Origin: Magnetococcales bacterium
Lineage (GTDB): Bacteria; Pseudomonadota; Magnetococcia; Magnetococcales; Magnetaquicoccaceae
Reading direction: 5' to 3'
NCBI GenBank assembly: GCA_015231755.1
Contig: JADGAZ010000005.1
Location: 124,001 to 188,000, forward strand
Length of the DNA: 64,000 bases
In this document: piece after piece, positions 1-64,000 of the stretch
Numbering within the stretch: position 1 is the first letter of the stretch
How the letters are laid out: each line of letters opens with the position of its first letter
Made by a program: the position numbers and the translations under genes
Notes under the pieces: generated by a model
The model's input: the letters and a program-made list of their open reading frames with translations, nothing else
What the model was told of the DNA's origin: nothing
Database searches by the model: none

Positions 1-1584
1 CACCGGCTTGGTCAAGTGTCCGTTGCATCCTACGGCCAGACTCTCCTGTTTTTTGTCGCTGGTGGCGTGGGCGCTCAAGGCCAGGATGGTGAGCGGGGGC
101 AATCCTTGTTCCTGTTCCCACTGGCGGATGTTACGGGTCGCGGTCAGACCATCCATGATCGGCATTTCCAGATCCATCAGCACCAGATCAAACCGCTCCT
201 GTCCGATCCGTTCCAGGGCCTCTTGGCCGTTGTTGACCGTGACCACACACTCGTGGGACGACTCCAGATACAGTTGAAACAGAAACTGATTTTCGGAACA
301 ATCCTCTGCCAGCAGAATTTTCAGGCGGCGTGTTTCGGTTTCCAGGTTTGATGGGACTCCGCTGGATTGGGATTGGGGTTCGGCCTGACGCACCGGCAGG
401 GTGAAGTGGAAGCGGCTGCCTTCGTGCAGACGGCTTTCCAGCCAGATATCTCCCCCCATCATGGTCAACAGCTTGCGGGAGATGGACAGTCCCAGTCCGG
501 TCCCCCCATAACGACGGGTGATGCCCGTATCGGCCTGGGAGAACTGCTCGAAAATCCGGGTCTGGAACTCCGGAGCGATGCCGATGCCGGTGTCCGACAC
601 CGTACACAACAGCCGATCCGGCTGGGTGGGATGAAAATCCAGATCCACCTGAATTTCCCCCCGGTTGGTGAACTTGATGGCGTTGCCCAACAGGTTGAGC
701 AGAATCTGCCGCACCCGGCCATCGTCTCCCAGCATGGTGAGGCGGGTCGCGGGGGTGACGTTGACCTGGAGTTTCAGTCCTTTTTGTTCCGCGGACAGGC
801 GCATCAGGTGGGAGATCTCCTCCACCAGGGTACCGGGGGAATAGGGGGCTTCGTTCAGGGTGAACTGGCCGGATTCGATCCGGGAGTAGTCGAGAATGTC
901 GTTGATGATGGCCAGCAGCGCGCCACCGGAACGGTGCATCATTTCCACGAAGTGACGCTGCTCGGGTTTGAGTTCACTTTCCAGCAACACACCGCTCAAG
1001 CCCAGCACGATGTTCATCGGAGTGCGGATTTCATGGCTCATGGCGGCCAGGAAATCGCTTTTGCCCTTGGCGGCCCGTTCCGCCCGCTCCATGGCCTCCC
1101 GGAGTTCCTGTTCAATTTTTTCACGCTCATTGATTTCGTTCAATAATTTTGCATTGCTGGTGGCCAGTTCGTTGAGCAGTCGGGACATGGTGATGCGGCG
1201 ATAGTACAACTCCAGAAAAATCCGGATCTTGGACAACAGCGTATAATCGTCGATGGGCTTTTCGATGTAATCCACCGCCCCCACCCCATAGGCGTGGACC
1301 CGGTGGGAAAGATCCTTGTAGGCCGCGGTGACGAAAATGATCGGATAATCCCGGGTGCGTTCCTCGCCCCGCAGCAAGGTGGCCACCTCGTAACCATCCA
1401 TGTCCGGCATTTGCACGTCCAGCAGAATCAGCGCGAATTCGTGTTCCAGACAGAGATTCAAGGCCTGATTGCCCGATGACGCTTCCAGGATTTCCACCTG
1501 TACTTGGCGCAACAGTTTGCGCAAGGCCACGCGATTGGCCAACACGTCATCCACGATCAACAGCTTGGGCAAAGGTTCATTCAT
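1..1584 (-). CDS. Receiver-histidine kinase-receiver hybrid protein (3' end outside window)
   Basis: This is a soluble hybrid sensor kinase without membrane segments. The 528 visible residues hold an N-terminal receiver domain (about 5-122, phospho-Asp near 56 in LLDVQMPDMDG, Lys in the IEKP motif). A helical linker (130-170) and a HisKA domain follow, with the phospho-His near 184 (SHEIRTPMN). Next come an HATPase domain with N box (NLLGNAIKFTN) and G boxes (DTGIGI, GGTGLGL), and a second receiver that is still open at base 1 after the KPV motif. The ATG at 1584 is 15 bases downstream of the cheR stop and has AGGAT upstream. It is the last visible gene of the pil-aroB-kinase-cheR run and probably takes input from, or passes phosphate to, its neighbours. 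What lies beyond base 1 (for example an Hpt or output domain) cannot be seen. The partner assignment is inference. Confidence 0.9.
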   Translation of the reverse strand, partial: MNEPLPKLLIVDDVLANRVALRKLLRQVQVEILEASSGNQALNLCLEHEFALILLDVQMPDMDGYEVATLLRGEERTRDYPIIFVTAAYKDLSHRVHAYGVGAVDYIEKPIDDYTLLSKIRIFLELYYRRITMSRLLNELATSNAKLLNEINEREKIEQELREAMERAERAAKGKSDFLAAMSHEIRTPMNIVLGLSGVLLESELKPEQRHFVEMMHRSGGALLAIINDILDYSRIESGQFTLNEAPYSPGTLVEEISHLMRLSAEQKGLKLQVNVTPATRLTMLGDDGRVRQILLNLLGNAIKFTNRGEIQVDLDFHPTQPDRLLCTVSDTGIGIAPEFQTRIFEQFSQADTGITRRYGGTGLGLSISRKLLTMMGGDIWLESRLHEGSRFHFTLPVRQAEPQSQSSGVPSNLETETRRLKILLAEDCSENQFLFQLYLESSHECVVTVNNGQEALERIGQERFDLVLMDLEMPIMDGLTATRNIRQWEQEQGLPPLTILALSAHATSDKKQESLAVGCNGHLTKPV

Positions 1585-1599
1585 GACGGCACATCCTGG

Positions 1600-2448
1600 T
1601 CATGGGGGGGAAGGATCGGATTGGGGGGGGCGGGAGCGGTAGATCCGGCATCCCGGATCCAGTTCTGTGAAGCGGGATTCTTCGGTGGTTCCCAGCAATC
1701 TCTCCTGGGGGCCCAGACAGAGAAATCCGCCCCGTACCAGACTTTTGCGAAAGACGCCGAGTACCCGGTTTCTCAGTTCGTCGTTGAAGTAAATCAGAAC
1801 GTTGGCGCAGTAGATCAGATGGGTTTCGGCGAAGTCCCCATCCGACACCAGATTGTGGTGGGCGAAGACGATCTTGTGGCGGATCTGATCGTGGATGGTG
1901 GCCGAATGGTCATGGCGGTGAAAATACGCCTCCAGCGCCCGTTTTCCGCCGGACAATTGGTAATTCCTGGAGAATTGCCGCAGTTTGTCCGCGGAGAAGA
2001 CCCCGGATTCCGCCTGGGCGAGGGCGGTGTCGTTGATGTCGGTGGCAAACAGGGTGGTCTGGTTGAGCAATCCTTCTTCGTGCAGCAAGATGGCCAGGGA
2101 GTAGGCCTCCTCTCCGGTGGCGCAGCCGGGCAGCCAGAGCTGAATGCGGGGATAGGTGGCCAGATAGGGTATCACCTGATCCCGCAACCCCAGATACAGG
2201 GGCGGATCCCGGAACATCTCCGTGACCGGCACCGATACATGGGCGATCACCTCGTCCACGAAGGTGGTATCGTGGAGCAGTCTGGGGATCATCGCCGACA
2301 GGGTATGGTATCCCAGGGTGATGGAGAGGGTATGCAGACGCCGCTCCAGGGAAGCGCGGGCGTATTGGCTGAAATCATAGCCATGACGCAGACGCAAGGA
2401 TTCCAGCAGCAGTTGCACTTCGATGGCGTGAATCTGGAGGTCGGTCAT
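1600..2448 (-). CDS. cheR: CheR-type chemotaxis protein methyltransferase
   Basis: This is an S-adenosylmethionine-dependent protein-glutamate methyltransferase of the CheR family, 282 aa. In chemotaxis such enzymes methylate receptor glutamates. The N-terminal helical domain (about 1-75) is followed by the methyltransferase core: VTEMFRDP, the SAM-binding LPGCATGEEAYS, FATDIND, and the terminal CANVLIYFN motif where most CheR proteins have CRNVLIYF. The ATG at 2448 overlaps the stop of the upstream hybrid kinase by 4 bp, so translation is likely coupled. The open frame extends further upstream, but that stretch lies inside the kinase gene and does not look like CheR. Its place between two hybrid kinases rather than beside cheA/cheW suggests that it serves the local signalling pathway and not the main flagellar chemosensory array. 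That role is inference. Confidence 0.9.
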   Translation of the reverse strand: MTDLQIHAIEVQLLLESLRLRHGYDFSQYARASLERRLHTLSITLGYHTLSAMIPRLLHDTTFVDEVIAHVSVPVTEMFRDPPLYLGLRDQVIPYLATYPRIQLWLPGCATGEEAYSLAILLHEEGLLNQTTLFATDINDTALAQAESGVFSADKLRQFSRNYQLSGGKRALEAYFHRHDHSATIHDQIRHKIVFAHHNLVSDGDFAETHLIYCANVLIYFNDELRNRVLGVFRKSLVRGGFLCLGPQERLLGTTEESRFTELDPGCRIYRSRPPQSDPSPP

Positions 2449-5400
2449 GATGTTTGGGTGAGCCAGTGGTGCATCATGGCCATGAGTTTGTCCAGATCCA
2501 CGGGTTTGGCCAGATAGTCGTTGGCACCGGCCTGTTGACATTTTTCCCGTTCGCCGCTCATGGCCTTGGCGGTGAGGGCCACAATGGGCAGGGTGCGCCA
2601 CTGCTCGTGGCTGCGAATGGTGCGCATGGCGGTGTAGCCGTCCATCTCCGGCATCATGATGTCCATGATCACCAGATCGATTTCCGGATGGGCCTGCAAC
2701 TGGGTCACGGAGCGCACTCCGTCCTGGGCCATGAGCACCTGGAGTCCACGGGCGCGCAACGCCTTGGAAAGGGCGAAGATGTTGCGCATGTCATCGTCTA
2801 CGATCAAGACCGTCTTGTCCTTGAGGGCCGGAATCTGGTGGATCGCGGGATTGGCGGCGGTGGCCGGCGGAAACGAACCGGTGGGAGTCTGCTGCATCTG
2901 GTGGAGAAACTGGGCCACCTCCTCTTGCAGCCGTTCCGGGGAACGTTCCCCCTTGATGATGATGTGATCGGTGAATTGCCGCAGATAGAGGGTCTCCTGA
3001 TCGGACAACATCCGGCCCGAATAGATGATCACCGGCGGCAGTCGCAATCCATTGGTGGTGGCTCGTTCCAGCAGTTCGAATCCGCTGACCCCCCGCAGAT
3101 TCAGATCCAGCACCATGCAGCAGAAAGTCTCCTCCCCCAGTCGCGCCAGGGCCTCTTCCGCCTTGGCCACGCAGGTGGTTTTCACCTCCGTGGACTCCAG
3201 CAGCGTGGCGATGGCCTTGCGGGCGTTGGGGTCATCCTCGATCACCAGCACATGGCGGGGATGCAACAGCCCTCCCTGGGTCCGGGCGATCCGGTTCATG
3301 ACGGTTTCGATCTGTTCCCGTCCGATGGGCTTGACCCAATAGTCCGCGGCCCCCTGGGCGGTGCCGAAGGCGCTTTCGTCCCGGGCCGAGATGACATGAA
3401 CCGGAATGTCCCGGGTCACCGGATTGGCCTTGAGTTGCTTGAGTACGCTCCAGCCATCCATGTCCGGCAGGGTCAGATCCAAAATCACCCCCGCGGGCAG
3501 ATGGCGGATGGCCAGGGTCAACCCGTGTTCTCCGTCTGTGGCCATGATGGGGGAAAATCCCTTTCCCTGGGACAGTTCGTTGAGAATACGGGAAAAGACT
3601 GGATCGTCTTCGATGATCAGGATGGTTTTTTTCCGCAGGGGCGCGGTCACAGGCGCTGCGGCGACGGGGTGAGGCGGATCCGTGAGCCGGGGTTGGGGGA
3701 CCGGGGTGGCAGGGGGGACGGTTTCTTCGGAGGCCTCCGAAACCGGGAGCGGAATCGGCAGGGTGAGGGTGAAACGACTGCCGGATCCGGGGATGCTGGA
3801 GACCTGGATCTGTCCTCCCAGCAAGATGGCCAGTTCCCGGGCGATGGTCAATCCCAGACCCGTTCCTCCATGGCGGCGGCTGGTGGTGCCATCCACCTGT
3901 TGAAAAGCCTGGAAGATTCGTTCCTCCTGTCCGGCTGGAATGCCGATGCCGGTATCGTGAACCGTCCAGGCGAGCCACTCCCGTTTATCCGGGGCCGAGG
4001 GGGGAGGGAAGGGAGGGGGGATTTTGTCCACGGTGAGGGTGACTTCCCCCTGATCGGTGAACTTGATGGCGTTGGCGAGCAGATTGGTGAGAATCCGGCC
4101 CAGTTTGTGGGGATCGGTGCGCAGGGTGGCCGGTGTGTGGGGGGTGGCCCGCAGGGTCAGGGTCAGGGCTTTGTCCCGGGCCAAGGGGGTGAAACGACGC
4201 TCCAGGTTTGTGAGCATTTGCACCACACTCACCGGCTCCAGGGCCAGTTCCATCTTGCCGGACTCCACCTTGGCCAGATCCAGGATGTCGTTGATCAGCA
4301 TCAGCAGATCCTGACCGCTGTCGTGGATGATCTGGGCCGATTCCTTTTGGTCTTCGTTGAGGTTGCCTTCCGGGTTGATGGCCAGGGCGCGGGCCAGAAT
4401 CAGTAGACTGTTCAACGGGGTGCGCAACTCGTGGGACATGTTGGCCAGGAATTCGGACTTGTAACGGGAGGCCTGTTCCAGCTCGGCGGCGTTGCGTTCC
4501 GCGATCTGCCGGGCCTCTTGCAAGGCGCGGGTGTGGCGTTCCAGGGTTTCGTTTTTGGTGCGCAACTCTTCGTTGGCGATTTGCAGGGCTTCCCCTTGGG
4601 TGGTGAGTTCCTCTTCCGAGCGGCGCAACTCCATGGCCTGCTGTTCCAGGGTTTCGCTTTTGGAACGCAACGTTTCATTGATCACCTGCAACTCTTCCCC
4701 CTGGACCTGGAGCTCGGCTTCGGATTGGCGGAGTTGTTGCGCCTGGGATTCGGATTGCTGCAACAGATTGCGGGTGCGTTGCAGGCGGTAGAGGCTTTCG
4801 AGATTGATGCCGATGACCGGTTGAATGGTTTCCAGCAAGGCGTGATGGGTCGGGGTGAACTCCCGGAAGGAGGCGATCTCCACCACTCCCAGGGTGCGTT
4901 CCTGAAAGCGCAAGGGTATCAGGATCAGGGCTTGGGGTTTGGCCTCTCCCAGGCCGGAGGCGATCTTGACATACTCTTTGGGCACGTCGGAAAGCTGAAT
5001 GGTCTGACCGGTTTGGGCGCACAGTCCCACCTGGGTCTCGCCCAGAGGAATGGTGAGCCGGGCCTGTTTCATGTCTTCCAGACCGTAGCCCCCTTTGAGT
5101 TCCAACACCTTTTTGTCTTCGTTGTGGAGATAACAGGCCCCGTGACTGCCGTTGAGCAACGGGGTCAGGTGGTGAATCACCTGATGGGCGAACAGACCCG
5201 GATCCGAGAGTTGCTGCAACTGCACCGACAGGTGATTGACCTGACTCTTGATCCAGGACTCTTCATCGATATGCCGGGCCATGCCCTGAAGGATTCCAAT
5301 GGAGCGGGCCAGGGTCCCGAACTCGTCTTTTCTTTCGGTGCCGGGTATGGCGATGGTGAAGTTTTTGGCGGCGAGTTGGGTGACGGACTCGTTCATCTCC

Positions 5401-6062
5401 CGCAGGGGACGGGTGATGGCCCGGGTGGCCAGGATCGCCACCACCAGACCGAACAGCATGATGGCCGAAAAAAACAGCAGCACCACCTGTCGGGCCGCCG
5501 TCGCGCTTTGATCGAACTCCCCGGAGAGGGAGAGAACCTTGTTTTGGGCAAACTGGACGATATAGTTGATATTCTCGTTGATCCGATCCACCCGTTTCAG
5601 GTACTCCGAGGTGGTGTGCAGCGCTTGGGCCTCCGGGGTGCGGTTGTCCAGGATCAAGACGATTTCCCGTTGGTGCAGGGCGTGCCACCAAGTATCCAGG
5701 AGGGTCTGGGTCTCGATGACACGGTTCATGTCACCCAGAAATCGTTCCTGGATGATTCTCATGTTCTCATTCAGGTCGCTCCAGGACTCCTGAAGCTGAT
5801 GCTCGATCTTTTGGATGTCGTCGGGGGATTGGGGGGTGAGGATCAGGTCGCTGTACAGTCGTATTTCGATGATACGTTTTTCCAGACGGAGCGCGGCTTT
5901 GGTGACGGTGAAAGGGTGTTTGACCAGTCGGTCGTGGATGTTGGCGAGTTTTTGATTCTGGGTGTCGAAGAGCAGGAACTGCATGATCAATAAAATAATA
6001 AGTATCGAAAATCCCGCAGAAATACGATAAGCGATGGGAATATGATGGATGGATCGATTCAT
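2445..6062 (-). CDS. Membrane hybrid histidine kinase with HAMP, GAF and three receiver domains
   Basis: This is a 1205-aa inner-membrane sensor kinase. Two membrane segments (about residues 13-33 and 192-214) flank a helical periplasmic region. Then come a HAMP linker, a GAF domain (roughly 285-420), a long heptad-rich coiled coil with a duplicated 35-residue unit, HisKA (NMSHELRTPLNS), and HATPase (DTGIGI, GGTGLGL). Three receivers follow. Receivers 1 and 3 have the full acidic pair, phospho-Asp and KP motif. Receiver 2 has IIKG in place of the KP motif. A proline-rich linker separates kinase and receivers. Its Shine-Dalgarno sequence (TAAGGAGAG) contains the aroB stop codon, and its stop overlaps cheR, so it belongs to the pilM-aroB operon. 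The ligand is unknown. GAF and coiled coil could integrate cytoplasmic and membrane signals. Confidence 0.92.
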   Translation of the reverse strand: MNRSIHHIPIAYRISAGFSILIILLIMQFLLFDTQNQKLANIHDRLVKHPFTVTKAALRLEKRIIEIRLYSDLILTPQSPDDIQKIEHQLQESWSDLNENMRIIQERFLGDMNRVIETQTLLDTWWHALHQREIVLILDNRTPEAQALHTTSEYLKRVDRINENINYIVQFAQNKVLSLSGEFDQSATAARQVVLLFFSAIMLFGLVVAILATRAITRPLREMNESVTQLAAKNFTIAIPGTERKDEFGTLARSIGILQGMARHIDEESWIKSQVNHLSVQLQQLSDPGLFAHQVIHHLTPLLNGSHGACYLHNEDKKVLELKGGYGLEDMKQARLTIPLGETQVGLCAQTGQTIQLSDVPKEYVKIASGLGEAKPQALILIPLRFQERTLGVVEIASFREFTPTHHALLETIQPVIGINLESLYRLQRTRNLLQQSESQAQQLRQSEAELQVQGEELQVINETLRSKSETLEQQAMELRRSEEELTTQGEALQIANEELRTKNETLERHTRALQEARQIAERNAAELEQASRYKSEFLANMSHELRTPLNSLLILARALAINPEGNLNEDQKESAQIIHDSGQDLLMLINDILDLAKVESGKMELALEPVSVVQMLTNLERRFTPLARDKALTLTLRATPHTPATLRTDPHKLGRILTNLLANAIKFTDQGEVTLTVDKIPPPFPPPSAPDKREWLAWTVHDTGIGIPAGQEERIFQAFQQVDGTTSRRHGGTGLGLTIARELAILLGGQIQVSSIPGSGSRFTLTLPIPLPVSEASEETVPPATPVPQPRLTDPPHPVAAAPVTAPLRKKTILIIEDDPVFSRILNELSQGKGFSPIMATDGEHGLTLAIRHLPAGVILDLTLPDMDGWSVLKQLKANPVTRDIPVHVISARDESAFGTAQGAADYWVKPIGREQIETVMNRIARTQGGLLHPRHVLVIEDDPNARKAIATLLESTEVKTTCVAKAEEALARLGEETFCCMVLDLNLRGVSGFELLERATTNGLRLPPVIIYSGRMLSDQETLYLRQFTDHIIIKGERSPERLQEEVAQFLHQMQQTPTGSFPPATAANPAIHQIPALKDKTVLIVDDDMRNIFALSKALRARGLQVLMAQDGVRSVTQLQAHPEIDLVIMDIMMPEMDGYTAMRTIRSHEQWRTLPIVALTAKAMSGEREKCQQAGANDYLAKPVDLDKLMAMMHHWLTQTS

Positions 6063-6071
6063 GCCCTCTCC

Positions 6072-7184
6072 TTAGCGAGTGGTCATTGGCTCCATGTTGG
6101 CCGCGAGAGTGGCCCTCAACTCCTCCCCCGAAGGATTGTCCCGCACCACAGCCCGTCCGACGGTTTCGGGCAGGATAAAGCGAATGTTGCCAAATGCAAC
6201 CTTCTTATCGTGTATCATGGCTTCCAGATAGTGGTCAACCGGATACGCGGGCAGTCGGGTCGGCAGTCCGGCCCGTTGAATCAGGGCGCAGACCCGTTCG
6301 GTCTCCGCTGCCGGGCACAGGCCGACGCGGGTGGCGAAACGGGCGGCGGCCACCATGCCCGCAGCCACGGCCTCGCCGTGCAGCCAGGTGTCGTAGCCGG
6401 TCAGAGACTCGATGGCGTGACCAAAGGTATGACCAAAATTCAGCAGTGCCCGGGCGCCTTGTTCCCGTTCGTCCATGGCCACGATTTCCGCCTTGATGGC
6501 GCAGCAGCGGTACAGCAGTTCGGTGAGCAGGGGGGCGTCTCCGGCCAGGATGGTCTCCAGGCGCTCTTCCAGCAGATCGAACAACTCTTTGTCCCAGATG
6601 ACCCCGTATTTGATCACCTCCGCCAGTCCGGCCCGTTGTTCCCGCTGGGGCAGGGTGGCCAGGGTATCCACATCCATCAGCACCAGACAGGGTTGATGAA
6701 AGGCGCCGATCAGATTTTTGCCCAGCGGATGGTTGATACCGGTCTTGCCTCCCACCGAGGCGTCCACCTGGGCCAACAAGGTGGTGGGCACCTGCACGAA
6801 AGGTACGCCCCGTTGATGACAGGCGGCGGCGAAACCGGTCATGTCGCCGATCACCCCGCCTCCCAGAGCCAACAGGGCGTCACCCCGCTCGAAACGGTTT
6901 GCGATCAGGGCGTCGAAAATGCGTTGCAAGGTGATCCAGTTCTTGTGGGTCTCCCCGTCTGGCAGGATGACGGGGGTGACCCGGAATCCCGCCTCTTCCA
7001 GCGACTGCCGGGTTGGGGCGAGATACAAAGGCGCCACGGTTTCGTTGCTCACCAGGGCGATCCGTTGGCCGCGAAACCTTTTTTTCAGCTCCGGGCCGAT
7101 TCCGGACAGAATCCCGGAGCCGATGAGAATGTCATAAGAGCGTGGACCAAGCTCCACGGTCAGGGTGCGCAGGGTTGGATTCAT
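6072..7184 (-). CDS. aroB: 3-dehydroquinate synthase
   Basis: This enzyme converts DAHP to 3-dehydroquinate, the second step of the shikimate pathway, in the cytoplasm with NAD and a divalent metal. The product is 370 aa, normal for AroB. Visible motifs are the substrate and NAD-binding GGGVIGDMTGF, VDASVGGKTGIN followed by GKNLIGAFHQP, the metal-binding region around AEVIKYG, and histidines in NFGHTFGHAIE and HGEAVAAGM. The ATG at 7184 overlaps the pilQ stop by 4 bp. In many gammaproteobacteria pilMNOPQ is followed by aroK and aroB. Here aroK is absent and aroB directly follows pilQ. Its stop codon sits inside the ribosome-binding site of the next kinase gene, so all are expected on one transcript. 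Confidence 0.97.
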   Translation of the reverse strand: MNPTLRTLTVELGPRSYDILIGSGILSGIGPELKKRFRGQRIALVSNETVAPLYLAPTRQSLEEAGFRVTPVILPDGETHKNWITLQRIFDALIANRFERGDALLALGGGVIGDMTGFAAACHQRGVPFVQVPTTLLAQVDASVGGKTGINHPLGKNLIGAFHQPCLVLMDVDTLATLPQREQRAGLAEVIKYGVIWDKELFDLLEERLETILAGDAPLLTELLYRCCAIKAEIVAMDEREQGARALLNFGHTFGHAIESLTGYDTWLHGEAVAAGMVAAARFATRVGLCPAAETERVCALIQRAGLPTRLPAYPVDHYLEAMIHDKKVAFGNIRFILPETVGRAVVRDNPSGEELRATLAANMEPMTTR

Positions 7185-9601
7185 GGGGTTTGCTCGATGA
7201 TGCGGGGGGTGATGAAGACCATCAATTCCACTTGTTTGTTGTCCTGGCTCTCCTGCCGGAACAGTCGGCCCAGCAGGGGGATTTCGCTGAGTTGGGGAAT
7301 GCCCAGGGTGCGATCGCTCTCTTTGGTGCGATAGATGCCACCCAGCACAATGGTTTCCCCATCCTTCACCAAGGCGTTGGTGGTGATCTCCTGCTTGCTG
7401 ATGGGGGGCGGAGCCACACCGCTGCTGGCACCCACTTCGTTGTTGGTGGTCACCACATCCAGGATGATGTATCCGTTGGGGGTGATCTGGGGGGTGACGG
7501 TCAGGCTCAAGGTGGCGTCGATATACGAATAGGTGACCGCGCCGGTGGAGTCCCGGGTCGGATAGGGCTGGCTGGAGCCCTGGGTGATGATGGCCTTTTG
7601 TTTGTTGGTGGTGAGAATGCGGGGACTGGCGATGGCAGTCAGTTTGCCGGTGTTTTCCATGGCTCCGAGTTCGATGTCCAGATCCAGCATGGGGGAGATG
7701 GTCCCCAGATGCAATCCCACACTGCCGAAACCCGGCGTGCCGGGAGAGGCGGGCATGAAGGGAAAGTTCATGGGGGGGCTGGTGGTCATGGGCAGTCGGG
7801 GGGAGTCGTTTGTGGCGGAACTGACGGTGTGGACCTCGTTGGCATTGCTGATGCCGCTGGACAGGGCCCATTTGTCGTTTTTCTTGTAATTGAACCCCCA
7901 GTTGATGCCCAGTGAGGCGGCGTTGTCCCGGGAGACCTCCACGATGCGCGCCTCGATGAGTACCTGGGGAATGGGATGATCCAGTTTGCTCACCAGTTCG
8001 CGGATTTGAGCCAGATTTCCCGCCACTTCCTTGACGATCAGCGTGTTGGTGCGCTGGTCCAAGGCGACGCTCCCCTGTTCGGAAAGAATGCGGGTGCCTT
8101 TGGTCTGGTCCCCCTCTTGGAGCAGGGCCTTGATTTTATCCGCCTGGGCGAAGCTGACCGGAATCATTTCGGTCACCACCGGTTCCAGTTGTTTTTGATT
8201 GTTCTGCTCGACGATGCGGGCCTTGGCGGTTTTCTGGATCTCTTCCAGCGGGGCGATGCGCAGCACATTGCCCTGTCGCACCTTGCCCAACTGTTTGGCT
8301 TCGAGCATCAGATCCAGGGCCTGATCCCAGGGCACCTCTTCGAGGCGCATGGTCAGGGTGCCGGTGACGCTGTCGGCCAGGATGATGTTGATCTTGGCGA
8401 TTTCGGCCATGAAACGCAGAGCGTTTTGAATGTCGATCTCCTTGACATCCAGGGAGACCTTCTGCCCCGAATAGGGGAATTCCGGCAGCGCGTTGGCATC
8501 CGGGTTGGTGAGGGGTTTGACCCGCACCAGCAGTTCCCGGTCTTTTTGGAGGATATCGTGGAGACCGGCGGAACGGTTCAAGTGCAAGGTGGCCACGAGG
8601 TTTTCCCCTTCGGGCTTCAGATCCACGTATTCCACGGGGCCGCCGAAGGCGCGCACATCCATGCGCCGGATCCACTTTTCGGCGGCTTTGGTTTTTTTGA
8701 GCTGGATGGTCAGGGTGTTGCCCTGGCGCTGGCCCTGGGCGGCGAAGCCTTCCCGGTCCAACAGGATGCGGGTCACCGCGTCCGTGCCATCCCGGGCGAA
8801 AGTGACCTGATTCACCGCAGGGGTGCCGGCCACATCCGGGCGCAAGGTCAACTGGATCAACGGTCCTCCCGCGTCCTGGCTGGCCCGGTAGGCGATGCCC
8901 GCGTGGGCCAGATCCACCACCAGCCGGGTCTTGCCGGGGGCGCTGGCCAGTTGGGCGCGCAGCACTTCCGGCGTGGAGACGGTGAGGGTCTTGGGTTCGG
9001 CGGGGCCGGGGATGCCTGGCAGATCCACCACCATGCGGGGGGGATCTTCGGTGCGGAAGATTTTCGGTTCCGGAAAGGGGCCGGTGCCCAGAAAACGGAT
9101 TTCACTGCCTTCGGTCACCCGGGTGATGCGAGTGTCGCGGATTTCCGGACGGTTTTTGCTCTCCTGGCCTTTTTTATTGGCCAACACGGTCAGTTCCAGC
9201 CCCGAGGCGGTCTCCTTGAGGTCGTATTCCAGCATGGACGGCAGGGTCAATTCCAGTTGACCGTCGTGCTCCGGGGTCTCTCCGGGAAACAGACCCGCCA
9301 CCGTGGACAGGTTGATCAGGCGGGGTTGGATGGCGTGATCCAGCAGGGTCTTGGGAAAGATCAGCAGAATTCTGGGGGGATCGCTTTTTTGATAGAGCTG
9401 ATGGGTGAGGGGACCATCGGCTTTCACGAGGATGCGGGTGCCGTTGGACTCCTCCCGGGCGGTGACTTCGAGGATGCGTGTTGGGGGCTTGGCGGTTTGT
9501 TGCGCCGGGTCGGTGGCTTCGGGAGCGGGTTGGGACGCCAGACATCCGGCCAGCAACAGCAGCGCGAAGAACGATGACAGGAACGAAGCGGAGCGCATCA
9601 T
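7181..9601 (-). CDS. pilQ: Type IV pilus secretin PilQ
   Basis: This is the outer-membrane secretin that forms the channel through which the type IV pilus passes. It has 806 aa. The N-terminus is a lipoprotein signal (LLLLAGC, Cys 20), so it may be lipidated without a separate pilotin. AMIN-type beta domains follow (about 40-330), which in PilQ bind peptidoglycan. Then come the secretin N domains (SLDVKEIDIQNALRFMAEI and the following repeat) and the C-terminal secretin barrel (from about 590), ending in VELMVFITPRII, the typical secretin signature. The start is one of two adjacent ATGs (9601 or 9598). The first overlaps the pilP stop as ATGA. It is the last gene of pilMNOPQ. Confidence 0.96.
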   Translation of the reverse strand: MMRSASFLSSFFALLLLAGCLASQPAPEATDPAQQTAKPPTRILEVTAREESNGTRILVKADGPLTHQLYQKSDPPRILLIFPKTLLDHAIQPRLINLSTVAGLFPGETPEHDGQLELTLPSMLEYDLKETASGLELTVLANKKGQESKNRPEIRDTRITRVTEGSEIRFLGTGPFPEPKIFRTEDPPRMVVDLPGIPGPAEPKTLTVSTPEVLRAQLASAPGKTRLVVDLAHAGIAYRASQDAGGPLIQLTLRPDVAGTPAVNQVTFARDGTDAVTRILLDREGFAAQGQRQGNTLTIQLKKTKAAEKWIRRMDVRAFGGPVEYVDLKPEGENLVATLHLNRSAGLHDILQKDRELLVRVKPLTNPDANALPEFPYSGQKVSLDVKEIDIQNALRFMAEIAKINIILADSVTGTLTMRLEEVPWDQALDLMLEAKQLGKVRQGNVLRIAPLEEIQKTAKARIVEQNNQKQLEPVVTEMIPVSFAQADKIKALLQEGDQTKGTRILSEQGSVALDQRTNTLIVKEVAGNLAQIRELVSKLDHPIPQVLIEARIVEVSRDNAASLGINWGFNYKKNDKWALSSGISNANEVHTVSSATNDSPRLPMTTSPPMNFPFMPASPGTPGFGSVGLHLGTISPMLDLDIELGAMENTGKLTAIASPRILTTNKQKAIITQGSSQPYPTRDSTGAVTYSYIDATLSLTVTPQITPNGYIILDVVTTNNEVGASSGVAPPPISKQEITTNALVKDGETIVLGGIYRTKESDRTLGIPQLSEIPLLGRLFRQESQDNKQVELMVFITPRIIEQTP

Positions 9602-10062
9602 GGGGTTTTCTCTTCATGCAACCGTAGGGTAACGATTCTGGGTGCGCCCGAGGCGGAAGGGGGAGGTTCGCGGATGGTCACCACGCCATCATTGATTTCC
9701 GTGACTTCCCCTTCGCGGGTGCCGATGTGGACTCCTTGACGCACCAGATGACCCTTGCCCTGGGGATCTTGCACCATGGCCGCCGGAGGCCAGCCGTCCT
9801 TGGAGCGCAAAATGGCCACCAGCTTGAGGCTGTCCAGTTGAAAGGCTTCCAGAGGCTCCCGGGGACGGGCGGGAGCGGTTGGGGTGGCGTCGGCGTTGTC
9901 GTGCATCCGGCTTTTTTCCACTCCGGCTGGGGCCTGGAATGGATCCCGTTTGCCCACCAGACGGTAAGGCGGTTCTTCCTTGGGCAACGGCAGCTCGATG
10001 GCCGCGGCGTTGGCGGCGAAGCCGACCATCGCCATCACCATCGGCAGGGCCAGTCGCATCAT
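9598..10062 (-). CDS. pilP: Type IV pilus alignment protein PilP (no lipobox)
   Basis: PilP links the inner-membrane PilNO complex to the PilQ secretin. The product has 154 aa, and the position between pilO and pilQ with 4-bp overlaps fixes the identity. The C-terminal half carries the beta-sandwich that contacts PilQ (LDSLKLVAILRS, LVRQGVHIGTREGEVTEI). The YRLVGKRDPFQAP segment after the signal is typical of PilP. PilP is usually an inner-membrane lipoprotein, but here the N-terminal signal (about 1-21, ending in ANAAA) has no lipobox and the whole protein contains no cysteine. It would therefore be soluble in the periplasm or anchored by an uncleaved signal. Two adjacent ATGs are possible starts. 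Confidence 0.9.
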   Translation of the reverse strand: MMRLALPMVMAMVGFAANAAAIELPLPKEEPPYRLVGKRDPFQAPAGVEKSRMHDNADATPTAPARPREPLEAFQLDSLKLVAILRSKDGWPPAAMVQDPQGKGHLVRQGVHIGTREGEVTEINDGVVTIREPPPSASGAPRIVTLRLHEEKTP

Positions 10063-10721
10063 GGGTTGAGTTTATCCTGTTTGTTTTTGTCCGCCGGTTT
10101 CGCCCCCTTGGCGGTGTTCTTGGCTTTTTTTTGCGCCTGCTCCGCCAGTTCGTCCGCGTCCAGAAAACGGTAGGTGGTCGCTTTGGTGGTGGTCAGCAGG
10201 GCGCCGCTTTTGTCCGGTGTCATCAGGGTGTCGTTGATCGTGACAATGCGGGGCAATCGGGCGATGGCCTGCATGAACAGTGCCGTTTCGTGGTAGGATC
10301 CCTGAATTTGCATTTCCACCGGGACTTCGGCGTGGATGTCCGCCAGCAGCTCCGCCTTGGGGGCAAACAGCACGAAGGTGAGTCCCTGTTCGTGTCCGGC
10401 GTTGGAAATGTCGGTGAGCAGCGCGGGAATATCCTTGCGTGCCGGAAGCTTGCGTGCCGCTTCCGCCTCCATGGCTTTCAGTTCGGCCAGCTCTTTGCGC
10501 AGCGCCGGAAGCTGGCGCAACATGGTTTGCCGGGAGCGGATGGTCTCTTCCTGCTTGGCGAGTTCGGCGTCGAGGCGTTCGATGGTGGCCTGATGATCCT
10601 TCAAGAAGAAATGCCAATAGCCGATGGCGATCACCACCAGGATCCCCAGGGCGATCCCCGCGTTTTGCAGCGGTTTGAGCCGCAACAGTTGACCCGGATC
10701 GAATCCCAGTTCCAGGCTCAT
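10059..10721 (-). CDS. pilO: Type IV pilus inner-membrane protein PilO
   Basis: PilO pairs with PilN in the inner membrane and helps transmit between the PilM/PilN base and PilP/PilQ. The product has 220 aa, with one membrane helix near 26-46 (AGIALGILVVIAIGYWHFF). A periplasmic coiled coil follows (about 50-105), then a small ferredoxin-like domain. The tail is lysine-rich and charged. The ATG at 10721 was chosen because it overlaps the pilN stop by 4 bp and gives the usual length. The open frame continues upstream only as a shadow of pilN. The stop overlaps pilP in the same way. Confidence 0.93.
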   Translation of the reverse strand: MSLELGFDPGQLLRLKPLQNAGIALGILVVIAIGYWHFFLKDHQATIERLDAELAKQEETIRSRQTMLRQLPALRKELAELKAMEAEAARKLPARKDIPALLTDISNAGHEQGLTFVLFAPKAELLADIHAEVPVEMQIQGSYHETALFMQAIARLPRIVTINDTLMTPDKSGALLTTTKATTYRFLDADELAEQAQKKAKNTAKGAKPADKNKQDKLNP

Positions 10722-11317
10722 GGTTGGGCTCCTGTTTTGGGGGCGGTTCTGGTTTTGGGATCCTCGGGTTCCGGTGGCGGGACGATCCGGGCGGTGACGG
10801 TGAATTCTTTCATTTCCGACTGGGCCTTGGCCGGGCGGGCCACCCGAGTCAGGTCCACATGGGCCAGATGGGGAGAGCGTTCCAGGGCGCTCATGAAATC
10901 CGCCACCATGGCGTTGGATTGGGCTTCGCCCATCAGTTCCAGGGCGTTTTGCCGGGTGGTGATCCGGGTGAGCCACACCTTTTCCGGAATCTGTTGACTC
11001 AAGGTGTCCAGCACCCGCAAGGTCAGATCCCGGGAGCGGCTCAACTGGGCCACCAGTTCCAGCCGTTGCTTGACCAGTTCCCGTTTGGCCTTGATATCGG
11101 CAATCTCCCCGAGTTGTTTTTCCAGACGTTTCAAGGTATCTTCGTTTTCAGTTTTTTTGGCGGTCAGTTCGGCGATATGGGTTTCGATCTGACTGTTGGC
11201 GATAAAGGCCAGCATGATGCCCATCAGGGCCACCGCTCCCCAGATCATGAATAGCCGGTTGACCTTGGCCAAACGTCGTGCCGGGCGGTAGGGAAGCAGA
11301 TTGATGTGCAGTTTCAT
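10718..11317 (-). CDS. pilN: Type IV pilus inner-membrane protein PilN
   Basis: PilN is the partner of PilO; its short cytoplasmic N-terminus normally docks onto PilM. That N-terminal segment is present: KLHINLLPYRPAR matches the conserved INLLPYR motif of the family. One membrane helix (about 24-43) follows, then a coiled coil (50-95) and a periplasmic fold in the last 100 residues. The length of 199 aa is usual. Start and stop overlap pilM and pilO by 4 bp each, which suggests stoichiometric coupled translation. The C-terminus is proline and charge rich and probably flexible. Confidence 0.95.
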   Translation of the reverse strand: MKLHINLLPYRPARRLAKVNRLFMIWGAVALMGIMLAFIANSQIETHIAELTAKKTENEDTLKRLEKQLGEIADIKAKRELVKQRLELVAQLSRSRDLTLRVLDTLSQQIPEKVWLTRITTRQNALELMGEAQSNAMVADFMSALERSPHLAHVDLTRVARPAKAQSEMKEFTVTARIVPPPEPEDPKTRTAPKTGAQP

Positions 11318-12432
11318 GGCGCGTCTCCCCGCAGGGCCAATCCCAGGGCCACCAGAAATCCGGTGGCGTTGTCCGGTCGCAACGCGGCTGGGATGGTTCC
11401 GTGCAGACCCGACAAGGGATTGACTCGTTGCACCGGCAGATTCAATAACTCCCCCAACTGGGTGGGCAGCTCCGGCAGCAGGGCGCAGCCGCCGGCGACA
11501 TGCACCGATCCGACCCGCTGGTTGCCGTGGGCGGCGTTGTGAAAGTCCACGGATTGGCGGATCAATCCGGCCATCTGTTCCAGGAATGCCTGAACCATGG
11601 GTTGCCGTTGGGTGGGAGACCAGGGGCGGTTTTGGGCGTCTTGGCCCAGCCGGATCATCCGTTCCGCCTCTTCGGTGCCGAGGCTGTTTTGTTGCTGAAG
11701 CTCTTGCAGCAGCCGTTCCCCCCCGAAGGCGTGATCCCGGATGAACTCCGGCACGCCGTTGGCCAGAATCGCCACGCTCAAGTGGGAGGCGCCGGCATTG
11801 ACCAGGGCGGTGGCTTCGGTTTTGTCGGTTTTTGCGGTTTGATCGGTTTTTTTGGCCTTGGCGGCTTTGGACAGCCCCTTGGCTCCCGCGGCGGTGGGAC
11901 AGAACTGTCCAAAGGCGTTGATCATGCCGAACAGATCCAGATCACACAGAACCGGATTCAGACCCGCTTCCCGAGGGGCCTCCAGCCGGTTGTCCACCAG
12001 CTCTTTTTTGCAGGCGGTGAGCATCACGTCCATCTGTTCCGGGCCCCGCTCCAGAATCTGGAAGTCCAGATAGACCTCTTCGATGTCGAAGGGGATATGC
12101 TCTTCGGCTTCCAGGGCGATCTGGTCTTCCAGATCCAGTTCGCTCATCAGGGCCAGTGGAATCCGTTTGATGATCACCGATGGGCCGCCGACGCCAATGG
12201 CAACGCGCTTGCATCCGAAGCGGGATTCGGCCCAAAGTTCCCGGAGAGTCTGGACCACGACCTCCTTTTCTTTGATCTTTCCGCCGGAGACGGCCTTGGG
12301 GGGCAGGGGTTTCCACCCGACCCGATGGACGCTCCATTGGCGTCCGGAATGGCGCAACTCCACCGCCTTGATGGCGGTGGTGCCGATGTCCAGACCGACC
12401 ACGGGCTTGTCAAAGGAGGCAAATGGGATCAT
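11314..12432 (-). CDS. pilM: Type IV pilus actin-like assembly protein PilM
   Basis: This is a cytoplasmic FtsA/actin-like ATP-binding protein of the type IV pilus alignment complex, first gene of pilMNOPQ. The product has 372 aa. The phosphate-1 loop VVGLDIGTTAIKAVEL is at the N-terminus. The second phosphate loop region is around VNAGASHLSVAI, and the adenosine motif VHVAGGCALLPEL is near the C-terminus. A lysine/threonine-rich insert (about 196-217, AKAKKTDQTAKTDK) sits in the middle and is longer than I expect for the family. The promoter of the whole pil-aroB-kinase run should lie in the 168 bp shared with mrcA. Confidence 0.95.
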   Translation of the reverse strand: MIPFASFDKPVVGLDIGTTAIKAVELRHSGRQWSVHRVGWKPLPPKAVSGGKIKEKEVVVQTLRELWAESRFGCKRVAIGVGGPSVIIKRIPLALMSELDLEDQIALEAEEHIPFDIEEVYLDFQILERGPEQMDVMLTACKKELVDNRLEAPREAGLNPVLCDLDLFGMINAFGQFCPTAAGAKGLSKAAKAKKTDQTAKTDKTEATALVNAGASHLSVAILANGVPEFIRDHAFGGERLLQELQQQNSLGTEEAERMIRLGQDAQNRPWSPTQRQPMVQAFLEQMAGLIRQSVDFHNAAHGNQRVGSVHVAGGCALLPELPTQLGELLNLPVQRVNPLSGLHGTIPAALRPDNATGFLVALGLALRGDAP

Positions 12433-12600
12433 GGTGCTTTTTTCGGTCCGTTTTTTGGCATGAGGAATCTGGACGGATGGTGCTGAATCGTCTAAAAAGC
12501 AGGATCAACTTTAATGGAAGAGAGGGCCAGTGGCAATGCACCCTTTGCCACGGTTTCTTCTTTCCGATCGTTCATCCGACCATGAAAGGCTGAATTCACC
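12433..12600. promoter_or_regulatory. Divergent pilM/mrcA intergenic region with inverted repeat
   Basis: These 168 bases separate the divergent pilM and mrcA genes and must hold the promoters of both. I find no convincing -35/-10 pair. A 7-bp inverted repeat (GTGGCAA at 12530-12536 and TTGCCAC at 12545-12551) is followed by a pyrimidine-rich run toward mrcA. It could be a leader hairpin or operator. GAAAGG lies upstream of the mrcA ATG. Confidence 0.4.
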
Positions 12601-15564
12601 ATGGGTACGGTACGCAAGAAAGGCGATCCGGGCCGGGATGTCATCGAGCCCGATCTGTTCGACCCGCTTCCCGACGACCCCCGGGAGCCGGATCTGTTCA
12701 TCGACGCTCCTGCTCCGGAGGCGTCCGTTCCGGCTTCCGGATCCCAGGCCCGGAAGGACTCCCAGCCCGGGGAGTCGGAGATTCAGCCCGCTGGACCTCC
12801 CCCCAAACCCCGTCCCAAACCCCCGGTCCGTCCTGCCGCGAAGCGTTCTTCCGGCGGTTTCTGGCGTTGGGTCTGGCGGTTGTTTCTGCTCGGGATTTTT
12901 TTGATTCTGGTGGGGATCGGCGTGGCCTGGGGGGTTTACCAGCACTTTTCCGAGGGGTTGCCCACCTTGAAAAGTCTGGCGGATTATCGTCCCAATCTGC
13001 TCACCCGGGTCTATGCCCGGGATTATCAGTTGATGGGGGAGTTTTACATTCAGCGTCGGCTGTTCATTCCCCGTTCGGAGATGCCCCAACGGCTGATCGA
13101 TGCCCTGTTGGCCACCGAGGACTCCCGTTTTTATCAACATCCGGGCATCGACATGACCGGCATCCTGCGGGCCACGGTCACCAACCTCAAGGCCGGAGGC
13201 CGCAAGGTCCAGGGGGCTTCCACCATCACCCAGCAGGTGGCCCGCACCTTTCTGCTCACCTCCATCAAGAGCATGGAGCGCAAGATCAAGGAGATCATCC
13301 TCTCCTTCCAGATCGAAAAGCGGTTCACCAAGGATGAGATTCTCGAACTGTACTTCAACCAGATCTATATGGGGGCCGGGGCCTATGGCATGGGGGCGGC
13401 GGCCCACGCCTATTTCGCCCGGGATGTCTCCGAGTTGACCCTGGGCCAGATGGCCATGCTGGCGGGTCTGCCCAAGGCGCCAAGCTATTACAGCCCGTGG
13501 CGGGATCCCGAAAAGGCCCGCGCCCGTCAGAAACTGGTGCTCAACCGTATGGTGGAACTGGGACTGGCCACCGCCGAAGAGGCCACCGAGGCCGCCGAGG
13601 CTCCCTTGAATCTGGTGCGTCCCAAGGAGTCTTTGGAACAGATCGCCCCGTATTATCTGGAACACGTGCGCCGTACCATCCTGGAAGAGTGGGGCAGCGA
13701 TCAGTTGTTCAACGGCGGACTGGAAGTCCATACCGCCCTGGATCCCCGTCTGCAACGGGTGGCCCAGCAGGCGGTGCGCAAGGGGTTGCTGGAATACGAC
13801 CGCCGTCACGGTTATCGGGGTGTGGTGACCCATATCGCCGATGTGGGGGTTCAGGGGCGGGGTGCCTGGCTCAAAAGCCACGAGAAAACCCAGCCCACCA
13901 CCGGTGGATTTCTCCATGCCTTGGTGCTGGATATCCCCAAACAGGGACCAGCCCACCTGTTGCTCACTTCCGGCAAGGAGATCCAGTTGCCCATGGAGGG
14001 GATCAAATGGGCCCGTCCCCGGCGCAAGGATGCCAAGGAGAACAAGGATGGCAAGGATCTGGGACCGGCTCCCAAAAAGCTTGCCGATCTTTTGACGCCC
14101 GGCGATGTGGTGCTGGTGGAACCGCCGGAAGGCAAACGTACCCATTTCACCCTGGCCCAGGAACCCAATGTCGAAGCCGCCCTGGTGTGCATGGATCCCC
14201 ACACCGGTCAGGTGTTGGCCATGGTAGGCGGGTATGATTTTTCCCGCAGCGAGTTCAACCGGGCCATCCAGAGCATGCGTCAACCCGGCTCCTCCTTCAA
14301 GCCGTTCATCTATACCGCCGCCATGGACAAGGGTTACTCTCCGGTGGATCGGGTCGAAGACAGTCCTTTGCCCATCACCTATCGGGATCCCAACACCGGC
14401 GAATCCAAGGTGTGGCAACCGGAAAACTACGAACACAAATACTACGGACCCACCACCCTGCGGGTGGCTTTGACCCACTCCCGCAATCTGGTGACCGTGC
14501 GGCTGGCCAAAAGCATCGGCATTCCCTATATCGCCTCGTATCTGAAGAATTTCGGATTGGATATTCCCCCGGAGCGGCAGGATCTGTCCTTGTCCCTCGG
14601 CTCCATGGGTTTTTCACCCCTCAAGATGACGGCGGCCTACGCGGTTTTCGCCAACGGGGGCAAGCGGGTGGAACCGGTCTACATCGCCCGGGTTCAGGAC
14701 CGTTTCGGTCGCACCGTGTTCCGTCACGGGGGCGGGGACTGTCTGTTGTGCCATCAGGAGCCGGAACGGATCATTCCCCAACCCGGGGAATCCATCAATA
14801 CCCCCAAGTTCGGCAAGCCGACCCTCAATCCCGCCAGTGTCTATCAAGTGGTGAGCCTGATGAAAGGGGTGGTCAAGTATGGCACCGCCCGCAAGGCGTT
14901 GTCTTTGAACCGTCCCATCGCCGGCAAGACCGGCACCACCAACGACTATCGGGATGCTTGGTTCATCGGCATTTCGCCCTCTTTGGTGGCCGGGGTGTGG
15001 GTGGGCATGGATGACTTCTCCATGCTGGGGGAGACCGGCGGCACCGCGGCTTTGCCCATCTGGATCGACTTCATGCAAGAGGCGTTGCAGGGCCAGCCGG
15101 CCACGGATTTCGCCGTGCCGCCGGGCATCTCCTTGGAGGAGATCGATGGGGAAACCGGCGAGCTTCCGGGTCCGCAAACCACCCAACGGGTTTTTGAGGC
15201 CTTCAAGCCCGGACAGCAGCCTTTGACCCCTGCGGCTGCGGCGCCGGTTCAGGAGGAGGGGAGTTCCGGAGCGCCGGGAGCCGGATCCACGGATGATGAG
15301 GAGGGGGGAGTGGCTCCCGCCGCACCCACACCGACGGCTCCCGCTGGCGGCAATGCCCCCCCGTCCCGCAGTTGGGGACCGGCGGACGGCAGTGCCGCTC
15401 CTGCGGCGCCCGCGTCTCCGGGTGGTGGGGGGAGCAGTTGGGGCAGTAGCAGTGGCAGCAGCAGTGGTGCCGGCAATCCCCCCCGTGGCGGCAACAATCC
15501 CCGCGGCGCCACCCCCGGTGGTGGGCGGCAGGGTCAGGGGGAGATGGACGGCGGGCTGTACTGA
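12601..15564 (+). CDS. mrcA: Penicillin-binding protein 1A (bifunctional glycosyltransferase/transpeptidase)
   Basis: This is a class A PBP that polymerises and cross-links peptidoglycan at the inner membrane. The product has 987 aa. A proline-rich cytoplasmic tail (1-80) precedes one membrane helix (about 88-112). The GT51 glycosyltransferase follows (catalytic Glu in ATEDSRFYQHPG; GASTITQQVARTF; KIKEIILSFQIE). An OB-like domain has a lysine/aspartate-rich insert. The transpeptidase has all three motifs: SSFK in QPGSSFKPF, SRN in THSRNLV, and KTG in AGKTGTTND. Between SRN and KTG it has CLLCH. A Cys-x-x-Cys at this place is known in alphaproteobacterial PBP1A. The last 120 residues are a Gly/Ser/Pro low-complexity tail. 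A terminator hairpin for the facing rpoH starts 6 bases after its stop. Confidence 0.96.
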   Translation: MGTVRKKGDPGRDVIEPDLFDPLPDDPREPDLFIDAPAPEASVPASGSQARKDSQPGESEIQPAGPPPKPRPKPPVRPAAKRSSGGFWRWVWRLFLLGIFLILVGIGVAWGVYQHFSEGLPTLKSLADYRPNLLTRVYARDYQLMGEFYIQRRLFIPRSEMPQRLIDALLATEDSRFYQHPGIDMTGILRATVTNLKAGGRKVQGASTITQQVARTFLLTSIKSMERKIKEIILSFQIEKRFTKDEILELYFNQIYMGAGAYGMGAAAHAYFARDVSELTLGQMAMLAGLPKAPSYYSPWRDPEKARARQKLVLNRMVELGLATAEEATEAAEAPLNLVRPKESLEQIAPYYLEHVRRTILEEWGSDQLFNGGLEVHTALDPRLQRVAQQAVRKGLLEYDRRHGYRGVVTHIADVGVQGRGAWLKSHEKTQPTTGGFLHALVLDIPKQGPAHLLLTSGKEIQLPMEGIKWARPRRKDAKENKDGKDLGPAPKKLADLLTPGDVVLVEPPEGKRTHFTLAQEPNVEAALVCMDPHTGQVLAMVGGYDFSRSEFNRAIQSMRQPGSSFKPFIYTAAMDKGYSPVDRVEDSPLPITYRDPNTGESKVWQPENYEHKYYGPTTLRVALTHSRNLVTVRLAKSIGIPYIASYLKNFGLDIPPERQDLSLSLGSMGFSPLKMTAAYAVFANGGKRVEPVYIARVQDRFGRTVFRHGGGDCLLCHQEPERIIPQPGESINTPKFGKPTLNPASVYQVVSLMKGVVKYGTARKALSLNRPIAGKTGTTNDYRDAWFIGISPSLVAGVWVGMDDFSMLGETGGTAALPIWIDFMQEALQGQPATDFAVPPGISLEEIDGETGELPGPQTTQRVFEAFKPGQQPLTPAAAAPVQEEGSSGAPGAGSTDDEEGGVAPAAPTPTAPAGGNAPPSRSWGPADGSAAPAAPASPGGGGSSWGSSSGSSSGAGNPPRGGNNPRGATPGGGRQGQGEMDGGLY

Positions 15565-15609
15565 AAAAATCCGGACCGGAATCGACGTGGCGCATCGATT
15601 CCGGTCCGG
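15564..15609 (-). terminator. Intrinsic terminator of rpoH
   Basis: A perfect 15-bp stem (15571-15585 with 15595-15609) has a 9-base loop and is followed, on the minus strand, by a run of six T (15564-15569). It lies 55 bases after the rpoH stop and directly abuts the mrcA stop codon. On the plus strand there is no T run, so it terminates mainly rpoH transcription. The stem could also protect the mrcA mRNA 3' end. Confidence 0.85.
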
Positions 15610-15663
15610 CATGATTGGCAAAATGGAAAAACGGGGAAAAACGGCGGGAAATTCCCTAAAGAA

Positions 15664-16530
15664 TCAGGCCTGGACCGGCGCCGGCAGGGGCAGAATGGCT
15701 TGACGCATTTTGGCTAGGGCGCGTTGTTCCAGTTGCCGCACCCGCTCCCGGGAGACCCCGAGTTTGCGGCCGATCTCTTCCAGGGTCAAAGGGGTGTCGT
15801 CGAGTATGCGCCAGGAGATGATGGCCCGTTCCCGTTCGTTGAGCACCCGCAGGGCCTGGGCGGCGGCGCGACGGTTGAGGGTCGCGGTTTCGGCGGCCAG
15901 CAGGGTGACCTCCTGATTGCTGCGCCCGTCGGGAATGAGGTTTTGCAGTTCTTCGCCGTCATCCAGGGTGCAGCGGTTCAAGGAGTCGTCCCGGTTGGCG
16001 AGGCGGCAGTCCATTTCGAGGATTTCACGGGTTTTGGCCCCGAGCTTTTGACCCAGCAGGCAGGCTTCGTCGTGATCCAGGCGTTCGATGGAGATTTTGT
16101 TGCGGCGCAGACTGAAAAAAAGTTTGCGTTGCATGGCGGTGGTGCCGATCTTGACCAGACTCCACGAGCGCAGAATGAACTCCTGGATCGAGGCCCGAAT
16201 CCACCAGACGGCATAGGTGGCCAGTCGGAATCCCTTGTAGGGATTGAATTTTTTTACTGCCTGCATCAGTCCCAGGGAGCCTTCCTGGACCAGATCCATC
16301 AGTCTGAGGCCATAATCCACGTACTCTCTGGCGATTTTGACCACATAACGCAGATACGAAGAGACCAGTCGGTGGGCTGCTTGCAGATCCCCGTGTTCGT
16401 GATAGCGGACCGCCAGTTGGAATTCTTCTTCCGGGGTGAGCAGAGGAAATTGGTTGATCTCCCCCAGGTAACGGCTCAAATCTCCCTGATCGGCGACCGG
16501 AACCAAGGCGTATCCCATTGTGGGTTTCAT
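15664..16530 (-). CDS. rpoH: RNA polymerase heat-shock sigma factor (sigma-32)
   Basis: This is a group 3 sigma factor that directs RNA polymerase to heat-shock promoters. The 288 aa are the normal length for RpoH. Region 1.2 is at the start (LSRYLGEINQFPLLTPEEE). Region 2 is well conserved (LVQEGSLGLMQAVKKFNPYKGFRLATYAVWWIRASIQEFILRSW, residues about 82-125). The diagnostic RpoH box (QRKLFFSLRR) follows. Region 4 contains the helix-turn-helix TLEEIGRKLGVSRERVRQLEQRAL. The start at 16530 has GAGG four bases upstream. A second possible ATG is four codons later. It stands alone, facing mrcA, and has its own terminator. Its upstream region is shared with divergent plsC. Confidence 0.95.
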   Translation of the reverse strand: MKPTMGYALVPVADQGDLSRYLGEINQFPLLTPEEEFQLAVRYHEHGDLQAAHRLVSSYLRYVVKIAREYVDYGLRLMDLVQEGSLGLMQAVKKFNPYKGFRLATYAVWWIRASIQEFILRSWSLVKIGTTAMQRKLFFSLRRNKISIERLDHDEACLLGQKLGAKTREILEMDCRLANRDDSLNRCTLDDGEELQNLIPDGRSNQEVTLLAAETATLNRRAAAQALRVLNERERAIISWRILDDTPLTLEEIGRKLGVSRERVRQLEQRALAKMRQAILPLPAPVQA

Positions 16531-16640
16531 GCAACCTCGAAAGCGTGTTAAATTGACAGTGGACGGGATGCGGAGCGGATGCGGATGACCGCAACGGGGC
16601 TGTTTTAGAGTTTCTGGTGTGACATCAATGGAGTATTGTT

Positions 16641-17390
16641 ATGTCGGGATGGCAGTTTGTCAAGGGATGGATCCGTTCCGTACTTTTTTTTGCCTTGCTG
16701 GTGGCCGGAACCTGTGTCTATGGATTGTTGATTTCCGTGTCCTGGCCGGTGGCCTCCCTGGCGCGCAGACGGCGTTGGGCTGCGGATTGGTCCCGGTATT
16801 GCCGTCGTCTGCTGGCCGTGAGCTGTGATTTGCGCGAGCGGGTGGAGGGGCTGGAGAATCTGCCTCCCCCGCCGTATGTGATTTTGTCCAAGCATCAGTC
16901 CGCCTGGGAGACCTTGGCGTTTGTGTCGTTGTTTTATCCATGTGTGCAGGTGCTCAAACAGAGCCTCACCTGGATTCCGGTGTTCGGCTGGGCCTTGCAG
17001 GCCACGGGTCAGATCTCCATCGACCGGAGCCGGGGCGTGGCGGCGTTGCACCGTCTCCACGAACAAGGAATCCATCAACTGGAACAGGGCGTGGCGGTGT
17101 TGATCTTTCCCGAAGGCACCCGTTCCGCGCCGGGAGTGGCGGGCAAATATCATCCGGGGGGCGTTTCCCTGGCTTTGGCCGCCGGGGCTCCCATCGTGCC
17201 GGTGGCCCACAATGCCGGCTCTTTCTGGCCCCGGCGCTCGTTTCTGAAAAAAGCCGGTGAGATCCGGGTACGGATCGGCACGCCGATTGCCACGGCCGGT
17301 CTGAGCCGCGCCGACCGCAAGGCTCTGGTCGCCCGGGTGGAGGCGACCATTGAGGCCATGACCGCCGAGCTGGAAACCTCATCCGTCTGA
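16641..17390 (+). CDS. plsC: 1-acyl-sn-glycerol-3-phosphate acyltransferase
   Basis: This acyltransferase makes phosphatidic acid from lysophosphatidic acid at the inner membrane. The product has 249 aa. A membrane helix lies at about 11-36 and the PlsC domain at 65-195. The catalytic HX4D-type motif appears as SKHQSAWE (His with Glu in place of Asp, as is common in this PlsC subgroup). The substrate-binding motif is FPEGTRS (about 155-161), followed by a PIVPVAHNAG block. GGAG seven bases before the ATG supports the start. It is divergent from rpoH across about 110 bp and is not tightly linked to the next gene. Confidence 0.93.
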   Translation: MSGWQFVKGWIRSVLFFALLVAGTCVYGLLISVSWPVASLARRRRWAADWSRYCRRLLAVSCDLRERVEGLENLPPPPYVILSKHQSAWETLAFVSLFYPCVQVLKQSLTWIPVFGWALQATGQISIDRSRGVAALHRLHEQGIHQLEQGVAVLIFPEGTRSAPGVAGKYHPGGVSLALAAGAPIVPVAHNAGSFWPRRSFLKKAGEIRVRIGTPIATAGLSRADRKALVARVEATIEAMTAELETSSV

Positions 17391-17473
17391 GAAGGTTTTT
17401 TGATTTACTCCCACGGCGTTGCTGCTACAATGGGGGCCATGGCTGTACGGGACAGGGTGTCGGGTGCGCACGG

Positions 17474-18034
17474 ATGGCCGTGTTCAATCTACTCGTGACA
17501 GGGGATCGGATCATGGATGGCGCTGGCAAGAAGCTACAGGAGAAGGATGTTTTTGAAAATACGGTGGCAGTGGTCCGGGAGCTGTATGGCAAGGAGACCT
17601 TCTGTAATCGTATCAAGGCCGAACAGATCGTCATCGATATCGACGTGGAACAAGGCTGCACCAAGAGCGTGATGCTGGAGTATGGCAAATTCGTCGTCTC
17701 CAGGGACTCCAAGGATGTGAATGGGAATTACGTCAAACACGACATCCTCAAGGATCCCCAATCGTTTGAACAGTTCGTGTTCGTGGAGAAATTCTACGAG
17801 TACATGGACTGCAAAATCAATGACCTGACCGAATACGAAATCTCTCTCCGCGAATACGAAAGCCTGCTCAAGTTCTCTCAGATCACCGCCAATCTCAACT
17901 ACAAAATGTTTCCGGCCTTGATGGAGTTCTTCAAGAAGGATTGCCTGAACACCTTCCGCTCGGTCCTGAACAAAGAACAGGCCAAAATCCTGAACATGCG
18001 CCTGGGGGAACTGTTGATGGAGTATCAGCCCTGA
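17474..18034 (+). CDS. Uncharacterised 186-aa protein
   Basis: I do not recognise this protein. The first ATG gives 186 aa. A second ATG at 17513 (MDGAGKK, after AGGGG) gives 173 aa and is an equally plausible start. The sequence is soluble, rich in Lys/Glu/Phe/Tyr, with no signal peptide or membrane helix. The first half looks mixed alpha/beta (IKAEQIVIDIDVEQG). The second half is helical, from VFVEKFYEYMDCKI to LNMRLGELLMEY. It lies between plsC and the rubredoxin gene on the same strand with gaps of 83 and 222 bp, so it may be monocistronic. Codon use resembles the host genes, so it does not look recently acquired. Confidence 0.75.
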   Translation: MAVFNLLVTGDRIMDGAGKKLQEKDVFENTVAVVRELYGKETFCNRIKAEQIVIDIDVEQGCTKSVMLEYGKFVVSRDSKDVNGNYVKHDILKDPQSFEQFVFVEKFYEYMDCKINDLTEYEISLREYESLLKFSQITANLNYKMFPALMEFFKKDCLNTFRSVLNKEQAKILNMRLGELLMEYQP

Positions 18035-18256
18035 TCGGGCTGGCCAGTGTCGGACCGGGTGGATCCCAGGGGTGGACCACTCGGCAGCGCAGGGGAGATC
18101 GTGAACCGGTTGTCCCGGCTGGCCCGCCTTTTGCTTTTATCAGAAACTTAATGACAATCCGGTGACTCGCCACCCCTGACGCAACACTTTCACGCCGTCA
18201 GATCCATGGTTTCATTTCCCCCAGGATTCAACGTCCATCCTTGAGTAGCCTTCACA

Positions 18257-18688
18257 ATGACGACGACGCTCCTTGAAACCCTCATCGCCCGCGCCATCGA
18301 TCTGGGATTGAAATCCTCGCTGGCTTCACCACAGGCCGCCGCCCTGCTGGCCAGCAAGAATCAAACCCCAGGGGCCGAGGCCATCATCCGGGATTCAAAC
18401 CAGTTGACCGCCGACTACAAAGCCTGCCTCAAGGAGATCGAGGTGGCGGTTCCCCAACAATACGGGTCGTTGCGCAACCAGATCGTGGATCAGGTGCGCA
18501 AGGCGATGAAAAAACAACCGGGTATGCGCAAATGGCGCTGCAAGGTGTGCAATTTCATCTACGACGAGCGCATCGGCCTGCCCCGACGCAACATCCGTCC
18601 CTCCACCAGCTTCCAGGATCTGCCGGAAGACTGGGAGTGTCCGGAGTGTGATGTGGGCAAGGGACAGTTCGTGCTCGATCAGGTGTGA
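18257..18688 (+). CDS. Rubredoxin-domain protein with helical N-terminal extension
   Basis: This 143-aa protein ends in a rubredoxin domain (about 93-143). It has two Cys pairs, CKVC and CPEC, about 35 residues apart, the aromatic segment NFIYDE, and DLPEDWECPECDVGK. These ligate one iron in rubredoxins, which carry single electrons. The N-terminal 90 residues are not part of ordinary rubredoxin (about 50 aa). They are helical and contain a lone Cys, and I cannot assign them. The redox partner is not nearby. The last 10 bases overlap the convergent rlmB stop. No clear Shine-Dalgarno sequence is seen before the ATG. Confidence 0.85.
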   Translation: MTTTLLETLIARAIDLGLKSSLASPQAAALLASKNQTPGAEAIIRDSNQLTADYKACLKEIEVAVPQQYGSLRNQIVDQVRKAMKKQPGMRKWRCKVCNFIYDERIGLPRRNIRPSTSFQDLPEDWECPECDVGKGQFVLDQV

Positions 18689-19488
18689 CTTTTCCCCTGC
18701 GGGTTCGTGGGGACTGTCCGGCGCTTCACTTCGGCGGTCTCCGCGGCCCGGCGACGACGCAGTTCGTACAAGGCGATGGCCGCTGCCGTGGCCACGTTGA
18801 ATGAACCCACCGCGCCGGTCATGGGAATGGCCAGCACGGCATCACATCGTTCCCGGGTCAGACGGCGCAATCCCCGTCCTTCGCCCCCCAGCACCAAGGC
18901 GATGGGGCCGCGCCAGTCCTCCTGACCGCCATCCAGACGGTGGGGGGCGTCTCCGTCCAGACCCACCACCCGCACATCCCGATCCTGGAGTTCCTGGATC
19001 CCCCGGGCCAGATTGGTCACCCGGATCGTGTCCACCCGCGCTGCCGCTCCGGCGGAAGCCTTCACCGCCACCGACGACAAGGGCGCGGAACGATCCTTGG
19101 GCAGAATGACCGCCTTGACCCCGAAAGCCTCCGCCGAACGCAAAATGGCCCCCAGATTGCGTGGATCCTCCACCCCGTCCAGCAGCAGCAACACCGGATC
19201 GTCTTGCTCCTCCAGCCGATCCAGCAGCGTCTCCCAGGTGGGTTGAACCCGCACCGCTACCCGCAACGCCACCCCCTGATGGACCCCGCCATCGGTGAAC
19301 CGGTCGAGAATGACCCGTTCCACAAATTTGGGCCGTACCCCCCGTTCCCCCGCCAGCCGTTCCACCTCCCGGGACCGTCCGCTGCGCACTCCCTGAAGCA
19401 TGAGCAGGCTTTCCACCGGTCGGGTGTCGTCGTTCAGCACCGCCAGCACCGGGTTGAAGCCAAACACTACTTCCGCTTCGCCGCTCAT
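18679..19488 (-). CDS. rlmB: 23S rRNA (guanosine-2'-O-)-methyltransferase, SpoU/TrmH family
   Basis: This SPOUT-class SAM-dependent RNA 2'-O-methyltransferase resembles RlmB, which modifies G2251 of 23S rRNA. The product has 269 aa. The N-terminal substrate-binding domain (about 1-85) starts with VVFGFNPVLAVL. The knot domain has motif 1 (EDPRNLGAILRSAEAFG), motif 2 (ALVLGGEGRGLRRL) and motif 3 (IPMTGAVGSFNVATAAAIALYE). The start ATG overlaps the cysS stop by 4 bp, so the two are co-translated. rlmB next to cysS is a common arrangement. Assignment to RlmB rather than another TrmH-type paralogue rests on length and context. Confidence 0.92.
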   Translation of the reverse strand: MSGEAEVVFGFNPVLAVLNDDTRPVESLLMLQGVRSGRSREVERLAGERGVRPKFVERVILDRFTDGGVHQGVALRVAVRVQPTWETLLDRLEEQDDPVLLLLDGVEDPRNLGAILRSAEAFGVKAVILPKDRSAPLSSVAVKASAGAAARVDTIRVTNLARGIQELQDRDVRVVGLDGDAPHRLDGGQEDWRGPIALVLGGEGRGLRRLTRERCDAVLAIPMTGAVGSFNVATAAAIALYELRRRRAAETAEVKRRTVPTNPQGKSHT

Positions 19489-20942
19489 GCTTCCCGCCTC
19501 CAGATCGTTTGATCACGGGAGTCTTCCAGCACGATTCCGGCCTGGGTCAACTCCTTGCGGATGCGGTCCGCGGTCTGGAAATCCCGGTTGCGTCGCGCCT
19601 CGTTGCGTTGGGCGATCAACGCCTCCACCTCGGCGTCGCTCCATCCCCCCTCGGGATTGAAACGGAAGTGGACCTCCGGCACCTCCCCGCACAGTCCGAG
19701 TATGCCCCCCAGTCCCCGCAGCAGGGCCACATGACGGATCAATTCCTGCCGTTGGGTCGGAGAGTCGCCTTCACTGACCAGACGGTTGATCCCCTTCGCC
19801 AGCTCAAACAGCACCGCGATGGCCCGAGGGGTGTTGAGGTCGTCGTCCATGGCTTCGCGGAAACGGACCCCGTGGCCTTCGGGGTATTCCTGGCTTTCTT
19901 GTTCCCATACCACGGGTTGGGCCTCGGGAAGGGCGCCCAGAATCCCTTCGGCGGCGCGCAAGGCGCCGTAGAGCCGGTCCAGTCCGGCCCGGGCGCCGTC
20001 GAGCAGTTCCAGGGAGAAATCCAGGGGTGCCCGATAGTGGCTGTTGAGCAGAAACAGGCGGATGGTCTCCCCGCGCCAGGCGGTGAGCAGATCGCGGATG
20101 GTGCGGAAATTGTCGAGACTTTTCGACATTTTTTCCCGTTTGCCCGCGTCGTCCACCACATTGACAAAGCCGTTGTGCAGCCAGCAGGTGACCCAGGGCT
20201 TGCCGGTGGCTCCCTGGGTCTGGGCGATTTCGTTTTCGTGGTGGGGAAAGATCAGATCCCGTCCTCCGCCGTGCAGATCGAAGGACTCTCCCAGATATTT
20301 CACCCCCATGGCCGAACATTCGATATGCCAGCCGGGCCGTCCCGCTCCCCAGGGGGAGGGCCATTGGGGCTCGTCGGGCTTGGCCCCTTTCCACAGGACA
20401 AAATCCAAAGGATTGCGTTTGCGGCTGTCCACATCCACCCGGGCGCCGGATTCCAACTCCTCCAGGTGTTTGCCGGAAAGCAGTCCATAGGCGGGAAAAC
20501 GGTCCACCGCGTAAAAGACATCGCCACCGCTTTCATAAGCCAGTCCCTTGTCGATCAGGGTCTGGATCATGGCGCGCATTTCCGGCAGATGTTCCGTGGC
20601 CTTGGGTTGGATGTCGGCGGGAATCACTCCCAGCGCCGCCATGTCGGTGTGAAAGGCGTCGATGAAACGGCCCGACAACGCCTCGATGGAGATCCCCTCT
20701 TGGATCGCCCGACGGATGATCTTGTCGTCGATGTCGGTGAAATTGCACACATGGGTCACCTTCAGTCCGCTGGCGCGCAGATGACGCACCAAAACGTCGA
20801 AGGAGACCATCACCCGGGCATGCCCGATGTGGCAAAAATCATAGGCGGTGATGCCGCAGACATAGATCCCGACCTGGCCGGGAACACGGGGCACGAAGGG
20901 CTGTTTTTGGCGGCCCAGGGAGTTGTAGAGAGAGAGAGTCAT
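19485..20942 (-). CDS. cysS: Cysteinyl-tRNA synthetase
   Basis: This class I aminoacyl-tRNA synthetase charges tRNA-Cys. The ATG at 20942 gives 485 aa starting MTLSLYNSLGRQ, the expected N-terminus. Further upstream starts would add residues not seen in the family. The HIGH motif is in FCHIGHARV and the KMSKS motif is in REKMSKSLDN. Zinc ligands are seen as Cys in YVCGITAYD, ECSAMG, and His in HHENEIAQ. The DALR-type C-terminal domain is complete. Divergent from the aminotransferase across 91 bp, it is first gene of cysS-rlmB. Confidence 0.97.
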   Translation of the reverse strand: MTLSLYNSLGRQKQPFVPRVPGQVGIYVCGITAYDFCHIGHARVMVSFDVLVRHLRASGLKVTHVCNFTDIDDKIIRRAIQEGISIEALSGRFIDAFHTDMAALGVIPADIQPKATEHLPEMRAMIQTLIDKGLAYESGGDVFYAVDRFPAYGLLSGKHLEELESGARVDVDSRKRNPLDFVLWKGAKPDEPQWPSPWGAGRPGWHIECSAMGVKYLGESFDLHGGGRDLIFPHHENEIAQTQGATGKPWVTCWLHNGFVNVVDDAGKREKMSKSLDNFRTIRDLLTAWRGETIRLFLLNSHYRAPLDFSLELLDGARAGLDRLYGALRAAEGILGALPEAQPVVWEQESQEYPEGHGVRFREAMDDDLNTPRAIAVLFELAKGINRLVSEGDSPTQRQELIRHVALLRGLGGILGLCGEVPEVHFRFNPEGGWSDAEVEALIAQRNEARRNRDFQTADRIRKELTQAGIVLEDSRDQTIWRREA

Positions 20943-21033
20943 GACGCACTGCCTTGTTGACGTTGCCAAAAGATCCATGATACCATTTTTCGGTTTGCTT
21001 CCTTACACCGTCAGCCCTACCGGGAAAAGATCC

Positions 21034-22239
21034 ATGTCTGTTTTATCGCAACGCATCCAGAACGTAAAGCCCTCGCCAACCCTGATGATCACAGCCAAGG
21101 CCAAGGCCCTCCAGGCCCAAGGCAAGGATGTGATCGGACTTGGCTCCGGAGAGCCCGATTTCGACACCCCGGAACACATCAAAAAGGCGGCCATCCGCGC
21201 CCTGCGGGAAGGATTCACCAAGTATACCGCCGTCGAAGGCATCGATGAACTGCAACGCGCCATCATTCATCGTTACGTCGAAGACCACAACATGGCCTTC
21301 ACCCCGGATCAGGTGGTGGTGACCGTGGGTGGCAAACAGGCCTTTTTCAACCTGATCCAGGCTACCATCAATCCCGGCGACGAGGTGATCATCCCCGCGC
21401 CTTATTGGGTCTCTTATCCGGATATGGTGCTGCTGGCCGATGGCGTGCCCGTGGTCGTGGCCACCCAGGAGGCCAACGGCTTCAAGATGACCCCGGAAGA
21501 GTTGGAAGCCGCCATCACCGCCAAGACCCGTTTTCTGGTGATCAACTCCCCCTCCAATCCCACCGGTTCGGCCTACACCGCCGAAGAGTTGATCGCCCTG
21601 GGGGCGGTGCTGGAGCGTCATCCCCACGTGTGGGTGATCAGCGACGACATCTATGAAAAGATCATCTACAAGCCATTCCGCTTCGCCACCTTGAGCGCCG
21701 TGGTTCCCGCCTTGCAGAATCGTACCGTGATCGTGAGCGGGGTTTCCAAAGCCTACTCCATGACCGGTTGGCGCATCGGTTATGCGGTCGGGCCCAAGGA
21801 GATCATCAAGGCCATGACCAAAATGCAGTCGCAAAGCACCTCCAACGCCACCTCCATCGCCCAGAAAGCGGCGGCGGTGGCCCTGGCCGGGTCGCAAAAG
21901 TGCATCAAACCCATGGTCAAGGCCTTCCGCGAGCGGCGGGATTTTGTGGTCGATGCCCTCAACGCCATGCCCGGCATCACCTGTCGTTCCCCGGAAGGGG
22001 CGTTTTACGTCTTCCCCAACGTGGCGGGCTTGATGAACACCACCGCCGCCAACGGCACCCGCATCACCGATACCCTGGAGTTCTCCGCCTATCTGCTGGA
22101 GGCCGTGGGCGTGGCCGTGGTTCCGGGTTCGGCCTTCGGCCTGGATCCTTATTTCCGCATCTCCTTCGCCACGTCGATGCAGGATCTGGAACAGGCCATG
22201 ATCCGCATCCGCAAGGTGGCCGAAGAGTTGACGCGGTGA
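21034..22239 (+). CDS. aspC: Pyridoxal-phosphate aspartate aminotransferase (class I, subgroup gamma)
   Basis: This cytoplasmic PLP enzyme transfers the amino group between aspartate and 2-oxoglutarate; some members also use prephenate. The product has 401 aa from the ATG at 21034, which begins MSVLSQRIQNVKPS as in this family. The open frame extends 31 codons upstream, but that part lies in the divergent promoter region. Motifs are LGSGEPDFDTPEHI, the NSPSNPTGSAY loop, SDDIYEKI, and the PLP lysine in SGVSKAYSMTGWRIGY. It ends just before a strong hairpin. It is the last host-like gene before the AT-rich segment. Confidence 0.93.
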   Translation: MSVLSQRIQNVKPSPTLMITAKAKALQAQGKDVIGLGSGEPDFDTPEHIKKAAIRALREGFTKYTAVEGIDELQRAIIHRYVEDHNMAFTPDQVVVTVGGKQAFFNLIQATINPGDEVIIPAPYWVSYPDMVLLADGVPVVVATQEANGFKMTPEELEAAITAKTRFLVINSPSNPTGSAYTAEELIALGAVLERHPHVWVISDDIYEKIIYKPFRFATLSAVVPALQNRTVIVSGVSKAYSMTGWRIGYAVGPKEIIKAMTKMQSQSTSNATSIAQKAAAVALAGSQKCIKPMVKAFRERRDFVVDALNAMPGITCRSPEGAFYVFPNVAGLMNTTAANGTRITDTLEFSAYLLEAVGVAVVPGSAFGLDPYFRISFATSMQDLEQAMIRIRKVAEELTR

Positions 22240-22258
22240 TGGGATTGGTGTGAGCCTT

Positions 22259-22293
22259 CCGTGCCGGATGGAAAGTTCTTTCATCCGGCACGG
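22259..22293 (+). terminator. Hairpin downstream of aspC
   Basis: An 11-bp perfect stem (22259-22269 with 22283-22293, CCGTGCCGGAT and its complement), extended by a few more pairs, lies 20 bases after the aspC stop. The following bases are only moderately T-rich (ATTGGTTACAATGATTTT), so this is a hairpin with weak intrinsic terminator character. It also marks the boundary to the AT-rich segment. Confidence 0.55.
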
Positions 22294-22298
22294 ATTGG

Positions 22299-23114
22299 TT
22301 ACAATGATTTTCTTAGGGAGGCAGACGTATCTTCTAGGCCCGATTGTGAAGCACGGATTGATGAATTTGATTCTGGGAGTTTGAATTCAAAAGAATCAAC
22401 AAAAGTCCCCTTTAATTGTCTTCCGTTGGAAATGCAAGGGGGATATTGGGTCGATTGTTTGTAGAAATTTCTTGTGTTTGTGATGCGATAGGGTCTGTGA
22501 CACTCTTGATGGTAAATGCGTTTATCGTGCCCATCTAAAATCTTGTTATCCATGTTGATGGAAAGAAAATGATTCCTTGTTGCAATGTTTTCTGTGCTGG
22601 TCATTTTTACCCCTTTCTGGTGTTCTACGTAATTGGTTAAATCTTTAGATCCTGAAGGGGCAGTAGTGGCAATAGGCGAGAAATATATTCTACCTACTTT
22701 AAACTTTTTGAAATATTTGTTTCTGATTGTTTTGTTCTCAGAAGGGTTGCATAGTATTTTATTGTCAGGGCAATCTTTGCGAATGCAAGGGTTCCCATGG
22801 CAGCAAGAGCATGACATATTGTTCTCAACAACGAGAACAATAAAATCTCTTACCTTTTTTTCTAATATAATTAGAAATATATTTTCTGTCTCAATAATAC
22901 AGAGTATTCTTTTGGAATTATAGTAGTTTGCTTCTTTGATTTTTTTAAGAACTGTTTCTGTGCCTGATTTGAAAGATGATTTCATATCTTTTCCGTTTTC
23001 TAAGGATCTGAATTGCATTGTTGCGTTGACTGGGTCAAGATTTAACAGATCCGATGGCGACTTGCCATCGGATCTTGCGTTTTGAATCTTAGCTTTCTCC
23101 CGTTTTTTGATCAA
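22299..23114 (-). CDS. Unknown AT-rich cassette protein 2 (cysteine cluster)
   Basis: I do not recognise this protein. The frame starts at a TTG (23114) that overlaps the stop of the upstream gene as TTGA and gives 271 aa. No Shine-Dalgarno is seen. An ATG at 23018 would give 239 aa and would place the 23047-23075 hairpin outside the coding part. A short hydrophobic stretch (about 70-97, RILCIIETENIF, LVVENN) is followed by a dense cysteine cluster at residues 102, 104, 105, 110, 115 and 122, and later by HQECHRPY. Metal binding is possible. GC content is far below the neighbours, and the base composition matches the partner gene. Function unknown; transfer is likely. Confidence 0.6.
   Translation of the reverse strand: MIKKREKAKIQNARSDGKSPSDLLNLDPVNATMQFRSLENGKDMKSSFKSGTETVLKKIKEANYYNSKRILCIIETENIFLIILEKKVRDFIVLVVENNMSCSCCHGNPCIRKDCPDNKILCNPSENKTIRNKYFKKFKVGRIYFSPIATTAPSGSKDLTNYVEHQKGVKMTSTENIATRNHFLSINMDNKILDGHDKRIYHQECHRPYRITNTRNFYKQSTQYPPCISNGRQLKGTFVDSFEFKLPESNSSIRASQSGLEDTSASLRKSL
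23047..23075 (-). promoter_or_regulatory. Strong hairpin at the junction of the two cassette genes
   Basis: A perfect 12-bp inverted repeat (AGATCCGATGGC at 23047-23058, complement at 23064-23075) with a 5-base loop stands out as GC-rich in an AT-rich background. On the minus strand it begins about 36 bases after the stop of the first gene. No T run follows, so it is not a classic terminator. It could be an RNA processing or attenuation element controlling the second gene. Confidence 0.6.
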
Positions 23115-24382
23115 ATATATTTTTCGTGTTGGGATGTGACTCCAATGCTTCCAAGGAGTTCTGGGAAAATTTTGATATCCTTATATTTGTAGAGGTGTTT
23201 TTTTCTTTGGGCGTGTGTTTTTTTTGTTTTCTTGCTGTCTGGAACGATGCTAAAATATTCCATAGTTTTTCTGGCAGGAATAAGGCTACCTATTGTAAAC
23301 GCCAATGTCTTATAGGGTTTTTTGCTGTTTGTGGTGCTGAGAGAGTTGGGTGATATTGATATCTTAAGGTCTAGAGGAAGGTATCCTTGTCGGAGTGTTG
23401 GGGTAATATTTTGAAAATCTTTCATGATCTGATCTGCTATACCAAGATTTTTTGAAGCCTCTTGATTGGTTCGTTTCGCGCGTAGATGATTTTTTGAGTA
23501 TTCTTTTATCATTTTTTTTATAAAGGCTTTTCCCTCGGATTGTGATGTGGGAAGCTCCTGGTCTTTTAAAATTCCCTTCCAGGCGTCACTCTTCTTCATC
23601 AATTCAAAGATTATATGCATGTGCTCTAGTCCGTATGGTTGATTCATCAGTTCCGTGATGGGTGCTGAAGAGTATTCCTTTTGGAAGCCAGGGAATTGGG
23701 TTTCAGGAGAACAGCAGAACGTGTGAACTTTGATTGTATGGACTGACTCGAACTCGTATGTTTTGTCTTCAATGTTGCGAGTCTTGAAACATGACTGGAT
23801 TGCTTCTTTAACATTTTTTTCAATTGATTTGCAAATTGTTCCAAGTGTGTTTGAACAACTAGCAACAATTGCTGATATATTCTTTCTTGTATTAGAAATT
23901 CTTTCTGTTGTTGATTGTGGCCACAAAGGAATTTCGGTCCATATTCTTATTTTGTTATATTCGTATTCGTTGCCAAAGTACCATTGTAATCCAAAATACA
24001 CCTCCATATCTGGGAAAATGTCGACTAATTTAACATTATAGCATAACTTTTTTAAAGTGGTCCATCCAGTATTTTTTGCTATTTTTTCTTCCCCGATTTC
24101 ATTAAAAAGACTACCTGTTTCCTCGAACGGATAGGTTTTGCACTTGGCGACACTTAATGCTTGGCTGATGCAGTTGTTGAAAACTTCTGTATTGACGGTC
24201 TTGATGATCGTATTAGATAATTGAATCAGAGCTGGATCGGTTTCGTAATTCCAGTTTTCTTTTTCGGGACTGGGGGGTATAAGATTTTCTCTCAGTTTCT
24301 GCAGAGTGTCTCTATTGAAAGGGCTGTATAAAGATGTTTCGCAAGAAGAGAAACCTATATATTGCGGAGCTTTCATGTCCAT
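23111..24382 (-). CDS. Unknown AT-rich cassette protein 1
   Basis: I do not recognise this protein. The ATG at 24382 (MDMKAPQYIG) has AAAGGAAC at good spacing and gives 423 aa. The frame stays open to 24682, but the upstream part lies in GC-rich DNA of different origin and was excluded. No signal peptide or membrane helix is visible. It contains scattered Cys and His (FSSCETSLY, HTFCCSPETQFPG, YGLEHMHIIFELMKK) and a basic C-terminal third (KKTKKTHAQRKKHLYKYKD). The basic tail could suit nucleic-acid binding, but that is a guess. GC content near 35-40% and AT-biased codons contrast with the about 60% flanks. It overlaps the next gene as TTGA and forms a two-gene unit. Confidence 0.75.
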   Translation of the reverse strand: MDMKAPQYIGFSSCETSLYSPFNRDTLQKLRENLIPPSPEKENWNYETDPALIQLSNTIIKTVNTEVFNNCISQALSVAKCKTYPFEETGSLFNEIGEEKIAKNTGWTTLKKLCYNVKLVDIFPDMEVYFGLQWYFGNEYEYNKIRIWTEIPLWPQSTTERISNTRKNISAIVASCSNTLGTICKSIEKNVKEAIQSCFKTRNIEDKTYEFESVHTIKVHTFCCSPETQFPGFQKEYSSAPITELMNQPYGLEHMHIIFELMKKSDAWKGILKDQELPTSQSEGKAFIKKMIKEYSKNHLRAKRTNQEASKNLGIADQIMKDFQNITPTLRQGYLPLDLKISISPNSLSTTNSKKPYKTLAFTIGSLIPARKTMEYFSIVPDSKKTKKTHAQRKKHLYKYKDIKIFPELLGSIGVTSQHEKYI

Positions 24383-24427
24383 GTCGAAGTTCCTTTGGAA
24401 GGATGAGTTGAATAGAAAGAGGTATAA

Positions 24428-24706
24428 TTGAAGATTGGTGGGCGACTGTCCAGTCGGTCGAGAGGGTGGGCGGTTGCGGGGCATCCACGTGATATCGCCA
24501 CGGCTTACAGTCGGGTGTGGGCAGAGAGCGAAGACGCCATCCGATCCGGGATTAAATCGACCAATGTGGAGTGCAAGACGGTTCACGGCCTGAGCAAAGT
24601 TTGGACACGAGGATTGGCTCGTATCACCTTTGCGGTAAAAATGAAGGCCATGGCCTACAATAATGTAAAACTGTTTATGCATTATAGTTGCGCCAATTGC
24701 CTATAA
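24428..24706 (+). pseudogene. Probable 3' remnant of a DDE transposase
   Basis: About 70 codons on the plus strand read as the C-terminal end of an IS-type transposase. The pattern is Glu (NVECKTVHGL), then a short gap, TRGLARITF, and MKAMAYNNVKLF. Many DDE transposases end in this way: catalytic Glu, HGL, R.RGL, then an A..N..KL helix. There is no proper start; a stop lies at 24425 just before the frame. The rest of the gene is absent. GC content is higher than in the two cassette genes beside it, so it has a separate origin. No terminal inverted repeats were found. Family assignment is uncertain. Confidence 0.4.
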
Positions 24707-25459
24707 AAATAAGGAGAAAATGCTGAAGATTGCAGCATAAAGGGGAGGAGATCCCCGCATCTGGAGGCCTAAACTGGCCCTTTTGACCCCAAAACGCAAC
24801 GCCAAGCCGAACAGTTCGGTCAACAGCGGCGTTTTATGAGGCAAGCGAGAAAACTTAGAGAGGAGGCGGGATGGAGATCCGGACCGGATAGGTGGGATAG
24901 CGAATCCGCCAGAGGTCGGGGACCGACATGACTGGAGCGGTGCTTTGAAGTCCGGTGACCATGCGCTTTACGGCAGGGTGTCCAGACTTGAGCCAGAGTG
25001 TGTTTCTGATTGGTTGCATGGTTCCAGCCCCTCTTTCTGGAAAGCAGTCAACACCAACCATCTTGAAGCTTTTCATAAGATCTATATCGCCTGAATGATG
25101 CGGATTTCTTGTGATGATTTGATTTTTTTGTTCTGTTTATAACGAGCAACTCAATGAAAATAAACAATTCTTGCTTCCTTTTGCGTTATTACAATATAAC
25201 AAAAAAAACAAAAAAATAACAATTATCCATTATTTCCAATTCTGTTAGTATAGCAGAGTCCTCTTCTGAATTGCAACCCTAAGTAACATCATTGTGTGAT
25301 TTTTTTTCTGTAAAAATGTTCAAATAGAACAGGTTGATAGACTGGATGACGCAAGTTGCGTCAGATGTCGGCTGCTGTTTTGGGCGCGCGCAGGGGTGAT
25401 CAGTGTGGGGGATGAGCCGGTGGAACTATATTATGAACGCACGCGAAACGCGCGCGCGA
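24707..25459. other. Long intergenic stretch, AT-rich in its second half, with a palindrome
   Basis: No convincing gene lies in these 750 bases. A 73-codon minus frame (24855-25076) has no recognisable features. From about 25080 to 25340 the DNA is very AT-rich, with A-tracts (25198-25218). A perfect 8-bp inverted repeat with one central base (TGACGCAA-G-TTGCGTCA, 25347-25363) looks like a regulator operator but no gene start is next to it. A short GC hairpin at 25438-25456 lies just after the last gene of the glycosylation operon. Confidence 0.6.
25438..25456 (-). terminator. Possible terminator of the glycosylation operon
   Basis: An 8-bp CG-rich stem with a 3-base loop (25438-25445 with 25449-25456, one G-T pair) begins 4 bases after the stop of the last operon gene. 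On the minus strand it is followed by TTCATAATATAGTT, AT-rich but without a T run, so terminator activity is only possible. Confidence 0.4.
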
Positions 25460-26524
25460 TCACGCCGCGAACACCTCCGGATAATCCCGGCAGGCTTGGC
25501 GAAAATCCCCCATCCGGCCAATGTCCATCCAGTAGTCCAAGAACGGGAACGCCGCCGTGGTTTCTCCCTGCTTGATGATGCTTTGGAAGAGGGTCGGCAT
25601 GTCGAAATACTGGTCTTTGGGGATCAACGGCAGCACTTCCGGGTCCAGCAGATAGATGCCGGCGTTGACGAAATACTCCTGCACTGGTTTTTCCTCGATG
25701 GTCACCAGCCGATGGGCATCCAGACGCACCACCCCGTAGGGGACGGTCTGTTCCACCTTGCGCACGCACAAGGTGGCCCGGGATTGGTGTTCCAGGTGGA
25801 AATTCAACACGTGCTGAAAATTGATGCGGGTGAGCAGGTCTCCGTTCATGACGAAAAACGGTTCCTTGGGACGCTCGGGGAACAGCGACAACGATCCTGC
25901 CGTGCCCAGACGACCGTTTTCTTCCAGATAGACGATCTGCACGCCCCAGGCGGAACCGTCGCCGAAATACTCCTTGATCATCTCCTTGCGGTAGTTCACC
26001 GACAGGAAAAAACGGTAGAACCCGTGGGAGATGAAGCTTTCCAGAATCACTTCCAGAATCGGTTTGGAACCCACCTTGAGCAGCGGTTTGGGAACCACGT
26101 CGGTGAGGGGAGAGAGTCGGGAACCCAGACCGCCGGCCATCAGCACCACCCAGTTTTCTCTGGATTCGGGGACCGAGAGGTTGTGCATGGTCTCCAGTCC
26201 CGTCACGCAACCGGCTTCGTTCAGGATGGGCAGATGTTCGATTCGTTTGGCATGCATCATGGTGAGCATCCGTTCCCGGGTGTCCGAGGCCCGTGCGAAA
26301 GTGGGGGCGGCGTTCATGATGTTCATTACAGGCTCCTTCATATCCACGCGTTTCAAAAGGGCGCGGCGCACGTCCCCATCGGTCACGACCCCCTGAAGAT
26401 GGCCTGCGTCGTCGGTCACCAGGGCCAACCGCAAGGCACCCTTGTCGATCACCCGGACCGCTTCCAGGATCGATAATTCAGGCCGAATCACTATGGTCTG
26501 CCAACGCTCTTGATCTCGACTCAT
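25460..26524 (-). CDS. CBS-domain sugar-phosphate nucleotidyltransferase (PtmE-like)
   Basis: This protein joins two N-terminal CBS domains (about 1-115) to a nucleotidyltransferase (about 122-345). The catalytic start is VVLMAGGLGSRLSPLTDVVPKPLLKVGSKP, with the family's GGxGxRL signature and the PKP Lys. Later come VMNGDLLT and DYWMDIGRMGDF. This architecture is that of PtmE, which in Campylobacter makes GDP-glucosamine for legionaminic acid synthesis. In other pathways it can make other NDP-sugars, so the exact substrate is unsure. The ATG at 26524 overlaps the stop of the acetyltransferase by 4 bp and gives 354 aa. It is the last gene of the operon. CBS domains suggest nucleotide-controlled activity. 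Confidence 0.85.
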   Translation of the reverse strand: MSRDQERWQTIVIRPELSILEAVRVIDKGALRLALVTDDAGHLQGVVTDGDVRRALLKRVDMKEPVMNIMNAAPTFARASDTRERMLTMMHAKRIEHLPILNEAGCVTGLETMHNLSVPESRENWVVLMAGGLGSRLSPLTDVVPKPLLKVGSKPILEVILESFISHGFYRFFLSVNYRKEMIKEYFGDGSAWGVQIVYLEENGRLGTAGSLSLFPERPKEPFFVMNGDLLTRINFQHVLNFHLEHQSRATLCVRKVEQTVPYGVVRLDAHRLVTIEEKPVQEYFVNAGIYLLDPEVLPLIPKDQYFDMPTLFQSIIKQGETTAAFPFLDYWMDIGRMGDFRQACRDYPEVFAA

Positions 26525-27180
26525 TTTCCCCTCTCCCCGGCTGGACACCCCACCACCACAGACCCATCCCCCACAGGTTTCACCACCACGGCTCCGGCCC
26601 CGACCACCGCGCCGGCCCCGATCACGATCCCTTGACGCACCACTGCCCCGGCTCCGATATGGGTGCCGCGACCCACCCGCACCCCACCGCTCAACACCGC
26701 GCCCGAGGCCACATGAACGTGGGCGTCCAACTGACAGTCGTGATCCACCACCGCGGCGGTGTTGATCAAAACATTCTCTTCCGTCACCACTCCGGTTTGC
26801 ACCACGGCCCGGGCCATGATCTGCGTTCCCATGCCGAACCGGGCCGCGGACGAGACCCAGGCTGCCGGGTGAATCACCGAGGCGAAGGCAAATCCCCTGG
26901 CCCGGCAGGCGTCGAACAGTCCCGCCCGCGCCACACCCGCGCCCACCGATCCCACGCCGAGAATCAACAACGTCGTGTCGGCGGCAATCCGCTCCAGATG
27001 GTCATCCCCACCCAGATACGGCAGTCCCAGGGCCGCTTGATCAACCGGGCTCATGACCGGAGCCAGTACCCCGATCACCCGGTCGAGCCACCCCAGTTCC
27101 TTCAGGGTGTCCCGGATTACGCGGGCGTGTCCGCCGCCGCCAAGCAGAATGAAAGAACCGGATCGCAATTTATGGGCCAC
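26521..27180 (-). CDS. NeuD/PglD-family sugar O- or N-acetyltransferase
   Basis: This 219-aa protein has an N-terminal nucleotide-sugar binding domain (ILLGGGGHARVIRDTL, about 10-90). A left-handed parallel beta-helix with hexapeptide repeats follows (about 100-210, for example GVRVGRGTHIGAGAVVRQG). The His of the VVDHDCQL motif is the likely catalytic base, as in PglD and NeuD, and the end VVVGCPAGERG matches the family. In the pathway suggested by its neighbours it could acetylate the 4-amino group made by the LegC-like enzyme (the LegH step), or modify the finished nonulosonate. The start ATG lies 59 bases after the aminotransferase stop. Confidence 0.88.
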   Translation of the reverse strand: MAHKLRSGSFILLGGGGHARVIRDTLKELGWLDRVIGVLAPVMSPVDQAALGLPYLGGDDHLERIAADTTLLILGVGSVGAGVARAGLFDACRARGFAFASVIHPAAWVSSAARFGMGTQIMARAVVQTGVVTEENVLINTAAVVDHDCQLDAHVHVASGAVLSGGVRVGRGTHIGAGAVVRQGIVIGAGAVVGAGAVVVKPVGDGSVVVGCPAGERGK

Positions 27181-27239
27181 TTTATTGGAGGTTAAAAATC
27201 ATTCTATTGGGATGGATGGCTCCACTCCGGTCGCCCTTT

Positions 27240-28412
27240 TTACCCTGTCAGCAGGCGTCGGGCGGCAAGAATGACCCGGTGTTGATCCTCTTCCGGCAAA
27301 CCCGTCGCGCAGGGCAGGGTCACCACCCGCCACCACAGATCATCGCTCACCGGTTGGGGGGTTTGGGGGGCATGGCGATAGGGTGGTTGCAGATGGAGGG
27401 GTTTCCAGAACGGACGGGCATCGATGCCCGCGGCTTGCAACCCGGCTTGCAATCGTTCCACCGCTTCCGGATCGGCCACCCGACGCATCACGAATCCGGA
27501 AAACCAGCAGGCTCCGGCGCTGTCCAAAGGTGCGGGGAAGGGGGAGACCCACGCCTCCAGATCCGCGAATGCCTGGTCGTAGCGGGCGCGAATGGCGCGT
27601 TTGGCCTGGACGAAGGGGTCGAGTCGTTCCAGTTGGGCGCAGCCGACGGCGGCCTGGAGGTTGGTCATGCGATAGTTGAACCCCACCCGGTCGTGATCGT
27701 ATCCGGATCCCAGGCGGGCGGTGGTGGTGAGATGGCGGGCCAGGGCCAGTTGCGGGAGATGGTTGCCGACGATGGCCCCACCGCCGCCACAGGTGACGGT
27801 TTTGTTGCCATTGAAAGAAAAAACCGATAACTCGGCCCCCAAAGCCCCCACGGGTTGTCCCCGGTGGGTGGCCCCCAGGGCGGCGGCGGCATCCGCGATC
27901 ACCGGCAGATTTTTGGAGCGGGCGCAGGCGACGATCGCCTCCATGTCCGCCGCCAGTCCCAGGGTATGTACCGGCATCACCGCTGCCACCCGTCTGCCCG
28001 AGGCGGAATGGAGCACGCTGCCGTCGGCCTGGAGTCGGGTTTCGCGGGACAGGATTCGTTCCAGCAGGTTGGGATCGAGATTCCAGGTGTTCGGATCCAC
28101 ATCCACCAGCCAGGGTATGGCCCCGCAGTGGGATACGGCATTGGCGCTGGCGATGAAGGTGAGGGAGGGCACGATCACCAGATCCCCCGGTCCCACCCCT
28201 GCGGTGACCAGGGCCGCATGCAATCCGCAGGTGCCGGAGGAGACCGCCACCGCCCCTTTGGCGCCGCTGGCCGCGGCCACCATGGCCTCGAACCGGTCCA
28301 CGAATGGCCCCACCGACGACACGAAGGTGCTGGTGATGCATTCTTGCAGGTAGCGGGCCTCGTTGCCGGTGAGATCCGGTACCGCCAGAGGGATTTTCTT
28401 CAGGGTGTTCAT
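27240..28412 (-). CDS. legC: DegT/DnrJ-type aminotransferase (LegC-like)
   Basis: This PLP-dependent sugar aminotransferase acts on 4-keto-6-deoxy sugars made by the preceding dehydratase. The product has 390 aa from the ATG at 28412 (MNTLKKIPLAVPDLTGNE). Motifs are VSSGTCGLHAAL, FIASANAVSHCGAIPWLVDVD, and the PLP lysine in FSFNGNKTVTCGGGG, where LegC-type enzymes also have FNGNK. GFNYRMTNLQAAVGCAQLE and a C-terminal substrate loop are complete. It follows the LegB-like gene by 11 bases. LegC assignment rests on this pairing and the FNGNK motif. A PseC-type or perosamine-type role is less likely but possible. Confidence 0.85.
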   Translation of the reverse strand: MNTLKKIPLAVPDLTGNEARYLQECITSTFVSSVGPFVDRFEAMVAAASGAKGAVAVSSGTCGLHAALVTAGVGPGDLVIVPSLTFIASANAVSHCGAIPWLVDVDPNTWNLDPNLLERILSRETRLQADGSVLHSASGRRVAAVMPVHTLGLAADMEAIVACARSKNLPVIADAAAALGATHRGQPVGALGAELSVFSFNGNKTVTCGGGGAIVGNHLPQLALARHLTTTARLGSGYDHDRVGFNYRMTNLQAAVGCAQLERLDPFVQAKRAIRARYDQAFADLEAWVSPFPAPLDSAGACWFSGFVMRRVADPEAVERLQAGLQAAGIDARPFWKPLHLQPPYRHAPQTPQPVSDDLWWRVVTLPCATGLPEEDQHRVILAARRLLTG

Positions 28413-28423
28413 GGCCTCGGGGA

Positions 28424-29623
28424 TCACATTTTGCCGTCCAGGTTCCGGTCCGCCACCCGGTGGGACAAGGCGGGCACCGCCTGCTCCATGGCCTGGCTGA
28501 TGGCGGCGATTTCCCACAGGGGTTGGGCCCGCAACTGGCGCAGGGTGGTCAGGAAGGCGCTCAAGCGTTCCGGGGTGCGGGTCGGATGGCGGATCACCCC
28601 CACGTGACGATAGCGGCTGAAATCCGCCTGTTCCCCCTGGCTCAGAAACTCCTCTTCGTCCTTTTCGCCGGTGGTGTCGCTCACCGTGAAGTGACAGGGC
28701 CACTCGCGGCAGCCCGGTGGCATGGCGGAGGCGAACTGGCGGGCCTCTGCGTCATCGGCGAACAGACGGGGGGTGTATCCGGCCTCTTGCAGGAACAGCA
28801 CCGCGATTTCGGCAAAGGTGGAAAGATCTTGTGCCGCTTCCAGTCGGGGGATGAAAACCTCCCGGTTGCATCCGGTGACGCTGGCCAGCAGACACAGTTG
28901 GCCGGCTTCAGCGTGGGAGATGAAATAACGTTTCACATCCAGGGGCGCGGCCAGGGGTTGGCGTTTTTCCAGGCGGCGGAGAAAACCGTGCAACAGACTG
29001 CCATCGGAAAAGGCCACATTGGCGAAACGGGCGGTCACGGCGGGAACCGTTTCCGACCATTGCCACATGGTCTGTTCCATCAGCGCCTTGCTGGCCCCCA
29101 TGAGATTGGCCGGATTGACCGCCTTGTCGGAAGAGACAGAAAAGAAACGGGTGGTTGGGCCTTGGGACAGGCGGGCCAGGAGTCCGTCCAGGGCCAAGAC
29201 GTTGACCTGAAGCATGCGCATCAGGGTGAAAGGATCCCGTTCCGCCCGCACGTGTTTGAGGGCGGCGAAGTTGACCACATGATCGAAAGGGGGGTGGGCT
29301 GCGAGAAAGTGGTCGAATTCGCGGGTGCCCAGGGGGATGGCGCTGGTAGCGAAGTCGTCGGGGGGAGAGAGGGCCGAGGCCCGCAGATCCCGCACCAGTT
29401 CCACCAGATTGTTTTCGTTGGGGTCCACCAGCCTCAATGCGCCCAATGGCCAGCGGACCATTTCCCGGGTGAACGCACTCCCGATGGATCCGGCGGCGCC
29501 GATCACCAGCACCTTGGCTCCGGTCAACGTTTCCGCCAGTTGGGTCCGGTACGCCTCCAGATCCTCCTGGAACATCGATCCGGGGCGGCGCAAAATTTTT
29601 TGGAGCAGGGCAGGGGAGATCAT
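28424..29623 (-). CDS. legB: NDP-N-acetylglucosamine 4,6-dehydratase (LegB-like, CapD family)
   Basis: This 399-aa short-chain dehydrogenase/reductase makes a 4-keto-6-deoxy sugar from an NDP-HexNAc. The Rossmann motif is VLVIGAAGSIGSAF (about 36-49), followed by VDPNENNLVELVRDL. The catalytic region is SVSSDKAVNPANLMGASK, where Met replaces the usual Tyr as in PglF/CapD/LegB enzymes. A C-terminal extension (about 310-399) ends in a helical tail. It is preceded by the Maf gene with a 4-bp overlap and followed by the LegC-like aminotransferase. The pair defines the first two modifications in legionaminic-acid or bacillosamine-type pathways. The Maf neighbour favours the first. Confidence 0.87.
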   Translation of the reverse strand: MISPALLQKILRRPGSMFQEDLEAYRTQLAETLTGAKVLVIGAAGSIGSAFTREMVRWPLGALRLVDPNENNLVELVRDLRASALSPPDDFATSAIPLGTREFDHFLAAHPPFDHVVNFAALKHVRAERDPFTLMRMLQVNVLALDGLLARLSQGPTTRFFSVSSDKAVNPANLMGASKALMEQTMWQWSETVPAVTARFANVAFSDGSLLHGFLRRLEKRQPLAAPLDVKRYFISHAEAGQLCLLASVTGCNREVFIPRLEAAQDLSTFAEIAVLFLQEAGYTPRLFADDAEARQFASAMPPGCREWPCHFTVSDTTGEKDEEEFLSQGEQADFSRYRHVGVIRHPTRTPERLSAFLTTLRQLRAQPLWEIAAISQAMEQAVPALSHRVADRNLDGKM

Positions 29624-32205
29624 GGGGTGTCTCCGGTCTGGATCCGATCCAGATCGTCGATGAAGGTGCGCACCGCCTGATTGTCCGGATCCTCCGCCAG
29701 GATGCGGGCAAAGGTTTCCCGGGCCTCTTGAGGTCGTCCCAACTCCAGATAGAGCCGTCCCAGCTTGATCATGGTGACAAAATCCTTGCGCACGATCTTG
29801 AGATACTCCTCGAAGATGGCCGCCGCCGTCGTACCTTTGCCGTTGAGTCGCAGCAATTCCGCATGGAAGGGAATGTGGGCCAGGGAGAGTTCCGACAACC
29901 GCTGGGAGATCGCCTGGGCGGTGAGCATGTCTCCGGTCTGCAAGGCGATGGTGAAGAGCCGTTGCAAGGCTTCGGGGAGCAGGGCCTTGTGGGTGATCTG
30001 CCGATAGGAGCGGGCGGCCAGTTCCTGGTTTCCGTCGAGTTCTGTCAGATAGCCCTGGATCAGATGGCTGTATTCGTTCTTTTCGGCCAGAGAGCTTTTT
30101 TCCAGTCCGGCGCCAAACTGACGCAACCGTTCCATTTCCCGATTGCGGAACATGGCCTGGGCCTTGACCCGTACCCCTTGCGGAGAACTGAGCATCGACA
30201 GGATATACTGTTTGTAGTCGTGATCGGTCTGGGCCAGGAGTGCTGCGAAGTCGTGGTCCAGTGCGACGAAACCGGCCTGCACCGGTTCGGGCAGGGTTGC
30301 GATGGTCAGACCCCGACGGTGCAAAAAGACCAGGGAGCGGCCCGGTTGGTTGTCGTCACGCCATTGTTTGAGCAGTTGTTTGTAGTCCGGACGGGGTTTT
30401 TCCTCCTCCATGCGGGCCCGGAGCCGTTGTCGGACCGCGTCGAGCAGTTTGATCAGGGAGACGGCGTTGTCCCGATAGATTTCGTAATAGAGGCGTCCGG
30501 CTTGTTCGATCTCCGCGTCGCTCCAATCCCGCTCCTTGTCCGGACGGCTCAATTTGAGCATGGCCCCCAGACCCCATCTTTTGACCAGTCGGCTGATCTC
30601 CCGGTACTCCCCGTCCAGGATCTCCTCGATGGCATCCATGCGTTTCTTGAATTTGAAGTGGGGCGGTTTGCCCCGGCGACCGAACAGATCGTCGTTGCAC
30701 TCCAGACCCTCGATGGCCAATCCTTTCACCTTGGCGGCCAATCCCCGCACCTTGGCCAACTCCTTGTCCACAGCCTGATAGTGGGCGGTGCGGCTGATGG
30801 GGGTTTCCTCCGGCATCAGTGCCCGGAGTCGGTCGCGGGCGGATGGGGTGACACGCTCCGGGGTGATGGTTTCCCAGGGGAGATGTTCCACCCCTTCGAT
30901 TTTGGCGGAGCCGGGGCAGGGGTTGATCAACCGACAGTGGCGCTCGATGGCGAAGCGGGCCAGGGCCGCCAGACTCGGGATGGCGTTGAGAAAGTCGTGA
31001 CGGGTTTCCGCCATCCAGCCTCCGTTGGTCTCCACCATCAGATCCCCACGGGCGATGAAAGGACCGGTCTGCTGTTCCACGCTTCCCGCCGCATGGGTGA
31101 AACCCTCGCGGTTGAAACACAGGTCGAATCCCGCCAGCACCACCCGGGAAAATCCCATGTCCACGGCCATGCCCAACGCCTGATGGCCCACGGTGATGCC
31201 GGGATACAAGACATTCGTCGGATTGAGGGGGCTTTCCCAGGGGAACAGGGGCCCCATGTAGGCGTTGCGTCCCCGCCATTGGCCCAGCAGGGCGGGATTG
31301 AGGTGATACATGTTGATCAGGAGACTCTCCTGCCACAACCCCAGCATGCCCTTGCTTTGGTGAAAGATCACATCGTGGGGATCGATGGCGAACAGCACAT
31401 CCGGCGTGATCCCTTCCCGGCTCAGTTGATCCGCCACCCGGGCCACGGCCAGAATGGTCAGTTGATCCCGATGTTGGTGGATCCAGGGAAAACTCTCCGG
31501 CAGGGAAGGGCCGCCAGCCAGCAGCACGGCGGTTCGGCCTGTGAAGGCATCCTTCAACCGATAGGCGGGAAAACGGTTTTCCGCCAGATTTTCCAGCCCT
31601 TTCACCATGAAAATGCGGTTGCCGACTTCATGGTTCACCTGCAAGCGGTACTGGCCCAGGGTGCGTTCCGCCTCGTTGAACAGGCTCACATAACCGTCGT
31701 GGATGCCGTCCACCACCGCCAGCGATTTGGCCACGAACACTTGGTCCAGATAAAAATATTCTTTGATCCCGAAGGGTTCGGATTCGGCGATCCAGTGATC
31801 GACGGTGGTCACCAGAATGCCGGGAGGCAGTTCTTGCGGCATCATGCCTGCGTCATGCAGCCGTTTCAGGACTTCGGGCAAGTCGAGAAAAATGAAACGG
31901 GAGCCTTCCGGACGTTTGCGTTTCAGGATCCAGTTGAGCAGCAGCCCGGAGTCGCACCCCACCACCAGATACAACGAATCCTCCCGGGTGAAGGATTCCC
32001 CGAATTGTTGCTGAAAAACATTATCCGATCCGACCCTGGAAAAGGCCTCCTGGTTCACGGACGGCAGATAACGCTCCCCGAACCGGTTCATGAGAAGTGG
32101 ACCCAGTGACATTTCCTGCGTCTTGTCGGGCATGGTGTGGCCTTCCAAAGGGGTGTTTTCGGAATCGATGATGCGCGTAAGAGTCATAAGCAATTTTTCG
32201 GCCAT
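29620..32205 (-). CDS. Motility accessory factor (Maf/DUF115) glycosyltransferase with helical repeat tail
   Basis: Maf proteins transfer nonulosonic acids (pseudaminic or legionaminic acid) to flagellin. This one has about 861 aa. The N-terminal domain contains LYLVVGCDSGLLLNWIL. The MAF_flag10 core (about 200-500) has AVLLAGGPSLPESFPWI, TPDVLFAIDPHDVIFHQ and VVLAGFDLCFNREG. The C-terminal third is helical and TPR-like (FVTMIKLGRLYLELGRPQEARETFARIL). The ATG at 32205 is preferred to 32241, but no start has a clear Shine-Dalgarno; 32187 is also possible. It is the first gene of the five-gene minus operon and is divergent from two TPR-glycosyltransferase genes. Confidence 0.88.
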   Translation of the reverse strand: MAEKLLMTLTRIIDSENTPLEGHTMPDKTQEMSLGPLLMNRFGERYLPSVNQEAFSRVGSDNVFQQQFGESFTREDSLYLVVGCDSGLLLNWILKRKRPEGSRFIFLDLPEVLKRLHDAGMMPQELPPGILVTTVDHWIAESEPFGIKEYFYLDQVFVAKSLAVVDGIHDGYVSLFNEAERTLGQYRLQVNHEVGNRIFMVKGLENLAENRFPAYRLKDAFTGRTAVLLAGGPSLPESFPWIHQHRDQLTILAVARVADQLSREGITPDVLFAIDPHDVIFHQSKGMLGLWQESLLINMYHLNPALLGQWRGRNAYMGPLFPWESPLNPTNVLYPGITVGHQALGMAVDMGFSRVVLAGFDLCFNREGFTHAAGSVEQQTGPFIARGDLMVETNGGWMAETRHDFLNAIPSLAALARFAIERHCRLINPCPGSAKIEGVEHLPWETITPERVTPSARDRLRALMPEETPISRTAHYQAVDKELAKVRGLAAKVKGLAIEGLECNDDLFGRRGKPPHFKFKKRMDAIEEILDGEYREISRLVKRWGLGAMLKLSRPDKERDWSDAEIEQAGRLYYEIYRDNAVSLIKLLDAVRQRLRARMEEEKPRPDYKQLLKQWRDDNQPGRSLVFLHRRGLTIATLPEPVQAGFVALDHDFAALLAQTDHDYKQYILSMLSSPQGVRVKAQAMFRNREMERLRQFGAGLEKSSLAEKNEYSHLIQGYLTELDGNQELAARSYRQITHKALLPEALQRLFTIALQTGDMLTAQAISQRLSELSLAHIPFHAELLRLNGKGTTAAAIFEEYLKIVRKDFVTMIKLGRLYLELGRPQEARETFARILAEDPDNQAVRTFIDDLDRIQTGDTP

Positions 32206-32291
32206 TTCAATGGGTGGCCCTTTACGGCCTCGGGATTGCATGCTTTGATGGCCATCTCGTGATTCACCTTCAACCGGGCCAGATTTTTACC

Positions 32292-33761
32292 ATGTCCGAC
32301 ACCCCCCCCACCGAGTTGCATGCTGCCATGGCCGATGTGGCCACCTGTATCGATCAGGGGCTTTGGAACGCCGCCCTGGAGCGTTTGCTGGTCTTGAAGA
32401 AACGTTATCCGGGATATGCCCACGTGCTGCACCTGTTGGGTGTGGTGCGGCAGGAGTTGGGGGAGGGGCGGGGGGCGTTGGAGGCGTTGAGTCAGGCGGT
32501 GGCCATCCTGCCGGACAACGCCGTGTTTCAACTGGACCTGGGGGTGCTGCTCCACAAAAGAGGCGCACGACTGCCGGCTCTGGATTGTCTGCGGGAAGCG
32601 GTCCGGCTCAGTCCCGACAACGAGGCGGCCTGTTTCCACCTCGGGGATCTGCTGATGGATCTGGGAGAGGTCGAGGAGGCGATCGACTGTTTCACCCGTG
32701 CGACCCGTCTCAAGCCGGATATGGCAGGGGCGTGGATCAATCTGGGTCTGTGTCAAAAATCCCGGAACCGTCCCGAACTCGCCCTGGAGTGTTTTCGCAC
32801 GGCCTCGCAGGTCCGACCGGATCACGCCCAGGCCCATGTCAATCTGGCCATGGCCCATCTGATGATGGAACACTACCCGGAAGGATGGCGGGAATACGAG
32901 TGGCGCTTCAAACTCGATCAACCCAGCGTCCCGTATCCATGCCCCTCGATTCCCCGTTGGCAGGGGGAACCTCTGCAAGACCGAACCATCCTTTTGTTGG
33001 GAGAGCAGGGGTTCGGAGACATGATCCAGTTCATCCGCTTCGCCGCTGTGCTGAAAGATCAGGGCGCGCGGGTGCTGCTGACCGTGCCCACCCCTTTGGT
33101 GACGCTGTTCCGGCGTGCCCCGGGGGTGGCGCAGGTGCAAAATCATGCGGAATTCCGTGAACCGGTCCATTTCCAGATTCCGCTTCTGTCCGTGCCCGGA
33201 GTGCTGGGCACCACGGTGGAGACCATTCCGGCGGTTGGGGGGTATCTGACTCCGGATCCGCAACAAGTCGCCGAATGGGCCGGTCGGCTGAGCGAACCGG
33301 GCTTCAAGGTGGGGCTGGTCTGGGAAGGAAAACCGTTGCACGCCAATGATCCGTTGCGGCGTCGCTCCTGCACCCTGGCGGATCTGCTGCCCTTGGCGCA
33401 GGTGCCGGGGGTGAGCCTGTACAGCCTGCAGAAAAGTGAGCCGGATCGACCCTTGCCCCGGATTCCGGAAGGATTGTCGATGCGGATCATGGATTCTTAC
33501 TTGACCGATTTTGCCGCCACGGCGGCGATCATGAGCCGGATGGATCGGATCATCACCATCGATTCGGCCACGGCCCATCTGGCCGGAGCCTTGGGGGTGC
33601 CGGTTTGGACCCTGTTGCCCCGGGCGCCGGATTGGCGTTGGGGCATGAATCGATCCACCACACCCTGGTATGCCTCCATGACCCTGTTTCGCCAGAGGGT
33701 GACCGATCGTTGGAGCGAGCCTGTGGAGGCGATGGTCCGGGCCTGGGAGCCGCGGACATGA
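32292..33761 (+). CDS. TPR-repeat protein with C-terminal GT9-like glycosyltransferase domain (copy 1)
   Basis: This 489-aa cytoplasmic protein begins with about six tetratricopeptide repeats (residues 10-205, for example AAWINLGL-type and AVFQLDLGVLLHKRG units). A heptosyltransferase/GT9-like domain follows (about 225-485), with LLGEQGFGDMIQFIRFA, VGLVWEGKP, LYSLQKSE, and the nucleotide-sugar motif TIDSATAHLAGALGVPVWTLLP. The ATG at 32292 was chosen because it starts just before the first repeat; the frame is open for 26 more codons into the divergent promoter. Such TPR-GT proteins are found in flagellin and surface glycosylation loci. Its stop overlaps the next gene (ATGA). The acceptor is unknown. 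Confidence 0.85.
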   Translation: MSDTPPTELHAAMADVATCIDQGLWNAALERLLVLKKRYPGYAHVLHLLGVVRQELGEGRGALEALSQAVAILPDNAVFQLDLGVLLHKRGARLPALDCLREAVRLSPDNEAACFHLGDLLMDLGEVEEAIDCFTRATRLKPDMAGAWINLGLCQKSRNRPELALECFRTASQVRPDHAQAHVNLAMAHLMMEHYPEGWREYEWRFKLDQPSVPYPCPSIPRWQGEPLQDRTILLLGEQGFGDMIQFIRFAAVLKDQGARVLLTVPTPLVTLFRRAPGVAQVQNHAEFREPVHFQIPLLSVPGVLGTTVETIPAVGGYLTPDPQQVAEWAGRLSEPGFKVGLVWEGKPLHANDPLRRRSCTLADLLPLAQVPGVSLYSLQKSEPDRPLPRIPEGLSMRIMDSYLTDFAATAAIMSRMDRIITIDSATAHLAGALGVPVWTLLPRAPDWRWGMNRSTTPWYASMTLFRQRVTDRWSEPVEAMVRAWEPRT

Positions 33762-35230
33762 ATACCGCCGACATTCCCGGGTTGCTTCAGCAGGCTTTGG
33801 CCGCTCATCGGCGTCGGGATCCGGTGCAGGTGAACGCCTTGGTGCGGCAGGTGTTGGACATGGATCCGGACAACGCCGATGCGCTGTATGTGTTGGGCCT
33901 GAGTGCCGGTTCCATGAACCGCCCCGATCTGGCGGTCAATCTGTTGAGCAAGGCGGTGGCCCTCAATCCGGATCAACCCTATTATCATTTCAATCTGGGA
34001 TCCTGTTTCAGTGCCTTGGGCCAAAACGAACGGGCCGAAGAGAGTCTGCGCGCCGCCATCGCCCTGAAACCCGATCTGGCGGAAGCCTGGATCAATCTGG
34101 GCAATTGGCGCATGGCCCAAGGGGAGTTGTCGGCTGCGGTGGAGTATTATCTGCACGGGGTGGGGTTGAATCCCGATCTGACCATCGGCCACTATAATCT
34201 GGGGGTCATTTTTCAGGAGCATGGGGATCACGGGATGGCTTTGGAGCGGTTCCGGGAGGCCTTGCGGTGTGACCCCGAATACCCCCAGGCCCACATGGGA
34301 ATGGCGGCTTCGTTGCTCAAGACCGGCTGTTACGCCGCCGGCTGGCGGGAGTATGAATGGCGGTTCCGACTGCCCCATCATGCCCCGCGTATCTGTCCCG
34401 TGCCCCGCTGGGAGGGTCGGGTGTCTGCGGGGTTGCGTATCTATGTCTATACCGAACAGGGCTTCGGCGACGCCTTGATGTTCGCCCGGTTCGCACCTTT
34501 GCTCCGGGAGAGGGGCGCCCGGGTGCTGCTGGAGTGTCGTCCGGAGTTGTTGCGGCTTCTGACCGCCTCGTCTCTGGCGGATCAGGTGACGGCACGGGCC
34601 TCGGACGATGGCGCGCCTCCTCCGTTCGATTACGACTGCCATGTTCCCCTGATGAGTCTGCCGGAGGTGTTGGGGATCACTTTGGATACCCTGCCGAATT
34701 TCCCCTATCTGATGGCGCCCCCGGAGCGGGTGCGGGCCTGGGGGGAGCGACTCGGGGAGAAAAAAGGATGGCGGGTGGGGCTTTCCTGGTCGGGCAACCC
34801 TGCGGCGGATGTCAATCAGGTTCGGGCCTGCCCCCTGGAGACCTTGTTGCCTTTGACCCTGTTGCCCGGCATTACCTTCTACAGCCTGCAAAAAGGGCCA
34901 CCCGCCGCCCAATTGACCGAAGCGTTGTGTCAACGTCACGAAATCATTCCCCTGGGGGATAAATTGGGAGATTTCGCCGAAACCGCCGCCGTGTTGCAGC
35001 ATCTGGATCTGTTGATCTCCACGGACACGGCGCTTGTCCACTTGGCGGGCGGGTTGGGGGTACCGGTCTGGACCTTGTTGCACACGGCTTGTGAATGGCG
35101 TTGGCTGGAAAAACGGGAAGACAGCCCTTGGTATCCGTCCATGCGTCTGTTTCGTCAGGCCAGATCGGGGGATTGGCGGGAGTTGGTGGGGCGGGTCAGA
35201 GGTGCTTTGGAGGTGTTGACACAAATCTGA
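33758..35230 (+). CDS. TPR-repeat protein with C-terminal GT9-like glycosyltransferase domain (copy 2)
   Basis: This is the tandem paralogue of the preceding gene, 490 aa. The N-terminal TPR array (about 5-215) has units such as AEAWINLGNWRMAQGELSAAVEYY and HYNLGVIFQEHGDHGMALERF. The GT9-like domain has YTEQGFGDALMFARFAPLLRERGARVLLE, VGLSWSGNP, FYSLQKGPP, and STDTALVHLAGGLGVPVWTLLH. Shared landmarks with copy 1 include GWREYEWRF and EQGFGD at the same places, so they arose by duplication, though the sequences have diverged widely. The ATG at 33758 overlaps copy 1's stop. They are probably one operon, transcribed away from the Maf operon. Confidence 0.85.
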   Translation: MNTADIPGLLQQALAAHRRRDPVQVNALVRQVLDMDPDNADALYVLGLSAGSMNRPDLAVNLLSKAVALNPDQPYYHFNLGSCFSALGQNERAEESLRAAIALKPDLAEAWINLGNWRMAQGELSAAVEYYLHGVGLNPDLTIGHYNLGVIFQEHGDHGMALERFREALRCDPEYPQAHMGMAASLLKTGCYAAGWREYEWRFRLPHHAPRICPVPRWEGRVSAGLRIYVYTEQGFGDALMFARFAPLLRERGARVLLECRPELLRLLTASSLADQVTARASDDGAPPPFDYDCHVPLMSLPEVLGITLDTLPNFPYLMAPPERVRAWGERLGEKKGWRVGLSWSGNPAADVNQVRACPLETLLPLTLLPGITFYSLQKGPPAAQLTEALCQRHEIIPLGDKLGDFAETAAVLQHLDLLISTDTALVHLAGGLGVPVWTLLHTACEWRWLEKREDSPWYPSMRLFRQARSGDWRELVGRVRGALEVLTQI

Positions 35231-35327
35231 AAATCTTGCCATAAACGCAGAAATACTGCTTGATTTTTGGTTTCCGTTCACTTATTCTCCTCGAACTGGA
35301 ATTTCCTGCATGGCGCGGAGTAGGGTT

Positions 35328-35356
35328 TTGCACGGTTCTTTCCAAGTCTATATAAC
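35328..35356 (+). promoter_or_regulatory. Sigma-70-type promoter of cheW
   Basis: TTGCAC (35328-35333) and TATAAC (35351-35356) are separated by 17 bases. The start of transcription would fall about 35363, 17 bases before the cheW ATG, with AGGAGA at 35367-35372. Confidence 0.7.
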
Positions 35357-35379
35357 AAATGTTTTTAGGAGAATAGGCG

Positions 35380-35856
35380 ATGGGTTCGTATGCCTCTCTG
35401 GAATCCACCCAGTTTCTGACTTTCCATTTGGACCAGGAGGTCTATGCCATCGACATCTCCCGGATCAAAGAGGTGCTTGAATTCACGCCACTGACCCGGA
35501 TTCCACGGACTCCGGATTTCATGTGCGGGGTGATCAATCTGCGTGGCAACGTGGTGCCGGTGGTGGATTTGCGTTTGAAGTTCGGCATGACCAAGGATGA
35601 CCCCACCATCAATACCTGCATCATCATTCTGGACGTGATTCAGGATGATGAGGCCACGGTGATCGGAGCGGTTGCGGATTCGGTCAAGGAGGTGATGGAA
35701 CTCGATCCCAAACAGATCGAGCCGCCTCCCCGGTTCGGCACCGGGGTGCCCAACGGGTTTATTCGTGGCATTGGCAAGCATGGTCAACAGTTTGTTATGG
35801 TGCTGGAAACAGATCGAATTTTTTCCGACAGCGCATCCACCCTCGTCGCGTCGTGA
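35380..35856 (+). CDS. cheW: CheW-type chemotaxis coupling protein
   Basis: CheW links chemoreceptors to the CheA kinase. The product has 158 aa, the normal length, and is a single CheW domain. Visible conserved segments are FLTFHLDQEVYAIDI, IKEVLEFTPLTRIPRTPDFMCGVINLRGNVVPVVDLR, and VVADSVKEVME-like ADSVKEVMELD. The C-terminal FIRGIGKHGQQFVMVLETDRIF closes the fold. A strong promoter and an AGGAGA ribosome-binding site precede it. The next gene is a CheX-type protein. cheA and receptor genes are not adjacent, so this is a minor or orphan chemosensory locus. Confidence 0.95.
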   Translation: MGSYASLESTQFLTFHLDQEVYAIDISRIKEVLEFTPLTRIPRTPDFMCGVINLRGNVVPVVDLRLKFGMTKDDPTINTCIIILDVIQDDEATVIGAVADSVKEVMELDPKQIEPPPRFGTGVPNGFIRGIGKHGQQFVMVLETDRIFSDSASTLVAS

Positions 35857-35927
35857 TTTTGCAGCCGGTCGCGGACTTCTTTGCAAGTTTCATCCGTCCC
35901 GCCCTGCGGTTCAAGGAGAGCCAACCC

Positions 35928-36428
35928 ATGGTGATCAATCGACAAGCCACTTTGATCAAGACCATTCAGGATTCCATGCACGAAATGGCTATTGCCTTTT
36001 TTGCCACCGACATCGGCATCCGGGATGGTCCGGCCCTGGTCAATCATGCGGCGGATGGCGTGTCGCATCCGGCCAATCGGGCTGATGTGACGGCCATCGT
36101 CGGTTTTCGGGGTCAGATGACAGGGGGCGTGCATCTTTCCGCGCCGATGCACGCGGCTTTGGGGCTGGCTTCGGCGTTTTGGGGAGAACCTCTGGAATCC
36201 TTCAACGAAACCGGGCGGGACGCCTTTGGCGAGTTGGCCAACATTCTGGCCGGTGCCTTGAAAAGCCGTATTGACGATGGCCTTGATCTGACCCCTCCCA
36301 GAATCGTGCAGGGATCGGATCCGGCGGATTTGCCCACTTATGGGGGTTCCTACAGTGCCCGCTGTTATTTCATGACCGTCAATGGACCCTTGTATGTGGA
36401 GGTGTTCCACGATGGTCAGGAAACCTAG
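35928..36428 (+). CDS. CheX/CheC-family chemotaxis phosphatase-like protein
   Basis: CheX proteins dephosphorylate CheY-P. This 166-aa protein shows the family phosphatase motif E-x-x-N in DAFGELANILAGALK (Glu 102, Asn 105), after GGVHLSAPMHAALGLA. It has one such motif, which fits CheX rather than CheC (two motifs). The ATG at 35928 has AAGGAGA nine bases upstream. A GTG at 35853 would overlap the cheW stop as GTGA and add 25 residues, and cannot be excluded. It follows cheW and precedes a terminator, so the two form a small operon. Confidence 0.85.
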   Translation: MVINRQATLIKTIQDSMHEMAIAFFATDIGIRDGPALVNHAADGVSHPANRADVTAIVGFRGQMTGGVHLSAPMHAALGLASAFWGEPLESFNETGRDAFGELANILAGALKSRIDDGLDLTPPRIVQGSDPADLPTYGGSYSARCYFMTVNGPLYVEVFHDGQET

Positions 36429-36449
36429 ACCGGTTGCCACCGGTTTTTC
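36429..36449 (+). terminator. Intrinsic terminator after cheX-like gene
   Basis: ACCGGT at 36429-36434 pairs with ACCGGT at 36439-36444 over a 4-base loop, followed by more T residues. It directly abuts the stop codon. The stem is short (6 bp), so confidence is moderate. Confidence 0.65.
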
Positions 36450-36580
36450 TTCAGGGTGGAGACTCCAACGTCGTGGACAATCAAAAAGAAGAGAATAGCT
36501 GCGTGCGTGTTATCGGGTAGAATTCGTCAGAATCTCATCCCTGTGAGGTCACGCGATTTTCCCCGCCAAAGCCCTGGGGA

Positions 36581-39500
36581 TCACTTCCGTTTCATACCGG
36601 ATCCCGTCGATTCCATCTCCCGCAGCCAGTGGGCGATATCGGCCAATACGTGAGTCAGTTCGGTTTCCAGTTGATCCAGCCGCAGGGGCCAGTTCTGGGG
36701 CCGATTGGACCGGATGGCGGTTTCTATCTCCCGCGTCGCCTCGAATAACCCCATGGCACACAGATTCCCCGCCGACCCTTTCAAGGCATGGATCAACCGT
36801 TCGGCCTCCTGTCGGTCGTTTTGGCGCCGGCCAAGCAGCATGCCCCGCAGGGTTGTGATCACGTTGGTGTGGTTGCGTTGAAACTCCACCAGCAAGGTCC
36901 ACAGCAACGGCTGTTTGTGGCTGACCATTTCCAGCAGTCCGGGGCGGTCGAGGCCCGACTGCGGGTGGTTCTTGGGGATCACGATCCGGGAAACGGGTGG
37001 TTCCGGCACCTTGAGAGGCTGATGGCGCGGACCGATCCAACGGCTCAACGTCTCGAACAGCCGTTTGCGGTCGATGGGTTTGGTGATGTGGCCGTTCATG
37101 CCGGCTTCCAGGCTGGCCCGTTGATCCTCTTCCATGGCGTGGGCGGTCATGGCCAGGATGGGCAGATCCTGAAAACGGGAATCGGCGCGAATCATGCGTG
37201 CGGCGGCGTGACCATCCATCAGGGGCATCTGGACATCCATCAACACCAGATCATATTGACCCGTGCTCACCTGTTGAATCGCGTCCAGACCGTTTTCCGC
37301 CACATCGACCACAATGCCGACGCTGAGCAGATTCTCCTTGGCCACCTGTTGGTTGATGGAATTGTCTTCCACCAGCAGCACTCTGGCCCCGGTCAATTGT
37401 TTCCGGTAGGTGGCCAGATCCGGGGCATGATTGCCGGTGCGTTGCAACCGGGCCGCCTCACGGCCAAAGAGGGTCAGGATGGTCTCGAACAGTACCGAAC
37501 AGTTGACCGGTTTCACCAGTTCCAGATCCGCAACCCCGGCGGGCCTGTGGCTGTACTGGTTTTCGGGGTTGTCCGGGTCTGGACGGGTCAACAGCAGAAT
37601 GCCGCACTCGGAGGGGGATTGGGTTGGGTCGATGCGGTTGCTACCCCGGATGGTCTCCAGGGCCTCGGGGGGCGGTGAGACGGCTGCGTCCACCACCGCC
37701 AGACGGAATGGCCTGCCGGCGGTGCGTGCCTGAGTCGTCTGATCCAGGGCTTCCAGGATCGAGGCCACCGGTACCACCTCGAAGGTGAACAGATGGAGCA
37801 TTTCCGCCAAGGCGTTGCGACAGGGGGGATTGCTGGCCACCAGCAGCACAGGCAGATGGCGCAACTCCGGAGGCGGCAGCAGATCTGACGGATTGGCCGT
37901 GACCGCGTGTTGAAAGGTGGCGGTGAAATGAAAGGTGCTGCCGTGTCCAGGGGTGCTTTCCAGCCAGATGCGTCCCCCCATCAAATCCACCAACCGTTTG
38001 CTGATGGCCAGTCCCAGACCGGTGCCTCCGTGGGTGCGGGTGGTGGACAGATCCGCCTGGGAAAACGGATGAAACAGCCGGACCTTTTGCTCCTCCAGGA
38101 TGCCGATACCGGTATCCCGCACCGAGAAATGCAACAGAATCGGAGCCTCTTCATCCTGGAGGCGTCGTACCGTCACTTCCACCTCGCCGTCGGTGGGGGT
38201 GAACTTGATGGCGTTGCCGATCAGATTCATCAGGATCTGTTCCAGGCGCAGGGGATCCCCATGCACGGTGGTGCGACACTCCTCCGCCACGGATAGGATC
38301 AACCCGATCCCTTTTTCCGCCATTTGCAGCCGGAACAGATCCGTCAGACGCTCGAACAGATCCCGTGGCTGAAAATCGACTTTTTCCAATTCCAGCCGTC
38401 CGGCGTCGATTTTTGAGAAGTCGAGAATGTCGTTGATGATCCGCAGCAGGGAGCGGGAGGCTCCGGCGATTTTGTTCAGGTTGTCCCGCGTTCTGGGGGG
38501 CAGGTCGGACTGCAAGGAGAGATCGGTCAGACCGATCACGGCATTCATGGGGGTACGGATTTCGTGGCTCATGTTGGCCAGAAACAGGCTTTTGGCCTGA
38601 TTGGCCGCCGCCGCCGCGGCGCTGGAACGTTCCAACTCCCGGGTCATGCGTTGCAGGTCGCAGACCATGCGGTTGAATGCGGAGGCTAGATCCCCGATTT
38701 CGTCTTGTGTGGTGACCGCCAGGATGGTGTCGAAGCGACCCTGACCGATGGCCGCCATGCCCTGACGCAACTGGATGATCGGTGCCGCCAGTTTGCGGGA
38801 GACCAGATAGGCGAAACCGGCCACCAGCATCAACATCAAAACAGCCGGCAGCAAGACGAATTGCAGCTCTTTCCGAATGGCCTCCTGGACCATTGCCGGG
38901 GTCACCGGAAAGGTGATCCGCAGTGCCAGATGGGGTTCCCCTTCCCCGAGGCGGATCTCTCCATGGATCTGTTTGCCGCCGGGATCGTCGGCGCGGGTGT
39001 TGTCTTCTTCCAGAGGAATGAAACGCTCCCCATGCCGATGATACAGCCGCGCTCCCTGGTATCCGGCCACTTGCATGGCGACCACATGGCGCAGATAGCT
39101 GGTCAGATCCCCGTGCAGCAGGATGGATCCGGCGAATCCGCCGATCTCCGGATCCCATTTGGGAATGCCCGCCAGTACGGTCCAGCGGCCATCCGGCATC
39201 TGGAACGGTTCTGAAAAACGGGTGGAGCCGAACGGGAGTTCCTGCAATTTCTGATGGAGACTCCTGGCCTGCTGATCATAAGGATCGGTACTGCCGGACT
39301 GGTTGAGATTCCGATACTCCCGGATCCGTTTGTTGCCGCTGACCGCCACCTTTTCCTGGCCCTGCCGGTCGAAGTAGCGGATCGACAGAAACAGTCCTTT
39401 CTGGGCCGAAAGAATGTGCAAAAACAGCCGTTCCACATGGGGTTTGACCAGCAATGCCCTGTCTCCCCATGCCTGGAGCATGTCATCCAGGCCGGAGAGT

Positions 39501-39724
39501 TTTTCTAAGATGCCCAGGCTGCTTTGCAGGGGGATGGCCTGCATCCGGTCGAAATAGGCGACCGCCTCATCCACCGCATGTTGGGCCGACCGTTCCATTT
39601 CCTGCTGGATCTGGCGTTTGACCACCCAGTATTGCACCGATCCGAAGCACAGGATCAGCAGTATGCCGCCTCCGACGAACCAAGCCAGCAGTTTGTGAAA
39701 AATCGAGCGGACTGGGGGAATCAT
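36581..39724 (-). CDS. TorS-like hybrid histidine kinase with degenerate receiver, receiver and Hpt domains
   Basis: This 1047-aa membrane kinase has helices near 9-30 and 285-310 that flank a large periplasmic sensor region. Then come HAMP, HisKA ([15 protein letters not shown]), and HATPase ([25 protein letters not shown]). A degenerate receiver follows ([12 protein letters not shown], no acidic pair). Next is a true receiver ([27 protein letters not shown]) and a C-terminal Hpt domain with the phospho-His in [15 protein letters not shown]. This HK-REC-Hpt order is that of TorS-type phosphorelays. The ATG at 39724 overlaps the stop of the binding-protein gene by 4 bp. That gene and the OmpR-type regulator upstream are the likely ligand input and output. 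Confidence 0.9.
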
Positions 39725-40902
39725 GGGTTTTCCGGATATTTTTTCAAGGCTTCGGCCTGTTCGATTGTCTCTTCGATCAACGGATTGTTCAGCACGGTAT
39801 CCACTCCCAGCATGTGCGCCCGTTGTTTGTTGACGACGAGTGGACCCCGGGGCGGGGCGATGGGGGGCATGTTGGCTGGATTCGCCCCCTGGGCCAGAAT
39901 GCGATGGGCCATGTGGACCGCCTCGTATCCTTGCAGATAGCCGGAGTCGTCGGCGGCGCACAGCGCCCCTTCCACGACAAATTGTTTTTCGTCGCTGATG
40001 TCGGGTGTGTGGATGTGGCGCAGATACCAGGCCACCAGGGCCAAGGGATCCACGGGTTTGCCATCCGTGTCTTTGATGGTGTTGTGGTTGGTCAGAAAAA
40101 TCGCGTCGGCTTTTTGGGCCAGGGTCAGGGCGCCTTCTTTCCATTCCGTTTCGTTGTTGGTCACCATCGTGCCGACGATTCGCACCGGCAGCGTACCCTG
40201 TTCGGCCTGGCGTTGGAGGTCTTTCACCTTGGCGAGGCTGGTTTCCGAATCATCCGCCAAGATGGCCACGGTCTGGATCCCCGGAACCAGTCGGGTGAGC
40301 AGTTCCAACCCTTCTCGCATGTATCCGGGCTGGTAGACGCCGGTGATGTTGTGGCCGGGTTTTTCTTGACTGTCCAGCAGGCCATACTTGAGGGGCCAGA
40401 TGTTGATCCCCCAGAAAACCACCGGTATCTTGGTGTCCAGATAGTGGGAGCCGATGTAGTGGGCCGCGTTGTCGTCGCCGAGCAGCAGCAGATCGGGCTG
40501 AAACCGCTCCGCCTGTTCCAGAATCCGCCGTGTGGTGACGGCGATTGCTCCCTGGTCGCTTTTGTGTTTGGTATCCATCCACAATTTCCGGATCACGGCC
40601 CGTGACGACTCCACAAAGTCGGTTTGGGTATAGGTGGTCACTTGGTCCGGATGGTCGAGATAGCCGAATTCCAGCAACGCGGCCGTCACGCCCCGATGGG
40701 TCTCCTGGGACCACAGGTATTCTCGATGATAACTGCTGACCACCAGAATACGTTTTTTCGGGGCGGCCAGGAGGTGACATGGCATCCAGACCATGGCGAT
40801 GGCCAGCAGCAGAATCAGCCGGGAACAAGCGTGGTCCCTGGAGAAATGATCATGGGATTGTTTGGGGCGGATTGTGCCATGCATCGGGTTTTTCCCAGCC
40901 AT
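39721..40902 (-). CDS. Periplasmic binding protein (ABC substrate-binding type), kinase partner
   Basis: This 393-aa protein has a signal or anchor near residues 28-47 (RLILLLAIAMVWMPCHLLAAP) and the fold of uncharacterised ABC substrate-binding proteins of the PF04392 type. Typical segments are ILVVSSYHREYLWSQ, LLLLGDDNAAHYIG, IPVVFWGIN, AILADDSETSLAKV, and ADAIFLTNHNTI. No permease or ATPase gene is adjacent. Instead its stop overlaps the hybrid kinase start, so it probably acts as a soluble sensor like TorT. The start at 40902 has no good Shine-Dalgarno; ATG 40884 is an alternative. A 27-residue basic stretch before the hydrophobic segment is unusual. Confidence 0.82.
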   Translation of the reverse strand: MAGKNPMHGTIRPKQSHDHFSRDHACSRLILLLAIAMVWMPCHLLAAPKKRILVVSSYHREYLWSQETHRGVTAALLEFGYLDHPDQVTTYTQTDFVESSRAVIRKLWMDTKHKSDQGAIAVTTRRILEQAERFQPDLLLLGDDNAAHYIGSHYLDTKIPVVFWGINIWPLKYGLLDSQEKPGHNITGVYQPGYMREGLELLTRLVPGIQTVAILADDSETSLAKVKDLQRQAEQGTLPVRIVGTMVTNNETEWKEGALTLAQKADAIFLTNHNTIKDTDGKPVDPLALVAWYLRHIHTPDISDEKQFVVEGALCAADDSGYLQGYEAVHMAHRILAQGANPANMPPIAPPRGPLVVNKQRAHMLGVDTVLNNPLIEETIEQAEALKKYPENP

Positions 40903-41052
40903 CTTTGTGTGGTCAGGAGAGCAAAATTTGCAAATTGAGTCAAGAATACACCCGGAGAGTCGGCAGCAAAAGGGTCATTATGCATTCTTGTTTTTCAGCC
41001 GGACGGTGGTTCCCGTGAAAGCGGTTTTTTTAAAACGCGTCAACAGCGGGGA

Positions 41053-41760
41053 TCAGGAGTCGTCGGACACCAGTTGATAGCCGACTCCGTGGATGGTGAC
41101 CAGCATGCGGGAACTGGAGGTCTCTCCCATTTTGCGGCGCAACCGGTTGATCATGACATCGATGGTGCGGTCGTTGGGCATCCAATCGCGACTGCTGATG
41201 GCTTCCAGCAGTTGATCCCGGGTGAACACCCGACCCGGTTTGCGGACAAATTCCGACAACAGCAGATATTCCCCATTGGTCAGGGGGACCTGGGAACCGT
41301 CCGGAGTGGTGAGCCGGCGTCGTTGTGTATCCAGGGTCCAGCCCTTGAACAGGTGTTTGGTGACCGGGATTGCATCGTCCTCCCGCTGCTTGCGGGTGCG
41401 ACGCAGCAGGTTTTTGACCCGGATCAGCAGTTCCCGTTCGTTGAAGGGTTTGATCACATAATCGTCCGCCCCCAACTCCAGCCCCACGATCCGGTCCACG
41501 TCCTCCCTGCGGGCGGTCACCAGGATGATGCCCATGTCGGAACGCAGCCGCAGGGCGCGGGTCAGGGAAAAGCCGTCCTCGCCGGGAAGGTTGATGTCCA
41601 ACAGCACCAGATCGGTGCGGGTGGTTTCGAGACGTGTCCACATTTGGGAGCCGTTTTCCGCTTCGGAGACCGAATAGCCTTCCTTTTCAAAACAGGCAAC
41701 GAGCAGCCCTCGGGTCACCGGATCGTCTTCGACGATCACAATGTGTTGTTTGGCATTCAT
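41053..41760 (-). CDS. OmpR/TorR-family response regulator
   Basis: This DNA-binding response regulator has a receiver (about 4-118: VIVEDDPVT, phospho-Asp in VLLDINLPGEDG, KPF) and a winged-helix domain (about 140-232: LTNGEYLLLSEFVRKPGRVFTRDQLLEAI, RTIDVMINRLRRKMGE, VGYQLV). The ATG at 41760 gives 235 aa; an in-frame TTG two codons upstream is the other option. It is transcribed toward the binding protein and kinase genes, 150 bp apart, and is their likely output. Target genes are unknown. Confidence 0.93.
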   Translation of the reverse strand: MNAKQHIVIVEDDPVTRGLLVACFEKEGYSVSEAENGSQMWTRLETTRTDLVLLDINLPGEDGFSLTRALRLRSDMGIILVTARREDVDRIVGLELGADDYVIKPFNERELLIRVKNLLRRTRKQREDDAIPVTKHLFKGWTLDTQRRRLTTPDGSQVPLTNGEYLLLSEFVRKPGRVFTRDQLLEAISSRDWMPNDRTIDVMINRLRRKMGETSSSRMLVTIHGVGYQLVSDDS

Positions 41761-42192
41761 ACCCAACTGTCACACCCCAACTCTTTTCGTCCATGCATGC
41801 AGGCCTTGTCGGCAGCTTTTGTGAAAAGGTGCGCAGATCAAGACACGTGACCCAACAGTTTATCCTTGTCATTATGGAATAATCAAGATTAATTCAAACC
41901 TCTTTATAAAATAGCTCTGAATCATATCGATAGGGTTTTAAAAGCTCAGAATTGTTTATATGATATTTATTTTCATATCAGGCGGTGGATGATATGGTTT
42001 ATAGTAATTTTTTGCAACCTGATAATCATTTCCAAGGATCCCGGAACCCGCCGGAAAAAAAATGGTCCCAAGCCCAGACATTTCCCCATCCTGGAAGAAA
42101 AACGTGTTATGCTGCATAGCGAAACGAGCTTCGTGGACCCTGGTTGGATTCCATCCCCTGAACATTGTAAAAGATAACTGAATATCAAAGCT
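41761..42192. promoter_or_regulatory. AT-rich divergent intergenic region
   Basis: These 432 bases separate two divergent signalling genes. From about 41870 to 42020 the DNA is AT-rich and includes ATATGA and TCATAT as a short inverted repeat (around 41958-41980). It should hold both promoters, but I cannot assign firm -35/-10 pairs. No open frame here looks real. Confidence 0.5.
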
Positions 42193-44124
42193 ATGGATGA
42201 TCAGCTGCATGCTTTGGTCGTGGACGACAACCCGATGGAACGGGCCTTGCTGTCCGGACTGCTCAAGAAATTGACCCGCTGGACCATCGTACCCCTCGCC
42301 TGCGCCACCGGAGAAGAGGCGCTTAAGCAGGTGGAACGGATGGATCCGCAAGTGGCCTTTGTGGATTATCGACTGGATCATGAATCGGGTATCGATCTGA
42401 TCCGCAGTCTCAAGTCCATGGGAAGCCGTGCGGGATTCATTTTGTTCACCGGCACGGAAGGGGATGAGGCTCTGGTGGAAGCGGTCCGGGTCGGGGCCGA
42501 TGACTATCTGCGCAAAAGCGAATTGAGCGTGGAGAGTCTCAACCGGACCATTCATCATGTGCTGGAAAAAAGACGTACCGCCTGCAATCTGGAAGCCGCC
42601 CTCGCCGAACTTCAAAAGGCCAAGGCGCAACTGGAAAAACGGGTCGAAACCGATGCCGCCGTCCTGAGCGAGGCCCGGGAACGGTTGGACGCCATCGCCT
42701 CGGCGGCCCTTGATCCCATTTTGATCCTGGATGCCCAGATGCGGGTCACCTTCTGGAATCCGGCGGCCACCCGGGTGTTTGGTCAGACCCCGGAAGAGAT
42801 TTTGGGGCGCCCGGTGCTGGATTTGCTGCCTCCATCGGAGTTCGCCACCCGTCTGAAAAACACCTTCAAAAGTTTCAGTCGCACGGGCAAGGGGACCATG
42901 ATCGGTCGGGTGGTCGAATTCATGGTCAAGCACAAAAACGGCAAGACCTTTCCCGTGGAAGCCTCCTCGTCTGCCATCCAGATCCACAATGCCTGGCATG
43001 TGGTGGTGATTTTGCGGGATGTCACCAAGCATCGCAAAGACAAGGCGGCCCTGCTGCGGGCGCGGGACGCGGCCCAGCGGGCCACCAACCTGAAGGATCA
43101 ATTCGTCTCCCTGGTGGCCCATGACCTGCGGGGGCCATTCACTTCGATTCTGGGCTTTCTGGAGTTGCTGGACAACGATCCCAAGAACCCCTTGAGCAAA
43201 AAACAGAAAGGCTATCTGGCCTGGATCACCGAAAGCAGCGCCAAAATGCTGGCCCTGATCGACGAAATTCTGGACATCAGCCGTTTGAAAACCGGCAAGA
43301 TCGTCCCGGAGCCGCGTTTCTTCAACGCCCGTTTCGCCGGAGACAAGGCCCTGGAGTCGATTCGACCCCTGGCCGAGCAGAAAGGCATCGAGCTGCTCAA
43401 TACCCTGCCCGAAGCCTTCCGGCTGCACGCGGATCCGGCGTTGTTCGGCGAGGTGCTGCACAATCTGCTCACCAACGCCGTGAAATTTTGCAGCAAGGGG
43501 GATCGGATCACCTTGTTGCGTCCCCCGGGCAAGCCTTCCACCCTGGCGGTGCTGGACACAGGCGTGGGGATCCGTCAGAAACGATTGCCGAAATTGTTCA
43601 AGCTGGAAGAAAAAACCTCCACCGTGGGCACTTCCGGCGAGCATGGCACCGGCTATGGATTGCCGTTCAGCCGGGATTTGCTGCGTGCCCATCACGGGGA
43701 TCTGACGGTGGAGTCCAAGGAGGGCATCGGCAGCATCTTCTACGCCCAATTGCCGGAAGTGGTCCCCATGGCCTTGATCGTGGACGACGACGCGGAGTTT
43801 CGTCAGTTGCTGCTGGCCTTCCTGCACAACGACGGCGTTTCGACCCTGGAGTCCACCAACGGCTTGCAGGCGTTGGAAGTGCTCAAGAGTCGCTCCTGTC
43901 ATCTGATCATCTGCGACGTGCAGATGCCCGGCATGGATGGTTTCACCTTTTTGGCCAAGGTGCGGGCCGATCCCAAGACCCGTCTGATCCCGGTGATTCT
44001 CGTGACCGGTGATGACACCATCGAAACCCGTGAGACCGCTTTTCGCATCGGAGCCAACGACTTTATCAACAAGCCGTTCACCCCCACGGAGTTCATCCCC
44101 CGCGTGCGTCGTTTCGTGGGATGA
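42193..44124 (+). CDS. Receiver-PAS-histidine kinase-receiver hybrid protein
   Basis: This is a soluble 643-aa signalling protein. An N-terminal receiver (about 5-125, LVVDDNPMERAL, phospho-Asp in FVDYRLD) is followed by a coiled coil (130-165). A PAS domain (170-285) has ILDAQMRVTFWNPAATRVFG. HisKA has AHDLRGPFTSILGF. HATPase has NLLTNAVKF, DTGVGI and GTGYGLPF. A C-terminal receiver has LIVDDDAEF, ICDVQMPGMDG and NKPF. No membrane segment is present. No strong ribosome-binding site precedes the ATG. Its stop overlaps the rsmA start by 4 bp, so a kinase and an rRNA methylase are translationally coupled. Confidence 0.92.
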   Translation: MDDQLHALVVDDNPMERALLSGLLKKLTRWTIVPLACATGEEALKQVERMDPQVAFVDYRLDHESGIDLIRSLKSMGSRAGFILFTGTEGDEALVEAVRVGADDYLRKSELSVESLNRTIHHVLEKRRTACNLEAALAELQKAKAQLEKRVETDAAVLSEARERLDAIASAALDPILILDAQMRVTFWNPAATRVFGQTPEEILGRPVLDLLPPSEFATRLKNTFKSFSRTGKGTMIGRVVEFMVKHKNGKTFPVEASSSAIQIHNAWHVVVILRDVTKHRKDKAALLRARDAAQRATNLKDQFVSLVAHDLRGPFTSILGFLELLDNDPKNPLSKKQKGYLAWITESSAKMLALIDEILDISRLKTGKIVPEPRFFNARFAGDKALESIRPLAEQKGIELLNTLPEAFRLHADPALFGEVLHNLLTNAVKFCSKGDRITLLRPPGKPSTLAVLDTGVGIRQKRLPKLFKLEEKTSTVGTSGEHGTGYGLPFSRDLLRAHHGDLTVESKEGIGSIFYAQLPEVVPMALIVDDDAEFRQLLLAFLHNDGVSTLESTNGLQALEVLKSRSCHLIICDVQMPGMDGFTFLAKVRADPKTRLIPVILVTGDDTIETRETAFRIGANDFINKPFTPTEFIPRVRRFVG

Positions 44125-44996
44125 ACGGTTCCTCTGGAGGCCATGGGGTTGCGGTTCCGGCGGCCAAAAAACGGCTTGGACAACATTTTCTTGCCGATTC
44201 CGAGGTGGCCCGGGAGATTGTCCGGGCCTCTGGAGTGGGACCGGGGGATCGGGTGGTGGAGATCGGTCCCGGACCGGGTGCCTTGACCGTTTGGCTGCTG
44301 CGGGCTGCCGGACGGGTGTGGGCCATCGAGCTGGATGCGGAGTTGTTGCCGGTTTTGATGCAGCGCACCGCCGGTCTGGGGGAGCTGCACGTGGAGAGGA
44401 CCGACGCCTTGCGGGTGGACTATGGGGCGTTGGCGGAAACCCTGGGCGGGGAGCTGCGCATCGTGGCCAATCTGCCCTATAATATCAGCACCCCTTTGCT
44501 GATGCGTTTCATCGATCAGCGGGCGGCCATCGTCCAGATGACCCTGATGGTGCAAACCGAAGTGGCGGAACGGCTCTACGCCCGGCCCGGCACCAAGGCC
44601 TATGGGGCCTTGTCGGTGCCCTGCGGCTTGTGGATGGAGATCGAACCGGTGCTGCATGTGCCTCCCGGCGCGTTTCGTCCGCCCCCCAAGGTCAACTCCA
44701 CCGTGGTGCGACTGACCCGGCGGGCCGCTCCCCTGGCCCGGGTGGATGACCCCGGAATTTTCTCCCAGGTGGTGCGGGCCGCGTTTGGTCAACGCCGCAA
44801 GGTGCTGGCCAACGCCCTGCGGGTGATGGGGGATCCGGCCCGCCAGTGGCTGGAACGGGCGGAAATCGATCCGGAACGCCGGGGCGAGACCCTTTCGATT
44901 CCGGAGTTCGCCCGACTGGCCAATGTGATTCACGCCTCAGGGGGGAGCGACTCCCCGGATCACTCTCCCACCATCATGAACGCCGACCAGATATAG
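44121..44996 (+). CDS. rsmA: 16S rRNA (adenine1518-N6/adenine1519-N6)-dimethyltransferase
   Basis: RsmA (KsgA) dimethylates two adjacent adenines near the 3' end of 16S rRNA during small-subunit maturation. The product has 291 aa. It shows KKRLGQHFLADSEVA, the SAM motif VVEIGPGPGALT, the acidic motif IELDAEL, the NLPYNIST catalytic motif, and FRPPPKVNSTVVRL. A C-terminal extension of about 25 residues overlaps the convergent TPR-CHAT gene by 37 bp. It follows a hybrid kinase gene by ATGA overlap. Confidence 0.96.
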   Translation: MNGSSGGHGVAVPAAKKRLGQHFLADSEVAREIVRASGVGPGDRVVEIGPGPGALTVWLLRAAGRVWAIELDAELLPVLMQRTAGLGELHVERTDALRVDYGALAETLGGELRIVANLPYNISTPLLMRFIDQRAAIVQMTLMVQTEVAERLYARPGTKAYGALSVPCGLWMEIEPVLHVPPGAFRPPPKVNSTVVRLTRRAAPLARVDDPGIFSQVVRAAFGQRRKVLANALRVMGDPARQWLERAEIDPERRGETLSIPEFARLANVIHASGGSDSPDHSPTIMNADQI

Positions 44997-47900
44997 GGGT
45001 GTTTCCACTCGCTGGACTCCAGCAGATCCAGTTGGGACTCCCGCAAGGCCCGATGGGCGCTCATCCCTTCTCCGAGACGGGCGTAGAGATTGGTCATAAG
45101 TGCCTGAGTGCCCGCGTCGCTCACCTCCCACAACGAGGCGATGACCGATTTGGCTCCCGCCTCCTGGAAGGCCCGACGCAAACCGTAGACCCCTTCGCCT
45201 TCGTGCATCTCCCCGAGTCCGGTTTCGCAGGCCGACAGCACCGCCAGTCGTGTGCCGGTCAGATCCATGCCCAGCACCTCCAGGGCGGTGAGTACCCCAT
45301 CGTTGTCCGTGTCCAGTTCTCCGAGGAAGCGGGCGTTGGCGTTGATGCCGGCAAAGGCCAGACCGGCCCGCAACAACGGATTGTCTCCGGGAGGGGGAAG
45401 CTTCAACTCGCCACCACGGGCCAGTTTCAGGAGTCGTTTCTTGAGGTTGTCGTCGGGTTTGAGGAAAAAGCCGTGGGTGGCGATGTGCAGAATCTCCGGT
45501 GGCGTCGCGAGCGATTGCAACGCCGACTCCTGGGCTTCGTGTTTCATCAGCACGGTGTTGTTTTTTTTGCGGCCCGTGGCCTGTCCGGAGATCAGCCGCC
45601 CCTCTTTTTCCGCGCCGGGCAGCGGATCGAAATGCAGTCCCCGCATGCCCGACGAGAAGGCCCGCAATCCCTGCTTGAGTTCGGATGAGCGTCTCCCCTG
45701 GAGGGATTCCGACTCCTTTTCCTTTGCTTTCAGCTTTTTGGCCTGGTCTCCTCCCACCTTGTCGGAGTCGTAATCCGGACCGGCCAGGATCAGGTAGTTG
45801 CCTTTGGCTTCGGGCACAGCGGAAGGGACCAGATCCCGGCTCGACGACAGCAGATGCAGATCCGTATCCCGGGCCAGATAGTCATCCTCCGGATTCACCA
45901 GGGCCGGGAAGGGGAGGATGTTGAGCATGCCGTCCGGAACCACATACACCTGTTCCCGTTTGCCGATACGCTGCTTGATGGGTGCCCAGATCCGGTCATA
46001 GGCGGTGCGGCCCATTTTTTTGATGCTCTCTTCGTCCGCCTCTTCCTCCTGGATGATGGCCCGATAGTCGGTGACGATTTTTTGCACCCCGTCCGGATCC
46101 GGATAGACCACCCGGTCGAACACCACCTTGCCCTTGTCCTGGAACACAATGGCCGCCTGCAATCCGCTGCGTTCTTCATCCTTGTAGGCCAGGAATTCCA
46201 CCAGGGCGGCCTTTTCCGGCAGATGTTTCACCAGGGTGTCGAGGGTGATGGGCGTGGTGGTGTGTTGCAGTCGTTTGCTGGCCCGTCCCAGTTCCAGTTG
46301 CAGCCGTTCCACGTCGTTTTCCAGATCGTGGATCACCTTCAAATGGGTGCTGGCGGTCTCCGGGGTGGGGCCGGAGAGGGTCAACGAGGCCAGCCGTTTG
46401 CGGGTTTCCGTCAACCGTTCGCTGATCGCCTTGAGCGCCGGATCGTTCCCCAGTCGGGCAATCTGCCGGATCTCCGAGGTGATCTTGAGCAGCAATCCCT
46501 TGCGTCGCAAACCCACCTCGAACGCCTCGCGCCCTCCGGTGGCCGGATCCATCTCCCCCAGCCGGGTCAGGTAGGTGTTGAGTTCCGGGGCATGCAGCCG
46601 GATGTATCCCTCCCGGGCGTTGTCCCCGGTGGACCAGAGCATGCGATCCAGAAAATCCGAACGGCGGATGAACAGTTCCTTGCGTACCTTGAACGCATCC
46701 GGGTGTTTGGTCTTCTCCAGGATCGAGGCCAGGGTTTCCAAGACCTCGAAGGCGTAGGGATGCAAGGGTCCGACCGCCTCTTCGGCCTTGGCGCGGGCCT
46801 GGCGGGCCAGCTCTTCCGCCTCTTTGTGGCGTCCCATGTCCCGCAGCAGCAGGCTCAAGTCGTTCATGGAGCGGATCACATCCGGATGGCGCTCTCCGAG
46901 GGTTTTCCGGCGTCCTTCCAGGGCTTTGGTGAAGAGTTTTTCCGCCTCCTGATGCTGTCCCAGATGATGGGTGACCCGGGCCAGATTGTTCAGGGCCTTC
47001 AGGGTGCGGGGATGACGTCCCCCCAGCGTGGCGCTCCAGCTTTCCAGTGCTTGACGGAACAAGGGTGCGGCCTTGGCTTCTTCTCGTTGCAGCAGATGCA
47101 GATAGGCCAGATTGTTGATCACCGCCACCGTGTCCACATGCCGCTCCCCGAGCCGTTTGCGATAGGCGTCGATGGCGTTGTGATACAGGGGTTCGGCCTT
47201 GTCGAAGTTGCCTTGGCTTTCGTGCAGCAAGGCGAGATTGTTCATGGTGGTCAGGGTGATGGGGCGTTCGGGACCGAATTGTTTTTGAGCCAGTTCGAGA
47301 GCCCGTCGCAACACCGGTTCCGCGTCGTCGTAGAGTCCCGCCTGTTCCAGCAGTTGCCCCAGATTGTTGAGGGTGGTGATGGTGACCGGATGGGATTCCC
47401 CCAGGGTCTTGGTGAGGGATTCCAGGGTCGTCTTGAGCAGGGTTTCCGCGGCGGCCAGATCTCCTCTTTTTTCGAGGATGGTGGCCAGCTCCACACGCAA
47501 GGCCAGGGTCGAGGGGTGTTCCTCTCCCTGTTCGGCGGCGAGTTCTTTCAGGAGTTTGCGGGTCTGGTTTTCCGCCTCCTGGAAATCGCTCTGGTCTGCC
47601 AGCAGATGAATCCGGGCCGTGGTGGCTTCGACGGTCAACGGATCCTTGGTGCCGGCGGGCAGCCGGGCCAGAACCGGCTTGAGGAGCGCTTCGGCCCGTT
47701 TGAGTTCTCCCAGACGACGGTTGGCCTCGGCGGCTCCGATGCGTGTGGCAAGGGGGGTGGGATCTTCTTTCGGCAGGATGGCTTCCAGAATGGTCAGGCT
47801 TTGTTCGTAGGCGTCCCGGGCCATGGGGAAGGCCTCGCGGGCCATGTTCAGGGCCGCGAACCGTTCCAGACAACGGGCGGTTTCCGGGTGATGATAACCA

Positions 47901-48967
47901 TGGACCCCGGCGGAACGGGAACAGACCTCCCGCAGCATCGTTTCCGCCTCGTCATGGGATCCCAGTTCCTGGAGCAGTCGGGCCAGGGCCAGATCGTTGT
48001 CCATGGCCAGGGGATGCCCGGCTCCGATTTTGGCGGCCCAGCCGCCGCGGGCGGCTTGATACATATCACGGGCGGCGGCGGGATTGTTTTGGGTCTCCAG
48101 GAGTTCCGCCAGGGCCTTGCCGGTGGCGAGGCTTTCCGGATGGTTGGGCCCCAGTGCCTTTTGGGCATGGGTCGCTGCCTGCTTGAGCAAAGGTTCGGCC
48201 TCGGCCACCTTGCCCATCAGGGTCAGATAGGTGCCCAGCTCCCGTTCGCTCATGAAGGTGGAGGCGTGTTGCGCCCCGAGATTCTCCCGGGCCAGATCCG
48301 CTGCCTGTTTTCCCAGGCGGATGGCGGTGTCCAGATCCCCCTTTTCGGCGGCGGCCATGGCCTCTTCCCGGGTCTTGGACCATACCCCCGCCACCTCGGC
48401 CTTGCTGGCTGGAATGACTCCGGCTTGGTTGAGGGTTTCATCCACCCAGGGGGGCATGGTATTGACCATTCGGCTGATTTCCCCGTTGTACATGGCCGCA
48501 TCCTTGGTATCGCCTCCCTTGGCGGCCAGGGTGGCGGCTTTGCGGAAATACTCCAGGGCTTTGGCGGTCTCTCCCGCCTGGAGGCTGGCCGTGGCCGCGT
48601 TGTGCAGCCAGTCCTTGTGCCCCGGATCCCGTTCGTGGGCCTTGGCAAAGCGGGTCATGGCCTGCTGGAAATCGTTGGCCTGCATAGCCTTTTTGCCTGC
48701 TTCCGCCTCTTTGGCCGCCGTGGGGTCGTTTTGGGCTGCCGGAGGCGCGGGGGGTGGCGTCAGCAGTGGGGCGTTGCCGGTGGTTTTTTCAGCGTTTGCC
48801 GGTTTGACGACCGCCCCGGCCCGTTGTTTTTCGTCCGGAGCGCCGGACGCGGCCAGCGCGGTCAGTGGCCAGGAGGATCCCAGCAACAGACCGAGCGCGA
48901 TCACGGATAACGGCTTTATCCGCCGTGGATAGTGGACACGAAAACAATGGGGGCGGGAAAGAGACAT
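44960..48967 (-). CDS. Exported TPR-CHAT protein (caspase-like domain)
   Basis: This 1335-aa protein begins with a signal peptide (ALGLLLGSSWPLTALAAS) and a low-complexity linker. Then come about 800 residues of tetratricopeptide repeats of the kinesin-light-chain type (for example ITTLNNLGQLLEQAGLYDDAEPVL, ALNNLARVTHHLGQHQEAEKLF). The C-terminal CHAT domain (about 985-1335) is a clan CD cysteine-protease fold. Its likely dyad is His in ILHIATHGFF and Cys in VLSACETGLGEM. The final segment, VIASLWEVSDAGTQALMTNLYARL and HPYIWSAFMMVGE, is typical. The ATG at 48967 has GGAGAG upstream; a GTG at 48979 is an alternative. Substrate unknown. It convergently overlaps rsmA. Confidence 0.9.
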   Translation of the reverse strand: MSLSRPHCFRVHYPRRIKPLSVIALGLLLGSSWPLTALAASGAPDEKQRAGAVVKPANAEKTTGNAPLLTPPPAPPAAQNDPTAAKEAEAGKKAMQANDFQQAMTRFAKAHERDPGHKDWLHNAATASLQAGETAKALEYFRKAATLAAKGGDTKDAAMYNGEISRMVNTMPPWVDETLNQAGVIPASKAEVAGVWSKTREEAMAAAEKGDLDTAIRLGKQAADLARENLGAQHASTFMSERELGTYLTLMGKVAEAEPLLKQAATHAQKALGPNHPESLATGKALAELLETQNNPAAARDMYQAARGGWAAKIGAGHPLAMDNDLALARLLQELGSHDEAETMLREVCSRSAGVHGYHHPETARCLERFAALNMAREAFPMARDAYEQSLTILEAILPKEDPTPLATRIGAAEANRRLGELKRAEALLKPVLARLPAGTKDPLTVEATTARIHLLADQSDFQEAENQTRKLLKELAAEQGEEHPSTLALRVELATILEKRGDLAAAETLLKTTLESLTKTLGESHPVTITTLNNLGQLLEQAGLYDDAEPVLRRALELAQKQFGPERPITLTTMNNLALLHESQGNFDKAEPLYHNAIDAYRKRLGERHVDTVAVINNLAYLHLLQREEAKAAPLFRQALESWSATLGGRHPRTLKALNNLARVTHHLGQHQEAEKLFTKALEGRRKTLGERHPDVIRSMNDLSLLLRDMGRHKEAEELARQARAKAEEAVGPLHPYAFEVLETLASILEKTKHPDAFKVRKELFIRRSDFLDRMLWSTGDNAREGYIRLHAPELNTYLTRLGEMDPATGGREAFEVGLRRKGLLLKITSEIRQIARLGNDPALKAISERLTETRKRLASLTLSGPTPETASTHLKVIHDLENDVERLQLELGRASKRLQHTTTPITLDTLVKHLPEKAALVEFLAYKDEERSGLQAAIVFQDKGKVVFDRVVYPDPDGVQKIVTDYRAIIQEEEADEESIKKMGRTAYDRIWAPIKQRIGKREQVYVVPDGMLNILPFPALVNPEDDYLARDTDLHLLSSSRDLVPSAVPEAKGNYLILAGPDYDSDKVGGDQAKKLKAKEKESESLQGRRSSELKQGLRAFSSGMRGLHFDPLPGAEKEGRLISGQATGRKKNNTVLMKHEAQESALQSLATPPEILHIATHGFFLKPDDNLKKRLLKLARGGELKLPPPGDNPLLRAGLAFAGINANARFLGELDTDNDGVLTALEVLGMDLTGTRLAVLSACETGLGEMHEGEGVYGLRRAFQEAGAKSVIASLWEVSDAGTQALMTNLYARLGEGMSAHRALRESQLDLLESSEWKHPYIWSAFMMVGE

Positions 48968-49201
48968 GGGACTCTCCACGGGATGGGTTTTCAGGGGGCC
49001 ATGGAGGGCATGCTAACCGATTTTGAGGCGGGTTTCATGGCAATTCCGGCCAGGGGGTGTTTTTTGGTGGGGGTGGGGCGTGTTGGATGGGGGCAAGCGA
49101 GGATAATTTAAAGATTGAAAGGGGGTGCGGAAGTTTCTGCCCAATCTACCCGTCGCCCCGTACCACGCCGGTGACACGGGGCGGGGAGAGGAGGGGACTT
49201 C

Positions 49202-49399
49202 CTACCCCTTCTTCACATACCAAACCGCAAAAGTCTCCATGGCGCCGCGCAGGGTTTTGAACGCTTCGCTGTCGAGCAGATCCTGTTTTTTGGCGGAATC
49301 GAGGTTGAAATCGGTGGTCAGATCCTCGGCGAAGCGGAGGATGGTCTCCCGGATCAATTCCTGGGAGTCGTTGAGGATTTCATCGACGCGGCATGTCAT
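49202..49399 (-). CDS. Uncharacterised 65-aa protein
   Basis: This small acidic protein is not recognised. It is helical, with no membrane segment, and ends in FAVWYVKKG. AAGGAA seven bases before the ATG supports translation. It lies between yejB and the TPR-CHAT gene on the same strand, with gaps of 123 and 234 bp. A short regulator or partner is possible but not shown. Confidence 0.65.
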   Translation of the reverse strand: MTCRVDEILNDSQELIRETILRFAEDLTTDFNLDSAKKQDLLDSEAFKTLRGAMETFAVWYVKKG

Positions 49400-49522
49400 G
49401 GGTGGTTCCTTCTGTGTGACGGAGTGGCAAGAAAGCCGTCCAGATACGGCATCAAGGATTACTGTAGCGTTACACCGGTGGCGAACGCCAGAAGATTTTT
49501 GATTCCGGGGGGCTTTGTTTTT

Positions 49523-50581
49523 TTAATGGGCCCCTTCAAAGGTGATGCGGGGATCGGCGACCACATAGGTCAGATCGGTGATCAGTTTGGTGACCAGTCC
49601 CAGCAGCGTATAGAAATACAGGGTGGCCAACACCACCGGATAGTCCCGGTTGATGACCGATTCGTAACCCAGCAATCCCAGTCCGTCGAGACTGAAGATG
49701 GTTTCGATGAGCAGACTGCCACTGAAGAACGCGGCCACGAACGAGCCGGGAAAGCCGGTGACCAGGGGAATCAGGGCGTTGCGGAACACATGACGGTACA
49801 GCACGGCCCGTTCGGTGATGCCCTTGGCCCGGGCCGTGAGGACGTACTGTTTGGAAATTTCTTCCAGAAAGCTGTTTTTGGTGAGCATGGTCATCACCGC
49901 GAAGGATCCCACCACCGAGGCGAAGACTGGCAACACCATATGCCACAGATAGTCGGTGATGCGGGCGGTCCAGGAGAGGGATTCCCAGTGGTCCGAGACC
50001 AGCCCGCGGATCGGAAACAGATCCCAGAAACTGCCACCGCCGAACAGCACGATCAGCAGCACCCCCAGCACAAAGCCGGGAATGGAGTATCCGGCCAGGA
50101 TCAGCGCCGAGGTGACGGCATCGAAGCGGTCGCCGTGGCGTACCGCCTTGCGGATTCCCAGGGGGATGCTCACCAGATAGGTGAGCAGAAAGGTCCACAT
50201 GCCCAACGAAATGGAGACCGGCAGTTTGTCGATCACCAGAGCGGTCACGGAGCGGTGATGGTAGTAGGAGTCCCCGAAGTCGAAACGCAGATAGTTGCCG
50301 ATCATGAGCAAGAAGCGTTCGTGGGCCGGGCGGTCGAAGCCGTAGAGTTTGCTCAACGCCGCGATCTGATCCGGGCTGAGTCCCTTGGCACCCCGATACA
50401 GTCCGCCGCTGGAAGGGGTGGAGAGTTCTCCCTGGCCGCCGGAGGAGCCGGCCTCCATGCGAGCGATCATCTGTTCCACCGGTCCACCGGGCACGAACTG
50501 GATCACCACGAAGGTGACGGCCATGATCCCCAGCAGGGTGGGAATCATCAACAGCAGGCGGCGCAGAATGTAGGCACCCAT
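49523..50581 (-). CDS. yejB: Peptide/microcin-C-type ABC transporter permease YejB
   Basis: This is an inner-membrane permease of the oligopeptide (BPD_transp_1) family, 352 aa, with six predicted helices. The N-terminus (YILRRLLLMIPTLLGIMAVTFVVIQFVPGGP) is typical, as is the YejB-specific insert after it (EGSS/GQGELSTPSSGG-like). The EAA loop is KQYVLTARAKGITERAVLYRHVFRNALIPLVTG. The stop of yejA lies 1 base upstream of its start. YejB works with YejA, YejE and YejF in E. coli; the last two are not found downstream here. They may be elsewhere. Confidence 0.92.
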   Translation of the reverse strand: MGAYILRRLLLMIPTLLGIMAVTFVVIQFVPGGPVEQMIARMEAGSSGGQGELSTPSSGGLYRGAKGLSPDQIAALSKLYGFDRPAHERFLLMIGNYLRFDFGDSYYHHRSVTALVIDKLPVSISLGMWTFLLTYLVSIPLGIRKAVRHGDRFDAVTSALILAGYSIPGFVLGVLLIVLFGGGSFWDLFPIRGLVSDHWESLSWTARITDYLWHMVLPVFASVVGSFAVMTMLTKNSFLEEISKQYVLTARAKGITERAVLYRHVFRNALIPLVTGFPGSFVAAFFSGSLLIETIFSLDGLGLLGYESVINRDYPVVLATLYFYTLLGLVTKLITDLTYVVADPRITFEGAH

Positions 50582-50582
50582 G

Positions 50583-52361
50583 TCACTTCATCCACCAAGA
50601 GAGCAGCCACCCCTCCGGCGAGTAGAACAGGGGCAGTTTTTCCGGTCGGGCGAAACGGTCCCAATAGGCGATGCGGTGATAGGTCAGGTGCCAGTTGGGG
50701 ACCAGATAGTGGCCCGCCAGCAGCACCCGGTCCAGGGCGCGACAGGCGGTGATCAGTTCCGGACGATTTTTGGCGTAGATGAGTTTTTCCACCAGGGCGT
50801 CCACGGCGGGATCCTGGATGCCGATCCGGTTGTGACTGCCCTGGATGCTGGCGCTGGAGGAGTGCCACATGTCCCGCTGTTCGTTGCCCGGAGACTGGGA
50901 CTGGTCGAAGCCGTTGACGATCATGTCGTAGTCGAAGTCGTGGACCCGGCTTTGATACAAGGAGGTGTCCACGGTGCGGTACTGGAGGCGGATGCCCAGT
51001 TTTTCCAGGTTGGCCGCGTAGGGGGCCAGAATGCGTTCGAAGGCCGGGGAGGCGAGCAGGGCTTCCACCTCCAGGCGATTGCCTTTGCCATCGGTCAGCA
51101 CCTTGTCGTCACCCAGGGTCCAGCCGGCCTCTTTCAGGAGTTTGGAGGCCTCCCGCAGATTCTGACGCAGGGAGTTGGGCGGCGTGGTGGCAGGGGGAAC
51201 CGGAACCGGACCGAACACCACCGGGTCGAGTTTGTCCTTCAACGGTTCCAAAAGGGCCAGTTCCTCCGGGGAAGGGCTACCCTGGGCCGCCAGTTCGGAG
51301 TTGGAAAAATAGCTTTTGGAACGGGTGTATTGACCATAGAAGAGATTTTCGTTGCTCCACTCGAAATCGAAGGCCAATCCCATGGCCTTGCGCACCCGGA
51401 TATCCTGGAACATCGGACGGCGCAGATTGAAGATCAATCCTTGCATGCCCGCTCCCCGTTTATGGGGCAGGGTTTCCTTTTTGATGTGACCCTGGGTGAA
51501 TTTGGGACCCTCGTAGTCCCTGGCCCATTGTTTGGAATTGTTTTCCGCCATGAAATCGAATTCGCCGGCCTTGAATCCCTCCAGGGCCACTACCGGATCC
51601 TTGTAGAACTTCAGCACGATGCGTTCAAAGGAGTACAGGCCCCGGTTGACCGGACGGTTGTTGCCCCAGTATTGCGGATTGCGTTTGTAGGTGAGGATTT
51701 TTCCGGCCTTGAACTCTTCCACCACATACGGTCCGGAACCCAAAGGCGTGGTCAGGTTTTCCAGGTCAAAGGGGGTCTTGGTGAAAAAGGCTTTGGAGAA
51801 GACCGGGACTTCCCCGGCGATCAGGGGCAGTTCCCGGTTGGCCTGACGGAAACGGAAGCGGATCGCCTGGGGGGAGATCACCTCGGCGGCGGTGATGTCC
51901 CGCCAGTAGGATTGATAGAAGGGGTGGGCCTTGTCCGATTGCAGGGTTTCCAAGGAGAATTTCACATCTTCGGCGGTCAGGGGGGAGTCGTCGGAAAACC
52001 GGGCCGCCGGATCCAGGTGAAAGGTCACGGAGAGACCATCCGCCGCCACTTCCACCTTTTGGGCCAGCAGTCCGTATTGGGAAAAGGGTTCGTCCTGGGC
52101 CTGAACCATGAGATGCTCGAAGATCAGGGGTTCCAGCAGATCGGGTGCCGAGCCTTTGAGGGTATAGGGATTCATTTTGTCGAAGCTGCCCAGGGCGTGC
52201 AGGTTCAGGGTGCCGCCGGGTTTGGCGTGGGGACTGGTGTAGTCGAATCCTTTGAAGTCATGGGGATATTTCAAGACTCCATCCAGGCTCAAGCCGTGAT
52301 CCGCATGGGCGTGGGTGATCAACAGTCCCAACAGGCATAAAATGGACAAAAGGTGACGCAT
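50583..52361 (-). CDS. yejA: Peptide-binding protein YejA (SBP_bac_5 family)
   Basis: This periplasmic substrate-binding protein of an oligopeptide ABC transporter has 592 aa with a signal peptide (about 1-20, ending THAHA). The SBP_bac_5 fold is visible from GGTLNLHALGSFDKMNPYTLKG. YejA-type segments follow: DYWRDI-like, TPLGSGPYVVEEFKAGKILTYKRN, FLARENNSK-like FMAENNSKQWARDY, and LPHKRGAGMQGLIFNLRRPMFQD. In E. coli the Yej system takes up microcin C and other peptides. The next gene is yejB. Upstream is the divergent Memo-AMMECR1 gene. Confidence 0.93.
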   Translation of the reverse strand: MRHLLSILCLLGLLITHAHADHGLSLDGVLKYPHDFKGFDYTSPHAKPGGTLNLHALGSFDKMNPYTLKGSAPDLLEPLIFEHLMVQAQDEPFSQYGLLAQKVEVAADGLSVTFHLDPAARFSDDSPLTAEDVKFSLETLQSDKAHPFYQSYWRDITAAEVISPQAIRFRFRQANRELPLIAGEVPVFSKAFFTKTPFDLENLTTPLGSGPYVVEEFKAGKILTYKRNPQYWGNNRPVNRGLYSFERIVLKFYKDPVVALEGFKAGEFDFMAENNSKQWARDYEGPKFTQGHIKKETLPHKRGAGMQGLIFNLRRPMFQDIRVRKAMGLAFDFEWSNENLFYGQYTRSKSYFSNSELAAQGSPSPEELALLEPLKDKLDPVVFGPVPVPPATTPPNSLRQNLREASKLLKEAGWTLGDDKVLTDGKGNRLEVEALLASPAFERILAPYAANLEKLGIRLQYRTVDTSLYQSRVHDFDYDMIVNGFDQSQSPGNEQRDMWHSSSASIQGSHNRIGIQDPAVDALVEKLIYAKNRPELITACRALDRVLLAGHYLVPNWHLTYHRIAYWDRFARPEKLPLFYSPEGWLLSWWMK

Positions 52362-52613
52362 CGCTTTGGCAAACCTCTCGCATGGCGTTTTTTTGGATCG
52401 TCAACGTGGCGCGGATCCTGCGGATCCTTGATATTGCAGTGTAGCCTTGGTCACGGCGGTTTGACCAGATTTTTTCGCCGGGGGAATCCCGTCGGGAAGG
52501 ATGACGCCGCATCCGGTTTCGTGGTACTAAAGAGGCTAAAGATGTTAAAGATGAAAAATGTGGAATCCGGTTTCTTGGTGGCAACCGGACCGATGGCCTT
52601 GAAGAGGTGACTC

Positions 52614-54014
52614 ATGAACGTGGAGCGAGTGCGAGGGCCGGCAGTGGCAGGCATGTTCTATCCGGGGGATGCTCCGGGGTTGCGCAGTCTGGTGGAAGGA
52701 TTGCTGGATCAGGTTCCGCCGGTGGTGCAAGAGCCGGTGGCGGTGGTGGCGCCCCATGCGGGTTTCATCTATTCCGGGTTGACGGCGGCCCATGCCTACA
52801 AGGGGTTGTCCCGGGCTTCGGCCACGGCCCCGCGTCGGGTGTTTTTGATTGGTCCGAGCCATCGGGTGTGGCTGGAAGGGGCATCGGTGGGCAACTACGA
52901 CGCCTATGTGACCCCCTTGGGGCGGATTCCGGTGGATCGGGAAGGGGTGGAGTGTCTGGCTTCCCGGCCCGATGTCACCCGGGATGAGGCGCCACACCGT
53001 CTGGAACACTCTCTGGAGACCCAGTTGCCGTTTCTTCAGGTGACGTTGATCCATTTTCGCATCATTCCCATCGTCTACGGCGAGATGAGCGGCGGACATC
53101 TGGCGGATCTGCTGGAACAGTGCTGGAAACCGGGAGATTTGATCGTGATCTCCACGGATCTTTCCCACTATCACCCCTATGACGAGGCCAGACGGCTGGA
53201 TGCCCGCAGCAACGAGGCGATTCTGGCCCGGGACACCAAGGAAATCACTTCCTGCGAGGCCTGCGGCAATGTGGGCGTGCAGGCGATGCTGGAGACGGCC
53301 CGTCGTCGGCGCTGGAAACCGGTCCTGATGGATTTGCGCAACTCCGGGGATACGGCGGGGGACAAACAGCGGGTGGTGGGGTATGCCAGTTATTTGTTTT
53401 ATCCGGAAACCGGGGATCGCGCCGTCGTGACGCCGAAAGTGGGGGAGAGCCGTTCCGGGGTGGGATTGCCGGAACTGGTCCGTGCCCATTTGGCCTCGAT
53501 TCTGGCGGGAGGCCGGGGGCTTTCCACCTCCGCGGTGAGCGCCCAATGGGCGGAGTTGGCCAAACCCGGAGCCTGTTTCATCACCCTCACCGATCAGGGC
53601 GCCTTGCGGGGTTGTATCGGCTCCCTGGTGGCCCATCGTCCCCTGGCCGAGGATTTGTTGGAAAATGGCGTGTCGGCGGCCACCCGGGATCCCCGGTTCG
53701 CGCCGGTGAGCGTGGAGGAACTGGAACGGTTGTCCATCGAGGTCTCTTTGTTGAGTCCCCCGGAGCCGTTTCCCCATCGGGACGGGGAGGATCTGATCCG
53801 GCGGCTCAAGCCCGGCGTACACGGGGTGATTTTAAGCAAACAGGGACGACGGGCCACCTTCTTGCCCCAGGTGTGGGAACAGCTTCCCAATCCGGAGGCG
53901 TTTTTGTCCCATTTGTGCCGCAAGGCCGGGCTGGATGGGGAGTGCTGGCGTGCCGGGGCCGAGATCCAGGTCTATACCGTGGAAAAACGGTTGGAGAACA
54001 AGAGAGGACGGTGA
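52614..54014 (+). CDS. Memo-AMMECR1 fusion (AmmeMemoRadiSam system proteins B and A)
   Basis: This 466-aa protein fuses a Memo-like domain (about 1-270) to an AMMECR1 domain (about 285-460). The Memo part resembles class III extradiol dioxygenases. It has VAPHAGFIYSGLTAAHAY, IGPSHRVW, EHSLETQLPFLQ and ISTDLSHYHPYDEA, whose His and Asp residues suit metal binding. The AMMECR1 part has CFITLTDQGALRGCIGSL, DPRFAPVSVEELERLSIEVSLLSPPEP and GVILSKQGRRATFLPQVWEQ. In many genomes these two are linked to a radical SAM enzyme, which is not in this window. The reaction is not established. The following YdjM-type gene starts right at its stop. Confidence 0.92.
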   Translation: MNVERVRGPAVAGMFYPGDAPGLRSLVEGLLDQVPPVVQEPVAVVAPHAGFIYSGLTAAHAYKGLSRASATAPRRVFLIGPSHRVWLEGASVGNYDAYVTPLGRIPVDREGVECLASRPDVTRDEAPHRLEHSLETQLPFLQVTLIHFRIIPIVYGEMSGGHLADLLEQCWKPGDLIVISTDLSHYHPYDEARRLDARSNEAILARDTKEITSCEACGNVGVQAMLETARRRRWKPVLMDLRNSGDTAGDKQRVVGYASYLFYPETGDRAVVTPKVGESRSGVGLPELVRAHLASILAGGRGLSTSAVSAQWAELAKPGACFITLTDQGALRGCIGSLVAHRPLAEDLLENGVSAATRDPRFAPVSVEELERLSIEVSLLSPPEPFPHRDGEDLIRRLKPGVHGVILSKQGRRATFLPQVWEQLPNPEAFLSHLCRKAGLDGECWRAGAEIQVYTVEKRLENKRGR

Positions 54015-54758
54015 ATGGCCGGATTCCATACCCATTTGGCGGTGGCCGCTGTCAGCGGGGGAGTGGGGGTGACCACCTTGATGGTCGCAGGGGTGGTGGA
54101 TCCCCAGACCGGGCTGATCGGCTTCATGGGGGCCACCATCGGCGGTGTGCTCCCGGACGTGGACGCCGAAGACTCCTGGCCGCTGGATCTGGCTTTTACC
54201 CTGTTTGCGTTGCTGGGTTCGTTTTTTGTCATGTTCAGTCAGGTGGGCGCCTACTCCGTCGCCGAGTTGACGGTGTTGTGGATGGTGAGCTTTTTGTTCA
54301 TCAAGCTGGCTGTGTGCGAAATGTTTGTCCGTTTCACGGTCCATCGGGGGATTTTTCACTCGTTGCCCGCCGGGGTGTTTTTCGCCGGGTTGACCGCCTT
54401 GCTGCTGATGCGTCTGTTTCATCAATCCGAGCGGCTTGCCTGGTTGACCGGCCTGTTCGTGCTGCTGGGCTATCTGGTGCATCTGCTGCTGGATGAACTG
54501 TACAGCCTGAACCTCTTCGGTCCGGGGGGTGTCTCCTCTTCCCTGGGGAGCGCGTTCAAGCTCTCCGCCCCGGATGGTTGGGCCACTTCCGCCATGTATC
54601 TGGCGATTTTCCTGGTCTATTACGTCACCCCCGGCCCCCTCGCCACCCTGCGGGAGATTTTCACCCCTGCCACCCTTGATGCCATCCTGCCGCGTCTGGT
54701 GCCCGCCGGTCCCTGGTTTGGCCTGCCCTTCCTGGCTCTTTTTCCAGGTTCCCGATAG
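54015..54758 (+). CDS. YdjM/LexA-regulated-type membrane-bound metal-dependent hydrolase
   Basis: This is a 247-aa membrane protein of the PF04307 (YdjM) family, predicted as metal-dependent hydrolase. The family's conserved histidines and aspartates are seen in FHTHLAVAAVS, GGVLPDVDAED, VHRGIFHSLPAGVFFA and VHLLLDELYSLN. Five or six hydrophobic segments run from about 15 to 215. It begins directly after the Memo-AMMECR1 stop, so the pair is probably co-transcribed. Substrate unknown. Regulation by DNA damage is known for E. coli YdjM, but no SOS box was seen here. Confidence 0.85.
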   Translation: MAGFHTHLAVAAVSGGVGVTTLMVAGVVDPQTGLIGFMGATIGGVLPDVDAEDSWPLDLAFTLFALLGSFFVMFSQVGAYSVAELTVLWMVSFLFIKLAVCEMFVRFTVHRGIFHSLPAGVFFAGLTALLLMRLFHQSERLAWLTGLFVLLGYLVHLLLDELYSLNLFGPGGVSSSLGSAFKLSAPDGWATSAMYLAIFLVYYVTPGPLATLREIFTPATLDAILPRLVPAGPWFGLPFLALFPGSR

Positions 54759-54775
54759 GGGGGTACACTTTGTCA

Positions 54776-54804
54776 TTGACAAGCCGTCGGATTGCAGCTA
54801 TCTT
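54776..54804 (+). promoter_or_regulatory. Promoter of tRNA-Leu
   Basis: A consensus -35 (TTGACA, 54776-54781) and a -10 (TATCTT, 54799-54804) are separated by 17 bases. Transcription would start about 11 bases before the mature tRNA. Confidence 0.85.
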
Positions 54805-54821
54805 CTTGCCCATAGAGACAA

Positions 54822-54908
54822 GCCCAGATGGCGGAACTGGTAGACGCGCTAGATTCAGGTTCTAGTATCTGCAAGGATATGGGAGTTCGACTCTCCCTTT
54901 GGGCACCA
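54822..54908 (+). tRNA. tRNA-Leu (anticodon CAG)
   Basis: This is an 87-base class II tRNA with the CCA end encoded. The acceptor stem pairs GCCCAGA with TTTGGGC (with one G-T). The D-loop contains TGGTAGACGC. The anticodon loop TTCAGGT gives CAG between CTAGA and TCTAG. The long variable arm and the T-arm (GGGAGTTCGACTCTCCC) are clear. A promoter lies upstream and an intrinsic terminator downstream, so it is a single-gene transcript. Confidence 0.97.
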
Positions 54909-54920
54909 AAAGACAATCAA

Positions 54921-54952
54921 GGACTTGGCCGGTTTCGGTCAGGTCCTTTTTT
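54921..54952 (+). terminator. Intrinsic terminator of tRNA-Leu
   Basis: GGACTTGGCCG pairs with CGGTCAGGTCC (two G-T pairs, short GTTT-type loop), followed by six T. It lies 12 bases after the tRNA CCA. Confidence 0.88.
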
Positions 54953-55219
54953 GTTTTTCAGGCGTTCTTTCAGCACCCCTCCCTCCCGGTTCATCCTTGG
55001 CCAGGAGCGGCGAAATGGCAACGTTTTGACGCTTCATTTGGCATTATTCTTGAATCAATTTCAACAGGATCGCCATTTTTCTGGATCCAGTGGACCGCCT
55101 GGAGACCGGCGACACCGTGTTCTTTGACATCGTGAGGGTGAGTGAACCGGTTGGATGGATACCGGGGAAACGTGGGGAGGGGAGAGGCGAATCCGGGGAG
55201 AACCGTGATGGATTCCCGG

Positions 55220-55253
55220 GGAGGGAGCGCCTTATAAAAAAAGCACTCCCTCC
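55220..55253 (-). terminator. Hairpin after the SPOR lipoprotein gene
   Basis: GGAGGGAG at 55220-55227 pairs with CTCCCTCC at 55246-55253, with an extra GC pair. The T run on the minus strand lies in the loop, not after the stem, so this is a hairpin with uncertain terminator function. It is 34 bases downstream of the gene. Confidence 0.4.
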
Positions 55254-55287
55254 ACAGGTGTCAGGCTTTGGGTATCAACGGTGCGGC

Positions 55288-56847
55288 TTAGATGTCACAC
55301 AGCACACCACCGATGGAACCGGCATAGCTGCCAGCGATACGATTCCGTTCGGTGAGGGCGGTGGTCTTGGAGGTGAAGGGACCGACGCGCACCTGGGTCA
55401 GTTCAGGGGTGTTGGGTTTGACGGTCACGGGATGCAGGGAAACGTTGGAAATCCCTTTGCTCTTCAGTTGGCTTTGAGCCTCTTCCACGCTGCTCGTCTT
55501 GCTGTACGAGCCGATGTGAACGAAGCAGCTACCCGCTTTGGCGTCGGTGCTGACCGCAGCGGCGACAGCCGGCTTGGACTCGGGGGCTTTGGTCTCGACT
55601 TTGGAGACAGCCGTGGAAGAGTCTTGCAACTGGCTGGTTTTGGCGGGCTTGGCGGCGGCCGGTTGAGCGGCAGGCTTTTGGGCCGTGGTTTTCGGCATGT
55701 TCAACTGGGCGAGCATGTCGTTGAGATAGGCTTCGCCACCATACTCGAAGGATTCACGGAAGCCGGGAGCCAGGTACAGTTGGATGTCGCCGGGCTTGTC
55801 AACCGCGAGGGAGAGATTGCGCAGATATTCCACGCCTTCGGTCCGATCCTTCAGACCATGGAACAGGGCATTGCCCAGATTGATACCGGCGGCATGCAGA
55901 GCGCGACGATAGTTACGCAGATAAATCTCCTCGGCGGAGAAGATCCGGAAGGTGAACTTGTCGCTGTCGGTCAGAGTGGTGGTATGGTTGGCGTAGAACT
56001 GGCCTTCCAGAGCCGTGGTCATGAAGTTCTCGGTACGGCTGTAGGTCAGTTCGTAACCGGTCATGGCGGCGTTGGCGCAGACCACCGACTGGGAGAGATC
56101 CTCGGCAACCGGGATATTCTTCTGAGAGACGGCGGGCATTTCCTTGGCGATTTCGGCCAGGGTCTGCTTCATGGATTCCCGATAGCTGCACACAAAGCCG
56201 TTCTTGAAGGCTTGGCGGTCGGCCGGGGAACCGGAGGTCAGCAGTTCCTGGAAGAGTTCCAACATGGCGACGGCATGGGTGTTGGTCTCTTTGAGCATGG
56301 GATCGAACTTGCCCTGGAAGGAGGTGGAGCGCTCCAGGTTGAGTTGGAAGAACTTCTTGGGCCACTGGGAGAAGCCGGCACCGATTTCGCGGCCGATTTC
56401 GCCGGCGGCGGTGGAGACGTGATATCCGAGGACATCATCGGCATCCATGCGGCCATAGGTGGTCCGGAAGCAGGAGTGGAACTTGGTCCGCAGTTCCTGG
56501 TTGACGCCAAAATAGAAGCGTCCCAGGGGGGTCGCCTGACCGTTGGCGTTCATTTCACCCGTGCGCAGAAAATGCACGAAGTCGGGATTCAGGTGCTTTT
56601 TGCCGTACAGGTTGCCATTGTCGTTGCGCAGATTGGCGCCCCAGTAGTCACCGGCGCGACAGAAGGAACCGGCATCCATTTTGATCAGGAATTCGGTGTT
56701 GGCATTGGTGTTGACAATGGTCCGTTCCAACGAGTCGTGGGAATTGATCGGGGCGCCCAGTTCCGGATGCGGGGCCGCACAACCAGCAACCAGGGCCAGC
56801 AGGGACAAACCACACAGCTTTTGGACGATGGATTTCGGTTGTCTCAT
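55288..56847 (-). CDS. Lipoprotein with C-terminal SPOR domain
   Basis: This 519-aa protein has a lipoprotein signal (LSLLALVAGC, Cys 23). A large periplasmic domain (about 30-375) that I do not recognise follows, with many Phe/Tyr and a few Cys. Next is an Ala/Pro/Lys linker (385-440). A SPOR domain (about 445-515) has CFVHIGSYSKTSSVEEAQSQLKSKG and VRVGPFTSKTTALTERNRI. SPOR domains bind glycan strands lacking stem peptides, mostly at division sites. AAGGAGA lies six bases before the ATG. It is 91 bp downstream of an OmpA-type gene on the same strand. Together they may tether the outer membrane to peptidoglycan. Confidence 0.88.
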   Translation of the reverse strand: MRQPKSIVQKLCGLSLLALVAGCAAPHPELGAPINSHDSLERTIVNTNANTEFLIKMDAGSFCRAGDYWGANLRNDNGNLYGKKHLNPDFVHFLRTGEMNANGQATPLGRFYFGVNQELRTKFHSCFRTTYGRMDADDVLGYHVSTAAGEIGREIGAGFSQWPKKFFQLNLERSTSFQGKFDPMLKETNTHAVAMLELFQELLTSGSPADRQAFKNGFVCSYRESMKQTLAEIAKEMPAVSQKNIPVAEDLSQSVVCANAAMTGYELTYSRTENFMTTALEGQFYANHTTTLTDSDKFTFRIFSAEEIYLRNYRRALHAAGINLGNALFHGLKDRTEGVEYLRNLSLAVDKPGDIQLYLAPGFRESFEYGGEAYLNDMLAQLNMPKTTAQKPAAQPAAAKPAKTSQLQDSSTAVSKVETKAPESKPAVAAAVSTDAKAGSCFVHIGSYSKTSSVEEAQSQLKSKGISNVSLHPVTVKPNTPELTQVRVGPFTSKTTALTERNRIAGSYAGSIGGVLCDI

Positions 56848-56938
56848 GAGTGTCTCCTTCTAAGAACATTTCTGGAAGCTTGCGGGCATTCCAGTCATTT
56901 TATGAACACGGGTACAACGGGGTTTTCCCGTTGCTTGA

Positions 56939-57847
56939 CTACCTGATGGAATCCGTCTCACGGATGGAGTACTTTCCAGGCAGGAAATGGATTTCAACGC
57001 GACGATTGATCGGTTGACGATCCTTTTCGCTGTACAGGTTGTAAGCGGCGGGACGGGTGTCGCCATAACCCACGATGGTCAACTGGGCGGCGGAGACTCC
57101 CTGTTTCACCAGATAGGCACGCACTTCCTTGGCGCGATGATTGGACAGGCCCACATTGTTGGCCGCCGAACCGCTCTCATCCGCATGGCCTTGGATTTCG
57201 ACGCGCAGACCCGGGTTGGCTTTGATCTTTTTGGCGGTTTCGTTGAGGATCTTCCGGTCGCCGGCGCGCAGATAGGCCTTGCCCAGATCAAAGTTGACCA
57301 CGGACAGGGCGGAAACGGCGCAACCTTCGGTGGAGACCTTTTCGCCGCGGGCGGAATTGTTGCACTTGTCCGCGCCGTCGATGACGCCGTCGGCATCCGT
57401 ATCCACATGGCAACCGGCGGCATTCACGGCCACGCCCGGGATGGACTTGGGACAATCGTCTTTCACATCCGGCACGCCGTCCCGATCACTGTCGAGGGGG
57501 CAGCCATGCACATCGACTTTGGCCAGCGGATCGGTATTGGGGCACAGATCCCAGAAATCGTGGACGCCATCGTTGTCCGCATCGTCGTTGGTGCAGCCAT
57601 AACGATCGACAACCGCGCCAGCCGCCGTACCCGGGCAATGGTCGATGGAGTTTTTCACGCCATCGTTGTCGCTGTCGCCGTCGGGAGCGAAATTGGCGAC
57701 GAAGGAGGCCGACAGGTTGTTGTACCAGTGGGCGCTGTGGTGCCAGGCATGCTCGGAGTGGTCGAACAGGTCATGCGCCGAGGCGGTGTTTCCGACGCAT
57801 AGCATTCCTCCCACGACGAGCGATGCGGTCAATATTTTTATTTTCAT
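56939..57847 (-). CDS. OmpA-family peptidoglycan-binding protein with TSP type-3 repeats
   Basis: This is a 302-aa exported protein. The signal peptide (about 1-24) is followed by a His-rich segment (six His in 17 residues). Four calcium-binding thrombospondin type-3 repeats lie between about 55 and 170 (DSDNDGVKNSIDHCP, DADNDGVHDFWDLCP, DSDRDGVPDVKDDCP, DTDADGVIDGADKC). The OmpA-C domain (about 180-290) has VEIQGHADESGSAANNVGLSNHRAKEVRAYL, with the Asp/Arg that bind diaminopimelate. No beta-barrel is present. The ATG at 57847 has AGGAGG five bases upstream, better than the upstream in-frame start at 57913. Confidence 0.92.
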   Translation of the reverse strand: MKIKILTASLVVGGMLCVGNTASAHDLFDHSEHAWHHSAHWYNNLSASFVANFAPDGDSDNDGVKNSIDHCPGTAAGAVVDRYGCTNDDADNDGVHDFWDLCPNTDPLAKVDVHGCPLDSDRDGVPDVKDDCPKSIPGVAVNAAGCHVDTDADGVIDGADKCNNSARGEKVSTEGCAVSALSVVNFDLGKAYLRAGDRKILNETAKKIKANPGLRVEIQGHADESGSAANNVGLSNHRAKEVRAYLVKQGVSAAQLTIVGYGDTRPAAYNLYSEKDRQPINRRVEIHFLPGKYSIRETDSIR

Positions 57848-57933
57848 GTAATCCTCCTTATGAACGATGATTAGGTGAGTTGGATGTGGCCCAACCCTGA
57901 TAATTTTTAACAAGTCCTTCAGCTAACTTCAAC

Positions 57934-57962
57934 CAATTACCACTTATTGAAAGGCTCGTCAA
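57934..57962 (-). promoter_or_regulatory. Possible promoter of the ompA-like gene
   Basis: On the minus strand TTGACG (57957-57962) and TAATTG (57934-57939) are spaced by 17 bases. The -35 is good and the -10 weak. The leader would be about 80 bases. Confidence 0.5.
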
Positions 57963-58269
57963 CCATCTTTCTCTCACGTTTCACCATAACCGGGAAAAGT
58001 GTGAAATTTTTTGTGATCTTTTGCGTTCCCGGGTGGTTTTGGCTTGCGGGCAATGCGGTTGTTCGTCGCTGGTTGGGATGGTTGTTGGTGTGACCGATCC
58101 AATCCCCGCCCTGGAGTCACGATCCCTGATTCTGGAATTATTGAAAGTCATGTAACTGTCGAGGGTCGCTTTTTCCATGACAGGAACGGGAAGCTCTTGC
58201 ACACAAGATGAAAAACATCTCAAGGCGACTGTTAAAGGGATTGATTATCGAAAGCTGGATGGGCGGTGA
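57963..58269. other. Intergenic stretch without a gene
   Basis: About 300 bases between the MCP stop and the ompA-like promoter region. A minus frame of 80 codons (57981-58223) has no homologue that I recognise and no Shine-Dalgarno. I see no terminator. Confidence 0.5.
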
Positions 58270-60855
58270 TCATGACTCCAGCTTGAATCGTTCGACAATC
58301 TCCTTGAGGGATCCGGAAAGCCCCGACATTCCCGTGGCCCGTTGGTTGAGTTGGGCGCTCATGCGGGTCACGTCCGCCACGGCCTGATTGACCGGTTCCA
58401 TGTTGGTGGCGATTTCCTGGGCCATTTCGGCGGCTGCCAGCACGTTGCTGGTGATGTTTTGGCTGCCGCTCGAAGCCAGGGCCACGTTGCGGGTGATCTC
58501 CACCACTCCGGCGGAAAGTTCCGCCACATTGCGGGTCACCTCCGCGATCCCCAAAGAGACCTCGCTGACCGCACGGCTGACATCCAGCATATCCTGATTG
58601 GTGGCGTTCATGCCTTCGGTCACGGAGCGGGTTTGTTCCGAAGCGGCGCTCATGGCCTTGGCGATTCCTTGCGCGGAGCGGTCCTGATCCTCCACCGCTT
58701 CGAGAATTTCTTCGTTGGCCGAAGCCATGATCTGGATGATGCTCACGATTTGATCCGCCGAGTCCGAGGCGTCCCGGGAGTGGTCGATCATCCGGGCGAT
58801 GGTATCGGATATCATGCCGGTGGCGGCGGCGGTCTGACGGGCCAGTTCCTTGACTTCGTTGGCCACCACCGCGAATCCCTTGCCGGCCTCTCCGGCTCCC
58901 GCCGCCTCGATGGAGGCGTTGAGGGCCAGCATGTTGGTCTGTTCGGCGATGCTGTTGATCACATCCACCACTTTGTGAATCTCCTGACCCGACTCCATCA
59001 GGCGGTCCATCACCTCCTGGGTACGGTTGGCCTCCCGGTTGGCCCGTTCCGAGGACTGGTTGGCCATGAGACAGCGTTGACGCACCTCTCCCAGAGCGTG
59101 GGTCATCACCTGAACGGCTCCCGCCACTCCTTGCACGTTGTCGCTGGTCTGTTCGGCGGCGCTTTTGACCTGTTCCATCCGTTCCGTGGCCTGATGGGTC
59201 GAGCTGACCACGGCGGTCAGGCTGATGCTGGCCTCTTCGGCGGCGGCGGAGATGGTGTTGAGGTTGGTGCTGGCCTCTTCGGCGGCGGCGGACAGGGTGT
59301 TGAGATTGGCGCTGGCCTGTTCGGCTTCCGAGGCGATGTGGTTGAGGTTGGTGCTGGAGCGTTCCACGGCGCTGGATACGGATTCAGCCTTGCGGGTGAG
59401 CAGCGCCGCGCTGGTGTTCATGGATCCGGAGACCTCGGACAGTTCCTGGGAAGCGTCGGAAAGGTTGTGGGATCCTTCCGACAAAGAGAGGAAAATTCCT
59501 TTCAGAATCGCTGCCATGCCCGACATGGCCATCAGCAGATGGCCCAGTTCGTCGTTGCGTACCGGTCCCAGATTGGTGGTGAGGTCCCCCTGGGCGATGC
59601 GATGCACCCCCTCCACCGCCCGATCCAGGGAACCAGTGATCCGCCGGATCAGCAGCATGCCAAAGCCCACCATGAACACCCCCACCACCAGGGCCACACT
59701 GTAGACCAGAATCTGACTGGCGCGACTCACCGAGGCGGCTTCCTGGGTCACGGCCACATTCAGTTTGTCGGCCCAGGCGTCGATCTCTTCCAACCGTTGG
59801 ATCACCTGACCTTGAATGGTCTCTTCGGTGTGACGGTTCGTTTCGGTCAGCCGGTCCAACTCCAGGGCGTCACGGGCCATGCTGAAGACCGCATCGTTGC
59901 CTTCCATCAGCAGGGCAGTCAGATTGGCGAACTCTTTTTCCAGTTGCTCCGTCAACTCCGCCACCCCGGCTGGGGCGTTCTGGGCGCTGGCTTTGAGGGT
60001 ATTGATGGATTGGCGCGCCAGATCCACCGCGGGCTTGATCTGATTGGTCTGGAGATTGGTCAGCATATCGGTGGTGAGTTCCAGTCGGATTTGGCGACTC
60101 AGGATCGACAGGGTGTTGACGCTGGAGATCACCTTTTCCGTCACTTGGCCGATGCGACCCGTACCTCCAGAGAGCATCACTCCTGCCAGACTGCGCAGTT
60201 CCGCTTCCGAGGTGCGGCTTTCCATGGCGCGACGGGTCTGGCGTTTTCCCCGTACCATGGCCAGGGTCACCTTGCCCTTGATCCCTTCGGCCAAAGTGGT
60301 CATCCGTTCCACTGATTGATCCAGGGCCGTGGTGCGACTTTTCATCCGTTGGCTTAACTCCAGATCCCGTTTGGTCAGATCCACCAGCCGATCATCCTGC
60401 TCCAGAAACTGGGCAAAGGATTGCTTGAGGTGGGTCAGTGGCTGCTCCAGACCGCTCATGCCCTGTCCGACCGTACCCAGATAGTCCAGTTCGGCGGTGA
60501 AACGACGATCCAGTTCCTGGCGGGGCGGCAGCGCGCCGAGGGCTTCCGTGGAGGTGGCCTGCACCAGGGTGTTCTGACGGTTGACATACTCCAACAGCAT
60601 GCCGCTCAACCGTCGTCCCGAGGTTTCCACAGGCAGAATCTGTTTTACTACACGGTTTTGCAGCGTGGTCAGACGGATGGTGGCAAAGGTCGCCGCACCG
60701 GCGAGCACCACCGTGGCGATCAATCCCATGGCGGCCCATGCGATCAACAGACGACGGATGGTCCAGGATTGATGATCCGATTGACCCAGACGCGGGAGCA
60801 ATCGGATCAACCGGTCGAAGAGCGTGGTACGGGTCGGGGAGGATTGGGGGTTCAT
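58270..60855 (-). CDS. Methyl-accepting chemotaxis protein
   Basis: This chemoreceptor has 861 aa. Helices near 33-57 and 385-408 bound an unusually large helical periplasmic domain (about 325 residues). HAMP follows ([26 protein letters not shown]). The cytoplasmic coiled coil has four 14-residue repeats. The signalling hairpin is [40 protein letters not shown]. The ATG at 60855 overlaps the stop of a periplasmic binding-protein gene by 4 bp, so the receptor and the binding protein are probably a functional pair. Methylation sites are expected in the Glu/Gln/Ala-rich repeats but were not mapped. Confidence 0.94.
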
Positions 60856-62039
60856 CGCAGTTGACTCCAGGCGAGGGGTTGAAACTCCCCTTGAACCAAG
60901 CGGGTGGGCCATACCTTGTGGCTGGCCTGATGGTCGGTTTTGCTAAAGCTGACCGGCGCACCGATTCCCAGGTCAAAGTCCCGCAGGTTTTCCAGCGTAT
61001 TGACCAGGGTTTCCCGGTCTTCGGTCGGGTTGCCGCTCACCGTGGATCGGCGAATGCCTTCCACCAGCAGACGGGCGGCCAGATATCCTTCCAGGGAGAG
61101 GAAATCCGGTTTGGCATCCGCCCGATACTGACGCAACGCCTCCAGATAGGCTTTCACTCCGGGCATGGGATCGTTGAGGGCGGGGGTCACCTGGGTGACG
61201 ATCACCCCTTCGCCATCCTTGCCCAGCGCCTTGGCCAGGGCCGCGCTGCCCACAAAAGAGACGTTCAGGAACAGGGCGTTGGGCAAATCCTTGCGCGCCT
61301 CGCGAATGAAGGCCGCGCAGGCCGGATAGGCCCCCACCATGATGATGGCACGGGGTTCGACTTCGGCATCCAGGATGGTGGCCAGCGCCCCTTCCACATG
61401 GGTGGTGTTGCGGGTGTAGCGTCCATGGGCCAGGGTATCGATTTCGGCGAAACCGCGATTTTTGAGGGCCGCCACCGATCCGGCATATCCGGAATCCCCG
61501 TAGCCGTCGTTCTGGGTGAAAAAGGCGATCTCCTTGGGCTTGATGCCGATGCCCAACAAACCGTCGATCATGGCGGCGGTCTCTTCGGCGTAGCTGGCCC
61601 GGTAGTTGAAAATATAGCGCTCGGGAGGCGTTTTGCGCAGCAGTCCGGCCCCGGTGACCGCGCCCATTAAAATGGTGCGGGTTTCGTTGGCGATGGGCGC
61701 GGAAACCACTGCCGTGGGGGTGCCCACATTGCCGATGACCGCCAGAACCTTTTTATCATCGATCAACTGGCGCATGTTGACCGCGGCCTTGGTGGGTTCG
61801 TAGCCATCGTCCAGCGCCAGGAGGCGCAGAGGGCGACCGTGGACCCCTCCGGCCCGGTTGACGCTGTCGAAATAACTTTCCACACCCAGGCGGGTGTTCT
61901 GGCCCAAGGCCACGGGACCGCTTTCCAGTGGGGTGGACATGCCAATGGGAATTTCGGCGGCGGCCAGGGCGGAACCGGACCATGCCAGCAGGCTGATGAT
62001 CCCCAGGATTCGGGTCAGAGGCAACAGGGTGAATCTCAT
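60852..62039 (-). CDS. Periplasmic Leu/Ile/Val-type binding protein linked to chemoreceptor
   Basis: This is a type I periplasmic binding protein (Peripla_BP_6, LivJ-like), 395 aa. The signal peptide ends near GSALAAA, then [23 protein letters not shown]. Other family segments are [48 protein letters not shown], and [10 protein letters not shown]. No transporter genes are adjacent. Its stop overlaps the MCP gene, which suggests that it delivers the ligand signal to that receptor instead of a permease. The ligand is unknown; amino acids or small organic acids are typical of the family. Confidence 0.87.
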
Positions 62040-62256
62040 GAGGGGGCGATCCTTTGCGCGTATGCCGTATTTTGGATATTCAAGACCGGGGCGGGATCTT
62101 CGGGAATTTCGCGGTCACGCGCCATAGTGTACAACGATGCGTCACCATGGGCCACGATGTGCCTCGGATGGTTTCCCGTTTGCTCGGTAAATTACAGGAA
62201 ATTTCCGGCCATGGCAATCCGGGTCAAACCGGGCGGAGGTCCATTTGTTTCATGAT

Positions 62257-64000
62257 TCAGGCGCGGACCTGGGCGCGGATATACCTCACCAGTTCCCGCG
62301 CCAGGTCGGCGCCCCGGGGATGGCGGTGGGCCGGATTTCTGGCCAGGGATTTTTCCACGATCCGGGCCAGATCCGGGTGGATTTCCGGACGCAGCAGGGG
62401 GATCGACTGGGGGGCCGTGGACAGAATCCGGGAGCGCAATGTCTCCGGGTCGTCGGTCTTGAAAGGCGGATGGCCGGTGAGCAGATGAAAAGAAATCGCT
62501 CCCAGGGCATACAGATCGCTGCGGGGGTCCGGCGCTCCCGGGGTGAGGGACTCCGGGGGGGCATACGGGGAGATGCCGGTTCCGGCCGGGTCCGCTCCCA
62601 ACAGCCGGGCCAGCCCGAATTCCTTGATCCAGACCCGGCGGGTCTTGGGGTCGTATATCAGATCCTCGGGGCGCAAATTGCCATGGGTCAGTCCCCGTTG
62701 ATGGACATGATCCAGAATCAAGGCGGCCCGGGTGATGATGTAGAGAATCAGGGTCAGGGGCAGGGGGTCGTCCGGATGCACATGGCGCTCCAGGTTACCG
62801 GAGATGGGAAAATGTTCCATCACCAGATGGGGCGGATGCTCCTCCAGTTGGATCGCCAACAGGGTCACCACCCCGTCGTGCTGAATACGCAACCAGCGTT
62901 CCCCGTCCGCCAGGAAAGCCTGTCTGGCCTGCTCGGCCTCCCGGGGATCCCGGTGCAGGTTTGGTCCGGGCAGACGCAGAATCACCCCCTGTCCGGATGC
63001 GGGATCCTGTCCCAGCAAAAGCGTACCCAGGGCATCTTGGGCCAGTTCCGCGAGAATCCCGTGGTCACCCACCCGGCGCAACGGATGCTCCAGGGGGGCG
63101 GAGTGGGGCAGGTGGGGGGCGCGGGTCGAGCGGAGTCGGGCCTGGAGGTGTCGCAGCCGTTTGGCCGGTTCCGGATCCTGTGGGTCGAAGCGGCTCATGC
63201 GCTGGTAAACCAGGATCGCGTCGGCAAACCGTTGCGCGGTTTCCAGTTCCTGACCCAGGTGTCGGGCGATCGTCATCAGCATCGGATCCATGGGACACAG
63301 ACAAAAGGTCTCCATGGCCAGATCCCAGCAGTGTTGACCCTGATAGGCCAGGATCAAGGCCAGTCGGGTTTCCCGATCCCTGGGTTGGGTCGCGGATTGG
63401 TTCAGGAAGCGAAACCGTTTGCTGACCAACAGGGGCAGAAAAAATCCAAGAGTGAGCATGGCCAACGGTCCGGCCATGGGCACCCACAACCCCAGGGTGT
63501 CCAAGAGCCACACATGGGCAATCGGCACCAGCAGACCCAGGAGTACGGTGATCACCAGGGTAGCCAGCCGGGCGCCCACCCCGCCGGGAGGAGCGAAGAA
63601 CAGTAAGATTCCCACCACCCCATACAGTCCGTAGCGGATCCACACCCCCCACGGCGGAATCCGGAAACCCTGGTCGTCGAGCAGGGACGCCACCCCCTGG
63701 GCATGGATTTCCAGAGGGCTCATGTCGCGGCCGGTGGGGGTCGGCAGTTGTCGGGCCAGTCGGGAGGCGGTGGGACCGATCATCACCACCCGATCCCGGA
63801 ATCGGTCCGGGGGCACATTGCCGTCGAGTATCGAGAGCATGGAGTAGGTGGCGAACTCCGGTTGCCGGTTGACCCCGGGATGAAAATAAGGATTCAGCCA
63901 GCCGTGATCCCGGGTGGGCAGGAGTATTTCGTTGAGTTGCAGCCTGCCATCGGCATGGGGCAGCAGGTTTTTGGGGGGGGAGGAGCGGGCCTCGATGGCG
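62257..64000 (-). CDS. CHASE2-domain protein with kinase-like (pseudokinase) domain, 5' end outside window
   Basis: The visible 580 residues run to the window end without a start. The N-terminal part is the end of a CHASE2 extracytoplasmic sensor domain (DRVVMIGPTASR, EIHAQGVASLLDD). Three membrane helices follow (about 63700-63430), then a linker. The C-terminal domain is a protein-kinase fold that has lost key residues. The glycine loop is absent, the Lys of VAIK is Arg (GVILRLPG), HRD is HGN (62678-62686), and DFG is EFG (62614-62622). The C-lobe is still recognisable (DLYALGAISFHLLTGHPPFK). It is a probable pseudokinase and may act as a scaffold. An upstream ATG may exist beyond the window. 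Confidence 0.87.
   Translation of the reverse strand, partial: AIEARSSPPKNLLPHADGRLQLNEILLPTRDHGWLNPYFHPGVNRQPEFATYSMLSILDGNVPPDRFRDRVVMIGPTASRLARQLPTPTGRDMSPLEIHAQGVASLLDDQGFRIPPWGVWIRYGLYGVVGILLFFAPPGGVGARLATLVITVLLGLLVPIAHVWLLDTLGLWVPMAGPLAMLTLGFFLPLLVSKRFRFLNQSATQPRDRETRLALILAYQGQHCWDLAMETFCLCPMDPMLMTIARHLGQELETAQRFADAILVYQRMSRFDPQDPEPAKRLRHLQARLRSTRAPHLPHSAPLEHPLRRVGDHGILAELAQDALGTLLLGQDPASGQGVILRLPGPNLHRDPREAEQARQAFLADGERWLRIQHDGVVTLLAIQLEEHPPHLVMEHFPISGNLERHVHPDDPLPLTLILYIITRAALILDHVHQRGLTHGNLRPEDLIYDPKTRRVWIKEFGLARLLGADPAGTGISPYAPPESLTPGAPDPRSDLYALGAISFHLLTGHPPFKTDDPETLRSRILSTAPQSIPLLRPEIHPDLARIVEKSLARNPAHRHPRGADLARELVRYIRAQVRA

Follow-up and report, generated by a model that had tools for sequence, protein, structure and literature searches.

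What are the two AT-rich open frames that lie on the minus strand between an aminotransferase gene and a surface-glycosylation operon in a Magnetococcales bacterium (family Magnetaquicoccaceae; assembly GCA_015231755.1, here G000), and how did they come to be there? We examined them within a 64,000-nucleotide stretch of contig JADGAZ010000005.1 (positions 124,001 to 188,000 of the forward strand), which as a whole is called the window and to which all coordinates refer unless otherwise indicated. An initial annotation, made from this sequence alone, had described the pair as an acquired two-gene accessory module, such as a defence or conflict system.

An AT-rich segment in a variable slot

Both minus-strand frames are present as first described, with 423 codons for ORF1 and up to 271 for ORF2. 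Their GC contents are 37.3% and 36.4% respectively, compared to roughly 60% in the surrounding region, and nowhere in the window is GC lower than in the block that they form, most of the rest lying between 0.55 and 0.66 GC. The annotated contrast in composition with the neighbours is therefore borne out, down to an exact recount of 21 G/C in the 60 positions of 23221–23280.

Comparison with the genome of the closest sister species, G006, delimited the segment to which these frames belong. In blastn, the two loci match with 95.2% DNA identity up to position 22235 and with 91.5% identity from 25460 onwards, with no match between, and the junction sequences place the segment missing from G006 at 22236–25459. 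Thus, the same two flanking genes are separated by 86 bases in G006 versus 3,224 in G000, where the insert includes both ORFs as well as a broken insertion sequence (IS) end. The flanking genes, one for an aspartate-type aminotransferase and the other for the sugar nucleotidyltransferase that ends a surface/flagellin glycosylation operon, recur as a pair within the genus, with 160 bases between them in G010 and 55 in G004. In G005, the slot is 1.4 kb long and is taken up by another, unlike AT-rich gene, encoding a 362-aa multi-pass membrane protein without a Pfam match (L076, 560–1648), and comparison of ORF1, ORF2 and this gene with one another revealed no significant similarity. About 10 kb of other genes occupy the slot in G008, where a DUF4351 gene (L057, 1484–1879) follows the aminotransferase gene; in G002, the latter is followed by a PDDEXK_2 gene (PD-(D/E)XK nuclease family transposase; L060, 1356–2324). 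Because the neighbourhood is rearranged in G008, G002 and G001, we treat these three as weaker examples of the same slot. Being near-empty in G006, G010 and G004 and filled with other DNA in G005 and G008, the slot is variable. The G005 membrane protein has a distant relative in G021 (43% over 164 aa).

A tree built from both flanking proteins groups G000 with G006 as sisters (support 100/99), and this grouping, together with the near-empty site in G006, is most simply explained by one gain in G000. The opposite, a loss from G006, is possible, the comparison covering one sister genome.

The transposase-like remnant that had been noted beside the pair could be identified as the 5′-truncated and degenerate C-terminal end of an IS1182/IS5-type transposase, on the plus strand at 24440–24747. 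Copies in G006, G028, G027 and G002 match it in DNA, with similarity running to 24747. At the protein level, it is 56% identical over 78 aa to a 563-aa transposase that is intact in G028 and matches the IS1182 family model NF033551. Whereas the G028 protein covers nearly the full model (with 175 bits, compared to the NCBI cut-off of 270), the remnant aligns with the C-terminal end of the family. Apart from this transposase end, no intact integrase or transposase was found inside the insert, and a search for a target duplication or terminal inverted repeats at the insert ends revealed no shared word longer than 5 bases and no terminal repeat of at least 8 bases. The right side of the insert contains a non-coding stretch of 29% GC (25090–25330), identified by composition, with A/T runs that are inverted relative to each other; we found no role for it.

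Because the search for an integrase, a target duplication and terminal repeats was negative, we infer that the segment may have entered by recombination between the conserved flanking genes, as part of hotspot turnover. Hotspots of horizontal transfer have been described that turn over, often without recognizable mobile elements, with recombination at flanking core genes as the proposed route (PMC5635113), and the slot described here resembles them in being a gap between conserved genes that is empty or differently filled in relatives, with a segment lacking an integrase. It differs in that it was seen in about eight genomes of one genus, whereas that study used statistical enrichment. Taken together, the near-empty sister site, the variability of the slot within the genus and the IS remnant support the annotated acquisition of an accessory module. 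With the sharp contrast in composition and the length of the open frames also in favour, we consider it quite probable that the segment is accessory DNA specific to the strain or species, inserted into a variable slot and acquired most simply after the split from G006. This assessment concerns acquisition and not role.

Coding potential of the two frames

Measured from stop to stop, ORF1 and ORF2 span 529 and 293 codons respectively, and both exceed the longest frame (230 codons) in 1,500 dinucleotide-preserving shuffles. The other five frames over the two spans contain 10–27 stops each (10–19 for ORF2). Codon-position asymmetry is weak in ORF1 (z 3.2) and marginal in ORF2 (z 1.8, p about 0.05), compared to AT-rich control genes with z 7.7 in G005 and z 9.6 and 2.9 for a pair in G004.

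ORF1 (23111–24382, minus strand) encodes a basic orphan protein of 423 aa, rich in K, I, S and T and without a clear transmembrane helix. Its frame is open further back, to 24682, but an AAAGGA, 8 nt upstream, provides the ATG at 24382 with a good ribosome-binding site, and we therefore accepted this codon as the start. We take ORF1 to be a real gene; that its product is a soluble cytosolic protein is a guess. A match to the SAM-II riboswitch inside ORF1 (23798–23850), which at 23.5 bits falls below the cut-off of 44, was treated as chance.

The ORF2 frame is open from a TTG at 23114 to 22299, which gives the maximum of 271 aa, and this TTG had been taken to join the two genes by a TTGA overlap. 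It has no ribosome-binding site; going downstream, a plausible site first appears ahead of the ATG at 22985 (GGAAAAGAT-ATG), 125 bases beyond the ORF1 stop. This gap contains a perfect 12-bp inverted repeat (23047–23075; −26.4 kcal/mol, z −6.7), present as a single copy within the window, which is terminator-like on the plus strand and lacks a good T-run on the minus (gene) strand. Given the better-supported start and the hairpin that follows the ORF1 stop, the TTGA overlap is probably coincidental and not the real junction. From ATG 22985, ORF2 (22299–22985, minus strand) encodes 228 aa, a delimitation based on the frame, the ribosome-binding site and the codon signal. The protein is basic, has no clear transmembrane segment and contains a Cys/His cluster, CSCCHGNPCIRKDCPDNKILC, which might be a zinc-binding site. 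A second predicted hairpin (22249–22303), between the convergent ends of the aminotransferase gene and ORF2, is a probable shared terminator. ORF1 and ORF2 would be carried on one minus-strand transcript, with ORF1 first and well provided for translation initiation and ORF2 after the intergenic hairpin, which may reduce its level. As a guess, the ORF2 product could be a small, possibly zinc-binding partner of ORF1.

ORF2 is probably a gene, and the frame statistics bear directly on an alternative in which ORF1 alone is genuine and the ORF2 frame, in full or in its C-terminal half, stays open downstream of it by chance. The C-terminal half has no codon-position signal (z 0.3, p 0.31), so that it may be no genuine protein, and the marginal asymmetry of ORF2 as a whole, its uncertain start with a hairpin ahead of it and a structure model whose confidence stays close to the floor beyond residue 54 all point the same way. 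A 293-codon frame longer than any in the 1,500 shuffles, with 10–19 stops in each of the other frames, argues against chance, and we judge this alternative unlikely.

Searches for relatives and structure

The initial annotation had assigned no motif to either protein, and our family and PDB searches likewise found nothing convincing. Profiles from Pfam, NCBIfam, PADLOC and PHROGs, searched with ORF1 and ORF2 up to E 10, identified no family; a match to RP165 (E 0.07, 41 residues, 13 bits) was dismissed. A PDB sequence search gave nothing beyond weak matches, to a myosin and to a nanobody. Neither ORF1 nor ORF2 had a relative in 48 genomes of the class and several hundred further Pseudomonadota (some 900 genomes overall, a count in which two of the samples drew largely the same genomes), so that the two-component nature first ascribed to the pair is a putative one. 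Matches in G012 (E 0.003) and G482 (E 0.004) fall in GC-rich off-frame DNA and were rejected because their alignments cross stop codons. Phages, plasmids, viral contigs and GTDB contigs also yielded no relative of either frame, in scans that for viral and GTDB contigs detect close relatives only and could miss distant ones. Thus, neither single, host-like homologues nor a match to a known family, either of which would speak against an acquired module, was found, there being no homologues at all. Elsewhere in the window, a 186-aa protein (17474–18034) has host-like codon use and no Pfam or PADLOC family, and a 1,339-aa TPR-CHAT protein is encoded at 44960–48979, CHAT being a caspase-like protease domain.

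Structure prediction, which had been proposed as a check on the pair, was carried out but proved uninformative: the single-sequence models, built with no relatives as input, have pLDDT values of 38 and 34, which is floor confidence. In the ORF1 model, the elements follow an alpha-beta-beta-beta-alpha-beta order reminiscent of PD-(D/E)XK nucleases, a likeness that we do not claim because the model is untrustworthy and no D...ExK motif was seen. Fold searches with this model returned nothing below E 0.001, with query TM-scores of about 0.1–0.2 to which we attach no meaning.

These searches also bear on whether the segment is cargo from a phage or another mobile element that has degraded, and no longer has a role in the host, its frames being open simply because acquisition was recent. 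A mosaic insert with a broken transposase, and genes that are strain-restricted and weak in codon structure, would fit such an origin. The phage, plasmid and viral-contig searches were empty, however, and ORF1 and ORF2 are free of stops although the adjoining IS is degenerate. We regard this origin as possible, if short of probable.

A possible role in defence

The defence or conflict role first suggested for the pair gained no support, PADLOC, Pfam and PHROGs being negative. Even so, cargo of a defence or conflict kind is our likeliest guess at a role, a tentative one that reflects prior expectation. In its specific form, ORF1 and ORF2 would act together as a module of two genes, either in anti-phage defence or in the manner of a toxin-antitoxin system, and would belong to a family not yet described. 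The layout, with two same-strand AT-rich genes in a variable slot beside an IS remnant, is consistent with this. So is the finding that, in G004, this glycosylation operon carries at its far end AT-rich genes for an AAA_21 ATPase (AriA/AbiLi/HEC-01A-like) and an RloB-like protein (HEC-01B/AbiLii-like), on the minus strand of that locus (L062, 1901–3726), which are likely a defence pair and indicate that defence cargo can reach this neighbourhood. Like ORF1 and ORF2, this AbiL/HEC-01-type pair is an AT-rich two-gene module near the operon, but it belongs to other protein families, the other operon end and another species, the only one with such genes nearby and outside the window, and ORF1 and ORF2 have no PADLOC match. 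With NCBIfam as empty as the other profile sets, and with a hairpin and gap that speak against tight translational coupling, we consider a joint defence module rather unlikely. It is more doubtful still, to the point of being improbable, that the two frames are the first members of two new families forming a new two-gene conflict module in a hotspot beside the glycosylation operon.

Discussion

As a phenomenon, strain-specific cargo in a variable slot is ordinary. If ORF1 or ORF2 turned out to act in defence or conflict, that protein would represent a new family; otherwise, the segment would be one more strain-specific insertion. For this lineage, the analysis shows that the slot next to a surface/flagellin glycosylation operon is variable, and it adds two orphan proteins from what is quite probably a recent acquisition.
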